Shown in pieces: positions 1 through 64,000 of a stretch of DNA of 64,000 nucleotides. Numbering within the stretch: position 1 is the first letter of the stretch; every line of letters begins with the position of its first letter. Below the pieces are notes generated by a model. It made no database searches. It worked only from the letters and a program-made list of their open reading frames with translations, and was not told where the DNA came from. Made by a program: the position numbers and the translations under genes. This DNA is from Arcticibacter svalbardensis MN12-7 (lineage in GTDB: Bacteria; Bacteroidota; Bacteroidia; Sphingobacteriales; Sphingobacteriaceae): positions 1 through 64,000 of the forward strand of contig NZ_AQPN01000110.1 of the NCBI RefSeq assembly GCF_000403135.1, in the 5' to 3' direction.

Positions 1-87
1 TTTAAGAATGAAAATTATAACTGCTGTTTTTTATTAAAAATCCGTATCATTATCCATAAGTTTCTAATGAATCATATTTAATTATTG

Positions 88-241
88 TTAATTTCTGTAG
101 TCGGTCATGATGATATCACCTAGGTTCTCTGATACGATAAAGAGCCTGTCCTGGTCATAAACGATTTCTGCAGGGACACCCTTAACGGCCTCAAAAGCTT
201 TTTTATGTGCCTGGATCACTGTTTCTGTGGTAAAAGGAACA
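88..241 (-). pseudogene. IS21-family transposase (IstA) fragment
   Basis: Read on the minus strand this stretch translates without interruption to about 50 residues containing GVPAEIVYDQDRLFIVSENL, ending in a natural stop. That is the integrase-core pattern of Bacteroidota IS21 IstA transposases, around the second catalytic Asp. The rest of the gene and the istB partner are absent, so it is a dead fragment. It abuts a plus-strand remnant of a different IS family at about 245, showing nested or successive insertions. The family is assigned from motif memory only. Confidence 0.6.
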
Positions 242-244
242 TCG

Positions 245-600
245 CGCTTTGGCTATTATCCGGCAGAGATCCTTGCCGACCAGATTTATTGTAACCGAAC
301 AAACCGAAGTCTGCTCAAGTAAATGGGCATTAAGCTCCTGGCCAAACCACTAGGCAGACCATCGGCGGTGAAAAAAGAACACGTAAGGCCAGGGGAAAGG
401 AATCCAATAGAAGGGAAATTCGGACAGGCAAAAACCGCTTACGGTTTCGACAATATCAAGGCCCGCCTGAAAGGACCAGCGAATACTGGATTGCCTGCAT
501 CTTTATGGTGCTTAACCTGGTCAAGTTGGCCGGGGAAGTATCCTTTTGGCTAAAAATCAAAACAATGAGCATACGTTTTTCAGCAATGATCAAGATCTGA
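245..600 (+). pseudogene. IS5/IS1182-type transposase C-terminal remnant
   Basis: The reading frame starts in RFGYYPAEILADQIYCNRTN, meets an in-frame TAA at 320-322, and continues with NPIEGKFGQAKTAYGFDNIK, the C-terminal DDE region with its conserved Glu. Near 480 the frame shifts by one base into SEYWIACIFMVLNLVKLAG, the usual C-terminal helix of these transposases. With one nonsense codon and one frameshift it cannot encode an active enzyme. No terminal inverted repeats were identified. IS5 and IS1182 groups share this ending, so the exact family is uncertain. Confidence 0.7.
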
Positions 601-614
601 ACAAAAGGATTAAT

Positions 615-659
615 AAAAATAATGGCCAGTGTATCAAGCATACACCAGCCATTATTTTT
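615..659. terminator. Strong hairpin, probable bidirectional terminator
   Basis: Arms AAAAATAATGGC (615-626) and GCCATTATTTTT (648-659) are perfectly complementary. An inner stem GTGTAT/ATACAC sits around a short loop. The A-rich left flank and T-rich right flank give a U-tract in either direction. It lies just downstream of the transposase remnant. Confidence 0.65.
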
Positions 660-720
660 GAATGTTAAAATTATATCGTTGAATTGGTCTTTTGAGTTTT
701 TCAGCAGACCCTCCTAATTA

Positions 721-1041
721 ATAAATTCAGCAAATCAAGCTATAAAAGAAGTCAGTATTCTTGATTTCAAGGAAATTTATGCCTTCATTGATTGTCGATT
801 GTTAGAGTGTTCAGCTGTTTTAAATGGTGATAACGACGTTTGGATTGATGAAGAAGGCTTAAATACTTTAGAATGCCCTGGTTGCATTTACTTTCATAGG
901 TGCAGGTCAAGTTTTTGCAGGAAATGGGTTTGTTTTAGGTGCTTTAGGAGATGTAACTATTCCAATTTGTATATTAAGAATGCTTGTTGTTTTAAACCAG
1001 TCAGCGAATTACCTGAGCCTGAAATACCATTTATTCCTTAA
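721..1041 (+). pseudogene. Frameshifted remnant of a small accessory protein (DUF3846-like?)
   Basis: An open frame without a clear ATG reads KEVSILDFKEIYAFIDCRLL, then NDVWIDEEGLNTLECPGC, and breaks near 890. The +1 frame then continues with FIGAGQVFAGNGFVLGALGD. The sequence before and after the break makes one plausible small protein of about 105 residues. The DEEGL / AGNGFVLG layout resembles small DUF3846-type proteins carried on mobile DNA. This assignment is weak, and the gene is clearly broken. The setting among IS fragments supports an accessory origin. Confidence 0.35.
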
Positions 1042-1143
1042 ACCTTTAAAGACACAATTATGAAATCTGTTATAGGCGAGTCAAAAAGGTACAAGAAGCC
1101 TTTACCCGCTTCCCTAACCCTTCATTCTTGCGCCAAACTGGGC

Positions 1144-1950
1144 CTAGCTTTTTAGAGCAATTAATTTTTCAGAAATTGAGAGCAAATCCTTTTCATTGAT
1201 CTCAGGTACCGGTGCTAAGGGGTATAATTGTTGACCTGGACGGGCTATAAAAGCTGCCCTCCATCCAGCCCAAATTGCTCCGGCAACATCCCATCCATGA
1301 GCAGCAATCATCATACACTCATTCGGTTGCACCCCCATTTTACGAGCTGCCCAATCATAAACATCGCTAGCTGGTTTATACTTTCCAATATCCTCAATAC
1401 TTAAACGTTCATCAAAAAGATCAGTTAATCCTGCATTCTTAAATTGCGTTTCTACCCCACGATTTGACGAATTGGTTAATGAAACCATTTTGTAATCCGC
1501 ATTTTTTAAATTCTTCAAGGCCTCTTTTACTTCTGGATGAGGAGGTAAGGAACTCAGTGGAATTAAGGCTTCTTTGGCTTTTTCTGCTGATAATTCTATC
1601 CCATGATTAGCTGCAACCATGCGTAGGGTAGCCGCACCAATTGCTCCAAAATCTGCATACTGACGGCTAGTGGTAGAAACTAGAGAATATTGTAACATGG
1701 TGGTAAACCATAAAGACAATAAATCATCTCTTCCTAAGGCTTTAGCCACACTTTTTTTCATGTTCCCTAAATCCAATAAAGTTTCGTTTACATCGAAGAA
1801 TAATACTTTAGGTGCTTTCATCATTTTTATGTTTTTAAATTTAATTTCAGGAGCTAAAAAATCTGCGCCAAATGAAACATTAGAAATCGTTAGACCTCCA
1901 ACGCCAGCCATTATTGCTTTTTTAACAAAACTTCTTCTACTATTTTTCAT
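1144..1950 (-). CDS. Exported HAD-family (haloacid dehalogenase type II-like) hydrolase
   Basis: This 268-residue protein begins with a twin-arginine signal (RRSFVKKAIMAGVGG, residues 5-19) followed by a hydrophobic stretch, so Tat export to the periplasm is expected. The HAD core starts near residue 48 with VLFFDVNETLLDL, where Asp53 is the predicted nucleophile. VSLTNSSN provides motif II, and a Lys before PASDVYDWAARK with MIAAHGWDVAGA supplies motifs III and IV. Length and motif spacing fit L-2-haloacid dehalogenase/haloacetate dehalogenase relatives, which hydrolyse carbon-halogen bonds. A Tat leader on this family is uncommon but known. It is monocistronic, with decayed DNA on both sides. 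Substrate unknown. Confidence 0.8.
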   Translation of the reverse strand: MKNSRRSFVKKAIMAGVGGLTISNVSFGADFLAPEIKFKNIKMMKAPKVLFFDVNETLLDLGNMKKSVAKALGRDDLLSLWFTTMLQYSLVSTTSRQYADFGAIGAATLRMVAANHGIELSAEKAKEALIPLSSLPPHPEVKEALKNLKNADYKMVSLTNSSNRGVETQFKNAGLTDLFDERLSIEDIGKYKPASDVYDWAARKMGVQPNECMMIAAHGWDVAGAIWAGWRAAFIARPGQQLYPLAPVPEINEKDLLSISEKLIALKS

Positions 1951-2267
1951 TGACCATTTTTTATGAATAGATTGATATTTAATATAGCTAAGCCTTTCAA
2001 TTATAAGGCCATCATTGGAGGCTTAGATTCAAAAGGTAAAATCTCTGCGGGACAGGGGGGGGATGAAGGTTTACATATACAGCCATTGCAACAATAGGGA
2101 TCACCAAAATATGAAAATAATAGGGGACTTTAACCTATTCCAAAATAATACCAGGATTTCAAAGGATCGAACCAACCACAACCAAGCCAGCCTGTTCCGG
2201 AAAGATAGATAGTTGTGGAAAAGGTAGTTCTGATAATGCAGAGTAGGTTTGTGCATCTATTTGATAT
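1951..2267. other. Intergenic stretch without recognisable gene
   Basis: No convincing coding frame was seen on either strand. A run of eight or more G residues lies near 2053. The stretch separates the HAD gene from a short-chain dehydrogenase fragment and is probably decayed DNA plus the HAD promoter region (just above 1950 on the minus strand). Confidence 0.4.
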
Positions 2268-2413
2268 TAAGTAGAAATCTCTTTTGCAATGTCACTTAGT
2301 TTCCCTTTATCCCGATCAACTAAAATAGGTTCAATACCTTGTTTAGCCAGCCCCAGCGCAAATGCCTTTCTAATCCCTGCTGAACCTCCTGTAACTAGTG
2401 CTCTCGTTCCGTA
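2268..2413 (-). pseudogene. N-terminal fragment of a short-chain dehydrogenase (SDR)
   Basis: On the minus strand this encodes TRALVTGGSAGIRKAFALGL followed by AKQGIEPILVDRDKGKLSDIAKEI. That is the classical Rossmann start of an SDR (TGGSxGIGxA), except that the last glycine of the motif is Arg. A stop follows within a few codons and upstream the frame is broken, so only the cofactor-binding beta-alpha-beta unit survives. Confidence 0.65.
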
Positions 2414-2489
2414 TTCCTTTTATTTAAAATTTGCATATATTTTTTATAAATAGAGAAGCCCCAAACTTCATTCTGGCTTCTCTTATCGA

Positions 2490-3047
2490 TTAAACTATTT
2501 TTGGTTTCCAAGCGAATTTTTCAAATCGCTCATCCACAGGGGTGTTAGCAATATGGTTGGTATAATTGCTAATTATTTTTTGAGATAATCCTAAAATGAT
2601 TTCTAATACTTGTCTTTGACCATATCCAACGGCATAAAAAGCATCCAAATCTTCTTGTGATACATGACCACGATTGCGAACAATTTTCAAAACAATCTCA
2701 TGTAAGGCTTGCAGTTTTGCTGTTGGCATAGCCGTTTCATTACGTAAAGCTTCCGTAATTTTCGGGTTTACTTTCATCATGTTGGCAATACCGGTGTGTG
2801 CTGGTACACAATAATGGCATTCGTGTTCTACATTAATGGTTTGCCATACCACAGTTAATTCTTCATTATCAAAAGAAGAATTAGCAAACAGCTCATGTAA
2901 GGTTTGGTATGCTGCTAATAAACCTGGAGCACCAGCTAAGACACCATGCAAACCAGGAATCATTCCGTTAGCTTTTAAAGATTTTTCTAAAAATGGTTTG
3001 CTCTCTTCAGGAGCGGTTTCCATATCGTAAATTTTTAAACTTGTCAT
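2490..3047 (-). CDS. Carboxymuconolactone decarboxylase / AhpD-like family protein
   Basis: The 185-residue all-helical protein carries the AhpD-like redox signature EHECHYCVPAHT, with Cys77, Cys80 and His84 arranged as CxxC-x3-H, as in alkylhydroperoxidase-type CMD proteins. Such proteins reduce peroxides or act on lactones; which applies here is not evident. It has no signal peptide, so it is cytoplasmic. It lies directly downstream of a TetR-family gene on the same strand, separated by 84 bp that hold a perfect 17-bp-arm palindrome. That makes it the likely target of the regulator and suggests induction by an electrophile or oxidant. Confidence 0.85.
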   Translation of the reverse strand: MTSLKIYDMETAPEESKPFLEKSLKANGMIPGLHGVLAGAPGLLAAYQTLHELFANSSFDNEELTVVWQTINVEHECHYCVPAHTGIANMMKVNPKITEALRNETAMPTAKLQALHEIVLKIVRNRGHVSQEDLDAFYAVGYGQRQVLEIILGLSQKIISNYTNHIANTPVDERFEKFAWKPKIV

Positions 3048-3078
3048 AATTTTAATTTTTTATTTGTTATTAATGCTA

Positions 3079-3116
3079 TTAACTAAAAACTAAGCAATCG
3101 CTTAGTTTTTAGTTAA
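3079..3116. promoter_or_regulatory. Perfect palindrome, likely TetR operator for the AhpD-like gene
   Basis: Two 17-bp arms (3079-3095 and 3100-3116) are exact reverse complements around the 4-bp spacer AATC, with core ACTAAGC-AATC-GCTTAGT. It sits about 30 bp upstream of the AhpD-like start codon and just after the TetR stop. A second, partial copy lies upstream of the TetR gene (3711-3728), which argues for an operator rather than a terminator. A hairpin terminator role for the TetR transcript cannot be excluded because the arms end in A/T tracts. Confidence 0.7.
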
Positions 3117-3131
3117 AAAAAGTTAATCCAA

Positions 3132-3695
3132 TTATAGATTTGAAAAAGCGGTCTCAATAAAATCTGCCAATTGTTTATCATTTAATATTTTCGATGCAGG
3201 AGATAGACCCAGTAATGAAACGGCTAAATAATTTGCATTGCTTTCTACCATTTTTTCACTTTTGCTTTTGTCATGTTTCAAGTTAGTTATCATCAGACTT
3301 CTAATTTCGTTAAAAAACACTTGAAGTTCATGCATTATAGCAGGATCTCCATGCTCTCCTAACTCAATAAATGTATTGGTTACCAAGCATCCTTTTTTAA
3401 AATTATCTATCCTAGAAAATGCTATGAAATCGTAAAAATATTGTTTTAGGCCTATAATACCGTTATTAGATTTTTCTAACTTATCTGTGATACTGCAAAT
3501 TTTTTTTCTATAAGATTTAATACTCTCAAGAAAAACACCTTGCTTGTTTCCAAAACTTGAATAAATAGAAAATTGGTTAATCCCCATTTCTTTTTCGAGC
3601 ATTCGCACGGAAGTAGCTTCATAACCGTTGCGCCAGAATAAAGCCATTGCTTTTTCTATTACTTCATCTTCTATATACTCTTTTTTTCTTGCCAT
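3132..3695 (-). CDS. TetR/AcrR-family transcriptional regulator
   Basis: The 187-residue protein has a standard N-terminal TetR helix-turn-helix (ALFWRNGYEATSVRMLEKEM then FSIYSSFGNKQGVFLESI, residues about 16-58) and a variable helical ligand-binding C-terminal domain with FKKGCLVTNTFIELGEHGD, a pattern typical of the TetR_C group that regulates stress or efflux genes. It is transcribed with the AhpD-like gene downstream. Repeated GCAATCGCTT elements upstream of both genes suggest autoregulation. The ligand is unknown. Confidence 0.9.
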   Translation of the reverse strand: MARKKEYIEDEVIEKAMALFWRNGYEATSVRMLEKEMGINQFSIYSSFGNKQGVFLESIKSYRKKICSITDKLEKSNNGIIGLKQYFYDFIAFSRIDNFKKGCLVTNTFIELGEHGDPAIMHELQVFFNEIRSLMITNLKHDKSKSEKMVESNANYLAVSLLGLSPASKILNDKQLADFIETAFSNL

Positions 3696-3710
3696 GTTTT
3701 AGAACTCGAC

Positions 3711-3728
3711 AAAACTAAGCAATCGCTT
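3711..3728. promoter_or_regulatory. Partial copy of the TetR operator, upstream of tetR
   Basis: AAAACTAAGCAATCGCTT repeats the left arm, spacer and first part of the right arm of the 3079-3116 palindrome. It ends 15 bp upstream of the TetR start codon on the minus strand, a position suitable for autorepression. Confidence 0.6.
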
Positions 3729-3854
3729 TGATATCTACAAATGTAGAATTTTACGATAAGAGAATAAGTATTTAAAGTAAGCTAACACTACAGCACAGGT
3801 ATGATTTTATAGCAAATAGACATTTATAGTGTCAATAAAGGCTATTGAGGGTTC

Positions 3855-4035
3855 TCAGGATAGTTTTTCCTGTTTCTCATCCATTGTTTCTTCCTGAAGT
3901 TTTTTCCAGTTTAGAGGTAAAAGTTCTTGAATCTTTTCTGATGGATGTGTATTTATTCTTTCAGAACATCTGCCATCCAGGTCATTGGGTTAATACCATG
4001 CAGTTTACATGTTCTTACAAAGAGTACAGCATGTC
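3855..4035 (-). pseudogene. IS66 transposase C-terminal remnant (copy A)
   Basis: The minus strand gives RTCKLHGINPMTWMADVLK and then, after a frameshift, ERINTHPSEKIQELLPLNWK with a natural stop. This is the conserved C-terminal tail of Bacteroidota IS66 transposases (CKxHGINPxxWLxDVLxRI...LLPxxW). It lies head to head with a different IS66 tail on the plus strand. Only about 60 codons survive. Confidence 0.75.
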
Positions 4036-4040
4036 ACTTC

Positions 4041-4250
4041 TTTGTGCCCCCATCAGCGGAAATCATGATACCGCCCAAAATGCAGCCATGGTATATTCGC
4101 TGTTTGCTACCATGTAAAAAACATGGCGTGGATCAACAGAACTGGATATCAGATGTGCTTTACAAAATCAATGATCCTGAATATGACTAAAAAAATAGCG
4201 ACCTTATGCCACACCGCTGGAAAAATACACCGATTTAATCAGCAGAGATT
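4041..4250 (+). pseudogene. IS66 transposase C-terminal remnant (copy B)
   Basis: Reading SGNHDTAQNAAMVYSLFAT, then a small frameshift, KKHGVDQQNWISDVLYKIND, then PEYD, a stop, and the decayed tail PHRWKN. This is the C-terminal region of an IS66 transposase. A second, independently damaged copy of the same sequence is found at 8440-8640, so one IS66 type was once present at least twice. Confidence 0.8.
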
Positions 4251-4264
4251 GAGGAGGGAGTTGC

Positions 4265-4447
4265 TTGTATACCGGTAGAATCTGTGTTTGTAGTTTGGTA
4301 AATTATTATGGATTAAGCAAAATAGGTGTAGTTGGCAAAGCCAGTGCTCACAAGGTCATGCTTATGGCAGCAATTGCTTTTAATCTCAAGAATTACTTAA
4401 AAACAGGAGGAAAAAAGTCTTCTTGTGCTCTTTTTAAAGCCATTTAG
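4265..4447 (+). pseudogene. IS1182-like transposase C-terminal tail
   Basis: The stretch GKASAHKVMLMAAIAFNLKN followed by YLK matches the final helix of IS1182-type transposases (kMLMAAxAFNLKKYL). It follows IS66 copy B with no gap that can be resolved. It lacks the DDE core and is inactive. 4448-4812 after it holds no gene that I can recognise. Confidence 0.5.
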
Positions 4448-4812
4448 ACTCGCATTGAACGGGCTTAAGTTAATCTAGTTGCCTTTCCATGGTTCCTATC
4501 AGTATGCTTAAAAACAAAGCAAAAGAAAGCTGTGAAGTCAATATCTGAGGAAAATAATCACTTCTGCAACAGCCACGAGTCAATAATGAGATTTGATTCT
4601 TGAAATATCCATCGCATTTTTTATGAAGGTCAAGTCATTATAGTAAAAGCTCAAAGTTACAAGGAGCTCCGTAGGGAGACAAAGTCTAACTTAACACGAA
4701 CTTACATCATTTATCAAAAAACCGTCAAATTGTAATTTAGCAGGGTAGTTAATGTGCACCAACTTTAGATTTGACGCTCAACCCTTATTGTTTTTATTGT
4801 TGTAACCAGTTT

Positions 4813-7137
4813 TTATGGGTTTCTTCTTGTCAATTCATCTTCTGTAATATAACCGTCTTTGTTTTTATCTCGTTTATCAAAATTTTCTTTCAACTTACCT
4901 TTTGCTTCCGATTTTGAGATTTTCTTATCCTTATTGGTATCCATATTCTCTACCATTTTTTCGAAAGAAGGGACAGTATTTTTCTCATTCTGATTATTAG
5001 ATTTTCGTTGATTTTGTTTTATCTGGTTGGTCTTCGGACCTGATTGTTGAGCAGTCTTTGTATTTTCTATGTTGTTGATATCTCTAACGCATCTCACATA
5101 ATTATAAACATACCTAACATCACCTTGTGGCCCAAAATAATCAGGATAATTGTTCTTGTTTCCGCTTTTTGGGTCGCTTCTTTGAGCTCCAGCACCATGA
5201 ACATCCATCAATTTACCATTCATTTTTCCTTGTGCTTCACCAAAAGCAATATAAACAGCACTAGCATACGGGTTTTGTCCATCTAAATGGGTTGTACTAG
5301 TCCAGTAGAATGGATATTGTCCAAGATTTCCCTCTGGATCTTTGATTTCGGTAGATTCAAAAATAGGATCTATTGCAGGTGAATTGGTAGTTTGTGGCGA
5401 GCGAACATAGTCAACAATGCTTTGTAATTCTTTGGCATTGGGCAAACGCCAATCGGAATAGTTAGCAAGTTTAAGATTTTCAGCATAGTTCAAGGCCTCT
5501 TCCCAATTTCTACCAATACCATCATCAGCTTTTTGCCACATGAGACCTGTGGCGTAATCACTCACTGTACCGTCTTTTTCATCTATAAAATTATTTTTTC
5601 CATAATCTGAATTTCCACGTACCAAACGGAAATACATTTCGTTGTCAGCACCCGTTTTTGGATTGTATTTTGGATATCCTTTTATCCGACCATCTACAAA
5701 ATTAACTCCAAAAATAGTTTCATCACCTCGCATTGTTTTTCCTACATATTCTGTTGAAGACCAAGTTTGTGCATCAATATCTCGTTCTCCTTTTTTGCTA
5801 TTTCCAAGAGGCTGATTAAAATAGTTTGTATCAATAAACATCTTTATAGCGGTAGCTCCTTTAACTTTTCCTGTGAACTGTATAAGAGAATAAAGCTCTT
5901 TAATGGTGGGTACTCTCCAATCGTTATAACCTCCTAATTTAGCTTTTTTTGCTTTCAGGATAGCTTCTTCTAGAGTCATTTTTGTTCCCATAGCTTGTTC
6001 CCAAATTAAGCCCGTAACATTATCTGTTATCATAGCATCTCTATTATTGGTGTATGAGGGTTGATTACCATTATAGTTAGCATCTTGTCCGTAAAAAGGG
6101 TCTTTTACGGATGGATTAGAAATTTCTTTTGTGTCAGAGTAAAAATCTTTAACACCTGTGTCAACAATAGGGTAGCTATACTTTAAATTCTTGTTTGTAG
6201 TCCTATCTAGTTTGAGAGGTAAAGACATTAAGTCTTTTCCATATATAATTGTGCCTGAATAATTTTTCCGTATTTCAGCTGAAGTAGCTTCTTCATCAAT
6301 ATTTGTAAAGTTGAAATGTGTTAACACCAAATTTTTAACATTGGCTTCTTTAGCCATTTGCGAGCTTTCAGCTAAATTAACGTGTGCTCGTTGTTTGTTT
6401 GTGATGTTTTTGTTTGCATTGGGATTCCTTTTTGAACCTAATTCAATAGCACCGCCAGAGTCCATTATTAAATAATCGGCATTGTTAGCCAAAATAGGTA
6501 ATGTTTCAGAGTAAGTTAAGTCACCAGAAATGACAATGGATTCATTTCCTGCATCAAAACGATAGGCGAAAGTTTCAATAGTATGGTTTACAGGTGTATA
6601 CGTAATTTTTATATCTCCAATATAGAACGGGGTGTTTCCTGTCAAGTCTTTGGCGGTGAAGTTGGATTTCACATCGCTTAAACCTCTCCCTGATTTTGAG
6701 AGTCGGTAAGAAATATCTTCTTTATAAATAGTAAAGATATTATCTACCATTGTTGTAGTAGGTTTTGGTCCAGCAACAATTATGCTGTTTCCCCCAAGAA
6801 GCGATTGAATAAATATAGGGGTGAATTCTTCATTGTGGTCTAAATGATGATGCGTAAAAAGCAAGCCATCTATGTCTTTAATTTTGGTGTTGTTTTTGTT
6901 CAAACTGGCTTGTGTACCATTTCCCATATCTACCAAAATTTGAGTGTTTTTGTAAGATATTAATACAGAAGGTCCCGAACGTTCTGGGTTATACTTAGGT
7001 GAGCCAGAGCCAATTATTGTTGCAGTTAAATGGCTATTATTTTCTTGAGCAAAAAGTTGTGAGCCTAAGCAAATTATTATTAAAGCTGAGTATTTTATCA
7101 TTTTAATATTTTGTTCGTTTGACATCTGTTTCACCAA
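4813..7137 (-). CDS. Secreted metallo-beta-lactamase-fold / DUF1566 / EF-hand fusion protein
   Basis: 774 residues with a signal peptide ending at FAQ (about residue 31). An internal Met13 (MIKYSALIIICLG) or Met5 is an equally good start. Residues 36-300 form an MBL-fold hydrolase: THHHLDH gives the zinc ligands His96, His98, Asp100 and His101, followed by VNHTIET, VISGDLTYSE and LTHFNF. Two Lcl/DUF1566 domains follow (about 365-520 and 530-690), each with a TGLIW/TGLMW opening and the DWRVP / DWRLP signature. The C-terminus carries two EF-hand loops, DTNKDKKISKSE and DKNKDGYITEDE. The MBL part resembles arylsulfatase/RNase Z-type hydrolases; the DUF1566 parts are C-type-lectin-like domains of unknown role. 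It is flanked by IS remnants and probably acquired. Substrate unknown. Confidence 0.8.
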   Translation of the reverse strand: MVKQMSNEQNIKMIKYSALIIICLGSQLFAQENNSHLTATIIGSGSPKYNPERSGPSVLISYKNTQILVDMGNGTQASLNKNNTKIKDIDGLLFTHHHLDHNEEFTPIFIQSLLGGNSIIVAGPKPTTTMVDNIFTIYKEDISYRLSKSGRGLSDVKSNFTAKDLTGNTPFYIGDIKITYTPVNHTIETFAYRFDAGNESIVISGDLTYSETLPILANNADYLIMDSGGAIELGSKRNPNANKNITNKQRAHVNLAESSQMAKEANVKNLVLTHFNFTNIDEEATSAEIRKNYSGTIIYGKDLMSLPLKLDRTTNKNLKYSYPIVDTGVKDFYSDTKEISNPSVKDPFYGQDANYNGNQPSYTNNRDAMITDNVTGLIWEQAMGTKMTLEEAILKAKKAKLGGYNDWRVPTIKELYSLIQFTGKVKGATAIKMFIDTNYFNQPLGNSKKGERDIDAQTWSSTEYVGKTMRGDETIFGVNFVDGRIKGYPKYNPKTGADNEMYFRLVRGNSDYGKNNFIDEKDGTVSDYATGLMWQKADDGIGRNWEEALNYAENLKLANYSDWRLPNAKELQSIVDYVRSPQTTNSPAIDPIFESTEIKDPEGNLGQYPFYWTSTTHLDGQNPYASAVYIAFGEAQGKMNGKLMDVHGAGAQRSDPKSGNKNNYPDYFGPQGDVRYVYNYVRCVRDINNIENTKTAQQSGPKTNQIKQNQRKSNNQNEKNTVPSFEKMVENMDTNKDKKISKSEAKGKLKENFDKRDKNKDGYITEDELTRRNP

Positions 7138-7644
7138 ATGGTTTAACTTGAATAGGGAAGTAAGTAAATTATCAGGTTTTGTTAAATTGGTTATAACGTT
7201 TGGCAGGTTTAAAGAATTGCAGCTTTACTTGCATAAACTCTGTCTGCCCGAACCAAATTTAATATGAGTGATGAAGGCGCATAAGGCACTTCCCCCGCAA
7301 TATTTTGAACCTGTTGTTACCAGCTGACTTTTATTAATTTCTAATTTTTCCCATATAAAAAGTAGTCCGTTCTTTATAAACATAGTATCCCCCAAAAAAA
7401 ATTTCGTTTTGCTCCTTATGGTTTACTTCCATTTGGAGTTATTTGAATGCACTGAGTGCTTATTTATACGACGGCAACTTTCAAATTGATAATTATCTGA
7501 ACTTTTTGAATATGCAAACCAGTGTTCATTAGCGTCTTGATAGTGAGCTGTTTATAAATTAATTTGCCTTGTTTGTTTGCATAATATTTGAACTAATGTG
7601 AAGGTTTTCGGCGTTAGACACCCATCACTAAAAATAAAATAAGT
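7138..7644. other. Intergenic region, no gene recognised
   Basis: About 500 bp with no convincing coding frame. It contains short stretches such as ATAACGTTTGG (near 7190) and GGCGTTAGACACC (near 7610) that superficially recall integron-type sites, but no paired core sites could be confirmed. It separates the fusion protein from the decayed recombinase gene. Confidence 0.4.
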
Positions 7645-8340
7645 ATGCAACAACAATTAAAGTATGATGAAGCGATAGCTGGAGCGTTAGATTTCATCAA
7701 AGACAAACTTAAGTTCAAGTATTCTTCTCAATGCCACTACAAGATCGGCTGGTCGAAAATCAAAGAGTTTATGAAAGCTCAGGATATTGTATTCGTTAGT
7801 ACGGAAGCATGTGAGTGATTTGTAGTACACCTTGGTATTCTTGAAAAAACAAGAGTGCTGTTGCCAAGAGAAAAAAGGGCAATAAGTGCGGCGCTTACAC
7901 TGTCCGAGTTTTTTGAAACGGGATATATTCAGAAGAGAACGAAGGTCAGATATCTGGAAGGCGAGATAGGTGGGCTTGTTCAGCAATACATCCAGTTCAA
8001 ACACCCGGAGCGCTTGGATAGTGTAACAATACACCAGATCGAAAGAAACCTAAGCAGGCTCAACCTTTGGTTAGCCAGTACAGATATTCATGACATTGAC
8101 CATCTAAAGCAGTACGATGTTGTCAGGTTCATACAAGGCCTTGATTCCAGAAAAAAAGGTTGTATCCATCTAATGTTAATGCACCTGAAGGGTTTTTTCA
8201 GATATTTGTACAACACAAAATTGATCCCAACCAACATTACAGCTGCTATTCCAACAGACAATTATAGGAATCAGGCCAAACTGCCATCCTATTTATTCAG
8301 AAAGTGAGATCGGTCAAGTCTTGAACTGTCTCGACAGGGG
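7645..8340 (+). pseudogene. Tyrosine recombinase (phage-integrase/Xer-type) pseudogene, N-terminal part
   Basis: From ATG 7645 the frame reads MQQQLKYDEAIAGALDFIKD and then CHYKIGWSKIKEFM, meets TGA at 7816-7818, and continues LPREKRAISAALTLSEFFET through YDVVRFIQGLDSRKKGCIHL and LMHLKGFFRYLY. This is the SAM-like core-binding domain of tyrosine recombinases. Near 8290 the frame shifts into YSESEIGQVLNCLDRGAMLP, the start of the catalytic domain, and the rest, with the RHRY residues, is gone. One nonsense codon, one frameshift and a truncation make it inactive. It lies at the edge of the PUL and may be a relic of the element that brought neighbouring DNA. Confidence 0.75.
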
Positions 8341-8439
8341 CGCTATGTTGCCAATCGTTTACGTGGCGTAACATCTCTGATTGTAATCCCTGGTTCATGC
8401 TCCTGATTGTTTAATTTCAGAAGCGAATCTAGAAAATTA

Positions 8440-8640
8440 GATAATCTGACCGGGAATGGTTTTTACCGAACGCTTACAGCACAAAATGCTGCAATGGTAT
8501 ATTCGCTGTTTGCTACCTGTAAAAAACATGGTGTAGATCCACAGGACTGGATATCAATGATTCTGAATATGACGGGAAATATAGCGACCTTATGCCTCAT
8601 CGCTGGAAGAATACCCAAATCTAATCAGCTAGGATTGCGG
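8440..8640 (+). pseudogene. IS66 transposase C-terminal remnant (copy C)
   Basis: Reads QNAAMVYSLFATCKKHGVDP and QDWIS. Compared with copy B at 4041-4250 it has lost about 20 bp (the SDVLYKI codons), then in another frame INDSEYDGKYSDLMPHRWKN and a stop. The two copies share most bases, so they derive from the same element. It ends about 95 bp before the preferred start of the HTCS gene, marking the left boundary of the PUL. Confidence 0.8.
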
Positions 8641-8735
8641 AGGTCGTAGCCCGTATGCATACTTTTATACAATTTAATACATTCGATTATCAAAAAGGTA
8701 ATATATTTATCCAACCTAATAAACCAATAAAAAGA

Positions 8736-11700
8736 ATGTTATTTTTTAAACCACGCTTCAAAATCAATATAAACAAATCAATAGCAAAGCGTACATCTGT
8801 CTTTTTATTATTTACTCTATACTTATGGGCAAAATCTATCGCTCAAAATAGTCCAATTTCATTTGATAAGCTTACCATGGAATCGGGCTTATCACAAAGT
8901 GGTGTAATAGCTATTACACAAGATAGTATGGGTTTTATGTGGTTCGGTACTAAGAATGGACTTAACAGATATGATTCTAGGCAATTTGAAATCTTTAAAT
9001 GCGATAGTGAAGACACTACATCTATCAGTAGTAATCAAAATGTAAATAGCTTATTAACATGTAGTAACGGGGACTTATGGGTGGGTATGCAAAATGGTTT
9101 AAATAAATATCTACCCGAAACTAAATCTTTTAAAAGATATTTTAATAGACCAAATGATAAATCGAGTTTGAGCAATAATACCATTAGGTGTTTGTACGAA
9201 GACAAAGTTGGTAACCTTTGGATAGGTACAGAGAATGGCTTAAACAGATTGAATATTAACGGTAAGTTCGATCGTTTTTTTTGCAAGGGCTCGTATGGTG
9301 AAGGATTGGTTAGTTCTTTTATTAAAGCAGTTTTCCAAGACAGTAACGGTGTTATATGGGTAGGTACGCAATTAGGCTTGGTAGCCCTAACCGAAAAAAA
9401 CAATAATTATTGCTTCAAAACTTATTTTCACAACAATTTAGATAAAACCAGTCTTTCAGATAATGATATACATACAATTACTGAAGATAAAGAACGTAAT
9501 TTATGGGTTGGTACACACTTTGGAGGAGCTAACCAATTAAAATTGGGTACAAATGGATTTAAACACTTTACATCACAGAACAGTGGGCTTGTTAGTAATA
9601 TCATCCGAAAAATAATATTAGATAAACAGGGCAAACTATGGTTTGGAACTTTAAATGGTATTAGTATTTACGACCCCATTAAAAAGGTGTTTCAAAATCA
9701 AATCCATAATCCCGAAGATCCCAAAAGTTTAAACCAAAACTCTATTTATGATATTTATCAGGACAAGGCCGGTTCGGTATGGGTGGGTACTTATTATGGT
9801 GGCGTAAATGTTTATCACCCAAACGCAATTAGATTTAGTGCTTATAAGCATTATTCCTACAAAAGTTCTTTAAGTAGTAATATTATTAGCGTATTAACTG
9901 AAGGCAATTTAGGCGATCTTTGGATTGGTACCGAGGCCGAAGGATTAAATTATTTTAACCGGAAAACGGGATTGTTTACCAATTTTAGAGCAGAAGGTGG
10001 TAAAAACTCTGTGAGTTCTAACCTGATAAAAGCCATTAGCATTGACCCAAAAGGAAATCTATGGATTGCTGCTTATGATGGAGGGGTTGATTATTTTTTT
10101 ACAAAAAAGAATGTTTTTAAACATTACAATATATCGGATAAGAAAACATTAAGCGTAAAACGCATCACCTACCTAATAACAGATTCGCAAAGAAGAGTTT
10201 GGGTAGGTTCAAAAGGTAGTGGTCTATTTCTCTACGATAATACCACAGATTCTTTTAACTCCTTACAAACACGAAATGCTAAATTTTATTTGTCTGCAAA
10301 TAATATTACTTTTTTGTATCAGGATAAAGAAAATACGCTTTGGGTGTCTACAGAAGAAGGATTGTATTATATAAAAGCAAATGCAAAAAACTTTGTTAAA
10401 CTGCTGTTTAACAATAATTCTTATTTTAGTCAAATTAGTTTTATTACGCAAAGTTTTGATGGTAAAATGCTATTTGGAAGCTATAATGACGGGCTTGCTT
10501 TTTATAACCCTTTATCTACGAGAATAAAATTTTTTACCACAAAAGATGGACTTCCATCAAATACCATTGCAGGTATTGTTGAAGATAACCAACACCGGAT
10601 CTGGGTTAGTACAGACAAAGGGTTGACGATGATAAACCATGGTTTTATAAACGTTTTTAATCGTAACGATGGCTTGCCTGGTAACGTTTTTAATTTCCAT
10701 TCTGTTTTAAAGGATAGTGATGGTTCTTTATTTTTTGGTGGATACAATGGTTTAGTGAGTTTTTATCCTGCTGATATTTCGAAAAATGAGATAGCACCTA
10801 AAATTGTTTTTACACATTTAAGACTTTTTAATAAAGAAGTTCTGGTAAATAAAGACAACTCTATTTTAAAAAAATCATTAAATAAAATAGAGACGCTCGT
10901 CCTTAACTATCAGCAAAATGTTTTTAGTATAGATTTTGCAGCTTTAAGTTTTGTTAAACCTAAAAAAAATAAATACACTTACAAGCTTGAAGGGTTTGAG
11001 CGGGAATGGAATCAGGTAGATGAGCCCACCGCAACATTTACTAATTTGCCCGATGGTAAATATACCTTGTTGGTGAAAGGTAGCAATAACGATGGTATCT
11101 TTAATGCTATACCAGCGAGATTAGAAATAATTATAAAACCACCATTTTGGCGTACCTGGTGGGCATATTTGTTTTATATTTTTGCATTTGTAGTCTTACT
11201 TTATTTAGTGATGAAGTTTTTGTTGATTAGGGCTTTGTTGAAACGGGAACATGAGGTGCACCAAATGAAATTAGATTTCTTTACCAACGTATCGCATGAA
11301 ATACGTACGCCACTTACCTTAATTTTGGGGCCTCTGGAGAAAATGATTCAGGATACACACAACAGTTTTGCGCTTAATAAACAGTTGTTGGTTGTTAATA
11401 AAAATGCAAAACGTTTAATGCGACTGGTAAATGAACTCATGGATTTCCGAAAAATTGAGAGCGGGAAAATGAAGCTTAACTTATCGGCAGGCAACATTGT
11501 AACTTTTGTGAACGAAATTTATCTCTCATTCTGTCAATTAGCACAACAGAAACAAATTGATTATACTTTCAAAACAGATCAAGAACTTATAGAGCTATAT
11601 TTTGATAAAGATCAATTAGAAAAAGTGCTTTTTAACCTGCTATCAAATGCATTTAAGTTTACAGCGCAACAAAACGCAAAAGTAACAGTAGAAATCCGTC

Positions 11701-12809
11701 ATCAAGATCAACATGTATTTATCAAGATAAAAGATAATGGTGAAGGTGTAGCTCCAGAAAATAGCGAAAAGCTTTTTACAGATTTTTATCAAGTGCCAAA
11801 CCACCAACAACGTAACATAGGCACAGGTATAGGTCTCGCATTGTCAAAAAGTATAGCGAAGCTACATCATGGCGATTTGGTGTTGGAACAAGGAGGAGGA
11901 AGTACCAGTTTCTGTTTATCATTGATGATTGGAACATCACAATATAAGCCCGAAGAGATAAATATTGCACTTCCTTTTGATGAAGGTAGTTTATTTAAAA
12001 TAAATAGAGATTCGGAAGAGTTTTCCGCTGACGAGCTCGTTAAAAAGAGATCTATAGTTGGAAATTTACCATTGCTTTTGGTAGTTGATGACAATAAGGA
12101 TGTTAATGATTTTATTGTTAATTCGTTAAGCCAATTTTACCAAATTATCCAAGCCTGGAACGGAAAAGAAGCATTGTCATTTGCTTTTGAAAAGTTACCA
12201 GATCTAATAATCAGCGATGTAATGATGCCCGAAATGGATGGATTTGAATTTTGTGCAAAAATAAAGACAGACATTAAAACCCGTCATATTCCAGTTATTT
12301 TGCTAACAGCTAGGTCTAGTGAATTGCATGAACTAGAAGGCTTAAAAACTGGTGCAGATGTTTACTTAACCAAACCGTTTGGTATTGCGAAGCTTCGGCT
12401 TATTGTAGCTAATCTTATTGCTTTACATCAGAACATGCGAGAGAAATTTTCTCAACAATTTTCATTAGAGCCTACAATGGTTCAAATAGAATCTTCTGAC
12501 GAAGAATTTTTAAATAAAGTGATGAGTCTGATGGAAGAGAATATCAGTAATTCTGATTTCAACGTAAATCTTTTTGCATCCGAAATAGGAATGAGTACTT
12601 CAGTTTTTTATAAAAAGATTGATGCACTTACAGGGTTAACTATTAATAATTTTATGAAATCTATCAGGCTAAAAAGAGCGCTTCAGTTATTACAACAAAA
12701 AGCCGGCAACGTGTCTCAAATTGCTTACATGGTTGGTTTTAATGATGCCCAGTATTTTAGCAAAGAATTTAAAAAACAATACGGAAAACCTCCTTCCGAG
12801 TATATTTAG
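8736..12809 (+). CDS. Hybrid two-component system sensor/regulator (HTCS) of the PUL
   Basis: A one-protein signalling system. I prefer ATG 8736 over 8655 because it places a signal peptide (KRTSVFLLFTLYLWAKSIAQ) at the N-terminus; the upstream 27 codons look non-coding. Residues below are counted from 8655. A periplasmic two-bladed propeller of Reg_prop repeats (LWVGT, LWIGTENGLNR) spans about 65-740, then a Y_Y_Y domain (750-825) and one membrane segment (about 834-857). HisKA has His881 in VSHEIRTPL, the HATPase has its N and G boxes, the receiver has Asp1188 in ISDVMMPEMDG, and an AraC-type HTH ends the protein. HTCSs bind an oligosaccharide in the periplasm and activate susCD and enzyme genes. 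It should control this locus. Confidence 0.95.
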   Translation: MLFFKPRFKININKSIAKRTSVFLLFTLYLWAKSIAQNSPISFDKLTMESGLSQSGVIAITQDSMGFMWFGTKNGLNRYDSRQFEIFKCDSEDTTSISSNQNVNSLLTCSNGDLWVGMQNGLNKYLPETKSFKRYFNRPNDKSSLSNNTIRCLYEDKVGNLWIGTENGLNRLNINGKFDRFFCKGSYGEGLVSSFIKAVFQDSNGVIWVGTQLGLVALTEKNNNYCFKTYFHNNLDKTSLSDNDIHTITEDKERNLWVGTHFGGANQLKLGTNGFKHFTSQNSGLVSNIIRKIILDKQGKLWFGTLNGISIYDPIKKVFQNQIHNPEDPKSLNQNSIYDIYQDKAGSVWVGTYYGGVNVYHPNAIRFSAYKHYSYKSSLSSNIISVLTEGNLGDLWIGTEAEGLNYFNRKTGLFTNFRAEGGKNSVSSNLIKAISIDPKGNLWIAAYDGGVDYFFTKKNVFKHYNISDKKTLSVKRITYLITDSQRRVWVGSKGSGLFLYDNTTDSFNSLQTRNAKFYLSANNITFLYQDKENTLWVSTEEGLYYIKANAKNFVKLLFNNNSYFSQISFITQSFDGKMLFGSYNDGLAFYNPLSTRIKFFTTKDGLPSNTIAGIVEDNQHRIWVSTDKGLTMINHGFINVFNRNDGLPGNVFNFHSVLKDSDGSLFFGGYNGLVSFYPADISKNEIAPKIVFTHLRLFNKEVLVNKDNSILKKSLNKIETLVLNYQQNVFSIDFAALSFVKPKKNKYTYKLEGFEREWNQVDEPTATFTNLPDGKYTLLVKGSNNDGIFNAIPARLEIIIKPPFWRTWWAYLFYIFAFVVLLYLVMKFLLIRALLKREHEVHQMKLDFFTNVSHEIRTPLTLILGPLEKMIQDTHNSFALNKQLLVVNKNAKRLMRLVNELMDFRKIESGKMKLNLSAGNIVTFVNEIYLSFCQLAQQKQIDYTFKTDQELIELYFDKDQLEKVLFNLLSNAFKFTAQQNAKVTVEIRHQDQHVFIKIKDNGEGVAPENSEKLFTDFYQVPNHQQRNIGTGIGLALSKSIAKLHHGDLVLEQGGGSTSFCLSLMIGTSQYKPEEINIALPFDEGSLFKINRDSEEFSADELVKKRSIVGNLPLLLVVDDNKDVNDFIVNSLSQFYQIIQAWNGKEALSFAFEKLPDLIISDVMMPEMDGFEFCAKIKTDIKTRHIPVILLTARSSELHELEGLKTGADVYLTKPFGIAKLRLIVANLIALHQNMREKFSQQFSLEPTMVQIESSDEEFLNKVMSLMEENISNSDFNVNLFASEIGMSTSVFYKKIDALTGLTINNFMKSIRLKRALQLLQQKAGNVSQIAYMVGFNDAQYFSKEFKKQYGKPPSEYI

Positions 12810-13009
12810 AGCCTAAATAAGAAGCCTTTGTATTATCTTTAATTTTATAAGAGTGCTACTTATAAGAATGCGTACTGCACCTATTGTTAAAGCAACCTTC
12901 AGAAAACTCTTTTTTTCAACCTTGCTCATATTGCTTATTACATTGCTAGTAAAGGTAAATAATAGCCCAGTTAATTTTACTTATTTGGCTAAAATTACTA
13001 GCAAAGATA

Positions 13010-15588
13010 ATGTCTATACTTCTAATAATCAAAAATACGAGATTCGAGTTCCGGACTGTCATAGTTTTAATTCTAACGTTTGCCTGTTTGAATAGCTCTA
13101 GTCAAACTGCAAACCAACCATTAAAACTTTGGTATAACTCGCCAGCTCAGGCTTGGGAAGAGGCCTTGCCTTTGGGAAATGGAAAAACCGGAGCAATGGT
13201 TTTTGGGAAAGTATCAGAAGAATGCATCCAATTAAACGATAACACGTTATGGTCTGGTTCTCCAAATCCCGGAAATAATCCTAACGGACCAACTGTTTTG
13301 CCCGAAGTAAGAAAGGCGATTTTTGATGGAGATTATACAAAAGCTACTGAACTATGGAAAAAAATGCAAGGCCCTTATTCTGCCAGGTATTTGCCTTTAG
13401 GCGATCTTAATTTGTATTTTAATGCCCAAGATAATTTGGGTAGAAACTACCATCGTGAACTTGATTTAAAAACGGCTATAGTTAAAGTAAGTTATGAGTT
13501 AGACGGTGTTAAATATACCCGTGAGGTTTTTACCAGTTATCCGGATAAATTATTGGTGGTAAAAATTACTGCCAACAAAAAAGCGGTCCTTGATTTCGAA
13601 ATCGGCCTAAGTAGTAAGTTGCGTTATCAAGTAAGCTCAAGCCCAAATCAAGAAGTTAAATTGACAGGTAAAGCACCAAAATATGTAGCCAACAGAGATT
13701 ACGAGAAAGTTCAAATAGCTTATGATGATGATGGCGGAGAAGGGATGACTTTTGAAATATTAGCCAAGGTTAAAAATGATGGTGGAAAAGTTTTAAACAA
13801 GAACGGAAGAATTGTTGTGACAAATGCGAATTCGGTCACCATTTATCTCACTGAATCAACAAGCTTTAATGGTTTTGATAAATCTCCAACATTAGAAGGG
13901 AAAAATCCAGCAATCGAAACACAGCTGAACATGCAGAAAGCCTTAGCTAAAAGCTTTGAAGAATTAAAGTCAGCCCATATTAAAGATTATCAAAATCTTT
14001 TTAACAGGGTGAGTTTTAATTTAAATAATAGTGAACCAGCAGAGAAAAAACAACCAATGAAAGATTAAAGAATTATACAGAAGCAGATCAGGGTTTGCAA
14101 GTTTTATATTATCAATTTGGACGATATTTAATGATTGCTTCTTCTAGGCCGGGCTCAAGACCAACAAATCTACAAGGCTTATGGAATGATCAGGTACAGC
14201 CACCTTGGGGCAGTAATTATACCATGAACATCAATACCGAGATGAATTATTGGCCAGCAGAAAATGCTAATTTATCAGAATGCCATCAGCCTTTATTTGC
14301 TTTTATTAAAGAGCTTTCTATAAATGGTGCTCAAACCGCAAAGATAAATTATAACATCAACCAAGGTTGGGTGTCGCATCATAATTCAGATTTATGGGCT
14401 AAAACTTCTCCCACGGGCGGTTATGATTGGGATCCGAAAGGAATGCCACGTTGGTCTGCATGGCCGATAAGTGCATCCTGGTTAAGTACGCATTTATATG
14501 AACATTATATGTTTACGGGCGATAAAGAGTTTCTAGCAAAAACAGCTTATCCGTTAATGAAAGGCGCTGCTGAGTTTATGCTGCATTGGCTAATTAAAGA
14601 TCCAAATTCAGAGTACTTAATTACCAATCCCTCTACTTCTCCAGAAAACACGGTTAAAATTGACGGAAAAGAATATCAGCTATCCATGGCATCTACAATG
14701 GATATGTCCATTTTAAGACAGCTTTTTACAGATATTATTCGTTCCTCAGAGATATTAAACATCGATGAAAGTTTCAGAAAAGAATTAATATCAGCTAGAG
14801 CTAAACTTTATCCTTTCCATATTGGGCAATATGGCCAGTTGCAAGAATGGTTCAAAGATTGGGACGATTCAAAAGATGCTCATCGTCATATCTCGCACTT
14901 GTTTAGTCTTTTTCCTGGCGATCAAATATCTGTGTTCCATACACCCGAGCTTGCAAAAGCGGCCAAACAATCTTTGATTTTTAGAGGAGATGTAAGTACT
15001 GGTTGGTCTATGGCCTGGAAAATTAATTGGTGGGCGAGGCTACAAGATGGTAATCATGCGTACCAAATACTACAAGATGCTTTCCGTTATATGGATCCGA
15101 AAGAGGAAAAAGCTGAAATGAGTGGTGGGGGAACCTATCCGAATCTCTTTGATGCTCATCCACCATTTCAAATTGACGGGAATTTTGGTGCAACGGCAGG
15201 TATTACCGAGATGTTACTGCAAAGTCAGGATGGAGTTCTTAATTTATTACCTGCCTTGCCAGATGCCTGGGCTAATGGAAGTATTAAAGGAATCAAAGCT
15301 CGTGGAAATTTTACAGTAGATATCAGCTGGAAGAATGGTAAATTGGAACAATCTAAAATTCATGCTGTAATAGGAGGAGATTGCCAACTGAGAACAGCAG
15401 TCCCGGTAAAAGTGCTGGAAGCAAAAATTTTAACGACACCTAACGCTAACCCTTTATTTGTATCACGTTTTGTTCCATCTTTTGAAGTAGCAAAAACACC
15501 AACAGTTGATTGGGCTATTGAAAAAGGATATTTAATTAATTTTAAAACTGAAAAAGGAAAAACGTATACAATTGTTCCAGCGAAATAA
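13010..15588 (+). pseudogene. GH95 alpha-L-fucosidase, frameshifted at an A-run
   Basis: The 5' part (13010-14068) has a signal peptide and the GH95 N-terminal beta domain (LWYNSPAQAWEEALPLGNGK, then NDNTLWSGSP). The 3' part (from about 14050 to 15588) has the (alpha/alpha)6 catalytic barrel: [20 protein letters not shown] carries the conserved Asn residues, [10 protein letters not shown] the catalytic Glu, [11 protein letters not shown] the conserved Asp. The two frames meet in GAGAAAAAACAACC near 14045. One extra A would give a continuous [20 protein letters not shown]. So either one base was lost in A6, or it is a sequencing error. GH95 removes alpha-1,2-linked (also some other) L-fucose or L-galactose by inversion. 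Second gene of the PUL, after the HTCS. If the shift is real, the enzyme is dead. Confidence 0.85.
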
Positions 15589-15637
15589 TTTTTTTCTAAT
15601 ATTTATCCAGTTAAATGAAGATGATTTTTATTTTATC

Positions 15638-17014
15638 ATGAAATATATACTCTATTTTTTACTCTTTTTTACTTGCAGTTTCAGTAGCAATGCCAAAGAT
15701 ATTTACGTTGCAAAATCCGGTAACGATCAACACTCAGGGAGCTTAAATAATCCATTTGCTACGCTTTACCGAGCGCAGCAAGAAGCCAGGAAGTTAAAGA
15801 ATGATCCAGTAAATATCTACATCAGGAAAGGGGACTATCATTTATTGAAACCCCTGGTTTTTGCAGACACAGATAGTAGAGAAGCTCATGCTGGTTTGAG
15901 AATAATGCCTTATAAAAATGAGAATGTCACTATTAAGGGTTCTCAAAAATTGGATTTAAAGTGGAAACTGAAAAATGGGATATACCAAGCCTTTGTGACA
16001 GATAAATCTTTAAAGTTTGATGAGCTATACGTAAACGGAAAACTGATGCACATGGCTAGGTATCCAAATTATGAAGAAGGTAAACTTCCGTTTGGAGGAG
16101 CGTCAGCAGATGCAATTAGTCAGGAAAGAGTAAAGAAATGGAAAAACCCTAAGAATGCATATCTACATGCAATGCAATCGAGTATGTGGGGAGGATTTTC
16201 GTTCCTTATAACCGGGAAAGAGAATGACTCGACATTGAAAATGGAAGGAGGTTGGCAAAATAACAGGTCTGCTATTCATATACAATACCGTTTTGTGGAA
16301 AATGTGTTTGAAGAATTAGATACACTGAACGAGTGGTTTTTTAATAGGAAACAACAACGGTTATATTTGAAATCGAATCAAAATCCTTCCCAATTAGTTG
16401 TTGAAACACCGCAAATAGAAATGCTCATTGAGTTTAAAGGGAATAAAAGCCCTGTAAAGGACATCACTTTGCAGGGGCTTAAATTTAGCCATACGCTCAG
16501 AACTTTTATGAAGAACAAAGAACCTCTTTTACCTAGTGATTGGACAATTTACCGTAAAGGAGCAATTACGCTAGAAAATGCCGAAAATATAAAAAGTGAA
16601 AAATGCGAACTCACCGATTTAGGTGGTAATGCTATTGTATTCAGTTATTTTAATAAGAATAATACGTTATCTGGATCTCACATTTACAATGTTGGTAGCA
16701 TTTCACCCGATTTAAAATTAAAAGCAAAAAAAGCATCCATTCCAAAAATCCTTCCCTTGATATGGAAAACTGATGACACCTATGATTTCGCTGGAGTACG
16801 TGTTAAAAACTTATCCACACTTGCAGAAAGATCTGCAACAGGAATGGCAACCGAAACCGGCGTTCTGGTTTTAGATGTTTCCGCAAATAGCTTAATGAGT
16901 GGCAATATAAAACCTAATGATGTTATTTTGGATATAGCAAATTTTCCCATCGCCAACATTAAAAATTTGGTGGACGCCAGACTAAATCTACAAGCCAGAA
17001 AAACGGCTCTATAA
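15638..17014 (+). CDS. Secreted right-handed beta-helix protein with C-terminal PDZ-like domain (GH141-like), apparently shortened
   Basis: ATG 15638 gives a clean signal peptide (MKYILYFLLFFTCSFSSNAK); the frame also runs upstream over the GH95 end. KDIYVAKSGNDQHSGSLNNP is the usual start of Bacteroidota beta-helix enzymes of the GH141 / related groups (fucosidase or xylanase). The N-terminal half, through SEKCELTDLGGNAIVFS, follows that family. After HIYNVG (about residue 350) it jumps directly to a C-terminal region AGVRVKNLSTLAERSATGMA ... TGVLVLDVSANSL, which reads like a PDZ domain. Family members as I know them are about 600 residues or more, so some 150-250 residues of the helix core appear to be missing without loss of frame. 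Function of the shortened product is doubtful. Confidence 0.65.
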   Translation: MKYILYFLLFFTCSFSSNAKDIYVAKSGNDQHSGSLNNPFATLYRAQQEARKLKNDPVNIYIRKGDYHLLKPLVFADTDSREAHAGLRIMPYKNENVTIKGSQKLDLKWKLKNGIYQAFVTDKSLKFDELYVNGKLMHMARYPNYEEGKLPFGGASADAISQERVKKWKNPKNAYLHAMQSSMWGGFSFLITGKENDSTLKMEGGWQNNRSAIHIQYRFVENVFEELDTLNEWFFNRKQQRLYLKSNQNPSQLVVETPQIEMLIEFKGNKSPVKDITLQGLKFSHTLRTFMKNKEPLLPSDWTIYRKGAITLENAENIKSEKCELTDLGGNAIVFSYFNKNNTLSGSHIYNVGSISPDLKLKAKKASIPKILPLIWKTDDTYDFAGVRVKNLSTLAERSATGMATETGVLVLDVSANSLMSGNIKPNDVILDIANFPIANIKNLVDARLNLQARKTAL

Positions 17015-17154
17015 AAAATTTTCAGAGATCAAAAAGAAATGATAATTACTATTAATTTAAAGTGAGTACCCAAAGAGGTCAAACTAATTCATATAAAGTA
17101 CAAAAACTGATTATTATAAGCTTATGATAATTTTAGCCGGAGAAGGTAAATTAA

Positions 17155-19044
17155 ATGATGAATAATAAAATGAAGAAAATACTTAGTTGTTTAATAGTAT
17201 GCTTGTTAGCATTTTCATCTTTTGCGCAAGATGCGGGTGATGAAGATGCTTCGATGAGAAATGCCGCCACAATGCGGGATAATAAAATGATTGAAGAAGC
17301 AACTAGCGGTTGGTGGAAAAATTCAATGCTCACACATGATAAAAGGATTGAATGGTGGCGTGAGGCAAAATTCGGGATGTTTATTCATTGGGGTGTATAT
17401 TCTGAAGCTGGCGGCGAATGGAAAGGAAAAGAAGTGGGCGGTTACGCAGAGCATTTGATGAGAAAAGAGCAAATTACAAAAAAAGAATATTTAGAACTGG
17501 CATCAAAGTTTAATCCAGTAAATTTTGATGCTGAAAAATGGGTGAAGATAGCAAAAGCCGCTGGGATGCGTTATCTGATAGTTACAGCAAAACACCATGA
17601 TGGTTTTGCGATGTATCCTTCTGATTATTCAGATTTCGATATTGCTGATAAAACTTCTTTTAAAAGAGACCCAATGGCAGATTTAAAGGCTGCCTGTGAA
17701 AAGTATGGGATGAAATTTGGCTTTTATTATTCACACGCTTTTGATTGGGAAAATCCAGATGCACCAGGAAACGATTGGGAGTACAATAACCCAGGTGGAG
17801 ATAAAAATCTTTTTGGAGGAAGAGACTGGTACGACGTACATCCTGAATTATTGCCAAAGGCACAAAAATATGTCAATAAAAAAGCCATCCCTCAAATTCA
17901 GGAGCTCATTAAAAAGTACCATCCAGATATATTATGGTTTGATACACCCCAAAAATTACCATTATCAGAAAACATTAGAATTTTAAAAGCAATCAGAGAA
18001 ATCGATCCAAATGTTGTCATTAATGGTCGTTTAGTAAGAAGTAATAAAGTAAGTATGGGCGATTATTTAAACACAGCCGATAGACCTGCAGAGTTTTTTC
18101 CGGTATCGGGAGATTGGGAAGCAATTCCAACTACAAATGAATCTTATGGATATAGTAAGTTTGACGATAGCCATAAAACGACGAGTCATTTTATCCAACT
18201 AGTTGCAAATGCGACATCTAGAGGTGGAAATATTTTAATGAATATTGGTCCAAAGGGAGACGGCGCCTTTGACCAAAAAGATCAGCGTATTTTAGATAGT
18301 ATGGCTATCTGGACCAAAAAATACGGTCAATCTATTTATCAAACTACAGCATCGCCACTGCCATTGCAAAGCTGGGGTGTTATCACACAAAAAAACAACC
18401 TACTTTACCTACATGTTTTTAATTGGCCAAAAACGGGTGAGTTATTAGTGGGAGGGATGAACAGCAAAGTAACAAAGGTTTACAATATGGTTGATAAAAA
18501 GAAAATTAAAACTTCTGTATCGCCACAGGGAAACCTAATTTTAGAGTTGCCGAAAAATGCTTCAGATCCTGTTGATGCTGTTTTGGTAATGAAAGCTAAG
18601 CAACCCATAAAAACAAATGATTTAAGATACTTGGATGTTGATGCAGCGACAAATAGATTATTAGCTTTTGACGCAAAATTAAACGGAGAAGGCTTTTCTT
18701 ACGGCGACGGAAAAACAAACAAATATTATGTGACCGGCTGGAAAAATACAAGTCAGTTTTTAAGCTGGGATTTTGTCACCCCCAAAGCAACTAATTTTAA
18801 AGTTGTTATTAAATTCATTCAAGAGAAAGAGAACTCTGGAGAATTTAATATCACCGTTGATAACCTTAGCTTTAGAGGGAAGGCAAGTTTTACAGGTAAA
18901 GAAGGTTTAATTATCAAAGAGATAGGCTTTGCCGAAATATCTGCTGGAAAGCACCAATTAAAAATTAATGCACTAGAAATTTCAGGCATAGAACTGATGA
19001 AAATCTTGGAAATTGATTTAATTCCAATTAATAGTATTCAATAA
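17155..19044 (+). CDS. GH29 alpha-L-fucosidase with C-terminal accessory domain
   Basis: 629 residues with a signal peptide (MKKILSCLIVCLLAFSSFAQ). The GH29 barrel begins with WREAKFGMFIHWGVYSEAGG and YLIVTAKHHDGFAMYPSDYS (the HHDGFA active-site signature). LWFDTPQKLP carries the predicted nucleophile Asp263, and GNILMNIGPKGDG closes the domain near residue 370. Residues about 480-629 are an added beta-rich region absent from minimal GH29 enzymes. GH29 enzymes retain configuration and release alpha-1,3/1,4/1,6- or 1,2-fucose. It lies 8 bp before the GH88 gene, so the two are surely co-transcribed. Confidence 0.93.
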   Translation: MMNNKMKKILSCLIVCLLAFSSFAQDAGDEDASMRNAATMRDNKMIEEATSGWWKNSMLTHDKRIEWWREAKFGMFIHWGVYSEAGGEWKGKEVGGYAEHLMRKEQITKKEYLELASKFNPVNFDAEKWVKIAKAAGMRYLIVTAKHHDGFAMYPSDYSDFDIADKTSFKRDPMADLKAACEKYGMKFGFYYSHAFDWENPDAPGNDWEYNNPGGDKNLFGGRDWYDVHPELLPKAQKYVNKKAIPQIQELIKKYHPDILWFDTPQKLPLSENIRILKAIREIDPNVVINGRLVRSNKVSMGDYLNTADRPAEFFPVSGDWEAIPTTNESYGYSKFDDSHKTTSHFIQLVANATSRGGNILMNIGPKGDGAFDQKDQRILDSMAIWTKKYGQSIYQTTASPLPLQSWGVITQKNNLLYLHVFNWPKTGELLVGGMNSKVTKVYNMVDKKKIKTSVSPQGNLILELPKNASDPVDAVLVMKAKQPIKTNDLRYLDVDAATNRLLAFDAKLNGEGFSYGDGKTNKYYVTGWKNTSQFLSWDFVTPKATNFKVVIKFIQEKENSGEFNITVDNLSFRGKASFTGKEGLIIKEIGFAEISAGKHQLKINALEISGIELMKILEIDLIPINSIQ

Positions 19045-19051
19045 CAAAATA

Positions 19052-20230
19052 ATGAATCTATTAAGAATTTCAGGAGCTTTAATTTTATTTACAAGTGTGA
19101 TTTCTTGTAGTCCAAAAGTTAATGTCCATAAGGCAGTAAGAAACGCTGAGCATCAAACAGATCTGATGTTAAAAGAAATAACCAATAAAAAGGCTACTAA
19201 AAGTATGAACTTGGTATCACCACGTACACTAGAAAACGGAGAACTTAAGTTAGTGCCTTCTAAAGATTGGACAAGTGGATTTTTTCCTGGCGAGCTGTGG
19301 TATTTATACGAGATGACAAAAAATGAGAAATGGAAAACAGAAGCCATGACTTATACCGCACAAATTGAGCAAGAAAAAATGAATAGCACTACACATGATA
19401 TGGGTTTTAAAGTGTATTGTAGTGTAGGAAATGGATATAGATTAACTAAAGATGAGCACTACAAAAATGTAGTGATACAAGCTGCTAAAACATTAAGTAC
19501 TCGTTTTAATCCAAATGTTGGTGCTATAAGATCGTGGGATCACCATGAAGACGAGTGGGGTTTTCCTGTGATCATAGATAATATGATGAACCTAGAATTA
19601 CTTTTTGAAGCTACAAAACTTACTGGAGATTCGACCTTTTACCAAATTGCAGTTGCTCATGCCAATACCACTATGAAAAACCATTTCAGAGCAGATTATA
19701 GTACTTGGCATGTAATCAGTTATAATCCCGAAACCGGAAAAGTTGAACATAAAAATACCCATCAAGGATATAGCGATGCTTCTGCATGGGCTCGCGGACA
19801 AGCTTGGGCGATTTATGGATATACTATGTGCTACAGATATACCAGAAATGATAAATATTTGAAACAAGCAGAACATGTGGCCACTTTTATATTTAACAAC
19901 AAGAATATGCCTAAAGACTTGGTGCCATACTGGGATTTTGATGCTCCCGGAATTCCAAACGAGCCTCGGGATATTTCTGCTGCAGCCGTTATTGCCTCTG
20001 CATTATTTGAACTAGCAGGTTACAGTGCGAATAAGACCGATTATTTAGCTAAAGCCAATAGAATTTTATCAAGCATCCAAAATATGTATAGTTCTCCGAA
20101 ATCAGGTAATAAAGGTTTTATTTTAGACCACAGCACTGGTTCTAAACCATCAGATAGTGAGGTGGATGTTCCTCTTTCTTACGCGGATTATTATTATTTG
20201 GAAGCATTAGTTAGAAAGCAAGGAAAATGA
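19052..20230 (+). CDS. GH88 unsaturated glucuronyl hydrolase, lipoprotein
   Basis: 392 residues with a lipoprotein signal (SVISC, Cys19). The (alpha/alpha)6 barrel has the GH88 motifs WTSGFFPGELWYLYE, HDMGFKVYCSVGNGYR with Asp116, FPVIIDNMMNLELLFEA with Asp176, and SDASAWARGQAWAIYGYTMC. The two Asp positions match the catalytic pair of unsaturated glucuronyl hydrolases. These enzymes remove the 4,5-unsaturated uronic acid that polysaccharide lyases leave at the non-reducing end of oligosaccharides. Its presence implies a lyase in the same pathway and a uronic acid in the substrate. Last gene before the SusC promoter region. Confidence 0.92.
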   Translation: MNLLRISGALILFTSVISCSPKVNVHKAVRNAEHQTDLMLKEITNKKATKSMNLVSPRTLENGELKLVPSKDWTSGFFPGELWYLYEMTKNEKWKTEAMTYTAQIEQEKMNSTTHDMGFKVYCSVGNGYRLTKDEHYKNVVIQAAKTLSTRFNPNVGAIRSWDHHEDEWGFPVIIDNMMNLELLFEATKLTGDSTFYQIAVAHANTTMKNHFRADYSTWHVISYNPETGKVEHKNTHQGYSDASAWARGQAWAIYGYTMCYRYTRNDKYLKQAEHVATFIFNNKNMPKDLVPYWDFDAPGIPNEPRDISAAAVIASALFELAGYSANKTDYLAKANRILSSIQNMYSSPKSGNKGFILDHSTGSKPSDSEVDVPLSYADYYYLEALVRKQGK

Positions 20231-20500
20231 TGTCATAAATAACCTGAGTTTGACGATTATTATCAGACAAATTAATTTTAAGTGTTTTAATACCCTTAAC
20301 ACAAAAAAAAGCGAGGTTCATCTAATTTTATGGCCAATTTAGGTTTATAAACCTACGCCAATATAACTCAATCATTAGCTAATATAGCTCATGTTTGATG
20401 AGTGTCGGTTATATATATTTGAATGTGAATCTCTACTATAACTAATTAAGGGATTCAATACAAAATCAATCAATTAATTATAAAACCATAACTTATTTAA
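20231..20500 (+). promoter_or_regulatory. SusC upstream region with -7 box and candidate operator
   Basis: Contains TATATTTG at 20414-20421, a match to the Bacteroidota -7 element TAnnTTTG. TTTG at 20394-20397 would be the -33 element, but the spacing (16 bp) is shorter than usual. At 20364-20384 the sequence TAACTCA-ATCA-TTAGCTAATA appears; nearly the same string recurs 118 bp upstream of the second GH29 gene (31559-31577). This is a candidate binding site for the HTCS. Confidence 0.45.
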
Positions 20501-23500
20501 ATGAGTACTAACGTCATTGGAAATCTATCATCTAACTCCGTTTGGGTTAGAGTGAGATTGTTATTTAGCATCATCTTTTTATTAAGTATGCTATTTAGTT
20601 TTAAATTATATGCTCAAACACCTACAAAAATAACTGGTGTAATTAAGGATGCAATAGGCGTTACTTTGCCAGGTGTGACCGTAAAAGTAAAAGGTGCTCA
20701 AAACACCACACAATCAGATTTAAATGGCGCATTTACTATAAGTGTGCAAGATAAATCAGCTACACTTGTGTTTACTTATGTTGGTTTTGCTACTAACGAA
20801 GTAAAAGTTGGAGATAAATCAACCCTGAATATTGTTTTACAGGAAAGTGTTAATGATTTAAATGAGGTGGTTGTTACAGGGTACGGGCAAACCGCACAAA
20901 GAAAAAATTTAACAGGTTCACAATCTTCTGTAACTGAAAAAGATATTGAGGAAAGGCAACCGGTAACTCTTTTTGATGCCTTACAAGGTCAAGCATCTGG
21001 AGTTTCAGTTGTAAATGATAATGGAGACCCGTTTGGTCAAGGTACTATCCAAATTCGCGGTGCTTCATCAGTTAATGCTACTGGCGTAGGGCCACTATAT
21101 GTAATTGATGGAATTATCAGCGAGGATGCAAACTTTGTAAGCCCCCAGGATATTGCATCTATTGAGATTTTAAAAGATGTGGCATCAGCATCTATTTATG
21201 GTGCTAGGGGAGCAAATGGCGTAATTTTAATTACTACTAAAAGAGGTAAAGAAGGCAAGCCAACTTTGGGTTTGCAGTACACTTATACTTTAGGAGAACT
21301 TTCACATAAAATTCGTACTACCTCTGCAGATGATCTAAGATATTATAGAAGGGTTAGAGGAGGCGATACTGGCTTTGGTGGGAATGTGGATTCGGTAAAT
21401 CCGTATTTAAACGCAGACAATGATTTTCAGGATTTATTATTTAGAACATCAAAAAAACAAATTGTTAATTTAAGCCTAAGTGGTGGGCAAAAAGGGATGA
21501 CTTATTACGCAGGTTTAAACTATTTGGATAACCAAGCTTTAATTATAAATAGCTATGCTAAACGTATTCAATCGAAAATTAACGTTACGTTTGAGCTTTC
21601 TCCAAAATTAACCATCAGTAATAACTTAGGGTTTGCTTATCAAACCGGGAATGTTATAAATATTGGAAATTCTGCTAAACAAGTTTTTGAAAGAAATCCC
21701 TGGACTAGTTTGTATGCACCGGATGGGTCCCTCTCAACGTATTCCGAATCAAAACGGAATCCTGTAGCTTATGCATTGCTCGACAAAAATGTTGATAATG
21801 ATTATTTAACTCAGTTTAATACGCAACTTAAATATAAAATATATAAGGATTTAACATTTACTACACAATTAAATGCACAAGTGAGTAATGATAACAACCG
21901 AGAGGTTACTCCCGGTTATTTAAATAGCTCAAGTACAAATATTTCCATTGGAACAGGATCAACAGAAAGAAAAGTTTATTGGGAAACGCAAGGTTTTTTC
22001 AATTATAATAAAACCATTAATGAAGACCATGTAATTTCTGGAGTATTGGGTCTTACTGCTGATAGAAGAAGAAAAGATACTTATGAGTTTAGGGCAACTG
22101 ATTTATTGAGTGATGAAATTTTCACTTCTAACATTGGTACCTTAGATCCTTTAAAAACAGGAACTTCTGCTACGGCAAATTCTAATGCATCTATTTTTAG
22201 CCGACTTTCTTATAGTTACAAAGGCAAATATATTGTACAAGGATCTGTTAGAAGAGATGGTTCTTCAAGATTTGGTGAAAACAATAAATACGGTAATTTC
22301 TTTTCTGGATCCGCATTGTGGCGTTTCTCAGAAGAAAAATTCATGAATTTTGCCAATGGTGTTCTTGATGATGGAAAGCTAAGATTTAGTATAGGTTCTG
22401 CAGGAAATGATGCCATAGGAGATTACCTATCATATACCGTTATGAATTTTGGAGGTAACTATTATAATGGATACTTAGGAGCAGCAGAAAATTCTACGCT
22501 AGGAAACTCTTTGATCAAATGGGAGACTTCTACCTCCAGCAATTTTGGTTTAGATTTAACTTTCTTAAAAGGACGTTTGTCTTTTACTGCTGAATATTAT
22601 GATAAGACCACTAAAAATCTTTTGTACTCTGCTGAGTTATCTAAAGAAACTGGTAAATCTCAGGTGGCAATTAACTTAGGAACAATCCAAAATAAAGGTC
22701 TTGAGTTTACCGTATTAGGATCTCCGGTTGCCAACAAAGACTTTGGTTGGAACATAAATGCTAACATTACGTTTCCACAAGGAAAAATTAAAAAGCTTGC
22801 AGACGGCACCTCTTTTATTACTGGCAGTAAATGGTTAGTACAAGAAGGAGGAAAAATTGGCGATTTCTACCTGTTGATCAATAAAGGAGTTTATCAATAT
22901 GATGTTTCTAATGCTTATACGCCAGATAATCAGAAGTTAATGCCTGTGGATGTGGTAGTTAGTGACGATAAGAAAACTGTGGTTAGCGTTGGGGGATATA
23001 CCCTAAACGGACAACCTTACACAGGTACTATAACTAAAAAATATTATAATGGTGTATTGTTGCAAGGAGGAGATACTGAGTGGCAGGATACAGATAATAA
23101 TGGCAGTATTGATGATGAGGATAAGGTAATTGCAGGGAATGGTTTACCAAAATATTATTTTGGTTTCGGCAATACTTTCCGCTATAAAAAAATCTCAATA
23201 GACTTTTTATTTAATGCTCAGTTTGGTAATGATATATATAATACTGTTGCTAACAGTCAAAATTCCCTAGGGTCAACTTACACTCCACCAATATGGGACG
23301 CAGCTACAACTTCATGGTCAAGACAAGGGGATATTACTAAATTTCCTAATGCAGTAATGAAAGATACAAGAGGAAGTATCAGAGCCGGGTATAATAGCAT
23401 GTATTTAGAGGATGGTTCATTCATCAGACTAGCAAGTGCAAGGTTTACTTATGCTTTAGATTCCAAGGTCATTAAAAAAGTAGGAATAAAAGGTGCTAAT

Positions 23501-23653
23501 GTTTATGTATATGGCCAAAACTTAGTAACATGGACAAATTACAGTTGGTACGATCCGGAATTTAGTACTAGTAATCAGTTACAACCAGGTAACGATACTG
23601 GTAGGTATCCAAAAGTAAGAGAGTTTGGTTTGGGTCTTAACATTACATTATAA
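20501..23653 (+). CDS. SusC/RagA-family TonB-dependent outer-membrane transporter
   Basis: 1050 residues: signal sequence ending at YAQ, a carboxypeptidase-regulatory-like domain (ITGVIKDAIGVTLPGVTVKV, about 45-125), the TonB-box/linker LNEVVVTGYGQ, a plug domain (DALQGQASGVSV ... IEILKDVASASIYGARGANG), and a C-terminal beta-barrel ending in REFGLGLNITL with a terminal hydrophobic residue. SusC proteins form the outer-membrane channel that imports oligosaccharides under a SusD lid using TonB energy. It lies 11 bp before susD and defines the locus as a PUL. Confidence 0.97.
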   Translation: MSTNVIGNLSSNSVWVRVRLLFSIIFLLSMLFSFKLYAQTPTKITGVIKDAIGVTLPGVTVKVKGAQNTTQSDLNGAFTISVQDKSATLVFTYVGFATNEVKVGDKSTLNIVLQESVNDLNEVVVTGYGQTAQRKNLTGSQSSVTEKDIEERQPVTLFDALQGQASGVSVVNDNGDPFGQGTIQIRGASSVNATGVGPLYVIDGIISEDANFVSPQDIASIEILKDVASASIYGARGANGVILITTKRGKEGKPTLGLQYTYTLGELSHKIRTTSADDLRYYRRVRGGDTGFGGNVDSVNPYLNADNDFQDLLFRTSKKQIVNLSLSGGQKGMTYYAGLNYLDNQALIINSYAKRIQSKINVTFELSPKLTISNNLGFAYQTGNVINIGNSAKQVFERNPWTSLYAPDGSLSTYSESKRNPVAYALLDKNVDNDYLTQFNTQLKYKIYKDLTFTTQLNAQVSNDNNREVTPGYLNSSSTNISIGTGSTERKVYWETQGFFNYNKTINEDHVISGVLGLTADRRRKDTYEFRATDLLSDEIFTSNIGTLDPLKTGTSATANSNASIFSRLSYSYKGKYIVQGSVRRDGSSRFGENNKYGNFFSGSALWRFSEEKFMNFANGVLDDGKLRFSIGSAGNDAIGDYLSYTVMNFGGNYYNGYLGAAENSTLGNSLIKWETSTSSNFGLDLTFLKGRLSFTAEYYDKTTKNLLYSAELSKETGKSQVAINLGTIQNKGLEFTVLGSPVANKDFGWNINANITFPQGKIKKLADGTSFITGSKWLVQEGGKIGDFYLLINKGVYQYDVSNAYTPDNQKLMPVDVVVSDDKKTVVSVGGYTLNGQPYTGTITKKYYNGVLLQGGDTEWQDTDNNGSIDDEDKVIAGNGLPKYYFGFGNTFRYKKISIDFLFNAQFGNDIYNTVANSQNSLGSTYTPPIWDAATTSWSRQGDITKFPNAVMKDTRGSIRAGYNSMYLEDGSFIRLASARFTYALDSKVIKKVGIKGANVYVYGQNLVTWTNYSWYDPEFSTSNQLQPGNDTGRYPKVREFGLGLNITL

Positions 23654-23664
23654 TTAAAATAATC

Positions 23665-25215
23665 ATGAAAAAAATAGCATATATCATTACCTCATTATTT
23701 CTAGTTACCAGTGTAACTAGTTGTAAAAAGTTTTTAACTGAAGAACCATTAAGTCAGGTTGCAACTCAAAATTATTTTAAATCGCTAAAAGATGTAAATG
23801 CTGCGATGGCAGGTATTTATGGTTCCTTTCAAACTGAGATGACGGGTCAAGGCGGAACATCTAATTTCACTGGAAAGTACAACTATTGGGGCGAGGCTAG
23901 GTCAGATAATTTTGATTCGCACCCAAATTATAATAATAGTACAGTACGTGAATTGGTAACAAACTCACTGACTTCTACAAATTCTACTTCAGATTGGACT
24001 GGACTTTATAGAACTATTGGGAGAGCAAATACTGCCATAAAATATATTCCACAAGCAGCTAGTTTAGATAATACCTTAACAACAGATCTAAGAGATAACA
24101 ATTTAGCACAATGTTATGCTATGCGGGCAATCTGTTATTTTCAGATTATACGCTTATGGGGCGATGCACCAATTTGGACAGAACCTTATGAAGATTTTAC
24201 TCAGGACGATGAAAGAGAAAGAATTTCAGCAGATAAAATAATATCGGATATTATTATTCCTGATTTGGAAAAGGCTTATGCTTTAACTAAAAAAAGTCAA
24301 ACCCCCAATGTATGGCTAATAGGCGAGGGAGCAATTGCAGCAGCTATGGCAGATGTTTATATGTGGAGAGCAGGTACACAGTCTCAACAAGCTGATTATG
24401 ATCAAGCTATTGTTTGGTTTAAAAATGTCTTTAAAGCAAAAGCACCTTCGGGTAAAGTTTACGGAGGAACAGTAATTAGTGATTTAGAAACAGCCGGAGA
24501 TTGGAAAAATAAATTATTCTTAGATCCAAAACTTTCAAAAGAAGCCATTTGGAGTATTTACTGGGATCCTACGAATAATGGTTGTGCCTGTATTCCGGTT
24601 TCCATAGGTGGATCAAATAATAACATCAGAATTGATTCTGTATTGAGTGCAACATGGAGAAAAGATAAAACAGATTTAAGAGTAACTCAAACCATTGATA
24701 CAATAGAAGCTGTGGGACGATATGATAAGCTGTTGAAATATTATAATGTTCCTGCTGCTGGTTTTCTAGGCAATACTCAAGCTGCTACAACATTTCCTGT
24801 TTATTTAGTAATGTATAGGCTGGGAGATGTTTATCTGTCATACGCAGAAGCATTAAATAAAACTGGTGCAAAAGCAGACGCTCTTAAATATTTAAACTTT
24901 ACTAGACAAAGATCTGGTTTGGTAGCTTATACAATTGCAAGCCCAGCTTATGCAAACATGGATATCATGGAGGATGCTATTTTAGAAGAAAGGCGCTACG
25001 AGCTTTTTGGAGAAGGAAAAAGATGGTTTGATTTGGTTCGTACCAAACATGTGAATAAAATTATGGATCCGGTAATCAACAGAAGATTGACTAAAATTCA
25101 AGGTTTGTCTTATACTGATGGTTTTGGAACTGAAGTAGGTAAATATTTGTTTCCGATAAATAGAAATGTTTTAGAGGATAATAAAAAATTAATTCAAAAT
25201 CCATTTTATCTATAA
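23665..25215 (+). CDS. SusD/RagB-family glycan-binding lipoprotein
   Basis: 516 residues with lipobox SVTSC and the family start KKFLTEEPLSQVATQNYF. It has SusD TPR-like helices (NNLAQCYAMRAICYFQIIRL WGDAP region) and the C-terminal signature ILEERRYELFGEGKRWFDLV. SusD proteins cap the SusC barrel and bind the glycan at the cell surface. It is co-transcribed with susC upstream and the FAS1-type lipoprotein downstream. The pairing is specific to each substrate, but the substrate cannot be read from sequence alone. Confidence 0.97.
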   Translation: MKKIAYIITSLFLVTSVTSCKKFLTEEPLSQVATQNYFKSLKDVNAAMAGIYGSFQTEMTGQGGTSNFTGKYNYWGEARSDNFDSHPNYNNSTVRELVTNSLTSTNSTSDWTGLYRTIGRANTAIKYIPQAASLDNTLTTDLRDNNLAQCYAMRAICYFQIIRLWGDAPIWTEPYEDFTQDDERERISADKIISDIIIPDLEKAYALTKKSQTPNVWLIGEGAIAAAMADVYMWRAGTQSQQADYDQAIVWFKNVFKAKAPSGKVYGGTVISDLETAGDWKNKLFLDPKLSKEAIWSIYWDPTNNGCACIPVSIGGSNNNIRIDSVLSATWRKDKTDLRVTQTIDTIEAVGRYDKLLKYYNVPAAGFLGNTQAATTFPVYLVMYRLGDVYLSYAEALNKTGAKADALKYLNFTRQRSGLVAYTIASPAYANMDIMEDAILEERRYELFGEGKRWFDLVRTKHVNKIMDPVINRRLTKIQGLSYTDGFGTEVGKYLFPINRNVLEDNKKLIQNPFYL

Positions 25216-25223
25216 TTATTGAT

Positions 25224-25925
25224 ATGAAAAGAATATATAATAATATTGCAAAACTAGTAGCTATTATCATAGCTACTAGTACTTTCTACGGTTGCTCTCT
25301 AGTAGGTTTAGATGTACAAAAAGATTATGATAGGGTAACTCATACTTTAGATCCAAATTTAAATATTAACGTATGGGACTATTTAAAGCAACGGTCTCAG
25401 GGGACTTTGGCAGAAGATCAAATATTTACAAATATGATGGATGCCATTGCTTATGCAGAGATAGACTCTAACGAATATAAAAAGCCAGGAAGGACATTTA
25501 TTCTGATACATAATATTGCTGCAACAGATTTCTTTAAAAATGTAAAGGTCAACAATGTTGTAGGTACATCTTTTCGTAGTTACCCTAAAGAGTTTGTGAA
25601 AAACTATTTAAGTTACTTGATTTTAGATGATGGTGTATATGATCATTATACTCTTCCACCTTATACAACTATTCACGCCACTACATTGGCGCCTGCGGGT
25701 TATTTTAATGCCTTACCTACAGGTGTTACGATGCTTAACTTTGTCGCAAATACTAATCCGCAGTCTTTGATGTATATTAAAGTACTGGATGCTTCAGCTG
25801 GTAATACCTCAGATTTCCCTATTCAATTGAATGATGCACTTAATGCAAGAACAAGTAGTCTTTTGGCAACAAACGGATCTATCCATGTAATAGGAGCAAG
25901 GTTGATACCTTCTTTACCATTGTAG
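25224..25925 (+). CDS. Fasciclin (FAS1)-like surface lipoprotein in SusE position
   Basis: 233 residues with lipobox STFYGC. LNINVWDYLKQRSQGTLAED followed by QIFTNMMDAIAYAEI, and the C-terminal ARTSSLLATNGSIHVIGARL, follow the FAS1 domain pattern (the final NGxIHVIxxxLIP motif). FAS1 lipoproteins directly after SusD are seen in Bacteroidota PULs where SusE/SusF-type binding proteins would otherwise sit, and are assumed to bind glycan or hold the outer-membrane complex. It is 8 bp after susD and is followed by a hairpin, so it probably ends the susCD transcript. The binding role is inferred from position only. Confidence 0.75.
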   Translation: MKRIYNNIAKLVAIIIATSTFYGCSLVGLDVQKDYDRVTHTLDPNLNINVWDYLKQRSQGTLAEDQIFTNMMDAIAYAEIDSNEYKKPGRTFILIHNIAATDFFKNVKVNNVVGTSFRSYPKEFVKNYLSYLILDDGVYDHYTLPPYTTIHATTLAPAGYFNALPTGVTMLNFVANTNPQSLMYIKVLDASAGNTSDFPIQLNDALNARTSSLLATNGSIHVIGARLIPSLPL

Positions 25926-25964
25926 AGCTCGCCATTGCCAAATGAAAATCGGTTATGAAGTTTT

Positions 25965-26000
25965 AAAAAAGAGGATGGTTTAATTATCGTCCCCTTTTTA
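25965..26000 (+). terminator. Probable terminator after the susCD-FAS1 operon
   Basis: AAAAAGAGGATG pairs with CGTCCCCTTTTT (two non-Watson-Crick positions) around the loop GTTTAATTAT, ending in a T-tract. It lies 40 bp after the FAS1 gene stop. Confidence 0.55.
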
Positions 26001-26084
26001 ATGAATTTGAATTTTGTTAATTAAAGATTACCTCCTAAATACATCGTGTTCATCTATCATAAAAATTTAGGTCAAGTGAAAAAC

Positions 26085-27308
26085 ATGTTAGTCAGAATAA
26101 TTTTTTTACAATTTATTTTATTGTGTAATGTGGCTGTTGCACAAACCTTAGTAGTAGAGAAAACTGATGGTCCTGTTACCAAAAATGAGATTTCGGCATT
26201 TAAAAGCTTTATCAAAGGCTATAACCCTAATGATTGGCAAATAGGCGGAAATATATGGGTGTTTGGTGCGCCCGGAAAAGCGATAGAGGCTTGTGGCTTG
26301 ATGTATGAAGCTACCCAAGACCCAGAAATACTAGATCGGATGATTTTTTATTGTGATCGAGCTTTAGCAAGTCGCAATGATTTAGCACCGGCTAATATTG
26401 GAGGGCAATTGAAAACTTGGACAGGTAATATAAATCCAGTTTGGCCATCTAATCGTACAGTACCAGCAGGAGCAGGAATAGAGCAAGGGTCGGTTTTAGC
26501 TCATTTAGCTTTTTGCTCAAAATTAATTCTGCAAAATCCGTCTATTTGGAATAAAGAAGTTGGGATCGGAGATGCTCACCATTTTGGAGCTACTTATAAA
26601 GAAAGGGCATTGAAATATATTCAAGAGGCAGATTATGTGATGGATAAATGGATTATTCCAAATTTTGTTCGCATAGCTGATCGAAATCGTTTGTACTTTC
26701 CGGGTGCTCCAAATACTTACAAACCCAATGAACCCGCACCGTGGAATCAATTATTTATGGTCACAAATGGTCTCATCAGGCTAACGGAATGCCATTTTCT
26801 TTTGAAAGACCAAACGGATAGAGTTAAAAGATACGACGAAATTGTTCAGCCTAATTTAGATTGGTTTTTATCATCTCTAAAAAAAGACACCTCCGTATTA
26901 AATACTCCAGTTTACCAGTTTGATTACGCAATGGGTTCGAGATCTGAAGATGCCAATCATTTTGCTTATGATGTTGAAGGACTTTGGATTGCTTACAACA
27001 CTGGTAGATATGGAATTAAATTTAACGACTTAATACCATTTGCCAATACTTACGTAGATGTGATTTTAGCCAATAAGCAAGCTAACGGAAAATTTATCGG
27101 AATGCTGAATGGCAAGAGCACAACAGGCAATATGGGTGGCGATAATTATGTGCGTGATGAATATTTTTACCTTGCTGATTTTAGACCAGATAAATTTGAG
27201 TTAATGGTTGATATTAACCAAAAAGCGAATAATGTGGCTAGTTTTTTACCTGCAACAGCTCGTATTTTATGGCAAAAAAACAGAAGATACAAAGCTTCTT
27301 TAAAGTAA
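26085..27308 (+). CDS. Secreted PUL enzyme candidate of helical-barrel type (paralogue 1; possible polysaccharide lyase)
   Basis: ATG 26085 gives a signal peptide (MLVRIIFLQFILLCNVAVAQ); the frame is open upstream from GTG 26046. The mature protein (about 385 residues) is rich in amphipathic helices with recurring Trp/Tyr, consistent with an (alpha/alpha) barrel. Blocks conserved with its paralogue at 28233-29792 are IWVFGAPGKAIEACGLMYEA, NTYKPN..APWNQ.FMVTNG, NHFAYDVEGLWIAYNTGRY and YVRDEYFYLADFR. His/Tyr/Arg-rich invariant blocks are what a lyase active site would use. PL38-type lyases came to mind, but I cannot confirm any family. The GH88 gene in the locus requires a lyase, and no classical lyase is present. 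Confidence 0.55.
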   Translation: MLVRIIFLQFILLCNVAVAQTLVVEKTDGPVTKNEISAFKSFIKGYNPNDWQIGGNIWVFGAPGKAIEACGLMYEATQDPEILDRMIFYCDRALASRNDLAPANIGGQLKTWTGNINPVWPSNRTVPAGAGIEQGSVLAHLAFCSKLILQNPSIWNKEVGIGDAHHFGATYKERALKYIQEADYVMDKWIIPNFVRIADRNRLYFPGAPNTYKPNEPAPWNQLFMVTNGLIRLTECHFLLKDQTDRVKRYDEIVQPNLDWFLSSLKKDTSVLNTPVYQFDYAMGSRSEDANHFAYDVEGLWIAYNTGRYGIKFNDLIPFANTYVDVILANKQANGKFIGMLNGKSTTGNMGGDNYVRDEYFYLADFRPDKFELMVDINQKANNVASFLPATARILWQKNRRYKASLK

Positions 27309-28143
27309 GATAAAGCAGTTCAGAAATCATCGCTCATTAAAACCATTCTTTATAAAAAAATAGATAGTTTAGATTTAAAACTTCACTGCTATTATCCCAC
27401 AGGATACGACAATGGCAAAATATATCCAGCCATATTACTTTTTTTTGGTGGCGGTTGGACCAGTGGCAGCATTGATTAGTTAATACCTCAGGCTAAATAC
27501 TTTGCTAAAAGAGGTATGATTGCCATACTTGCAGATTACAGGGTGTTTTCGAGAAATAAAACCAGTCCTTTCGAAGCCGTAAAGGATGCAAGGTCTGCCA
27601 TGAGATACATTCGTATCCATAGCGAAGAATTGCAAATTGACACCTCAGAAATTGTCGCTTCTGGAGCTTCTGCAGGAGGGCATTTAGCTGCTGCATGCGA
27701 TCTGATTGCTATAGATGAGGCACGCGAAGATAAAAGTGTTAGTACTAAACCTGCTGCATTGGTTTTGTTTAATCCGGTAGTGGATAATGGTCCAGGAGGA
27801 TATGGTTACGAACGAATTGGAGATAAGTACCACGTGTTTTCACCATTTTATAATATCAAAGTTGGCGCTGCACCAACCATCGTGTTTTTTGGAAAAAAAA
27901 GACAAATTTGTACCCGTTAAAACCGCTAGGTTATATCAAAAAAAAATGAAAGCTGTAGGTAGCGAATGCCATTTATATCTCTACAAAGGGCAGGAGCATG
28001 GCTTTTTTAATTATTGTGAAAATCAAGACCCCAAATATTTTATCGAAACCATGTTCAAAGCGGATGTTTTCTTAAGAAAGCAAGGTATTATAAAAGGTAA
28101 ACCAACTATCAAAGATTTAAGTTTTTTGTCGAAAAAAAACTAA
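27309..28143 (+). pseudogene. Alpha/beta-hydrolase (BD-FAE/acetyl-esterase type) pseudogene
   Basis: Coding begins in frame right after the stop of paralogue 1 with no ATG or signal peptide: LYKKIDSLDLKLHCYYPTGY, then LLFFGGGWTSGSID, a TAG where relatives have Gln, then LIPQAKYFAKRGMIAILADY and the nucleophile elbow VASGASAGGHLA. Near 27893 an A8 run (seven expected) shifts the frame. Removing one A restores FFGKKDKFVPVKTARLYQKK and the catalytic His in GQEHGFFNY. Three separate lesions (no start, nonsense, frameshift) make this a true pseudogene rather than a single sequencing error. Its ancestor probably deacylated the target glycan. It separates the two paralogues. Confidence 0.85.
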
Positions 28144-28232
28144 TTCCCAAGATTAAGAATAGAAAGAGCAGGAGATGTGTTAGAAAGAAGATAATAAGGG
28201 AAAAATAACCCAATTTTAAACTTAAATTCATT

Positions 28233-29792
28233 ATGCAAAAAAAACAGTTGATTGTTGTTGGGCTAGTATTGGCTCAGTTTGCGTTCTATGGTTGTAAAAA
28301 AGCAACTGAAGTAACATCTCCAGAACTATTACCCGGTCAAAAAAATCAAACAAGTATTTCTTCTGGTTCCTTGGTTGTTGAAAGCTTAACAGGACCGATT
28401 ACATCAACCGAAATTTCAGCTTTTAAAACTTATATGGCTGACGTAAGTACGCCTAGCAATAACGATCAAAATACCTGGGTATTTGGCAATCCTGGTAAAG
28501 CAATTGAGGCATGTGGTTTAATGTACGAGGCTACTTTTGATATTAACATTTTAAATCGAATGATTTTTTATTGCGATGAGGCATTATCTGGACGAAATGA
28601 TTTAGCAAGTGTGGGAGACGGCGGACAAAGAACACTTTGGACGGGGAATATAGAGCCTGTTTGGCCCTCTTCGGGAACTGGAGTGAGCCCAGCGCAAGCA
28701 GGTGTAGAGCAAGGACAGGTATTGGCACATTTAGCATACTGTGCGAAATTGATTTTGCAAAACCCTGCTATTTGGACTACTACTGTATCCATAGGCGATC
28801 CCTATAGTTATGGGACTAATTATAAAGCCAGGGCTTTAAAGTATATTTCAGAGTCAGATTATGTGATAGATAATTGGATTATTCCAAATTTTGTTCGCGT
28901 ATCAGATAAAAAACTTTACTTTCCGGGTTCTCCAAATACTTATAAACCGAATGGAGCAGCACCGTGGAACCAAATGTTTATGGTAACTAATGGATTGATT
29001 CGTTTGGTACAATGCCATGTAATTCTGAGCGATGCCGCGACTAGAGTTACCAACTATGATAGTATTGTACAGTCAAACATCGATTGGTTTAAGGCAAACT
29101 TAACATCCAATACCTCGGTAACGGGTTCGGCATGTTGGAACTGGAATTATGAACTTACAGGGGGCACAGAAGATACTAACCATGCAGCTTATGATGCCGA
29201 GGGAATGTGGATTGCATACAATAGTGGCAGATATAGCATGAGTCTTAATGATATTAAATATATGGCAAATACGTATTTCGATTTGGTTTTAAAGACAATA
29301 ACCGGAGGAATTTATGCAGGGAGAGTAGATGGAACCACTGGGACTGGCAATGCAAGTGGAGACGGTTATGTACGTGGCGAATATTATTATTTAGGGGATG
29401 TTAGAAAAGATAAATACTTTATAGCGGCCAATATTAACATAAGTAAAGGTTTAGTTGCAAACTCACCCGCAGTTGCCTCTAGGATATTGTGGTTAAAAAA
29501 CAGAAGATACCAAGCTGGTGACGGTGATGTGAAACTATATCAAAATTGTAGCTATACAGGTTGGAATGCAAATTTTGAGATAGGTAATTTTAACATGGCA
29601 GCATTGGTAGCAGCAGGTGGATTGAATGACGCTAATTCAGCTTTACGTGTGCCACCTGGTTTAAAAGTTACTTTATATAAAGATAATAACTACTTAGGTT
29701 CAAATGTGGCTTTTACTGCAGATGATAGTTGTTTAAGCGATAATGCAATTGATGATGTTACTTCTTCCTTAAAAGTAGAGCTAATTCCCTAA
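28233..29792 (+). CDS. Lipoprotein PUL enzyme candidate with beta/gamma-crystallin domain (paralogue 2)
   Basis: 519 residues with lipobox FYGC (Cys near residue 21), so membrane-anchored and possibly surface-exposed, unlike soluble paralogue 1. Residues about 48-428 share all conserved blocks with paralogue 1 (NTWVFGNPGKAIEACGLMYE, APWNQMFMVTNGLIRLVQC, NHAAYDAEGMWIAYNSGRYS, YVRGEYYYLGDVRKDK). Residues 431-519 add a beta/gamma-crystallin-type module with two Greek-key signatures (VKLYQNCSYTGWNANF ... LNDANSAL and VTLYKDNNYLG ... IDDVTSSL); the ND/DD-xx-S residues suggest calcium sites. Such modules can bind carbohydrate or stabilise enzymes. The pair looks like a tandem duplication with domain gain. 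Catalytic role is inference. Confidence 0.55.
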   Translation: MQKKQLIVVGLVLAQFAFYGCKKATEVTSPELLPGQKNQTSISSGSLVVESLTGPITSTEISAFKTYMADVSTPSNNDQNTWVFGNPGKAIEACGLMYEATFDINILNRMIFYCDEALSGRNDLASVGDGGQRTLWTGNIEPVWPSSGTGVSPAQAGVEQGQVLAHLAYCAKLILQNPAIWTTTVSIGDPYSYGTNYKARALKYISESDYVIDNWIIPNFVRVSDKKLYFPGSPNTYKPNGAAPWNQMFMVTNGLIRLVQCHVILSDAATRVTNYDSIVQSNIDWFKANLTSNTSVTGSACWNWNYELTGGTEDTNHAAYDAEGMWIAYNSGRYSMSLNDIKYMANTYFDLVLKTITGGIYAGRVDGTTGTGNASGDGYVRGEYYYLGDVRKDKYFIAANINISKGLVANSPAVASRILWLKNRRYQAGDGDVKLYQNCSYTGWNANFEIGNFNMAALVAAGGLNDANSALRVPPGLKVTLYKDNNYLGSNVAFTADDSCLSDNAIDDVTSSLKVELIP

Positions 29793-29964
29793 ACACGATT
29801 TCTTGTTTATCTTTGATTCTCTGTTTTACCTAATAACTTGAGAATTATTTTGCTGCCTTTTGCGAGTGGATACATTTTTTCTTAGGGTGTTGATTTTCAA
29901 GGGGTGTGAGTCAATCTTACAATAGTTCCAAGAATGTTCGATAAGGGAGTAGTATTGATGTAAA

Positions 29965-31467
29965 TCACTTTCTATCTTTTAACTGCGCCAAATACAAAGA
30001 AGTAGGAATTAAGCCTTTTCGGTTTAATCCTTCCCATTCTCCGTTAAGTCTGTCGCTAAATCTTCCTTTTAATTGTTTCCCTTGCAAACCAATTACATAA
30101 TTATTGCCCGATACCCAAGGTTGTTGCACAGTAGCACCACTAACTTTGCTATTCCAAACTACTTGTGTAACACCAGACCAACCATGTCCACTGCCCCAAT
30201 TACCACGATCTTGAATGTTGATTTCTCCATCAGTATCAATATTGTCATATAAAGTACCACTGCTCCAACGGTGATGTGAGCCAATATCGGCATGTGTGTT
30301 ACGAGCTTTACAGTTGTAAAACACATTAGGTCCACAGGTTTTCGCTCCGGTTACAAAATCATGTCTGCCCTCGGTGGTTTCCAAATTCATCAATAAATTT
30401 TGTTGCCCATCATTGTTAAAAGAATATCTTCTGCCACCTGTAATAATTGATTTAGCGTCAAAACATTTCGAATCAGTTACGGTGATGTTTTTAGCGCCAC
30501 CATCTAAGCTTACGCATGCATAACCAAAATATTTAGAAGTTACTTCTTTTACCCATCCATTTTCTAAATGGTCCATTTCTATGGCAATCCAGCCATGGTT
30601 TTCATCAATAGCGCTAACATATTCAGATTTGAATAAAAGGCTTTCTATCCCTATATTGCTAATACGCCCTTCATAAGTGTATTTATAAATTTCGCCACCA
30701 CCATATTTTTGATCTAATTGCATTACGATCGGGTTATCTATAGTGATTTTATTCCCATCTATGGCTGTAATTTCTCGCTCATAACTCAAATTATAATCTT
30801 TGGCCTTCCATTGGTTGGTTCCAGCTCTTTCAAAAATTTGATCCATTTTTAAATCGTGTATCCATGCTTGGGTAGCAGGGCGGTATAAGATAATACGGTC
30901 GCTAGTCTTTAAAGCGCTGACATTTTGTACCTCAAAAGATTTTGAACCAATAGGGACAAAACTGTTATTAATAGTTGTTCGTGTTCCCTGTATTTCTTTT
31001 ATTTTACCCTTTCCAAAGACTTTAATTAAAGATCTTTGATTATCTCCAGTTGCAATCAATATCGTTCCGTCTTCATTATCACCTTCTCCTTTTATTACAA
31101 TCCCATCGGTATTGATATTTAAAGCTCCTTGTATTTTATAAATCCCTTTTTTTAGAAAAAGAGTTCCTCTAAATCCCTCAGAATTTAAAGGCAATTTAGC
31201 AACCTCGTTTATCGCATTTTGGAGCATTGCGCTATTATCTCCTTCTATAGGAGCAATCACTTTTACTATTTTAACATTAGGTATAGGCTTATATCCATGA
31301 TAATAACCTACAGCACTAAAGTCAGGGATGGAATTTCCTTTTTCATCGGGATTATAGGCAATATGCCCTGATTGATTAATGTGCAAAAACTTAGAACTCC
31401 AGTTATCGGGTTTAAAGGCAAAAATGAAGGATATAATGCTGATTAAAGCAATAATTTTAAATTTCAT
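29965..31467 (-). CDS. Secreted right-handed beta-helix protein, candidate polysaccharide lyase
   Basis: 500 residues, signal peptide at the N-terminus (MKFKIIALISIISFIFAFKP). NSAMLQNAINEVAKLP and FLKKGIYKIQGALNINTDG form the first coils of a pectate-lyase-like beta-helix; later coils include VSLDGGAKNITVTDSKCFDA. The stretch GRHDFVTGAKTCGPNVFYNC with HADIGSHHRWSSGTLYDNI is rich in His, Arg and Lys and is a reasonable active-site face. The C-terminal SLYLAQLKDRK resembles the ending of several uncharacterised pectate-lyase-superfamily proteins. It is the only minus-strand gene in the PUL core and is divergent from the second GH29 operon. Enzyme class is not proven. Confidence 0.6.
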   Translation of the reverse strand: MKFKIIALISIISFIFAFKPDNWSSKFLHINQSGHIAYNPDEKGNSIPDFSAVGYYHGYKPIPNVKIVKVIAPIEGDNSAMLQNAINEVAKLPLNSEGFRGTLFLKKGIYKIQGALNINTDGIVIKGEGDNEDGTILIATGDNQRSLIKVFGKGKIKEIQGTRTTINNSFVPIGSKSFEVQNVSALKTSDRIILYRPATQAWIHDLKMDQIFERAGTNQWKAKDYNLSYEREITAIDGNKITIDNPIVMQLDQKYGGGEIYKYTYEGRISNIGIESLLFKSEYVSAIDENHGWIAIEMDHLENGWVKEVTSKYFGYACVSLDGGAKNITVTDSKCFDAKSIITGGRRYSFNNDGQQNLLMNLETTEGRHDFVTGAKTCGPNVFYNCKARNTHADIGSHHRWSSGTLYDNIDTDGEINIQDRGNWGSGHGWSGVTQVVWNSKVSGATVQQPWVSGNNYVIGLQGKQLKGRFSDRLNGEWEGLNRKGLIPTSLYLAQLKDRK

Positions 31468-31676
31468 AGACTAAAAAATTGGTACCTTTTTTCAGAAAAA
31501 GACATTTGCAATTAAGTTAATAATGCTTTAAAATAATGTTGATATATTGGCTTTTTCGTAACTCAAATTAGCTAATAGCAACTGTGCCAAAAAAGCTTAA
31601 CATAATGCCATTTTTTTTAAATACTATTTCATAATTTAGTTGTTTCTTGCAAACCAAATAGCGACCTTTTTCATTT
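31468..31676. promoter_or_regulatory. Divergent promoter region with candidate operator
   Basis: 209 bp between the beta-helix gene (minus) and the GH29 operon (plus). At 31559-31577 TAACTCA-AA-TTAGCTAATA nearly repeats the string upstream of susC (20364-20384), at a similar distance from the start codon (118 against 137 bp). One site could serve both divergent genes. Confidence 0.45.
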
Positions 31677-33128
31677 ATGACCAAACACACTCGTTTTCTA
31701 TATAAAAGTTTCATTATTACGTCATTTGCGGTTCTTTTGATTGTGCGTCCGGTAATTGCTCAGGATTCACTTTCAAAGGATAAACGCATGGAGTGGTGGC
31801 GTGAAGCTCGCTTCGGAATGTTTGTGCATTTTGGCACTTATGCACAATGGGGTGGCGTTTACCATGGGCATGAGCAGGCACATGGTGGAGCAGAGTGGAT
31901 TATGAACAGAGCTAAAATTCCTATTCAAGAATACATTGATACCGCTAAAAACTTTAATCCAGTAAATTATAATCCTGATGCATGGGCTAAAATGGCCAAG
32001 GATGCGGGTATGAAATACCTAGTAGTCACTACCAAACATCATGATGGTTTTGCGTTATTTAATACCAAAGCGAGTAATTGGAACGCCGTAACGGTTTCTA
32101 CTTATGGGAGAGATTTAATTGCTCCTTTAGCAGTCGCTTGTAAAAAATACGGGATAAAATTGGGTTTCTATTATTCGCAATCGCAAGACTGGGTAAACCC
32201 CGGCGGTGCAGTTGCCCGTAAACCTATGAAAGAGGGTTGGGCAAATCCAGATTCTACTCAAATTGATGCCTATACTGCTCAACATAAAGGTCATTGGGAT
32301 GCTTTACAGCAAACTAAAACATTCGACGAGTATATCAATGATGTCGCTGTTCCGCAGGTAAAAGAATTATTAACTAATTATGGTGAAATTGCTGTGTTTT
32401 GGTGGGATACTCCAATGGATATTTCTAATGCAGAAGCTCAGAAGTTTAAGGAAGTATTAAAGCTACAACCGCAAATCATTACCAATGATCGGTTAAAGCG
32501 ACCTAACTTTTCTGGTGACACCAAAACACCCGAACAAAAAATACCCGACAGAAGCGAGCTTGATGGCGAAGATTGGGAAAGTTGTATGACCATGAATACG
32601 AGTTGGGGGTATAAAAGTTGGGACGATGACTGGAAGAGCAGTCAGGATTTAATAAGAAACCTGATCAATTCTTCTTCAAAAGGAGGCAATTACTTATTGA
32701 ATATAGGGCCTAAACCGGACGGTTCTTTTCCGCAAGAAAGTATAGATAGGCTCCAAAAAATTGGCGCTTGGATGAAAGTGAATAGCGAAGCTATTTATGG
32801 TAGCAAAGCTAACCCATTAAAAGAAATGCCTTGGGGACGCATTACCAGAAAAGAAAATAAAAAAGGAACGGTGCTTTACCTTTCAGTTTTTGATTGGCCA
32901 GCCAATGGACAATTACTGCTTTCAGGCTTAAACTTAAAAGTGAAGTCGGCGAAATTCTTGGCAACTGAAACTAAACTTGAATTTAAAAAAGAGGATAGTA
33001 ATTTAAATATTAATGTTCCAACAGAAATGCCAAATAAAGTAGCAACTGTTATTAAAGTACAATTGAAGGGTGAAATTAAATCTGTGGTATACAAAAATGG
33101 TAAAATGCATACCGGCGAAATAGATTAA
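31677..33128 (+). CDS. GH29 alpha-L-fucosidase (second copy)
   Basis: 483 residues with a signal sequence ending near VIAQ. It has the GH29 barrel with WREARFGMFVHFGTYAQWGG, YLVVTTKHHDGFALFNTKAS and AVFWWDTPMDISNA, where Asp244 is the predicted nucleophile. It is shorter than the 17155-19044 enzyme and has HFGTYAQ instead of HWGVYSE in the first active-site loop and WWD instead of WFD, so it is not a recent duplicate and probably takes another fucose linkage. First gene of the operon with the SGNH esterases. Confidence 0.93.
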   Translation: MTKHTRFLYKSFIITSFAVLLIVRPVIAQDSLSKDKRMEWWREARFGMFVHFGTYAQWGGVYHGHEQAHGGAEWIMNRAKIPIQEYIDTAKNFNPVNYNPDAWAKMAKDAGMKYLVVTTKHHDGFALFNTKASNWNAVTVSTYGRDLIAPLAVACKKYGIKLGFYYSQSQDWVNPGGAVARKPMKEGWANPDSTQIDAYTAQHKGHWDALQQTKTFDEYINDVAVPQVKELLTNYGEIAVFWWDTPMDISNAEAQKFKEVLKLQPQIITNDRLKRPNFSGDTKTPEQKIPDRSELDGEDWESCMTMNTSWGYKSWDDDWKSSQDLIRNLINSSSKGGNYLLNIGPKPDGSFPQESIDRLQKIGAWMKVNSEAIYGSKANPLKEMPWGRITRKENKKGTVLYLSVFDWPANGQLLLSGLNLKVKSAKFLATETKLEFKKEDSNLNINVPTEMPNKVATVIKVQLKGEIKSVVYKNGKMHTGEID

Positions 33129-33155
33129 TATTTTAACTATGATTATCATCTTGTT

Positions 33156-34343
33156 ATGAAGAAAAATATTTTTTTATTGCTCACTTTCTTATTAATTTAT
33201 ACCAGCATTTTTGCTCAAAAGAAAAGTAGCGATTATGTCACTTATTATGGTAAATTACAAAATACAACTTATCAGATTTTAAAGCAAAAAGAAATTACCA
33301 TAGCTTATTTAGGCGGTTCTATTACCAATATGGATGGATGGCGGGCTTTGGTTTCTCAAAAATTAGCTCAAAAATATCCAGAAACAAAATTCAAATTTAT
33401 AAATGCTGGGATCTCTTCTTTAGGCAGTTTACCCCATGCTTTTAGATTACAAAAGGATTTGCTGGATAGTGCTAAAGTAGATTTGCTTTTTGTAGAGTCG
33501 GCAGTAAATGATGCTGTTAATGGCACAAATGAAAAAACACAGAGGAGAGCATTGGAAGGCGTTATTAGACATGCATTAAAAGCTAATCCATATACTGATA
33601 TTGTAATGATGGCTTTTGTAGATCAGGATAAAATAGCTGATTATAAAGCAGGAAAAATACCAAGAGAGGTGAAAGTGCATGAAGATATTGCTAAATACTA
33701 CCATTTGCCATTTGTTAATTTGGCTAAAGAAATTACTGAAAGAATAGATGCTGGTGAATTTACTTGGGAAAAAGACTTTAAAAATCTTCATCCATCACCT
33801 TTTGGTCAACGCTATTACACCAATACAATTAGTTCCATCTTTAACGAAAGTTTTGAGCAAGATGTACAACAGCAACTTTTCGCTCATCAATTTCCCCCTT
33901 CGCTTGATGTCGGGAATTATAACGATGGAATTTATTGGCCAATAAGTAAAGTTAGAAAGAATACAGGCTTTAAAATCATTCAAAAATGGGAACCTCAAGA
34001 TAGCGCTTCCACTAGACAAGGCTTTGTAGATATTCCAATTTTAGAAGGGAAAGGAAACGGAGCTAATTTTGAATTAAAATTTAAAGGAAATACTTTAGGC
34101 ATTACCGTCTTGTCTGGTCCTGATGCGGGTGTGCTAGCTTATGAAATAGACGGAAAGCATTATGATCCTATAGATATTAATACCCAGTACAGTAAAAAAT
34201 TACACTTGCCTCGTTACCTACTTTTAGCTGATGACTTAGGTAAAGGAAAACACTTACTCAAATTAATCGTAAATCAATCCAAAGAAAGAACCACAGGAAA
34301 CGTTATCAGAATTCCTTGGTTTTTGGTGAATAATCCTAAATAA
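33156..34343 (+). CDS. SGNH/GDSL-family esterase
   Basis: 395 residues with signal peptide ending at FAQ. Block I is YLGGSITN with Ser55 as nucleophile, block III is VESAVND, and block V contains LHPSPFG with His212. The usual Asp two or three residues before this His is not there (NLH instead), so the catalytic acid may be provided differently. Residues about 245-395 form a second beta-rich domain (FELKFKGNTLGITVLSGPDA) typical of carbohydrate-esterase-associated jelly-roll modules. It likely removes acetyl or similar ester groups from the glycan. The next gene starts immediately after the stop codon. Confidence 0.82.
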   Translation: MKKNIFLLLTFLLIYTSIFAQKKSSDYVTYYGKLQNTTYQILKQKEITIAYLGGSITNMDGWRALVSQKLAQKYPETKFKFINAGISSLGSLPHAFRLQKDLLDSAKVDLLFVESAVNDAVNGTNEKTQRRALEGVIRHALKANPYTDIVMMAFVDQDKIADYKAGKIPREVKVHEDIAKYYHLPFVNLAKEITERIDAGEFTWEKDFKNLHPSPFGQRYYTNTISSIFNESFEQDVQQQLFAHQFPPSLDVGNYNDGIYWPISKVRKNTGFKIIQKWEPQDSASTRQGFVDIPILEGKGNGANFELKFKGNTLGITVLSGPDAGVLAYEIDGKHYDPIDINTQYSKKLHLPRYLLLADDLGKGKHLLKLIVNQSKERTTGNVIRIPWFLVNNPK

Positions 34344-35762
34344 ATGAAATATATAAAAGCTTCTCTGTTTTTTTTGATGCTCATCGGAGTGAATCATCTA
34401 TATGCGAAAGAAAAAATTAAAATAGCTTGTATAGGCAACAGCATCACTTACGGTGCTTTTCTGCCAGACAGGGCAACACAAAGCTACCCAGCTAGACTAC
34501 AACAAATGCTCGGCGATACTTACGAAGTGACTAATTTTGGAGTGAGCGGGACTACCTTATTGAAAAATGGGAATAAACCATATTGGGCAACTACTACATA
34601 TCAGTCAGCATTAAAAAGTGAGCCTAATATTGTTTTTATTGCATTAGGGACTAATGATTCTAAGCTTATAAACAGAAAGCACCTGAGTGAATTTAGTGAT
34701 GATTATAAGGATTTAATTAAGAGTTTTCAAAATCTAGCGTCAAAGCCAAAGGTTATTTTGCTTACGCCCATTACTGTTTTTAGAATAGATACTAGCGGAA
34801 TATGGGACAAGCCAATTGCGGATATTATGATTCCCGCAATACAAAACAGGGCTTTTCAACAGGACTTAGAAATCATCGATTTACATAGCCTTTTTAAAGA
34901 TAAAGAAGCCTTAATGCCAGATAAAGTACATCCCAATGCAGAAGGTGCAAATTTCATTGCAAAGAGATTATATGAACTGCTTCATGCGAAATTCTATGCT
35001 TTCGATATTTCTAACGGAATCAAAGAACAAAAAAAAGAAAAATCATTTTACGGGTTCAAGAATTATGAATTTACTTTTAAAGGTAGGCAAGCCCAAATCG
35101 TAGAACCAAAAAATGCGATAAAAGGAAAACCATGGGTTTGGCGAGCCAGATTTTTCGGGAATGAACCTCAGGCTGATATTGCTTTGTTAGAGCGAGGCTA
35201 CCACTTGGTATATTGTGATGTTGCTGAGCTTTACGGGAATAAAGAAGCCATCCAGTTATGGGATGATTTTTACGTTTACTTGCAAAAATTGGGTTTATCT
35301 AAAAAAGCAGTATTGGAAGGTTATAGCAGAGGAGGAATTTACATTTACGCATGGGCCTCACTTAATCCTAAAAAAGTTTCTTGTATTTATGCTGATAATG
35401 CCGTAATGGATGTAAAAAGCTGGCCAGGAGCTTTCGGTAAAAGTAAGGGAAGTAAAAAAGATTGGGAAATTTATAAAGCAGATTTTGGTTACAAAACTGA
35501 TGAGCAAGCCAAGACGGCCAAAGATAGTCCGATGGATAAAGTAAAAGATATTGTAAAAGGGAAATACCCCATGTTACATATTATTGCAGATGAGGACGAA
35601 GCTGCTCCCATTGACGAGAATACCATTCCATTTGCTAAACTAATTAAAGCTGCTGGCGGCAATATAACCATCATTCATAAGCCAGGAGCAAAACATCACC
35701 CACATAGTTTGGCCAATCCACAACCCATTGTTGATTTTGTTTTAAGAGCGACAACAAAATAA
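34344..35762 (+). CDS. Two-domain esterase: SGNH hydrolase fused to an alpha/beta hydrolase
   Basis: 472 residues with signal peptide. Domain 1 (about 24-215) is an SGNH esterase: CIGNSITYG with Ser33, FGVSGTT, ALGTND, and the DKVHPN catalytic dyad. Domain 2 (about 228-472) is an alpha/beta hydrolase with nucleophile elbow GYSRGG (Ser328), acid in ADEDEAAP and His in HHPHSL. Both catalytic sets look complete, so the protein could remove two kinds of ester, or the same ester in two contexts. Its start codon directly follows the upstream gene's stop, which suggests translational coupling with the SGNH gene. Confidence 0.85.
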   Translation: MKYIKASLFFLMLIGVNHLYAKEKIKIACIGNSITYGAFLPDRATQSYPARLQQMLGDTYEVTNFGVSGTTLLKNGNKPYWATTTYQSALKSEPNIVFIALGTNDSKLINRKHLSEFSDDYKDLIKSFQNLASKPKVILLTPITVFRIDTSGIWDKPIADIMIPAIQNRAFQQDLEIIDLHSLFKDKEALMPDKVHPNAEGANFIAKRLYELLHAKFYAFDISNGIKEQKKEKSFYGFKNYEFTFKGRQAQIVEPKNAIKGKPWVWRARFFGNEPQADIALLERGYHLVYCDVAELYGNKEAIQLWDDFYVYLQKLGLSKKAVLEGYSRGGIYIYAWASLNPKKVSCIYADNAVMDVKSWPGAFGKSKGSKKDWEIYKADFGYKTDEQAKTAKDSPMDKVKDIVKGKYPMLHIIADEDEAAPIDENTIPFAKLIKAAGGNITIIHKPGAKHHPHSLANPQPIVDFVLRATTK

Positions 35763-35936
35763 ATAGTTTATGATATTGAAATTAATATACGAAACCATTG
35801 TAAATGCAACAGCAGTCTGTTTTAGCTAAAATGCCAATATCATATAATTATTAGTATAAAAACTCACATAAAAGTAGCCTAAATAATAGTAACATGTAAT
35901 AGATGGCTTCAATCATCTCTTTAGCTTTTAATCCAA
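35763..35936 (+). promoter_or_regulatory. Upstream region of the sulfatase gene
   Basis: 174 bp without a gene. It holds the short palindrome TTTTAGCTAAAA at 35820-35831. No clear terminator was found, so read-through from the esterase genes is possible. Confidence 0.3.
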
Positions 35937-37451
35937 ATGAAAAAAATCGGTATCCTATTATTCTTAAATGTTTTAATACGTTTTAATACATTTTCTCAAG
36001 AAACAAAACGCCCTAATATCATCTATATCCTAACGGACGATCTTGGTATCGGAGATGTAAGTTTGTATAATGTCCAAAGTAAAATTAAAACGAAAAATAT
36101 AGACAGAATAGGAAATGAAGGCATGATCTTTAACGATGTACATTCCTCCTCCTCGGTTTGTACTCCTTCGAGATATAGTATTGTAACTGGTAGATACGCA
36201 TGGCGTAGCAGGCTGAAACAGGGTGTTTTGCATGGGTATGACGAACCATTAATTGATTCAACACGTTTCACAGTTGCTGACTTATTACACAACGATGGTT
36301 ATAGTACAGCATGTATAGGTAAGTGGCATTTGGGATTAGGCTGGGCTCATAACTCTATTAAAGATAACTCTGATATAGATTTTACAAAAAATATAACAGG
36401 TGGTCCAAATAGTTTAGGGTTCGATTATTTTTACGGTCTAGCATCCTCACTAGACATACCTCCATTTATCTATATAGAAAATAACCACACCGTTGGATTA
36501 CCTACTGTGACTAAAACATATGGGAGGAGTGGCCTTGCCGAGAAAGATTTTGAAGCAGTAAACTGTGTGCCAGATTTCACGTCTAAAGCAGTAAGTTATA
36601 TCAAAGATCAGGCTGAAGCAAAGAAACCCTTCTTTTTATATTTCACGCTACCATCACCTCATACACCAATTGTTCCTAACGATCAGTTTAAGGGGAAAAG
36701 CGGAGTTACCGAATATGGAGATTATGTATTAGAAACAGATTGGGCAGTAGGAGAACTTTTAAAGGCATTGGATGAAGCAAAAATTGCTGAAAACACTATT
36801 GTTGTTTTTACGAGTGATAACGGATTTGCACCTTACGTTTTAAAAACTTTTGATGTGGAAGCCTTAGGTCATTACCCTAGTATGCAATTCCGTGGTTATA
36901 AAGCAGATATTTGGGAAGGTGGACATCGTATTCCTTTCTTAGTTCGCTGGCCTGCACAAGTAAAAACGAAATCTGAATGTAACGAAACAGTTTGTTTGAG
37001 CGATTTTATGGCGACTATGGGAGCAATTACAAATCAAAATATTCCAGACAATGCAGCAGAGGATAGTTATAATATACTACCTTATTTAAAAGGAGAAAAC
37101 AAAAAAGTAATCAGAGAGGCAACCATACATCATTCTATTGACGGTAATTTCGCAATCCGACAAGGTAAATGGAAGCTAGAGTTTGCTCCAGGTTCTGGAG
37201 GATGGACAGCGCCAAGAAATGCAGCCGCTGTTAAAGAAGGATTGCCTGCCATACAATTGTATGATTTAAATACGGATATTAAAGAACAACATAACGTTTA
37301 TAAGGAAAATCCTAAGGAGGTAAAAAAATTAACTGCTTTAATACAGCGATATATAGATAAAGGCAGAAGTACTCCCGGAGAACCTCAGAAAAATGATACA
37401 GTAGTTGATCTTTGGTATAATACTGGATTTGGAGATGTTAAAAACAATTAG
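35937..37451 (+). CDS. Secreted S1-family sulfatase
   Basis: 504 residues, signal peptide ending near FSQ. RPNIIYILTDDLGIGD supplies the metal-binding Asp34 and Asp35. VCTPSRYSIVTGRYAWRS contains the CxPSR motif whose Cys75 must be converted to formylglycine by an anaerobic or aerobic maturase encoded elsewhere. GKWHLG, the SPHTPI loop and TSDNGFAP complete the metal site, and the C-terminal subdomain has RQGKWKLEFAPGSGGW. It hydrolyses a sulfate ester on a sugar. Its place at the end of the fucosidase/esterase cluster suggests that the glycan is sulfated. The S1 subfamily cannot be assigned by eye. Confidence 0.93.
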   Translation: MKKIGILLFLNVLIRFNTFSQETKRPNIIYILTDDLGIGDVSLYNVQSKIKTKNIDRIGNEGMIFNDVHSSSSVCTPSRYSIVTGRYAWRSRLKQGVLHGYDEPLIDSTRFTVADLLHNDGYSTACIGKWHLGLGWAHNSIKDNSDIDFTKNITGGPNSLGFDYFYGLASSLDIPPFIYIENNHTVGLPTVTKTYGRSGLAEKDFEAVNCVPDFTSKAVSYIKDQAEAKKPFFLYFTLPSPHTPIVPNDQFKGKSGVTEYGDYVLETDWAVGELLKALDEAKIAENTIVVFTSDNGFAPYVLKTFDVEALGHYPSMQFRGYKADIWEGGHRIPFLVRWPAQVKTKSECNETVCLSDFMATMGAITNQNIPDNAAEDSYNILPYLKGENKKVIREATIHHSIDGNFAIRQGKWKLEFAPGSGGWTAPRNAAAVKEGLPAIQLYDLNTDIKEQHNVYKENPKEVKKLTALIQRYIDKGRSTPGEPQKNDTVVDLWYNTGFGDVKNN

Positions 37452-37501
37452 AATGATTTTTTTACTTAAGCCAGGTTTTTCACAAAAGAGTTTATAAAAT
37501 A

Positions 37502-37545
37502 AACTGTCAAGGTGGTAATGTATTAGTATTGCCACCTTGACAGTT
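37502..37545. terminator. Long near-perfect hairpin after the sulfatase gene
   Basis: AACTGTCAAGGTGGTAAT (37502-37519) pairs with ATTGCCACCTTGACAGTT (37528-37545) with a single G-U position and an 8-nt loop. It lies 50 bp past the sulfatase stop. The T-tract is weak, so it may be an attenuating or RNA-stabilising hairpin rather than a classical terminator. Confidence 0.6.
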
Positions 37546-37607
37546 CGATAATTAAACTACCAAACTGTAAAAAATAATAAGTTGTACGATTTTAATTATT
37601 GAACTCA

Positions 37608-37880
37608 TGTTGCAAGTTAGTTTAGTTGATGGAGTTGCAACAGAAAAGGGGTTGAGCGTAATTAATTTTGAATTATCTAAAATAGATACACTTGCTTAAC
37701 CAAACCTGTTAATAGGCAATGTCTTTAATTTAGATTTTAATAAGCAAAGTGAGAATTTTAATGTTTGAATTCAAGACCTGATAGGGAAAACGATATTTGA
37801 TAACGATTTTTTCGCAAGCGAATCGCTAAGTAAACAGCGTATTTATTTAAATTTCAAACCAACTAAGCAATTTATTTGAT
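37608..37880 (+). pseudogene. Unrecognised decayed coding remnant (secretion-tail-like)
   Basis: In one frame ATG at about 37608 gives MLQVSLVDGVATEKGLSVIN before a stop. Further on FNLDFNKQSENFNV, a stop, IQDLIGKTIFDNDFFASESL and SKQRIYLNFKPTKQFI. The latter has the rhythm of C-terminal sorting or adhesin domains of secreted Bacteroidota proteins. At least three stops interrupt it. This is a weak guess about a region that is otherwise empty. Confidence 0.25.
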
Positions 37881-37933
37881 AAGAATTACATTGGGGAGGT
37901 CCTAATAACCCTGTTTTTTTTAAATACTTTTCA

Positions 37934-37975
37934 TTTAGTTCATAATCAATTTCATAAAATAAATTATGAACTAAA
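37934..37975. repeat. Perfect 13-bp inverted repeat
   Basis: TTTAGTTCATAAT (37934-37946) and ATTATGAACTAAA (37963-37975) are exact reverse complements with a 16-bp loop. It could be an operator, an IS end or a hairpin. No gene lies within 400 bp on either side except the IS fragment. Confidence 0.5.
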
Positions 37976-38004
37976 AATTCGACTAAATCGCAAAATAACA
38001 GACT

Positions 38005-38032
38005 AAAAAGGTATTTATTACCTTTTTTTTTC
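38005..38032 (+). terminator. Rho-independent terminator-like hairpin
   Basis: AAAAAGGTA and TACCTTTTT pair around a short A/T loop and continue into a long T-run. Confidence 0.5.
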
Positions 38033-38059
38033 TTGTTTATTATAGTATGGACACACTTC

Positions 38060-38330
38060 TCCTACCGGATTGAATAATGTGAATTTCGCGGGTCATATTG
38101 TAACCATATTCATCAGTGTGATCTTTGCTGTTTCACGGTCTATACCAATGGTCATCATCTTTAGTTCATGGCCGTGTCGGTGCATCCAGGCAAATACATG
38201 TTCCAACAGGCCCTTACTTTTGATTTCTCCCTGTTCTGCATCTTTTGCTCCTGGCTCAGTGGCGTATTGCGGTAAGCCCGTTCATGGATCTCGCTTCTCT
38301 CATTTTTGATGCTTACTTTTTTATTTCAGA
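38060..38330 (-). pseudogene. IS5-family transposase C-terminal fragment
   Basis: Minus strand: IHERAYRNTPLSQEQKMQNR, then after a frameshift LLEHVFAWMHRHGHELKMMT and IGIDRETAKITLMNMVTI. This is the end of an IS5-group transposase (R-xx-VEHVFG ... IGxxRAxxxIxLxNL). It is interrupted and lacks both ends of the element. Confidence 0.6.
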
Positions 38331-38588
38331 AAAATCAATTTGAATTGCATTTTACTATCAAAAAATGATGAATACTAAGATTCTACTGTATCTTTCCTAA
38401 GATATTCCCTTATCATATTAAGCTACAACCCCTACTTTTGCTGGTACCAACTATAAAGCGAGATAAAGAAATAATCTTCGAGAGTTAAATAAGCAGTTTA
38501 CATTATTCAAAAAGAAAAGTGTTATGCAGAAAACTTTGTTGAGCGAACCAATTGTATTTTATTTTTTTATTAACTAAAATTAACTAGG
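38331..38588. other. Intergenic, promoter region of the AraC gene
   Basis: No coding frame seen. AT-rich. The AraC start codon at 38589 is preceded by AACTAGG, an acceptable ribosome-binding context for Bacteroidota. Confidence 0.35.
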
Positions 38589-39458
38589 ATGAAACCACAA
38601 TTACTAAAAGTATCTATGGAGCCAACGCAGTCATTAAGTGTTCGGCAAGACTTTAAGCCTTTTATAAATAATAAATGGCACTATCATCAAGAGGTTGAAC
38701 TCATACATTTCATTGAAGGAAAAGGAACTCAATTTGTAGGAGATAGCATAATGCCCTTTAATAGCGGAGATATTGTTTTAGTAGGAAAAAATTTACCGCA
38801 TTATTGGCGGTTTGATGAGTGTTATACTCACGATGAGTTTAACCTTACTCCTAATATTGAAGTAGCGCATTTCTCTGAAAATTTTTTGGGCGATGCTTTT
38901 TGTAATTTACCTGAAAATAAACCATTAAAGGTATTGTTGGAGAAATCTAGAAGAGGACTTAAAATAATAAAAGGTGACAAAGAGCGGATAGTATCCCTGC
39001 TTAATAATATGCTATCAGCCAGCGGAGCAGAAAGAATAATTTATCTTGTACATGCTTTAATTGAGGTTAGTAAGTGCGAAGAGGTTGAAGTGCTTACCTC
39101 AGTAGGTTTTGGAATGGACGCTGAGTTATCAGAGCGTGATAGAATACGCGATATTTACGATTATACTTTTGCGAATTATCGTAACAAAATAAATTTAGAA
39201 GAGATCGCAGAAGTGGCTAATATAAGCCCCAATTCTTTTTGCAGGTATTTTAAATCACACACTCAAAAAACATTCTCTCAATTTTTAACGGAGGTTAAAG
39301 TTGGACATGCTTGTAAGCTATTGATAAGTAATACACTAAATATTAAGCAGGTTTGTTATGAAAGTGGGTTTAATAACTTTGCAAGTTTTCACAAAAGCTT
39401 CAAGAATATAATGGGGAAAAGTCCATTGATTTATCAAAAAGAAGTAATGGCGGCCTAG
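38589..39458 (+). CDS. AraC-family regulator with N-terminal cupin sensor
   Basis: 289 residues. The N-terminal half is a cupin-type sugar-sensing domain (NNKWHYHQEVELIHFIEGKG, then PFNSGDIVLVGKNLPHYW). The C-terminal half has the two AraC helix-turn-helix motifs (INLEEIAEVANISPNSFCRY and ICKV..CYESGFNNFASFHKSF region). This layout is that of monosaccharide-responsive AraC regulators in Bacteroidota. It lies between the PUL core and the GH2 gene, so it may regulate GH2 or sense a released sugar such as fucose. The target is inference. Confidence 0.9.
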   Translation: MKPQLLKVSMEPTQSLSVRQDFKPFINNKWHYHQEVELIHFIEGKGTQFVGDSIMPFNSGDIVLVGKNLPHYWRFDECYTHDEFNLTPNIEVAHFSENFLGDAFCNLPENKPLKVLLEKSRRGLKIIKGDKERIVSLLNNMLSASGAERIIYLVHALIEVSKCEEVEVLTSVGFGMDAELSERDRIRDIYDYTFANYRNKINLEEIAEVANISPNSFCRYFKSHTQKTFSQFLTEVKVGHACKLLISNTLNIKQVCYESGFNNFASFHKSFKNIMGKSPLIYQKEVMAA

Positions 39459-39486
39459 TCTTAAAATTATCATGAAAGTTTGGTAA

Positions 39487-40465
39487 CTATTCTGGACTAA
39501 AGTTAGCGATTAGTTTTAGGGCATAAAAGGCATCATTACCATACTTAATGGTGGTATCAATAACAGATCGCATAATAGCGAAGCCATCAGCACCATCCAG
39601 AGAGCGAAACCCTCCGGATACTTTCTGTTTTACTTTAATGGTCCTGATCGCCCTTTAAGAGCCGTTATTATCAGGAGGAACACTCTTGTAATGTAAGAAC
39701 CAAAGTATATGATGACTGATCTTGCGCAGTTTCTTTTGTAACCTGATGGCTATTTTGTACTTATAGGGCAATTGAAGTTTGAGCAACCCGATCAGGGACT
39801 GTTCTACTTCATTCCTTGTAAGGCTTTCCAATAAAGCATCACAACCGGCATCATTATTTAAGCAAATCGCCCTGTTTAAGTACCGACTTTAAAGATTTGG
39901 AACAGGCGTCCTTGTGTATCTGGGCGATATAATTCAGATCCCTAAGCAAATGTGCCAGGCAGATCTGATGCTGAATGGCTTCACATTTGAAATGTGCGGC
40001 CCAACGGTCATGAACCAGCACTACTTTTAGTGGTATGTCCGCAGCTGCACGTTTTTGAGAAGGTCCGGTGCTCGGTACAAATAGCCACTGGTTGAGGGAT
40101 ATCGATTACCTGACGTTTACTTAAGGGGATGGCCGCTATAGCACTCAGATCATCACCACAACAGTGGCAATATTCCGGTGTATGGATCTTGATTTCATCA
40201 GGGATTGTGCGGAAGGCCATTGTTGACCCTTCATGTCCTTGTTGCCCGCCTGCTTTTTTACCACTTTTCTCCCTTAAGCTTTAATTGCGTTTGGGCTTTC
40301 CCTAATCCACTGAAAAGGGATATGCGAATTGCCATTGTTCTTCCTGTTTTTGTAAAAAGACAGCTCCTGTTCCAAGTTTTCAACACGAATCAGTAAAGCT
40401 GTTATTTGAACGGCTTGTTTTTCTACAAGTGCTGTAAGAGCTTTTATGGTATCACTTTGTAACAA
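39487..40465 (-). pseudogene. IS66-family transposase pseudogene, nearly full length but decayed
   Basis: On the minus strand the order of an IS66 TnpC is preserved: N-terminal coiled region (MLQSDTIKALTALVEKQAVQ), the IS66 zinc-finger (HTPEYCHCCGDDLSAIAAIP), VLVHDRWAAHFKCEAIQHQI with CLAHLLRDLNYIAQ from the DDE core, and the end RAIRTIKVKQKVSGGFRSLD with IDTTIKYGNDAFYAL. Several stops and frameshifts interrupt it, and central parts are missing (under 1 kb instead of about 1.5 kb). It differs from the IS66 tails at 4 and 8.5 kb. It separates the AraC gene from GH2. Confidence 0.85.
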
Positions 40466-41111
40466 TGGCTTGATTTTTATGCTTTGTAAAAAATTAACAT
40501 TATTATGGTTATTGACGTATTATAAACCTGCTGGATTTACACATCTGGATACACTTTTATCAACCAATTGTGAATTTAGGCCTGAAAATTTAAATTTCTA
40601 TCTCTCCTATGTTAATAACTTGATCGGTTTCATGAATTTTAGATTTCCTATACCTGAATAGTTACGAAAATTTTTATAAATGTATTACTGTTAATTTGTA
40701 TTAATACTTTGCTACGCTCAAACTCTAAAATCTATTTTAAAATTGGATAAATTTTAATGAAAATGGTATTAAAGATATCTTTAAGGATCCTGCCCGGCCT
40801 ATATAAGTAGAACTAAAATCTTTTCTAAGATGTTTGCTGAACAGACTACTCCAAGAATGAGTTGTAAAAGATTGTGGGTTTTATGCTTTTTTACCAATTT
40901 AGTTTATTATTTGGCTAAATAACGTTAATCTTTTGCTCTTTAAAATTCTTTTTTTTGAGCACAAATTAAGTAATCAGCTAGTTATTAATCTGATCATCTA
41001 GTTCTTTTAAATGGAAAAAATAATTTCAGCTCTATTTTAAAGTTTTTCAATAACTAAAGGTTTATAACACGTAGTTTTAATGTTTTAATTGCAAAAAAAA
41101 ATAATATTTTA
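40466..41111. other. Intergenic, upstream of GH2
   Basis: About 640 bp. A short open stretch on the plus strand (GFTHLDTLLSTNCEFRPENL, about 40540-40661) looks coding-like but was not recognised and has no proper start. The remainder is AT-rich and presumably contains the GH2 promoter. Confidence 0.35.
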
Positions 41112-43571
41112 ATGATTCGATTTAAGATTGTTTTAGCCACAGTTTTCCTATTTTCTTTTATTAATGCAAACGCCCAACAGTCTCAAAGATTAATAAATAA
41201 TTGGGAGTTTTTAAAAAGTGATTTGGGTGGAATTTGGGAAGCTATGCGACCGACAAAACCAGGAAGTTCTGAGAGTGTGCCTATTTGGTCGAAAGTGACT
41301 TTGCCGCATTGTTTCAACGCAGAAGATGCTGTAGATCCTGATGTGAATTATTACCAGGGACCAGGCTGGTATCGTATTAATCTAAAAATTGAAAATCCAT
41401 ATATAAACGGACGTACCATTTTACATTTTGAAGGTGCTGGACAAAAAACACAAGTTTACGTTTACAATACCAAAGTTGCCGAACATGTGGGTGGTTATGA
41501 TGAATGGACGGCTGATATTACCGATGCAGTTGCTGCATTTAAAAAAGACACCTCTTTTGCTAAGCGTTTTGCAAATCAAATTCCAATTGCTATTAGGTGT
41601 GATAATTCCAGAGATTTAGAAATGATTCCTTCCGATTTATCAGATTTTAATGTTTATGGCGGTATTTACCGTTACCTCAATTTGGATTATCAACCTCAAC
41701 TATCCATCGATAAAGTTTTTGCTTTGGCACAGGTTGATGCGGAAGGTAAACAAGGGACATTAAAAATCTCATCTCGATTTTATAATCCAAAAAGCATTCA
41801 AAATGCGGTAGTAGATATCACTGTAAAAGATCCACAAGGTAAAATCATCGGCAACAGCCAAAAAGAATTAAAAAGCTTTAAAATAGAAGAAGAGCTTTCG
41901 CTGATGACTATCAAAAAACCAATATTATGGTCTCCAGAAATTCCAAATCTTTATTCGGTTGAAGTTAAGGTGAACCAAAATGGCGAGACTGCAACTCAAA
42001 CTGAAAAAATAGGCTTCCGTAATTTTGAATTTGTGAAAAAAGGTCCTTTTAAGTTAAACGGAAAACGTTTATTATTAAGAGGAACTCATCGCCACGAAGA
42101 TCATGCTGGTGTTGCAGCTGCCATGACGGAAGATATGATTCGCACCGAAATACAAATGATGAAGGATATGGGTGTAAACTTTATCCGTTTAGGGCATTAT
42201 CAGCAGTCTCGAATTGTATTAAACCTTTGCGATAGTTTGGGGATTTTAGTGTGGGAAGAAATTCCATGGTGTCGAGGCGGTTTAGGTGGTCCAATTTATC
42301 AGGCGCAAGCCAAAAGAATGTTGACCAATATGATAGAACAGCATTATAACCATCCTGCAATTATAATTTGGGGATTAGGGAACGAGAACGATTGGCCTAA
42401 CGATTTTACCACTTTTGATGAAAGCAAAATTAGAGCTTTCATGAGCGAATTGAACGATTTAAGCCATCATTTAGATAAAACCAGAATGACAGCCATTCGT
42501 CGTTGTGATTTTTGTAAAGACATTGTCGATGTATATTCTCCCTCTATTTGGGCAGGTTGGTACCGCGGGATTTATACCGAATACAAAGAAATTTCTAAAA
42601 AAGAATTTGATTCGGTTGATCGCTTTTTGCATGTAGAATGGGGAGGCGATAGCCATGCTGGCAGACATTCAGAATCTCCTGATGATGCATTAAGCAAAGT
42701 GAAAAAAGCGGGTAATGGAGATGAAAGAGAAGGTGATGCATCGTTATATGGAGGAAGTGCCAGAGTTTCTAAAGACGGGGATTGGAGTGAATCGTACATC
42801 TGTAATTTGATTGATTGGCATTTAAAAGAACAGGAAACCATGCCATGGTTAAGCGGCTCGGTTTATTGGCCTTTTAAAGATTTTTCTACACCAGTTCGTC
42901 CAGATAATCCGGTGCCTTATATGAACCAAAAAGGTGTTGTAGAAAGAGATTTTACCAAGAAAGAAGCTTATTATGTTTTCCAATCTTACTGGGCAAATAG
43001 TTTAATGGCTCATATTTATGGACATTCTTGGCCGGTACGTTGGGGAGAAAAAGGTGAAGCTAGGATGGTGAAAGTTTATTCCAATGCAGATGAAGTTGAA
43101 CTGTTTTTGAACGGAAAAAGTCACGGAGTAAAAAAACGCAACTCTCAGGATTACCCTGCCGCAGGTTTACGTTGGATGGTGAATTATCAGGAAGGAAAAA
43201 ATGAGCTCAAAGTTATTGCTAAAAGAGGAAAAAAAACAGTAACAGACAATATCACCCAAGAATATCAAACAGCTAAATGGGGTGCTCCTGCTAAACTAAC
43301 ATTGCAAGAAATAGCCGATGCAGATGGCAAAATCACCATCGAAGCTAAATTGTTGGATGCCAATAATGTATTATGTTTAGATGCTAAAGAATATGTGTAT
43401 TTCGGTGTAACCGGAGATGGAAAATTGATAGATAACCAAGGTACTTCATCAGGTTCAAGAAAAGTACAATTGTATAATGGTAGAGCGGTAATTAGCTTAT
43501 TTACTAATGGTGGTAAAAGTATTATTTCTGTTAAATCTGATGGAATTGCAACAGCATTTTTAAACTTATAA
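41112..43571 (+). CDS. GH2 beta-glycosidase (beta-galactosidase / beta-glucuronidase type)
   Basis: 819 residues with signal peptide ending near NANAQ. Domains: sugar-binding jelly roll (about 25-200, with WSKVTLPHCFNAEDAVDPDV), an immunoglobulin-like domain (200-305), the TIM barrel (from FKLNGKRLLLRGTHRHEDHA), and C-terminal DUF4982-like and invasin-like beta domains (about 650-819). WGLGNENDW carries the acid/base Glu425, and LHVEWGGDS the nucleophile Glu509. GH2 enzymes remove beta-galactose, beta-glucuronic acid or beta-mannose; which applies is not certain. It stands alone, 3.6 kb after the sulfatase with IS debris between. Confidence 0.93.
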   Translation: MIRFKIVLATVFLFSFINANAQQSQRLINNWEFLKSDLGGIWEAMRPTKPGSSESVPIWSKVTLPHCFNAEDAVDPDVNYYQGPGWYRINLKIENPYINGRTILHFEGAGQKTQVYVYNTKVAEHVGGYDEWTADITDAVAAFKKDTSFAKRFANQIPIAIRCDNSRDLEMIPSDLSDFNVYGGIYRYLNLDYQPQLSIDKVFALAQVDAEGKQGTLKISSRFYNPKSIQNAVVDITVKDPQGKIIGNSQKELKSFKIEEELSLMTIKKPILWSPEIPNLYSVEVKVNQNGETATQTEKIGFRNFEFVKKGPFKLNGKRLLLRGTHRHEDHAGVAAAMTEDMIRTEIQMMKDMGVNFIRLGHYQQSRIVLNLCDSLGILVWEEIPWCRGGLGGPIYQAQAKRMLTNMIEQHYNHPAIIIWGLGNENDWPNDFTTFDESKIRAFMSELNDLSHHLDKTRMTAIRRCDFCKDIVDVYSPSIWAGWYRGIYTEYKEISKKEFDSVDRFLHVEWGGDSHAGRHSESPDDALSKVKKAGNGDEREGDASLYGGSARVSKDGDWSESYICNLIDWHLKEQETMPWLSGSVYWPFKDFSTPVRPDNPVPYMNQKGVVERDFTKKEAYYVFQSYWANSLMAHIYGHSWPVRWGEKGEARMVKVYSNADEVELFLNGKSHGVKKRNSQDYPAAGLRWMVNYQEGKNELKVIAKRGKKTVTDNITQEYQTAKWGAPAKLTLQEIADADGKITIEAKLLDANNVLCLDAKEYVYFGVTGDGKLIDNQGTSSGSRKVQLYNGRAVISLFTNGGKSIISVKSDGIATAFLNL

Positions 43572-43687
43572 ATCATGATAAAGACTTAGTATCTACCTAA
43601 GCGTTCGGTGAAAAATATATTTGAAAAGTGGTTATAATTTTTATTGCATCTCTTTTCAATCAGTGCATCTTTTTTCATATTTTTTTT

Positions 43688-43966
43688 ATGGTAACCATAG
43701 GACAAACACTACAGAAATTACGGGAATCTAATAGTATAAGCGGCAGCTCGATAGCTAAAGCTGCCGGATTGTCAACCGCTACCTACTACAATATTGAGTG
43801 GGGTTATAAAGAGGCGAGTTTTTTAGTCATATTCAGGATCTGCAGGTTCTCCGAAATCAGCCTGCATGAATTTGCTGATATTGTTACTCCTGCTGAGTTG
43901 GAACGTCCAGAGCTTACCAGTATCCAGTATCCGTTTCATGGAGAAACGGAAAGCCAAACTACTTAG
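43688..43966 (+). CDS. Small XRE-family helix-turn-helix protein
   Basis: ATG 43688 gives a 92-residue protein: GQTLQKLRESNSISGSSIAK followed by AAGLSTATYYNIEWGYKEAS, a Cro/CI-type HTH. The frame is open for 20 codons upstream, but those are hydrophobic and unlike the family, so the later start is preferred. The C-terminal 35 residues are acidic without a recognisable domain. No partner gene. Probably a chromosomal or mobile-element regulator. Confidence 0.75.
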   Translation: MVTIGQTLQKLRESNSISGSSIAKAAGLSTATYYNIEWGYKEASFLVIFRICRFSEISLHEFADIVTPAELERPELTSIQYPFHGETESQTT

Positions 43967-44052
43967 GCTATGTTATTATGCTCATTGTAGTTATTTCATG
44001 GTGAGACAAAAATGGATTTTATAAAATCTGATAATGATTAGTTTTAAACAAA

Positions 44053-44271
44053 TTAAGTAAGGTTTTTGAGACTTATCTTTCCGTATTTTGAATCAAATAT
44101 AACTGGTTTGTAATTTTTTAAATGTTCAGAAAATCGTCTATTTGTCTCATTATCCCATGGTTTAGTTATTTTATGCAGCTGTTTGAAATAGGGGTTTAAA
44201 TGATATACACAAATTAGAAATGTGGTTGTAGTCATTGGTGTCATTGTGAAAAATGTAGTTCTCAATAACAC
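44053..44271 (-). CDS. Hypothetical small protein
   Basis: 72 codons on the minus strand, ending in HLKNYKPVIFDSKYGKISLK. The N-terminus is Thr-rich and may not be authentic. No recognised domain and no neighbours with which it could form an operon. It may be a fragment of a larger lost gene. Confidence 0.25.
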   Translation of the reverse strand: MLLRTTFFTMTPMTTTTFLICVYHLNPYFKQLHKITKPWDNETNRRFSEHLKNYKPVIFDSKYGKISLKNLT

Positions 44272-44499
44272 TTTTTTTAGTGAGCATATGTGTCGATTTG
44301 ATTTTTTTAACTCAACGTGGATTAATTAAAGGTTTTATTAGGATTATTGGACTTTTTTTTAAATAAATTGACAATATTGTTGAATTCATACTGGCCAGTA
44401 AGTTCTCTTAAAAGGTAAAAGAAATGTTTCTAAGTAAGGGGTTGATAAACATAAATAAACTGTACCCAGTTTAACAAGCTGGAAAACAGACGATATGTT

Positions 44500-44652
44500 A
44501 TGACAACTAAAGTAAAAAACAGCACCGGTTTTGCCAAGCTTGAAATGTTTGCTCGTAGTAATGGTAGAACCCTTTTATGTAGTGTGAAGGAGGAAAATGC
44601 TTCTTGGAAACAATTAGTATCTCAAATATATCAATCAGAGGGGGAAAGGTAG
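44500..44652 (+). CDS. Hypothetical 50-residue peptide
   Basis: ATG to TAG encodes a basic-to-neutral peptide beginning MTTKVKNSTGFAKLEMFARS with ENASWKQLVSQIYQSEGER at the end. A purine-poor leader precedes it, so translation is unproven. No family recognised. 44653-44946 downstream holds nothing recognised. Confidence 0.3.
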   Translation: MTTKVKNSTGFAKLEMFARSNGRTLLCSVKEENASWKQLVSQIYQSEGER

Positions 44653-44946
44653 AGGTAGGTTTTCTCGCAGATGCTCAAGCAAATGCTTTTGTTATGTTGA
44701 TGATGTGTCATTGACGAAGGTTAATTAATCTACAGTGCCTGTTGTATAGATGCAGCAGTTAAAGTAGTTAAATGATAGTGAAAAATTCCAATATGAATGC
44801 AATAAAAATCCAGTATGAGTCCGACTGTAGGGTCTATAAGTGGGACTTTTACCGGATTTTTACTAGGTGTGATATCCATTCAATAACTTAAAATCCAGAG
44901 ATTACTATCTGTTACAAATTTGCTTTGAAATACATCTGTAATACAA

Positions 44947-44985
44947 AATGAGCCATTTCCGATTTTAAATCAGTAATGGCTCATT
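44947..44985 (-). terminator. Terminator downstream of ilvD
   Basis: AATGAGCCATT and AATGGCTCATT are exact reverse complements with a 17-bp loop, 70 bp past the ilvD stop. On the minus strand the stem is followed by TTTTGTATT. Confidence 0.7.
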
Positions 44986-45055
44986 GGCTAAAATTTGCTT
45001 GATTCTAACTCAAGCTATTGAAATGATAAGTGTTTTATTCTTAATGCTGAATAAA

Positions 45056-46744
45056 TTATAAATCTGTCCTTAAAACGGCTCCCTGGCTTGCATTAGTTAC
45101 TAATGCCCTATATTGACTAAGCCACCTTGATTTCAAAATCTTTTTAACCGGCATGAATTCTGCTTTTCTTTTTGTGATTTCTTCGTCGGTCAAATTAACC
45201 GACAGGATGTATTTATCGACATCTATATGAATCTCATCACCATTTTTAAGTAGACCGATCATACCGCCTTCGGCTGCCTCAGGAGAGACGTGGCCAATTG
45301 ATGCACCTCTTGTTGCGCCACTAAATCTTCCATCTGTAATCAGCGCAACGGAACTTCCCAGTCCCATGCCCATGATCAAACTTGTTGGTGATAACATCTC
45401 CTGCATACCCGGACCTCCTTTTGGTCCCTCATATCTAATCACTACAACATCACCAGCTTTTACTTCTCCCAGAAGGATTCCTGCAACGCATTCTGCCTGA
45501 CCGTCGTAACATACGGCTTTACCAGTTAAAACCCTGGCACCGGTGATGCCTGCTGTTTTAATTACAGCACCCTGCTCCGCCAGATTTCCATAAAGGATAG
45601 CCAATCCACCTACCTGGCTGTATGGATTATCGACGGTACGGATGATACTTTTATCCTTAATTTCGGCATCTGCAATCTTCTCTAACAAGGTTTCTCCACT
45701 GATAGTCAGATTATCTAGCAATACGTTAGTACCTCTTTTTGTCATCTCCTTCATCACTGCATTTACACCACCAGCACTGTTTATATCTTCCATATGAACG
45801 GTTGACAGACTCGGAGATATTTTAGCAATATGTGAAACGTTTTTAGAGATCTCATTGATGTCTTTAAGTTCAAAATTAACGTCGGCTTCATTTGCGATAG
45901 CCAGCATATGTAAAACGGTATTTGAGCTTCCTCCCATCGCCATATCAACGGCAAATGCATTTCTTATAGCATTTTCATTCAATATGTTTCTTATTTTGAA
46001 TTTTTCACTTGAACCTTGGTCTAAAGCTATTTCGCAAATTCTTTTGGCAGCTCTTCTGTAAAGTGCTTCACGTTCGCTGGTTTGGGCCAGTATCGTTCCA
46101 TTTCCGGGCAAAGCAATTCCCATAGCTTCCATCAAGGTGTTCATGGAGTTGGCGGTAAACATACCCGCACAGCTTCCGCCGCTTGGACAGGCATTACATT
46201 CAATCTCCAGAAGTTCTTCATCGCTCATGTTTCCGGCTTCATGTTTCCCTACAGCTTCAAAAGCAGTAGCCAGATCTATAGGTGTTCCATCTTTTTTATG
46301 CCCTTTTGCCATTGGTCCGCCGCTGACAAAAATTGTGGGTACGTTAACCCTGAGTGCACCCATAATCATGCCTGGAACTATTTTATCACAGTTCGGTATC
46401 GCAATCATTGCATCAAGTTTGTGCGCATTCATGACCGTTTCTATGGAACTTGCAATAATTTCTCTGCTCGGCAAGGAGTAAAGCATTCCATCGTGTCCCA
46501 TTGCAATGCCGTCATCAACACCAATAGTATTAAATTCAAATGGAACGCATCCATTTGCCCGGATCTCATCTTTTATAATTTCAGCTACTTTATTTAAAAA
46601 AAAGTGTCCTGGAATGATCTCTATAAATGAATTTGCTACGCCGATAAAAGGTTTATTAAAATCTTCGTCTTTTAATCCGGTAGCTCTGAACAATGATCTA
46701 TGTGGTGTCCTTTGAACTCCTTTTTTTACTTCGTCACTTCTCAT
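45056..46744 (-). CDS. ilvD: Dihydroxy-acid dehydratase
   Basis: 562 residues, normal length for IlvD. It converts 2,3-dihydroxy-isovalerate (and -methylvalerate) to the 2-keto acids in valine/isoleucine biosynthesis in the cytoplasm. It uses an iron-sulfur cluster whose ligands are visible in [10 protein letters not shown] and [20 protein letters not shown]. The C-terminal signatures [10 protein letters not shown] and [20 protein letters not shown] are intact. It stands alone rather than in an ilvDBNC operon. A sugar-acid dehydratase of the same superfamily is the alternative, but length and motifs favour IlvD. Confidence 0.92.
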
Positions 46745-46787
46745 ATTAATTTTATGTACTATCTCTGTAAATTTGTTTTTTGAATCA

Positions 46788-47357
46788 TTATATCTGCGAC
46801 TTTAACCTGCTCAGTGTTTCTGGCGATATATTCAGGTAGGCTGCTAAATTAGCATTGGATAATCTTTGAATGAGTTCGGGGTTGTTTTTGAGTAAGTCGC
46901 GATAGCGTTCAGTGGCGTTTTGTGTGAGTAGGCTACTAAGTCTGGAAGTGATCACTGTTAATCCATATTCCAGAATGTAGATATACATTTTATCCCATGA
47001 AGGTATTGTAGCCCGTAGATTAAAGAAGTCGTGATGAGAAATTACTAATAATTCTGATTTTTCGACCGCTTGAATGTATTCTTTTGAAGGCTCTCTGGAA
47101 ATGAAACTGACTATTGAGGTTAAGAATGTATGTTCAAATGCCATGAAACGGGTAGCTATACTATGCTCTTCCGTGTCATAGTACAACCTGAGGCATCCTT
47201 TATTGATAAAGAACAGCCTGTCGGCTATTGCGCCAGATTCTAATAAAATAGCATGCTTTTTTACCGTTAATGGTTTAAAAGAGGAAATAACAGCTGCTAA
47301 CTGCTCCTCATCGAGGGCCGTTATTCTTCGTATTAAATCTGCAAGCACCGCTGTCAT
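46788..47357 (-). CDS. Crp/Fnr-type cyclic-nucleotide-binding regulator
   Basis: 189 residues. The cNMP-binding beta-roll spans residues about 20-115 ([28 protein letters not shown]). Then comes a dimerisation helix and a C-terminal HTH ([20 protein letters not shown]). The phosphate-binding cassette Arg typical for cAMP sensors is not evident, as in many Bacteroidota homologues with unknown ligand. It lies 43 bp upstream of ilvD on the same strand and may share its transcript. Confidence 0.85.
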
Positions 47358-47524
47358 TATCTTTATTGCCTAACTGAAGCTCAAAGTTGCACCAAAAACA
47401 TTTAATAAACATTGACTAACGTCAAAATCGAAGCCTGCCGACAAATAAAATTTCAGGATCAAATGGTTTAGTAATTCAAAGAAAAGGAATTATAGGGCCA
47501 TTAATGCTCAATTATGTAAACTTT

Positions 47525-48449
47525 TCAATTAAATGATTGACGGAATCCCATTGGCGAGAGGCTGGTTTTGGTCTTGAATAGTTTACTAAAGGACTGCAGA
47601 TGTTCGAAACCCAACTCGTAGGCGATTTCGCTGACCGACAAGTTGGTGGTTGAAAGCTTTTCCTTTGCCAGTCCGATCAGCTTGTTGTGAAGATGTTGCT
47701 GGGTGTTTTGGCCGGTAAGGGATTTGAGCAGGCCACTCAGGTAACCCGGTGAGATATTTAAGTTTTCGGCAATGTAAGTAACGCTAGGCAGTCCTTTTTG
47801 GGCAAGTGCACCACTGTTAAAGTAGCTGCTGAGTAAATCTTCCAGTTTGGTCAGGATTCCATGACTGGTCATTTTGCGGGTAATAAACTGGCGCTGGTAG
47901 AACCTTTCCGAATAGGTTAGCAATAGTTCTAGTTGAGCAATGATTACGCTTTGGCTGAATCGGTCAATATTGGCATGGTACTCTTGCTCGATATTGTGGG
48001 CGATGGTTGTGAGCATGGATTCCTCCCTGTCCGATAAATAAAGCGCCTCGTTAACCGAGTAATTGAAGAATTCGTATTGTTTGATATTTTTGGCCAGGGG
48101 GGTGTTCCATAAAAAATCAGGGTGGATAAGGATCAGCCAGCCTTCTGGATGGTACATCTTGCTGCCCTTTTCAATTTCCACACCAAAGACCTGGCCGGGT
48201 GACATAAAGAACAGTACACCTTCATCGAAATCGCTTGCCTGCTGACCGTATTTAAATTTGGCGTTCTTTTACCCTTTTTATCGCGATGGAATAAAAATCA
48301 TAGATCACACTAAATGGGCCTTCTGCCAGGGGCTTCTTAAGGTCGTCCATGTGCACTAAACTGATCAGCGGGTGTGCCGGATTAGGCAACCCCGCTGTCC
48401 GGTGATATTCTGTGATCGTATGAAAATGAAAAAGCGGGTTACTGTTCAT
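47525..48449 (-). pseudogene. AraC-family regulator, frameshifted
   Basis: Start at 48449 (MNSNPLFHFHTITEYHRTAG). The frame fails at about 48256 after IAIKRVK; deleting one base gives NAKFKYGQQASDFDEGVLFF, which joins MSPGQVFGVEIEKGSKMYHP. The C-terminus has an intact AraC HTH (VTYIAENLNISPGYLSGLLK, ELGFEHLQSFSKLFKTKTSL). One single-base change separates the two parts. The gene would encode about 305 residues. It lies next to a broken SDR gene, which such AraC proteins often regulate. Real decay or a single sequencing error. Confidence 0.8.
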
Positions 48450-48738
48450 AGCTATAATAAAGTTCGTTATTTTTTATGATAATCTGCGGCATAGCCTTTA
48501 TCGAAATCTTGAGTTTGACCTTACTCATTTTTGGCTGGCTGTGGTGAAAGTACTCCAGAGTCTTGCGGTTATCCATGTACGTCGTCTGAAAAGCTATTTT
48601 TATCATCATCTTTATTATTAGATGAAATCTCTTTAGGATTCACGTATATTACGCGTTTTAGATCTTCATGTACCTGGCTGCCCGCCTTTTTACTAAAGTC
48701 TACGCTAGTAACTCGTTACAGTTAATTCTTATCGCTTG
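48450..48738. other. Intergenic stretch, unassigned
   Basis: About 290 bp. On the minus strand MSKVKLKISIKAMPQIIIKN followed by NELYYSYEQ reads like a short remnant but was not recognised. No RNA gene seen. Confidence 0.3.
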
Positions 48739-49630
48739 TTATTTGGTATAAACGCCGTTTTCAATATCAACAAGCAAGGTGGGGAGGGTTGGGTGCCAGT
48801 TTAAATGTTCCTGTGTCCACTTGCTTGATGTCGGGCAGTCGATTGCGGCCATCTGTGCGAACCAGCCAAAATGTTCAGCAGCTTTCTCAGGCGCGATTGA
48901 TACTACCGGGACATTTAGTTGTTTGCCAATAGCTTCGGCAATCGAATTTAACCGTGATGGCTTCTTCGGCAGAACCATGAAAACGGGCTGCTGGAGTAGC
49001 GTTTTCTAAGGCCAATCTGAACAAATGGGCTGCATCCAGACGGTGTACGGCATTCCATCGGTTGAGTCCTTCACCAACATAGGCGGAGACTCCTTTTTCG
49101 CGGGCGATACTAATCAGTATGGGGATAAATCCGTGTTAATCCTCTTCGCCATGTACCGATGGTGATAAGCGAATAACTGCCGCACGCACACCCAGAGCTG
49201 ATACAGCATCTGCTGATTGTTCAGAAGCCCTTGGCCAGGCTGGGTTGAACGGCGTGATGAGATCTTCGGTAGCCAGCTTTCCTGGGCTTACCAGTGCCGA
49301 GCCGGAGGTAACAATAAACGGGCGGTTAGATCCGGCAAGTACATCGCCGATGGTTTCAATGGCAATTTTATCTACCAGGCAAACTTCCTGAAACCGGGTA
49401 AAGTCATGGATAAAGCCGGCATGGATCACGCCGTCTGCAGAGGCCGCACCGCTGCGCAGGCTGTCGAGGTCTTCAAGGTCACCCCGGTGAACTTCTGCAC
49501 CTGCATAGATTAGTTTTTGGGCTGATGCTTCCGAACGGGCAAGTCCCAATACCTGGTGACCGGCACTTATTAATTCCTGCACAATGGCAGTTCCGATGAA
49601 GCCTGTGGCTCCTGTTACAAATACACGCAT
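48739..49630 (-). pseudogene. Atypical SDR / NAD-dependent epimerase-like gene, broken
   Basis: From 49630: MRVFVTGATGFIGTAIVQEL (TGxxGxxG NAD(P) motif) through VTSGSALVSPG and VIRLSPSVHGEED to a TAA at about 49136-49138. The same frame continues HGFIPILISIAREKGVSAYV and LNRWNAVHRLDAAHLFRLAL, then shifts near 48955 into LNSIAEAIGKQLNVPVVSIA and the normal C-terminus. One stop and one frameshift are present. The intact form would be an extended SDR oxidoreductase of about 295 residues. It lies downstream of the broken AraC gene's region and has decayed with it. Confidence 0.85.
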
Positions 49631-49659
49631 GATTGTTTTTCTTTTTGGTGATACAAAGA

Positions 49660-49902
49660 TGGGCTGTGCAAGTCAGCTTTTTAATTAAGTATGAAGCTGT
49701 TGAACAGGCGCTTACTCACCAGAAGAGAAATTTGTTGAGTATTATTGATGCTAGTGGAGCTGTGCTGGTTTATGAAGATCATATTGTAACACTTGGGGCA
49801 ACACCAGATGAGGAGCAGCTTAAAAAAATGTTTAAATGGCTGGCTTTTAAACGTACCAAGTTTAAATTAGAGATAAAGACGCAGGTAAAAGTTAACTTAT
49901 AA
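49660..49902 (+). pseudogene. Bacteriophytochrome (PHY/GAF region) fragment
   Basis: The frame reads EAVEQALTHQKRNLLSIIDA, then SGAVLVYEDHIVTLGATPDE and EQLKKMFKWLAF. That is the PHY-domain start of bacteriophytochrome histidine kinases (LLxLIDCxGAAVxxxGxIxxxGxTPxxEQI). Both the chromophore-binding N-terminus and the kinase are absent. The first 10 codons of the open frame are unrelated. It is a solitary vestige of a photoreceptor gene. Confidence 0.65.
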
Positions 49903-50272
49903 TTTTGTGATGCTTTGGCCTCTACTATTCCAGCTTCATATTGTTTTTCAAGGCCATTCTACTGCCAGTGAATCTTCAAATACATCAAGTTTAGTTATCC
50001 CTTAATGATTTATCTTTAATTTATTAAATTGGTTTAGTTTGATTCTACTTAAATTAATTTAGCTTTACTTTTTCTCATTATAAATGAGTGAATTTTTTCA
50101 GATCTAAATTGTGATTTAATTAATTATTAACCTATAGTTAATTATGCCATTAAGTATTTAAAAAGGGATTATAAATCCTGTTTGCATAAAAAATATACAA
50201 GGACAAGCGAATTGTAAAGCTTGAATTAGGATGAAACTCAGCAGTATAATAGATTAACATATTGGATATAAC
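49903..50272. other. Intergenic, upstream of the ROK gene
   Basis: 370 bp, very AT-rich, no gene seen. It presumably holds the promoter for the ROK kinase gene. Confidence 0.35.
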
Positions 50273-51169
50273 ATGAATTGTCAAGAAGAAAATATTGTTG
50301 CTGGTGCGGATATTGGGGGATCTCATATTACTGTTGCATTAGTAAACTTAAAGGATAAATTTTTAGTAAAAGAAAGCACAATAAGAAAAGACATAAACAG
50401 TAAAGGTTCTGAATCTCAAATTCTGGATGGATGGTTGTCTGCTGTAAAAGAAGCTATTGCATGGCATGATGGACGAGTGAATAAACTTAGTTTTGCTATG
50501 CCAGGTCCCTTTGATTATAAAAGGGGAATTTCTTTGATAAAAGGTCTTGATAAGTTTGAATCCATTTATGGCTGTAATATCAAACAGTACTTTGCGGATG
50601 TTTTGGACATGAAGCCTGAAAATATACTATTCAGAAATGATGCTGAAGCTTTTCTTCATGGAGAAGTGTTTTGCGGAGCTGCACGAAATCTCGATAAAGT
50701 AATAGGACTAACACTAGGAACTGGATTTGGTTCGGCGATAAGTCAGAACGGGATAACTACTGATTTAAATCTTGGAAGTGAACCTTTTCTGAAAAGTATA
50801 GCAGATGAGTATTTTACGACCCGATGGTTTATTAAAAGGTTCAAAGAACTTACTGGTCGGGATGTTTGTGGTGTTAAAGAAATATCAGGATGTATTGAAG
50901 AAACCAAAACCTGTTCCATTATATTTAATGAGTTTTCAACTAATCTTGCATCTTTTCTGACGCCTTATCTCAGTGAAAAACAAGTTTTTGATATAGTTTT
51001 AGGTGGTAATATTTCAAAAGCACATCATTTGTTTTTAGCAAATCTTAAAAGATATATAAAAGACAATAATTTGTTGGTTGATATCAAATTGGCAGAGTTA
51101 AGTGAAGATGCAGCTTTGATTGGAGCAGCAGCAAGTTTTGATATTTTAGTTAATTCCAAAGTTTACTAG
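50273..51169 (+). CDS. ROK-family protein (sugar kinase-like)
   Basis: 298 residues. The N-terminal ATP-binding motif is VAGADIGGSHITVALVNLK; FAMPGPFDY, ILFRNDAEAFLHGE (catalytic Asp region) and GLTLGTGFGSAIS follow the ROK hexokinase fold. The typical ROK zinc-binding cysteine cluster (CxCGxxGC) is not visible, so it may be an atypical member. No HTH, so a kinase rather than a repressor. Next to a LacI-family gene, consistent with phosphorylation of a hexose released from glycans. Substrate unknown. Confidence 0.82.
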   Translation: MNCQEENIVAGADIGGSHITVALVNLKDKFLVKESTIRKDINSKGSESQILDGWLSAVKEAIAWHDGRVNKLSFAMPGPFDYKRGISLIKGLDKFESIYGCNIKQYFADVLDMKPENILFRNDAEAFLHGEVFCGAARNLDKVIGLTLGTGFGSAISQNGITTDLNLGSEPFLKSIADEYFTTRWFIKRFKELTGRDVCGVKEISGCIEETKTCSIIFNEFSTNLASFLTPYLSEKQVFDIVLGGNISKAHHLFLANLKRYIKDNNLLVDIKLAELSEDAALIGAAASFDILVNSKVY

Positions 51170-51438
51170 TAAAAAATAGAATGTAGATCTCTTATAAAAT
51201 ATATAAAATGCGGCTTTATAAATAGATGGGATGTAGATGCATATCTCATAAAGTCTAATTCTGTGAAGAGAATTTTTGTGTCTTTCATTTCTCCGTTGTT
51301 TTTTAATAGGAAACTAAATCGGTAAATTAAAGCTTAACCTATACACCCCAGGATTAGCTTTAATTTACTTTTACTTATCTTTAAAATATTATTGTTACCC
51401 TTGCCCTAAAAGACGGAATAAGCATTCCATTTTAAACG
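51170..51438. other. Intergenic, upstream of the LacI gene
   Basis: About 270 bp with no gene. Contains the inverted repeat AAATTAAAGCTTAA / AGCTTTAATTTA near 51324-51370, a possible hairpin or operator. Confidence 0.4.
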
Positions 51439-52470
51439 ATGAAGAAAAAACTAACAATAGGAGATATAGCTCAACAACTAAATATATCTAAAACAACAGT
51501 ATCTTTTGTATTAAATGGAAAGGCACGTGAAAAACATATTAGTGAGGGTCTTGAAAAGAAGATACTAGAACATATTGAAAAAGTTGGCTATAGACCAAAT
51601 CAGTTTGCTCAGGGATTAAGAAGTGGGAAGACCAAGATTATCGGAATGATGGTAGAAGATATTTCAGACCCTTTTTTTTCTACTGTAGCCCGGTTAATTG
51701 AAGAAAGTGCTTATAAAAAGGGCTATAAAATAATTTACTGCAGTACAGAAAACGATACTCAAAAGACAAAGGATCTCATTCAAATTTATCGGACAAGACA
51801 GGTTGATGGTTATATAATAGCTCCCCCTCCGGGTATAGAAAAAGAACTGAATGATCTGATCGATGATAATCTGCCTGTAGTTTTATTTGATAGAACAGTA
51901 CCTGAAGTTGATACAAATAATGTTGTTGTCAATAATTATGAAGCGGCATACGATGCTATTCATCATTTTATACAGAATGGATACAAAAATATAGCAATGG
52001 TTAATCTCGATTCTGATCAGGTGCAAATGCTTGAACGTCAGGAAGGATATATCGACGCTTTGAAAAGAATAAAGGGAAAGCCGATAATCAAAAATATTCT
52101 TTACCATGATAATAAAGAGAATAGTATTAAGGAAATTCAGGAGTTTCTTAGTGAAAATAGGGATAAAATAGACGCTGTTTTTTTTGCAACTAATTACATT
52201 GCAGATAATGGATTGGAATCGATAAGGAACTTAAATTTGCATATTCCACAGGATATTGGCGTGATTGTTTTCGACGATCATAATCTTTATAGATTATTTA
52301 CTCCCCCTATTACTGCTATATCTCAGCCAGTTAAAGAGATTGCTGAGAATGTAATTCATTTAATGTTAAGCATGCTTGATGATAGCTATGATTCAAAAGA
52401 AGTGCGGAATATCGTGTTAAAAAGTACTCTTATGATAAGGAATTCATCATTAGCCAGAGATAAGGTTTAA
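51439..52470 (+). CDS. LacI-family transcriptional regulator
   Basis: 343 residues with the N-terminal LacI HTH (LTIGDIAQQLNISKTTVSFV, LNGK), hinge (VGYRPNQFAQGLRSGKTKII) and periplasmic-binding-protein-like effector domain (DGYIIAPPPGIEKE, VVLFDRTVPEVDTNNVVVNN, IGVIVFDDHNLYRLFTPPIT). It probably responds to a sugar or sugar phosphate and may control the ROK gene upstream. The target is inference from adjacency. Confidence 0.92.
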   Translation: MKKKLTIGDIAQQLNISKTTVSFVLNGKAREKHISEGLEKKILEHIEKVGYRPNQFAQGLRSGKTKIIGMMVEDISDPFFSTVARLIEESAYKKGYKIIYCSTENDTQKTKDLIQIYRTRQVDGYIIAPPPGIEKELNDLIDDNLPVVLFDRTVPEVDTNNVVVNNYEAAYDAIHHFIQNGYKNIAMVNLDSDQVQMLERQEGYIDALKRIKGKPIIKNILYHDNKENSIKEIQEFLSENRDKIDAVFFATNYIADNGLESIRNLNLHIPQDIGVIVFDDHNLYRLFTPPITAISQPVKEIAENVIHLMLSMLDDSYDSKEVRNIVLKSTLMIRNSSLARDKV

Positions 52471-52485
52471 CAATAGGGGATACCC

Positions 52486-52849
52486 TTATGCATCTTTTGA
52501 TAGCAACCTATCCTCCTGGAGTGATACCAACAATTTCGTTGGCAACGACCAGCGTTTTGTAGTTGTCGGAAAAGCCATTCGTGCAATTGGGTGCTCAACT
52601 TTGCTGATGATCATATAACCCTGTTCGAGTTGATCGCTGGTAACCCAGTCAAATTTGGCAACTGGCAATGCAATATACCCCATTGCCCTCTGAGGGGGTA
52701 CTTGGCAAGGTAAAAATGAAATTTGCTTTGGTCGGAAACGGGCTGGATGGGGCTGGTAGTCAATCCAAGGTTTTTGGCATACCATTCGTTCATCTCTTGC
52801 GGATTATCGCATTTAAAAATACGCCACCAAGGCCTGTTACATTTTTCAT
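52486..52849 (-). pseudogene. VOC/glyoxalase-family remnant with frameshifts
   Basis: From ATG 52849 (MKNVTGLGGVF) a T5 run near 52815, where T6 is expected, breaks the frame. Restoring it gives FFKCDNPQEMNEWYAKNLGL and TTS, the classical start of a vicinal-oxygen-chelate protein. Further on the frames are scrambled: DWVTSDQLEQGYMIISKVEH in one, NYKTLVVANEIVGITPGG in another; I did not recognise these. The remnant may be a join of two genes. Confidence 0.5.
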
Positions 52850-53123
52850 ATTTAATGATGTTATACGATTAAAAATTGATGTTCAATGATAGAAATATTT
52901 TTACAGTGTATTAATAATCAATATACTGTAAAATGTTTTACGTCCATTGATTTTTTTTTAATTTACGGTCTTTTTGTATTATTAATCTGTTTCCAGACCT
53001 TACTAATATTTGTGTCAAATTTTATGTTATTCTCATTTTGATTATAAAAAATCTCATTTAGGCTACATGCCTCCATGGGCAGCAGTTGATCTTTGTTGCG
53101 TTGTTAATTAAAAACATAAAATT
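52850..53123. other. Intergenic, no gene seen
   Basis: About 270 bp, AT-rich, no coding frame. Confidence 0.35.
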
Positions 53124-53486
53124 ATGTTACATCAAAATGAAACTTCTGGTGCTGTTTTAAAATCAAATCCTGATAGATCTTATAAAGTTTGATTCATTGC
53201 AGGCACATCAAGGAGGATTGGGCATGCTTGGGTTGAAGCTGCTTTAAAGCGTGGCGATAAGGTTGCTGCTAAAGCACTTAAACTGGAAATTATTGCCTAC
53301 CTGAATGAAAAGTATGGTGAAAATGTGCTGACGCTGAAGCTGAGGTGACTAAGCCCGAGCAGGTAAAGTCTGCTGTAAATAAAGCTCATGCTCAATTTGG
53401 AAGGCTTGATATTGTTTTCAACAATGCCGGATATTACCTTGTTGGCACTATTGAGGAAGCAAGTGCAGATGAAGTGGTAAGTTTGA
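53124..53486 (+). pseudogene. Second short-chain dehydrogenase remnant
   Basis: ATG 53124 leads to SYKV, a stop, then IAGTSRRIGHAWVEAALKRG DKVAA (a damaged TGxxxGIG motif) and, after a frameshift, AEVTKPEQVKSAVNKAHAQF with GRLDIVFNNAGYYLVGTIEE. The latter is the NNAG signature of classical SDRs. The catalytic YxxxK part is missing because the gene is cut at about 53486, where sulfatase-like sequence starts. Confidence 0.75.
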
Positions 53487-53925
53487 AGCACAACCTGCTC
53501 ATTTGATCGATATTCTTCCAACTTAGGTTGATCTAGGCAGAGTAAAATACCCCCTGGAATATAGTGGAAACAAGATTCAACGTTATGAAGGAGTGAGTTT
53601 AAAACCTGCATTTACCGGTAAGTCCGTTAATCGCAAACAACCGATTTGCTGAGAACATGAGGAAAATAAAGCACTTCGTGAAGGTAACTGGAAACTGGTT
53701 GCAGAAAGATCTGAGAAATGACAGCAGTACAATCTTGAAGACGACCGTTCAGAACTTCACGATCTACTTACACGATATTCTGAAGTTGCATCGAAATCAG
53801 AGACAAAATATAAGGAATGGTTTATACGTATTCATGCAGAAGAATAGGTGGAGCCTTGAAATAAATGGTTTTACAACTATGAGAAAGTGAAGGGTGGTGA
53901 GGTATCATCTCAATTAAAGTAAAAA
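53487..53925 (+). pseudogene. C-terminal remnant of an S1 sulfatase
   Basis: FEAQPAHLIDILPT, stop, VDLGRVKYPLEYSGNKIQRY, EGVSLKPAFTGKSVNRKQPI, stop, EHEENKALREGNWKLVAERS, stop, QYNLEDDRSELHDLLTRYSE and KYKEWFIRIHAEE. This is the C-terminal subdomain of an arylsulfatase (HLIDIxPTxxxLAG, EGxSLxPxFxGK, W-EHEGNRAIRxGxWKLV). At least four in-frame stops. It differs from the intact sulfatase at 35.9 kb. The CxPSR active site is not present. Confidence 0.85.
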
Positions 53926-53948
53926 GAATAATTTATATTGATCAGTAG

Positions 53949-53992
53949 GCTCTTCCGTTACATCGTCAGGCAATGGAAGAGCTACGCTTTTT
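53949..53992 (+). terminator. Terminator-like hairpin
   Basis: GCTCTTCC (53949-53956) pairs with GGAAGAGC (53975-53982), followed by TACGCTTTTTC. Confidence 0.5.
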
Positions 53993-54080
53993 CATAAAAT
54001 CGAAATAGATGTAAAAATTAACATCTGCTATTCCTAAAGTAAATCAGTTTTCTGAAATAAGCGTTATAAATAAAACAATA

Positions 54081-54111
54081 AGGCTCCTTCAACGTGAATC
54101 AATGGGAGCCT
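54081..54111 (-). terminator. Terminator of the Mrp operon
   Basis: AGGCTCC (54081-54087) and GGAGCCT (54105-54111) pair. On the minus strand the stem is followed by TATTGTTTTATTT. It lies 180 bp after the last Mrp gene. Confidence 0.6.
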
Positions 54112-54290
54112 GATTTATGTAAACCCCTATATTTTTTAATTGGATTTTTGGTAATCTCTATGGCCATATACACTTGATTTCAACAAGACTTTGACTTCTT
54201 GTCGTCGACATCACGGATTTAATCTTATAATTTACCTTATAAATCTATTTTTCACAGTTATCAGGTTATAAATGAAAAGGAATTTATATT

Positions 54291-54674
54291 TTAAATTTCC
54301 CTGTTAGGAGCAGCGTGATCTTGATTATCAGGAGAACCATCTTCTTTTTTGTCAGACAAGTCATCAAGTTCATCAATAAAAGTACCTTTCCATTTAGCAA
54401 CTCCCGTATGATAAGCGGTTCTGCCAATCATGTGAGCGGCTACAGGAGTAGTTAATATTAAAAAGAAGACAATGGATAAAGCTTTTGTCGTCACAGATGC
54501 ATCCGGAAATACATATGCTGCACAAGCCAATAATAAGCCAACACCGAGTGTAGAAGCTTTGACCGTTACCGATAGACGTAAATAAAAATCCGGCATTCTT
54601 AGTATTCCTATGGATGCGAAAAGGATAGCCAGAGAACCTATCGTACTCACTATAGCAATTAAAATAGATGTCAT
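54291..54674 (-). CDS. mrpG: Mrp Na+/H+ antiporter subunit G
   Basis: 127 residues with three membrane segments (ILIAIVSTIGSLAILFASIG; VKASTLGVGLLLACAAYVF; TKALSIVFFLILTTPVAAHM) and the PhaG/MnhG signature MPDFYLRLSVTVKASTLG. Hydrophilic C-terminal tail. Its start overlaps the end of the F gene by 4 bp. It is part of the seven-subunit antiporter that exports Na+ in exchange for H+. Confidence 0.93.
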   Translation of the reverse strand: MTSILIAIVSTIGSLAILFASIGILRMPDFYLRLSVTVKASTLGVGLLLACAAYVFPDASVTTKALSIVFFLILTTPVAAHMIGRTAYHTGVAKWKGTFIDELDDLSDKKEDGSPDNQDHAAPNREI

Positions 54675-54943
54675 TTTTTTTCTTGTTTATCCAGGTAAAA
54701 TGAAAAGGCAATAGTTCCTAAAAATGCAATAAGAGCAAAAATCATAGCCACATCTAAAAAGATGGCCTCAGCCGATCTGATGCTGTACACCGTTATCAAA
54801 GCAATACCAATCGTAATCAACAAGTCTAATGCAACAACACGATCAACTAATTCCGGACCTTTAAACAGGCGTATAAATACCAGAATTACGGTTACTGTTA
54901 ATATTGGGAAAATGACATAGTCGAAGTAGAGATTTAAAGTCAT
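54671..54943 (-). CDS. mrpF: Mrp Na+/H+ antiporter subunit F
   Basis: 90 residues, three membrane segments, with FKGPELVDRVVALDLLITIG, the MnhF/PhaF signature (GPxxxDRVVAxD). Overlaps both neighbours by 4 bp, indicating translational coupling. Confidence 0.93.
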   Translation of the reverse strand: MTLNLYFDYVIFPILTVTVILVFIRLFKGPELVDRVVALDLLITIGIALITVYSIRSAEAIFLDVAMIFALIAFLGTIAFSFYLDKQEKK

Positions 54944-55416
54944 CTTAATATTTCTAATAGTTTTTTCTCAAAGCCATTTTTCATCTGTGCTATAAATATT
55001 TCTTTATCTTTCAGATACATGACATGAATATAAAGCGACTTTTTATCTTCGCTGATATCAAGGACCAATGTGCCTGGGGACAGGGAAATGATGGTTGATA
55101 ACAGATTTATTTCCATGTCTGAAGTGGCATCCAGCGGATAACATATTATGCCCGGGGTGAAGAAATATTTAGGCGTAATCACGTCATAAGCTACCTGAAT
55201 ATTTGCAACAATAATATCATACAAAAAGTACAATATAAATCCAATTGTTTTCGGTATGCGATTGAAATAGCGTTGATCTGTCTCCTGCCTGTTCATTAAC
55301 CACAGGATAAAAAAACCGATTAAAAAGCCGAAGAGAAAATTAGAATAATACAGCGAACCAGTAAGTGCCACCCATATAAAGGAAAGCAGAAGGTTCATTA
55401 AAAAGTGTTTAATCAT
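54940..55416 (-). CDS. mrpE: Mrp Na+/H+ antiporter subunit E
   Basis: 158 residues with N-terminal membrane helices (LLLSFIWVALTGSLYYSNFL, FLIGFFILWLMN) and the MnhE signature LLSTIISLSPGTLVLDISED followed by LYIHVMYL. Six bases separate it from subunit D. Confidence 0.93.
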   Translation of the reverse strand: MIKHFLMNLLLSFIWVALTGSLYYSNFLFGFLIGFFILWLMNRQETDQRYFNRIPKTIGFILYFLYDIIVANIQVAYDVITPKYFFTPGIICYPLDATSDMEINLLSTIISLSPGTLVLDISEDKKSLYIHVMYLKDKEIFIAQMKNGFEKKLLEILR

Positions 55417-55422
55417 AATCGT

Positions 55423-56925
55423 CTATTTACCTAATACTGCTTTAATATATGGAGATGGATCTAACATTTCATTTGAAATTCTATTCGCTACCTGAATAAT
55501 AAATTCCGCATAGAGTCCTATAAAGAGAGAAGTACATGCCAGTATCCCAATTGGAAGTATCAACAAAGTTTTTTTAAATCTACTTAAAGGTTGAAAACTG
55601 TCGGCAACTATCTCATCTGTAGATGCTTCTTTCCAGAAAACTTCAGCCCAAAGTTTAGCTATTACATATAATGTAATAAAACTGGCAATGATCAGACTTG
55701 CTAAAAATAGGTAGCTTTTACCTGCAAATGATGCTTCAAATAAATAAATTTTAGGCCAGAATCCGGAAAGTGGAGGAATGCCTACCAGAGAAAATAGTAC
55801 CACAGCTATCAGCAAAGATATTTTAGGGTATTCTGCATATAAGCCACCAAGTTTGGACATATTCATTGTTCCTCGCAGCTTTCTGATCAAGCCCGATATT
55901 AAAAATAAATTAGTTTTGACCATAATGTCGTGTATCAGATAAAAAATGGCACCCATAAATGCCACTTTAGTGTATAAGCCGAGTCCCCCTACAATAAAGC
56001 CGATATGACAAACAATTAAATAGGAAAATAAATGGCGCATATTGTTTCTGATAATTGCCCCAAAAACTCCTGTTAAAATAGTCATAATAGCAAGTCCTAC
56101 TAGAACAGTTTTTATAAATTCATTGGGGATAAATATGAGGGTAAACACCCTGAATAGCGCATAGAGTCCTGCTTTGGTGAGTAACCCTCCAAATATAGCG
56201 GCCACAGCGGATGGGGGCGTGTGATAAGAGGAGGGAAGCCAAAAATATAAAGGAAATACTGCGGACTTTATTCCAAAGCCTATCATGAAAAATATAGCCG
56301 TTAAGTTCACAATGTTTTGATCCTGAACTAAGGGGATTTTCAATGAAAGATCAGCCATGTTTAGCGTTCCTGTAATTCCATAAATGATGCCAATACCGGT
56401 GAGGAAAAAGGTTGAAGCCAGAATGTTTAAGGCCATATACTTTACCGCACCCTCTAGTTGTGCTTTGCGCCCACCTAAAGTTAACAGTACAAAAGATGCT
56501 ATTATAATGACTTCAAACCATACATAAAGATTGAAAATATCGCCTGTTAAAAATGCACCATTCAGTCCCATAATCAAAAAATGGAACATAGGGAAATAGC
56601 CATAGTGCATTCTAGCTTTACCAATACCAACGGCAGAGAAAATAGATACTGCCAATGCGGCTATAGAGGTAAGCAATACGAAAGTGGAACTCAGGAGATC
56701 AGCTACGAATACAATGCCAAATGGAGCTTCCCAATTCGCTGCATTCATGGTTAGGATGCTACCATTGAATACATTAGTGAACAGGATAATTGAAAATATA
56801 AAGCCAATGATACAACCTGCGATACTTAATATGCGTTGGGTAATAGTTTTTGACCAAAAGGCCAGTTGTATTATTGCCGTGAATAAATGTACTACTACGG
56901 TAGCTATAATTTGATTATCAATCAT
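55423..56925 (-). CDS. mrpD: Mrp Na+/H+ antiporter subunit D
   Basis: 500 residues, about 14 membrane helices, a NuoM/NuoN-like proton-translocating subunit. Motifs include GDIFNLYVWFEVIIIASFVL with the conserved Glu, GIKSAVFPLYFWLPSSYHTP with the Lys/His of the proton path, and a Lys in helix 8. Overlaps subunit C by 4 bp. Confidence 0.95.
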   Translation of the reverse strand: MIDNQIIATVVVHLFTAIIQLAFWSKTITQRILSIAGCIIGFIFSIILFTNVFNGSILTMNAANWEAPFGIVFVADLLSSTFVLLTSIAALAVSIFSAVGIGKARMHYGYFPMFHFLIMGLNGAFLTGDIFNLYVWFEVIIIASFVLLTLGGRKAQLEGAVKYMALNILASTFFLTGIGIIYGITGTLNMADLSLKIPLVQDQNIVNLTAIFFMIGFGIKSAVFPLYFWLPSSYHTPPSAVAAIFGGLLTKAGLYALFRVFTLIFIPNEFIKTVLVGLAIMTILTGVFGAIIRNNMRHLFSYLIVCHIGFIVGGLGLYTKVAFMGAIFYLIHDIMVKTNLFLISGLIRKLRGTMNMSKLGGLYAEYPKISLLIAVVLFSLVGIPPLSGFWPKIYLFEASFAGKSYLFLASLIIASFITLYVIAKLWAEVFWKEASTDEIVADSFQPLSRFKKTLLILPIGILACTSLFIGLYAEFIIQVANRISNEMLDPSPYIKAVLGK

Positions 56926-57281
56926 AAATCTTCTTCTTCTTCAGGGGTATTTAAATCATCTAAATCATCAGTATTGATTAAGGCATATACCCGCTTTAAT
57001 AAAACGATAGCAAAAGATGTTAAACCAAAACTGATTACAATAGCGGTCAGGATTAACGCTTGGGGAACAGGGTCTGCATAGATATCCTGAAATACCTTTA
57101 GGTTGGCCCCTATAATAGGAGGTTTGCCCTTAACGATGTTCCCCAATAGAAAAATTAAAATATTAGTGCCGTTCCCTAAAAGTATGATTCCTAAAAGAAG
57201 ACGAACCATACTTCTTCTTAGGATTAAATATACTCCCGCTGCATACAGAACGCCAATTAAGAAGACCAACAGTAGTTCCAT
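56922..57281 (-). CDS. mrpC: Mrp Na+/H+ antiporter subunit C
   Basis: 119 residues, NuoK-like, three membrane segments (LLVFLIGVLYAAGVYLILRR; LLLGIILLGNGTNILIFLLG; ALILTAIVISFGLTSFAIVL). ADPVPQALILTAIVI is the typical subunit C signature. The C-terminus is strongly acidic (DDLDDLNTPEEEEDL). Confidence 0.95.
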   Translation of the reverse strand: MELLLVFLIGVLYAAGVYLILRRSMVRLLLGIILLGNGTNILIFLLGNIVKGKPPIIGANLKVFQDIYADPVPQALILTAIVISFGLTSFAIVLLKRVYALINTDDLDDLNTPEEEEDL

Positions 57282-57283
57282 AA

Positions 57284-57697
57284 TTAATGAGTATGTAAAG
57301 AGATGGTAAACAAAATGGTTAATACAACACCGATGACAACCAGATAAACACCTATATCGAATAGAAGTGCAGAGCCGAGCATTCCTATTACAGGGATGGG
57401 TTCATCGAGCCATAATCCGGTCATCACGGGTAAGCCAAAGAAAACCGGCATGAACATGGCTAAAGACGCAATCCCTAGTCCTATAGGGATCAGCGTTAAT
57501 GGTTTATAGCGAAGAACTTTCATCGTATTCACAGTGCCATGAGCAAAACTATGTAGCACAAATGCGATAGATGCGACTAAACCTCCCACAAAGCCTCCAC
57601 CAGGATAATAGTGTCCGCGGAGTAATAGGAAGACTGAAAATAACAAAAGAATAGGTAGCAGGTACCTGGATGCAGTTTGTAGTATGGCACTTCTCAT
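57284..57697 (-). CDS. mrpB: Mrp Na+/H+ antiporter subunit B
   Basis: 137 residues, four membrane segments. [20 protein letters not shown] is the MnhB/PhaB signature (GHxxPGGGFxGGL), and [20 protein letters not shown] follows. Two bases from subunit C. Confidence 0.95.
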
Positions 57698-57698
57698 A

Positions 57699-60008
57699 TT
57701 AATCTTTTTCTGATGATTTTAATTTTAACCTAATCAAACTATATACACCAAGCGCGGCAATGCTCAATACAACGATTTCAAACATCGTATCCAAACCTCT
57801 AAAATCAACCAGAATTACATTGACTACATTTTTGCCCTTAGCAAGGGTATAGGCAAACTGACCGTAAAACTCACTGATTGTAATATCGGTAGGTACTTGC
57901 AATACTTTAATAGCTATTATTGATAATAAAGTACCAAATGTTATTGCCACAATTGAATCTCTGATAATTATTTTATTATTAGCCTGATTGATAAATGACG
58001 GGAGATTAAATAGTACGAACACAAATAAAACGACCGTTAAAGTGTCTATCGTAAATTGGGTCATGGCAAGATCGGGTGCACTGTAATAAACGAACATCAA
58101 ACAAATTGCATATCCTATTGCGCTTGTTCCAACTACAGCTGTCAACCTCGACGATGTGGTTACTGTAAGTCCTACCGCCGCAATCAATATCAGTACATTA
58201 ACGGCTTCATAAATACTAATGGGAGATAATTGAGTGTAATCAATATATATGGATCCGCCGATAAACAATTCATAAGCCAGCAGTGCTTCAGCAAAAATGA
58301 TAATTTTGAGTAAATAGGATCTTAAAAAGCCATTGTGCATGATATTGGTATACCACGCTGAAAAATTAACAAACTTTTTGAATAGCTTTTTAGTGATATT
58401 TTGAGGGGAGACCTTATTTAAGGGCACTAATAAAGTCAGCTTTCGGCTGTCAGGTTTATTATAAAGGAACAAGATCGATCCTAATGCAAGTGTAACAAGG
58501 CTCAGCAGGAGCACTGTATTGAAACCATGCCATACTTGGAGATGAGCATTTACCGTTTCTGCAGACATGCTAGTTACCGCAGGGGAGACAATAAAGTAGC
58601 CTGCAACTGCAGGAAAAAGGCCAAAAGCCAATCCAAGTAAAGCTAAAATCAAAGGGGGGATCCACATCGATTGATCAGGTAAATGAACCTTTTCGTATTG
58701 CTGGGGCAAATTTCCAAGGAACGGTTTGATACCAGCCATAAACCCTGCTGCTACTAAACAAACATTGGTAAGTACGGCAGCGATCGTTAAATACAATGCT
58801 AGATGTTGCTCGGAATGTAAGGTCGCTTCATAGATCAGGTCCTTTGAAATAAAGCCAAATAACAGGGGCATGCCTGCACTGGATAATGCAGCTAACGTCC
58901 CTGCAATAAAAACCGGGAACAAAACCTTTCTTAGGCCCGAAAGCTTACTAAGATCCCTTGTTTCTGTTTCATGATCAATTATTCCGGTTGTTAAAAATAA
59001 TGTGGCTTTGTATAACGCATGTACAACTGTAAATGTAATTGCCGCAATTAATGCTTCCTGTGTGCCGATGCCTATTAAAAATGTTAAAATCCCTAAAGCG
59101 GATATAGTGGAATAGGCGAGTACGGCTTTTAAATCTGTCCGGAATAAGGAGTGCAGTGCAGCATATATCATGGTAAAGCCACCCACTATCATTAACGTAT
59201 AGGACCATGCAGATGTACCCCCTAAAATAGGAGTAAAGCGCGCTAGGAGAAATATCCCAGCTTTAACCATAGTGGCCGAATGAAGATAAGCCGATACAGG
59301 TGTTGGGGCCTTCATTGCATCAGGTAACCAGAAATGGAAGGGGAATTGAGCCGATTTAGTAAATGCTCCGATAAATACCAATCCCAATACTATTGGATAC
59401 AATTCGTGATTTTTAATAATACTGGCGGATTCTATTAACTGCCCAATTGAATAGGTTCCTGCAATACTACCCATCAGGATTAAGCCCGCTAAAAGAAAGA
59501 AACCACCTAGTCCTGTAACGCTTAATGCCGTAATCGCACTTTTTCTTGAATCCGCATGGTCATTATTAAAGCCGATTAAAAAAAAGGAGCTAATACTGGT
59601 TAATTCCCAAAAAACGAAAAGAAGTATAATATTGTCAGACAGGACTATGCCCAACATGGAAGCCATAAACAGACATAGATAACCATAAAAACGATCTAAG
59701 TAGGAATGCCCCTTTAGGTAAGAGCTGGCATATATGAAAATTAATGAACCAATTCCTGTGATTAACAGGCTAAATAATAGCGATAACCCATCTAATCTAA
59801 GGTCAAAATTAATATGTAAAGAAGGGACCCATTCGTAACTTTCGTACAGCGTAATACCGGTACTTATAACAGGAATAAACTGCAGTAAATAACAAAATAA
59901 TAAGATAGGCAGTATGGCAATAACAGCACCCCATTTAGTACGGAAATATTTTCCAAATGGAATGAAAAGACCTGATGTTATTAATCCTGATAATACAGTA
60001 AATAGCAT
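57699..60008 (-). CDS. mrpA: Mrp Na+/H+ antiporter subunit A
   Basis: 769 residues, the large NuoL-like subunit, first gene of the operon. [20 protein letters not shown] holds the conserved Glu, [20 protein letters not shown] and [20 protein letters not shown] the conserved Lys and His of the channel. The C-terminal 200 residues ([20 protein letters not shown]) form the MrpB-like domain found in long MrpA. The operon gives sodium and alkali tolerance and pH homeostasis. Confidence 0.96.
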
Positions 60009-60283
60009 TTAAAGGGAGTTTTTGAGGTTGAATTGGCCAAAATAATGAAGAATGATCACTCTTCTTGTATTATTATCGCTAAAAAAGGAGTTGTAACGCT
60101 TTATTTCTAATAATGTGATTTGCAGATCAATAACAAATTTACTCAAATCTTTCGATTTGCCTTTTCAATAGCTTACAACTTTCGTTAAGAAACTAGTCAA
60201 TATTAAAATCAGTATTGATCCCTATTACTTCTATATTTGGCACCTCCTTAACATGAAATTCACCTCACATTTATGTGAAATTA
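60009..60283. promoter_or_regulatory. Divergent promoter region of the Mrp operon and the PAP2-like gene
   Basis: 275 bp between diverging genes. No clear conserved boxes beyond AT-rich stretches. The Mrp promoter must lie in the left part on the minus strand. Confidence 0.4.
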
Positions 60284-60928
60284 ATGAACGATAAGAAAGT
60301 TAATATCCTTAATGCTTCCCTGTCTGGAAGATGGGCCCTCGCCTGGTCCGAATCTCTTTTTAAGCAAAAGCTGCTATTAGCCATAGCTATGATGTTATGC
60401 CTTACCCCGGTTTTTCCTGTTTTTTATCAGTACATAGAAGCTCGACAGGGTTATGTGTACAATGACTGGTTACTAAATATTATCCCTGCAACTGATGTCT
60501 CCATACCCATTTTCACCATTACCTGGGGCATGGCAATCTTTTCGATCATAAGAGTGGTGCAAAGTCCTTCATTGCTTCTAAACTTAATGTATGGAATTAT
60601 TGTATTGAATATCTCCAGGTTTATTACAATTTCTTTGGTACCTCTTAATCCACCTCAAGGGTTAATTGATATATGGGACCCAATTACAGACCTGTTTTAC
60701 GGAGCTACCTATGTCACTAAAGATTTGTTTTATTCAGGACACACAGCAACCCAATTCCTGTTTTTTCTGATACTCCAAAAGAAAAGTGATAAACGACTCG
60801 CCCTGATCACCACTACTTTAATGGGGGTGCTGGTACTGTTGCAACATGCCCACTATAGTATTGATGTAATCTTTGCCCCAGCATTTACTTATCTGTGCTA
60901 TTTATTAGCAAAGAAATTTGCGAATTAA
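60284..60928 (+). CDS. PAP2-like (sphingomyelin-synthase-type) membrane phosphatase/transferase
   Basis: ATG 60284 gives 214 residues; a GTG nine bases upstream is possible. About six membrane helices. The active-site motifs FYSGHTATQFLFFL and HAHYSIDVIFAPAFTYL correspond to C2 and C3 of the PAP2_C group (SGHT and HYxxD), which includes sphingomyelin synthases. Bacteroidota, including Sphingobacteriaceae, make sphingolipids, so a role in phosphosphingolipid head-group transfer is plausible but unproven. Lipid phosphatase is the alternative. Confidence 0.75.
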   Translation: MNDKKVNILNASLSGRWALAWSESLFKQKLLLAIAMMLCLTPVFPVFYQYIEARQGYVYNDWLLNIIPATDVSIPIFTITWGMAIFSIIRVVQSPSLLLNLMYGIIVLNISRFITISLVPLNPPQGLIDIWDPITDLFYGATYVTKDLFYSGHTATQFLFFLILQKKSDKRLALITTTLMGVLVLLQHAHYSIDVIFAPAFTYLCYLLAKKFAN

Positions 60929-60985
60929 AAGTTGAGAGAAATAGTATTGCTTAATTAAAGGTTTTAGTTCTCATGAAATAGCTAT

Positions 60986-61492
60986 TTGATAGAATTAAAC
61001 CTAATGCATAAATTGTTGATTGCCCCCAATGATAAATTACCTAAGGTTAAACAGATCGTTTATGAAGCGTTGTTATCAGCCGAAAAATCGCTTCAAACAT
61101 ATAAAAGCATTACAAATGTATTTCTAGAATTAAACAATCATCCTACTGAAACGCTGGAAGGAATCAAGCAGTTTTGTAAGGATTATAAAAAGAAATTTGC
61201 TATTGTTCCTGATGTCGACCAAATACAATTAAAAAAGGGTCAGGTATTCCTTACCCTTACTGAGTCAGCTTTGGCTGATCTAATCAAGATGGTTAGGTCT
61301 AAAGGATTAAAACTAGGAATTGATATTGGAATTATCTCCTTCAATGAAACGGTATTAAAGGAATTGTTAGACCTAACCGTTATAACCACCAACTTTGAAG
61401 AAATGAGTAATACTGCCGCTAACTTAATTCTGGATAAAGAGTTTAAGCAGGTTCGCAATTCATGTAAATTAATTGAAAGATCGTCACTATAA
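60986..61492 (+). CDS. Effector domain of a GntR/LacI-like regulator without DNA-binding part
   Basis: 168 residues. KKGQVFLTLTESALADLIKM, RSKGLKLGIDIGIISFNETV, LKELL and TTNFEEMSNTAANLILD match the C-terminal half of Bacteroidota GntR-type regulators whose effector domain resembles LacI. The HTH and the first part of the effector fold are absent, and no upstream sequence supplies them. It may be a truncated remnant that still forms an open frame, or a free sensor. An internal Met at 61004 is an alternative start. Confidence 0.6.
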   Translation: MIELNLMHKLLIAPNDKLPKVKQIVYEALLSAEKSLQTYKSITNVFLELNNHPTETLEGIKQFCKDYKKKFAIVPDVDQIQLKKGQVFLTLTESALADLIKMVRSKGLKLGIDIGIISFNETVLKELLDLTVITTNFEEMSNTAANLILDKEFKQVRNSCKLIERSSL

Positions 61493-61596
61493 AGAACTTT
61501 AATGTATTTTTAAAATTTATTCCAGTCATTTTATGACTACTAATAGCTATTTCAGGATTGCGGAATTTTCATGAATTTGCCTGAAATAATTGTATT

Positions 61597-62289
61597 ATGA
61601 TTACCGCTACCACCAAAGATAAAACAGAAAGAATTGTTAATGTTTTTGAAACAGGTTCTACACAAGGTAAATATGATTCGTTGGTTAAATTGAAGGACTA
61701 TACGGATGCTAAGACCAAAAGTAATATCGTTCAGATTACCTATGGCCGTTCGCAAACTACTGAATTTGGGAACCTCAAATCGCTGATTAATGTCTATATG
61801 CAGCATAATGGCATCTTTAAGAAGGAGTTGTTGCCTTATATAAACAGAATAGGTCAGAAGCCATCCCTGGCTTCTGACCTAACTTTTTGCAATTTGCTAA
61901 AAAAAGCAGGTAAGACTGATCCTGCTATGCAGGCTTCGCAGGATGATTTTTTTGATTCCTATTATTACTTGCCTGCTTATGCCTGGTTTAACCAAATGGG
62001 ATTTAAGCTTCCACTGAGCCTCCTTGTCATTTATGATAGTTTTATCCATTCCGGTGGAATACTAAATTTTCTGCGTCAACGCTTCCCAGAAATGGTTCCG
62101 GTAAAAGGAGGTGACGAGAAGAAATGGACTTCTCAATATGTAGATGTTCGCGATGAATGGTTGAGAACGAATAAAAAAGTCATCCTTCAAAATACGGTTT
62201 ATCGTACGGAATGTTTGAAGGAACAAATCAAGAATGATAACTGGGATTTGAAACGTCCGGTAGTGGCTAATAGAGTTACTGTGGCGTAA
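61597..62289 (+). CDS. GH46-like chitosanase
   Basis: 230 residues. IVNVFETGSTQGKYDSLV contains the predicted general acid Glu18, and Asp34 or Asp37 could be the second carboxylate. QITYGRSQTTEFGNLKSLIN, LPLSLLVIYDSFIHSGGILN, FLRQRFPE, and YVDVRDEWLR follow the chitosanase GH46 pattern. GH46 enzymes hydrolyse beta-1,4-linked glucosamine polymers with inversion. No signal peptide is visible, so the substrate would be intracellular, or export is non-classical, or the start lies upstream. Upstream ATTTCAGG / CCTGAAAT (61549-61587) forms an inverted repeat that could be an operator. Confidence 0.7.
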   Translation: MITATTKDKTERIVNVFETGSTQGKYDSLVKLKDYTDAKTKSNIVQITYGRSQTTEFGNLKSLINVYMQHNGIFKKELLPYINRIGQKPSLASDLTFCNLLKKAGKTDPAMQASQDDFFDSYYYLPAYAWFNQMGFKLPLSLLVIYDSFIHSGGILNFLRQRFPEMVPVKGGDEKKWTSQYVDVRDEWLRTNKKVILQNTVYRTECLKEQIKNDNWDLKRPVVANRVTVA

Positions 62290-62349
62290 TGCAGCGTGTA
62301 TTGTGAAATTGAAATTGTTTTATTAATCAAAATAATCAAATCAAAACAA

Positions 62350-63171
62350 ATGGCTACAATCAAAGTAAAAGACGGTACAGAAATTTATTATAAGGATTGG
62401 GGAACAGGACAGCCCCTTTTTTTTCATCACGGTTGGCCGCTATCCAGTGATGATTGGGACGCACAGATGACGTTCTTTTTACAGCATGGATATCGGGTTA
62501 TTGCTCATGACCGCAGAGGACATGGTAGATCCAGTCAAACTTCCGAAGGGCATGATATGGATACCTACGCAGCGGATGTGGCTGAATTATCACAGGCACT
62601 TGATCTAAAAGATGCAATACACATCGGCCATTCAACTGGTGGTGGTGAAGTAATCCACTATGTGGCCAAACATGGAAAAGGACGTGTTGTCAAAGCAGTA
62701 CTTATCAGTGCCGTTACCCCGTTAATGGTACAGACAGAAAAAAATCCGGAAGGCATTCCCATTTCTGTATTTGATGAAATACGAAATGGAACAGCAACTC
62801 AGCGACCACAGTATTTTTATGAATTTACCATTCCATTTTATGGATATAACCGCGACGGTGCAAAAGAATTGCAAGGTATTAGGGATAACTGGTGGCGGCA
62901 GGGAATGATGGGTGCAATAAAAGCACATTACGACGGTATCAAAGCTTTTTCGGAAACAGACTTCACCGAGGATCTTAAAAGTGTGGATGTTCCTGTACTG
63001 GTTATGCATGGTGAAGACGATCAGATCGTTCCATTTCCAATTACGGCACCAAAGTCTGTGAATTTATTAAAAAATGGAAAACTTATTTCTTATCCAGGTT
63101 TTCCTCATGGAATGCCAACTACAGAAGCTGCGACAATAAATGCAGACCTTTTAACTTTTATTAAATCTTAA
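62350..63171 (+). CDS. Alpha/beta hydrolase, non-heme chloroperoxidase-like
   Basis: ATG 62350 (MATIKVKDGTEIYYKDWGTG) gives 273 residues; the open frame upstream is unlikely. The catalytic triad comes from GHSTGGGE (Ser), MHGEDDQIVPF (Asp) and GFPHGMPTTEA (His). FFHHGWPLSSDDWDAQ supplies the oxyanion HGW motif. Such proteins are esterases or perhydrolases that in the presence of organic acid and peroxide can halogenate. Cytoplasmic, physiological substrate unknown. Confidence 0.9.
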   Translation: MATIKVKDGTEIYYKDWGTGQPLFFHHGWPLSSDDWDAQMTFFLQHGYRVIAHDRRGHGRSSQTSEGHDMDTYAADVAELSQALDLKDAIHIGHSTGGGEVIHYVAKHGKGRVVKAVLISAVTPLMVQTEKNPEGIPISVFDEIRNGTATQRPQYFYEFTIPFYGYNRDGAKELQGIRDNWWRQGMMGAIKAHYDGIKAFSETDFTEDLKSVDVPVLVMHGEDDQIVPFPITAPKSVNLLKNGKLISYPGFPHGMPTTEAATINADLLTFIKS

Positions 63172-63183
63172 AAGATTCTATAT

Positions 63184-63248
63184 AAAGAGTATTAACAGAA
63201 GCTGATGTCAATAATAGCTGATGACATCAGTTTTTGTTAATACTCTTT
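63184..63248. terminator. Bidirectional terminator between convergent genes
   Basis: Outer arms AAAGAGTATTAACA (63184-63197) and TGTTAATACTCTTT (63235-63248) pair exactly. Inner arms CTGATGTCA and TGACATCAG pair as well. It lies between the alpha/beta hydrolase and DinB genes, which converge on it. Confidence 0.75.
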
Positions 63249-63299
63249 GAAAATAACCAGTCAAATCTTTTACAATAACCAGTTAATTGGAGCAAATAA

Positions 63300-63800
63300 C
63301 TATTCCATAGCTTGCATACCCATATTGGCCCACTCTTCTTTTGATGGTCCATAAATTCCAGGAACAGGAAGTCCAAGCATCCTCATTATCACAGTCATTT
63401 GTGCACGGTGATGTGTTTGATGTATAATCAGTACCTGCAAAATCTTTCCCTTTTCCCATTCCTCGCCGTACATATTTACTTTATCCTCAAGAGAAGAATC
63501 AGTCCATTTAGAATTTACTGCCTTACTAAGCTGTTCACAATAATCCTGATAGGTATTGACAAGTTCAACAATTGATTCAGGAATAGGACTATTTTCTAAA
63601 TGATCAACAGGGAATAATCCAGCTTTGTGTCCCATCTCGGTAATGGTTTGAGTTAGATGCCATGCAAGTCGTTCTAATGAACGTACATTTTCATTAATTT
63701 TTACCTGACGTATTTCTTCTGTAATTACGTAAAATACTTTAATAGTACTTTCACTCTCATTTTTCCAGTCTGTTAAAAAATCGTAAATATTTCTGTACAT
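63300..63800 (-). CDS. DinB-family (YfiT/DUF664-like) metalloprotein
   Basis: 166 residues of four-helix-bundle type. Metal ligands are predicted as His in RLAWHLTQTI and two His in IIHQTHHRAQM, the usual HxxxH-type site. GIYGPSKEEWANMGM is the common C-terminal ending. DinB proteins are stress-linked thiol transferases or unknown metalloenzymes. Monocistronic; promoter just above 63800 on the minus strand. Confidence 0.88.
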   Translation of the reverse strand: MYRNIYDFLTDWKNESESTIKVFYVITEEIRQVKINENVRSLERLAWHLTQTITEMGHKAGLFPVDHLENSPIPESIVELVNTYQDYCEQLSKAVNSKWTDSSLEDKVNMYGEEWEKGKILQVLIIHQTHHRAQMTVIMRMLGLPVPGIYGPSKEEWANMGMQAME

Positions 63801-64000
63801 AATTTAAGTTTTTTTATTTTTCATGTCAGGTAATTAACCAGACAAGAGCAAATATCGAAAATTAAATCATAACTAAAATTATTAGTGATAAAAAATTAAT
63901 AAAACTAATTATTTTAGTTAATAAAGGGGTTTTAAATTGTAGCTTCAAATAGAAACAAGCGTTATTGGTTAGGTATTTTGAAAGAGCCTGATACCTGCCT
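63801..64000. other. End of window, no gene seen
   Basis: 200 bp of AT-rich sequence containing the DinB promoter region and the upstream end of whatever follows. TTTTAGTTA and TAACTAAAA-like repeats occur near 63872-63920 but form no obvious site. Confidence 0.35.

Follow-up and report, generated by a model that had tools for sequence, protein, structure and literature searches.

A βγ-crystallin module is fused straight onto the C-terminal end of one of two paralogous enzymes encoded in the window, the 64,000 nucleotide stretch of the Arcticibacter svalbardensis MN12-7 genome that was analysed (contig NZ_AQPN01000110.1). The favoured reading, held with moderate confidence, is that it serves the surface-located member of this PUL enzyme pair as a Ca2+-binding accessory domain, which would tune stability or activity and possibly contact the substrate.

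The module-bearing enzyme, paralogue 2, is encoded on the forward strand at 28233-29792 (519 amino acids), as defined by its open reading frame and translation and by orthologues of the same architecture (L003/L035 and L004). By inspection, it begins with a lipoprotein-type signal sequence to Cys21 (MQKKQLIVVGLVLAQFAFYGC; 28233-28295). Residues 45-429 (28365-29519) form a catalytic-type domain that has no assigned family and is modelled as a helical toroid. The module occupies residues 431-519 (29523-29789) and is followed directly by the stop codon (29790-29792), which gives the exact limits of the 89-residue extension described in an earlier, sequence-only reading. All of these features lie on the forward strand.

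Identity of the C-terminal module

Judged by its sequence, the extension is a βγ-crystallin module of the flavollin type. A phmmer search of the PDB with the module found flavollin (3hzb, E 1.6e-15), 2kp5 (1.3e-13), protein S (1prr, 4e-12) and clostrillin (3so0, 5e-9), with lens γ-crystallins also matched after clostrillin. The beta/gamma-crystallin identity proposed in the sequence-only reading is thereby borne out, and the two Greek-key motifs and two calcium-type signatures on which it was based are both present. The Greek-key signatures, located by motif scan, are YQNCSYTG (residues 436-443, 29538-29561) and YKDNNYLG (residues 482-489, 29676-29699), so that the YxxxxY/FxG signature as given in PMC3551895 is found in both Greek keys. 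The same scan places the calcium-type motifs at residues 465-470 (NDANSA, 29625-29642) and 507-512 (DDVTSS, 29751-29768). The N/D-N/D-x-x-S/T-S motif has been described together with its Ca2+ binding, for which affinities of 4-100 µM are reported across the superfamily (PMC3551895). DDVTSS matches it completely, and NDANSA matches the first five positions and has Ala in place of the final Ser.

As 7% of shuffled sequences also contain two calcium signatures, these motifs by themselves are unconvincing. Two YxxxxYxG and two N/D-N/D-x-x-S/T signatures together occur in a fraction of 2e-5 of 200,000 shuffles. The two halves of the module also resemble each other (z = 5.4 over shuffles). Among 56 collected modules, both calcium motifs are kept in most, and two cysteines are kept in the flavollin-like subset. 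Flavollin of Flavobacterium johnsoniae belongs to the same domain family and shares the two Cys positions and the paired calcium motifs, although it is only about one-third identical to the window module. In the module tree, 3hzb is closest to modules that lie mid-protein in T9SS-type multi-module enzymes (GH64, L067), whereas the window module ends a lipoprotein-type protein.

With a score of 16.5 bits, the module stays below the cut-off of 25 set for the Pfam Crystall model. So, at 21 bits, does a protein whose module is placed with flavollin in the tree, and the Pfam score is therefore no argument against membership. The model has no match over the whole genome and was judged too strict for this subtype. 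Foldseek, run on a full-length AlphaFold model in which the module has a pLDDT under 50, placed 3hzb first (prob 1.00, TM 0.60 by target, E 0.022). The C-terminal parts of two GH29 α-L-fucosidases (PDB 9lxl and 4ni3) weakly match the translation of 29496-29789 (E 0.1 and 0.5), and a crystallin-like domain on these fucosidases is possible.

The paralogue pair and export

Paralogue 1 (26046-27308, forward strand) has 420 amino acids, or 407 if read from the ATG at 26085, with a signal peptide of non-lipid type and no module. The two paralogues are 57% identical over 388 amino acids, all within the first 428 residues of paralogue 2, and the alignment halts where the module starts: paralogue 1 ends at ...NRRYKASLK and its stop codon, where paralogue 2 continues as ...NRRYQAGDGDVKLYQ... 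The extension is thus absent from paralogue 1, as first noted. Its description as present on one paralogue only holds within this genome and does not extend beyond it, since the full architecture is also found in a Mucilaginibacter and in genome G163, where all three copies of the enzyme found bear a module. Few cases are known in which the biochemical effect of a βγ-crystallin domain on an enzyme has been described. A 57% identical pair, with one member of lipoprotein type carrying the module and the other having neither, offers a clean test of what such a domain adds.

Within the enzyme family, 5 of 20 catalytic domains have the module, always at the extreme C-terminus. A lipoprotein-type N-terminus is seen in all five of these and in 2 of the 15 module-free members (Fisher p 0.0014, uncorrected for kinship, which inflates it, and with lipoprotein calls made by eye). 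The two module-free exceptions, L077 and L078, indicate that the module is dispensable for lipoprotein location. In L010 and the broken L009 gene, regions of fn3 or F5/8 type and T9SS tails stand in place of the module. Other module proteins in the Sphingobacteriaceae are mostly lipoprotein-like with the module last. In members of the same class it is mostly internal and followed by some 220-370 further residues; where scanned, these comprise CBM6, in some cases joined by a ricin-type lectin, and a T9SS tail. The module therefore accompanies export out of the cell, for which two routes are used. The cell-surface setting suggested earlier is plausible because, by inspection, the N-terminus is of lipoprotein type in paralogue 2 but not in paralogue 1.

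Presence on exported proteins of differing activities, by two export routes, would also suit a purely structural stability cap outside the cell, in which Ca2+ adds stability and has neither a regulatory nor a binding role. The calcium motif has been reported to tune the stability of βγ-crystallin domains (PMC3551895). However, L077 and L078 appear to be exported as lipoproteins without any such cap, and the GH64 precedent described below involves an effect on activity, as it is cited in PMC8394091. A cap with no further role is considered quite improbable.

Distribution and partners of the module

When 251 genomes of the Sphingobacteriaceae, the window's own family, were searched, 47 gave matches, most of them covering only the module; in a sample across the phylum, 21 of 345 genomes had the module. 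Five further genomes from the genus of the window all lack it. In the Sphingobacteriaceae it occurs, among other proteins, on a PL20-type lyase (L011, E 2e-13), a GH18 enzyme (L029) and metallopeptidase-like proteins, as well as on a PL7-like lyase (L015) whose PL7 match (E 9e-5) is under the Pfam cut-off. A GH76 enzyme (L074) also carries the module. In a class-mate, L066, neighbouring GH64, reprolysin-like, GH18 and GH16 genes each combine the module with CBM6 and a T9SS tail; this four-enzyme set with a shared accessory block (7353-16038 of L066) resembles a fungal-wall-degrading set. Free-standing forms exist as well, such as a 151 amino acid secreted-type βγ-crystallin protein (L096, 7977-8432) near a relative from the window enzyme's family that bears a module.

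The suggestion that such domains are rare on carbohydrate enzymes does not survive these counts. At least six types of carbohydrate enzyme, besides metallopeptidases, bear the module, and a GH64 precedent has been published. From this broad range of partners, in the Sphingobacteriaceae and in other Bacteroidota, it follows that exported enzymes repeatedly carry it as an accessory module. Module and fusion architecture are of a known kind, recurrent in the Bacteroidota.

The precedent is a GH64 β-1,3-glucanase of Clostridium beijerinckii with a βγ-crystallin domain (Krishnan et al. 2019, J Bacteriol 201:e00392-19, as cited in PMC8394091), the activity of which is said there to rise more than 2-fold with 1 mM Ca2+. 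It resembles the window protein in having this domain on a carbohydrate enzyme, but on what is cited it belongs to another catalytic family and another phylum. By analogy with this glucanase, the most likely role of the window module would be to stabilise the enzyme outside the cell and to tune its activity with Ca2+. The paired Greek keys would form two predicted Ca2+ sites. Paralogue 2 would be exported as a lipoprotein and presumably exposed at the surface, and paralogue 1, with neither lipid anchor nor module, would go to the periplasm. The module may in addition assist in retaining a uronate-rich glycan.

Three genera keep the full architecture, at about 60% identity. When the genome contigs were scanned with paralogue 2 alone, only the Mucilaginibacter copy was found (Mucilaginibacter sp. 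PPCGB 2223, G120). Such conservation is hard to reconcile with a relic, a degenerate or neutral fusion whose Ca2+ binding has gone, as might be argued from the Ala at the last position of motif 1 and from the damaged esterase, GH95 and β-helix genes in the locus. The signatures are otherwise intact, and L004 has the same Ala (NDDASA) within an intact frame. A relic is very improbable.

Origin of the module in the enzyme family

Two changes of module state are needed on the catalytic tree (bootstrap range 2-2), and 0 of 500 shuffles gave so small a number. In the module tree, which is built on 87 columns only, the modules of the window protein, L003 and L004 fall together (99/91) near a PL20-type module. 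The modules of two distant copies from G163 group instead with the GH18 module of L029 (100/99), and none of the bootstraps unites the modules of the enzyme family. The simplest reading of these trees is that the enzyme family acquired the module on at least two separate occasions, from different crystallin subtypes. The two origins within the family disfavour one ancestral fusion that was simply lost in paralogue 1; loss within the lineage may nevertheless have occurred. That one enzyme family has taken up two crystallin subtypes suggests a selected benefit.

The company that the window module keeps in the tree bears on the main alternative, a genuine carbohydrate-binding module that would hold the enzyme on a probably uronate-rich glycan, with Ca2+ either forming a bridge from the module to carboxylates or acting only to stabilise the fold. 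The window module sits in a group of 10 rows (84/84), in which the other partners are PL20-type and PL7-like lyases and one free-standing module. Its position is one where binding modules usually sit, and in other enzymes it joins CBM6 and a ricin-type lectin. On the other hand, metallopeptidases and GH18 enzymes bear the wider module family, so that no single glycan type suits all, and the enzymes with both CBM6 and the module already have a separate binding module. The literature searched gave no described carbohydrate-binding site in βγ-crystallins. Glycan binding as the primary role is thus regarded as rather unlikely, and behind tuning of stability or activity by Ca2+. An association of the module with enzymes of anionic glycans only is ruled out by the GH18 and metallopeptidase partners, which also speak against a role confined to anionic glycans.

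A narrower proposal, and a more doubtful one, is that the subclade of the window module is a Ca2+-dependent polyuronate-recognition module of surface lyases, namely PL7-like enzymes, PL20-like enzymes and the unnamed toroid family. If it were true, Ca2+ would control, as a switch, whether acidic glycans are attacked at the cell surface.

The catalytic domain

The catalytic domain has no sequence match in Pfam, NCBIfam or the PDB, described PL families there included, and is not assigned to a PL family; a profile search of the PDB gave chance matches only. Among viral contigs and plasmids no relative of it was found, the plasmid matches being to the module region only. In the phylum and family samples, one genome alone (G497) has this domain outside the window's family.

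AlphaFold models from three sequences are helical toroids with pTM of 0.58 and 0.69 and pLDDT of 51-57, the catalytic-type domain itself giving pTM 0.69 and pLDDT 57 with AF2. With these low-confidence models, the top Foldseek rows include PL33, Smlt1473-type, PL27 and GH105 structures, none of them significant. In VIA-align, AGE, GH76, linalool dehydratase and GH105 structures tie at Z 15-18 among the matches listed, and the toroid matches listed there have 4-12% identity. PL27 and PL33 are absent from the best 50 rows. As unrelated toroid families tie, the fold class is supported but no single family is, and the choice of a family from the fold was dropped. The models suggest, then, that the catalytic domain is a helical toroid. 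Cellobiose 2-epimerases (AGE superfamily) and GH76 mannanases have an overall toroid like that of the window model (Z up to 18 over about 300 residues, with 5-12% identity at 3.6-4.9 Å).

The L-rhamnose-α-1,4-D-glucuronate lyase BACCELL_00875 of PL27 (5noa) has an (α/α)6-barrel domain and is a top-row Foldseek match of the full-length model (E 0.13, not significant). The PL27 pathway includes a GH105 partner. An N-terminal β-sandwich is also part of PL27 (PMC8377490), and the window enzyme seems too short to accommodate one; it is also without a sequence match to any PDB chain. The lack of described relatives in Pfam, NCBIfam and the PDB, with uronyl hydrolases as neighbours, marks the enzyme as a potential new family of polysaccharide lyases, and it may be an unclassified uronate lyase.

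The locus and its neighbours

On the forward strand, a GH88/GH105-type unsaturated uronyl hydrolase is encoded at 19052-20230 (Pfam Glyco_hydro_88, 3e-14), and a SusC-like and SusD-like pair, read from translations, at 20501-25215. The locus also has two GH29 genes, a GH95 gene (by reading), a GH2 gene, a sulfatase and esterases. The substrates of GH88 and GH105 enzymes are unsaturated uronides, which lyases produce. The genes of the locus that were scanned include no recognised lyase family; from this and the GH88/GH105 neighbours a lyase role for the window enzyme can reasonably be inferred, and no more than that. The locus also encodes two β-helix proteins that are candidates too.

Relatives of the enzyme lie in similar surroundings. 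Homologous SusC/SusD pairs are near it in L099, L100, L103 and L105; a GH88-type gene adjoins it in L099, and in L103 and L104 it is accompanied by GH105. Also in the vicinity of enzyme relatives are sulfatases, GH28, GH3 and a chondroitinase-B-like gene.

Several genes of the locus are damaged. The esterase between the paralogues (BD-FAE/abhydrolase type, 27309-28143) is broken by an in-frame stop and a frameshift near an A8 run at 27893, and the GH95-like gene (13010-15588) lies in two frames, split around 14068-14095. Damage to these two genes suggests a decaying locus or assembly errors. One β-helix protein (15572-17014) is about 297 internal residues short, in frame, relative to its 781 amino acid homologue in L098.

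A 233 amino acid lipoprotein-type PUL protein at 25224-25925 belongs to no Pfam family and is 57% conserved after SusD in L103; it is possibly a surface glycan-binding protein. Proteins of about 980 amino acids, also of no Pfam family, are encoded near members of the enzyme family in L098 (3758-6688) and L099 (6049-9027), and these are possibly further unclassified PUL enzymes.
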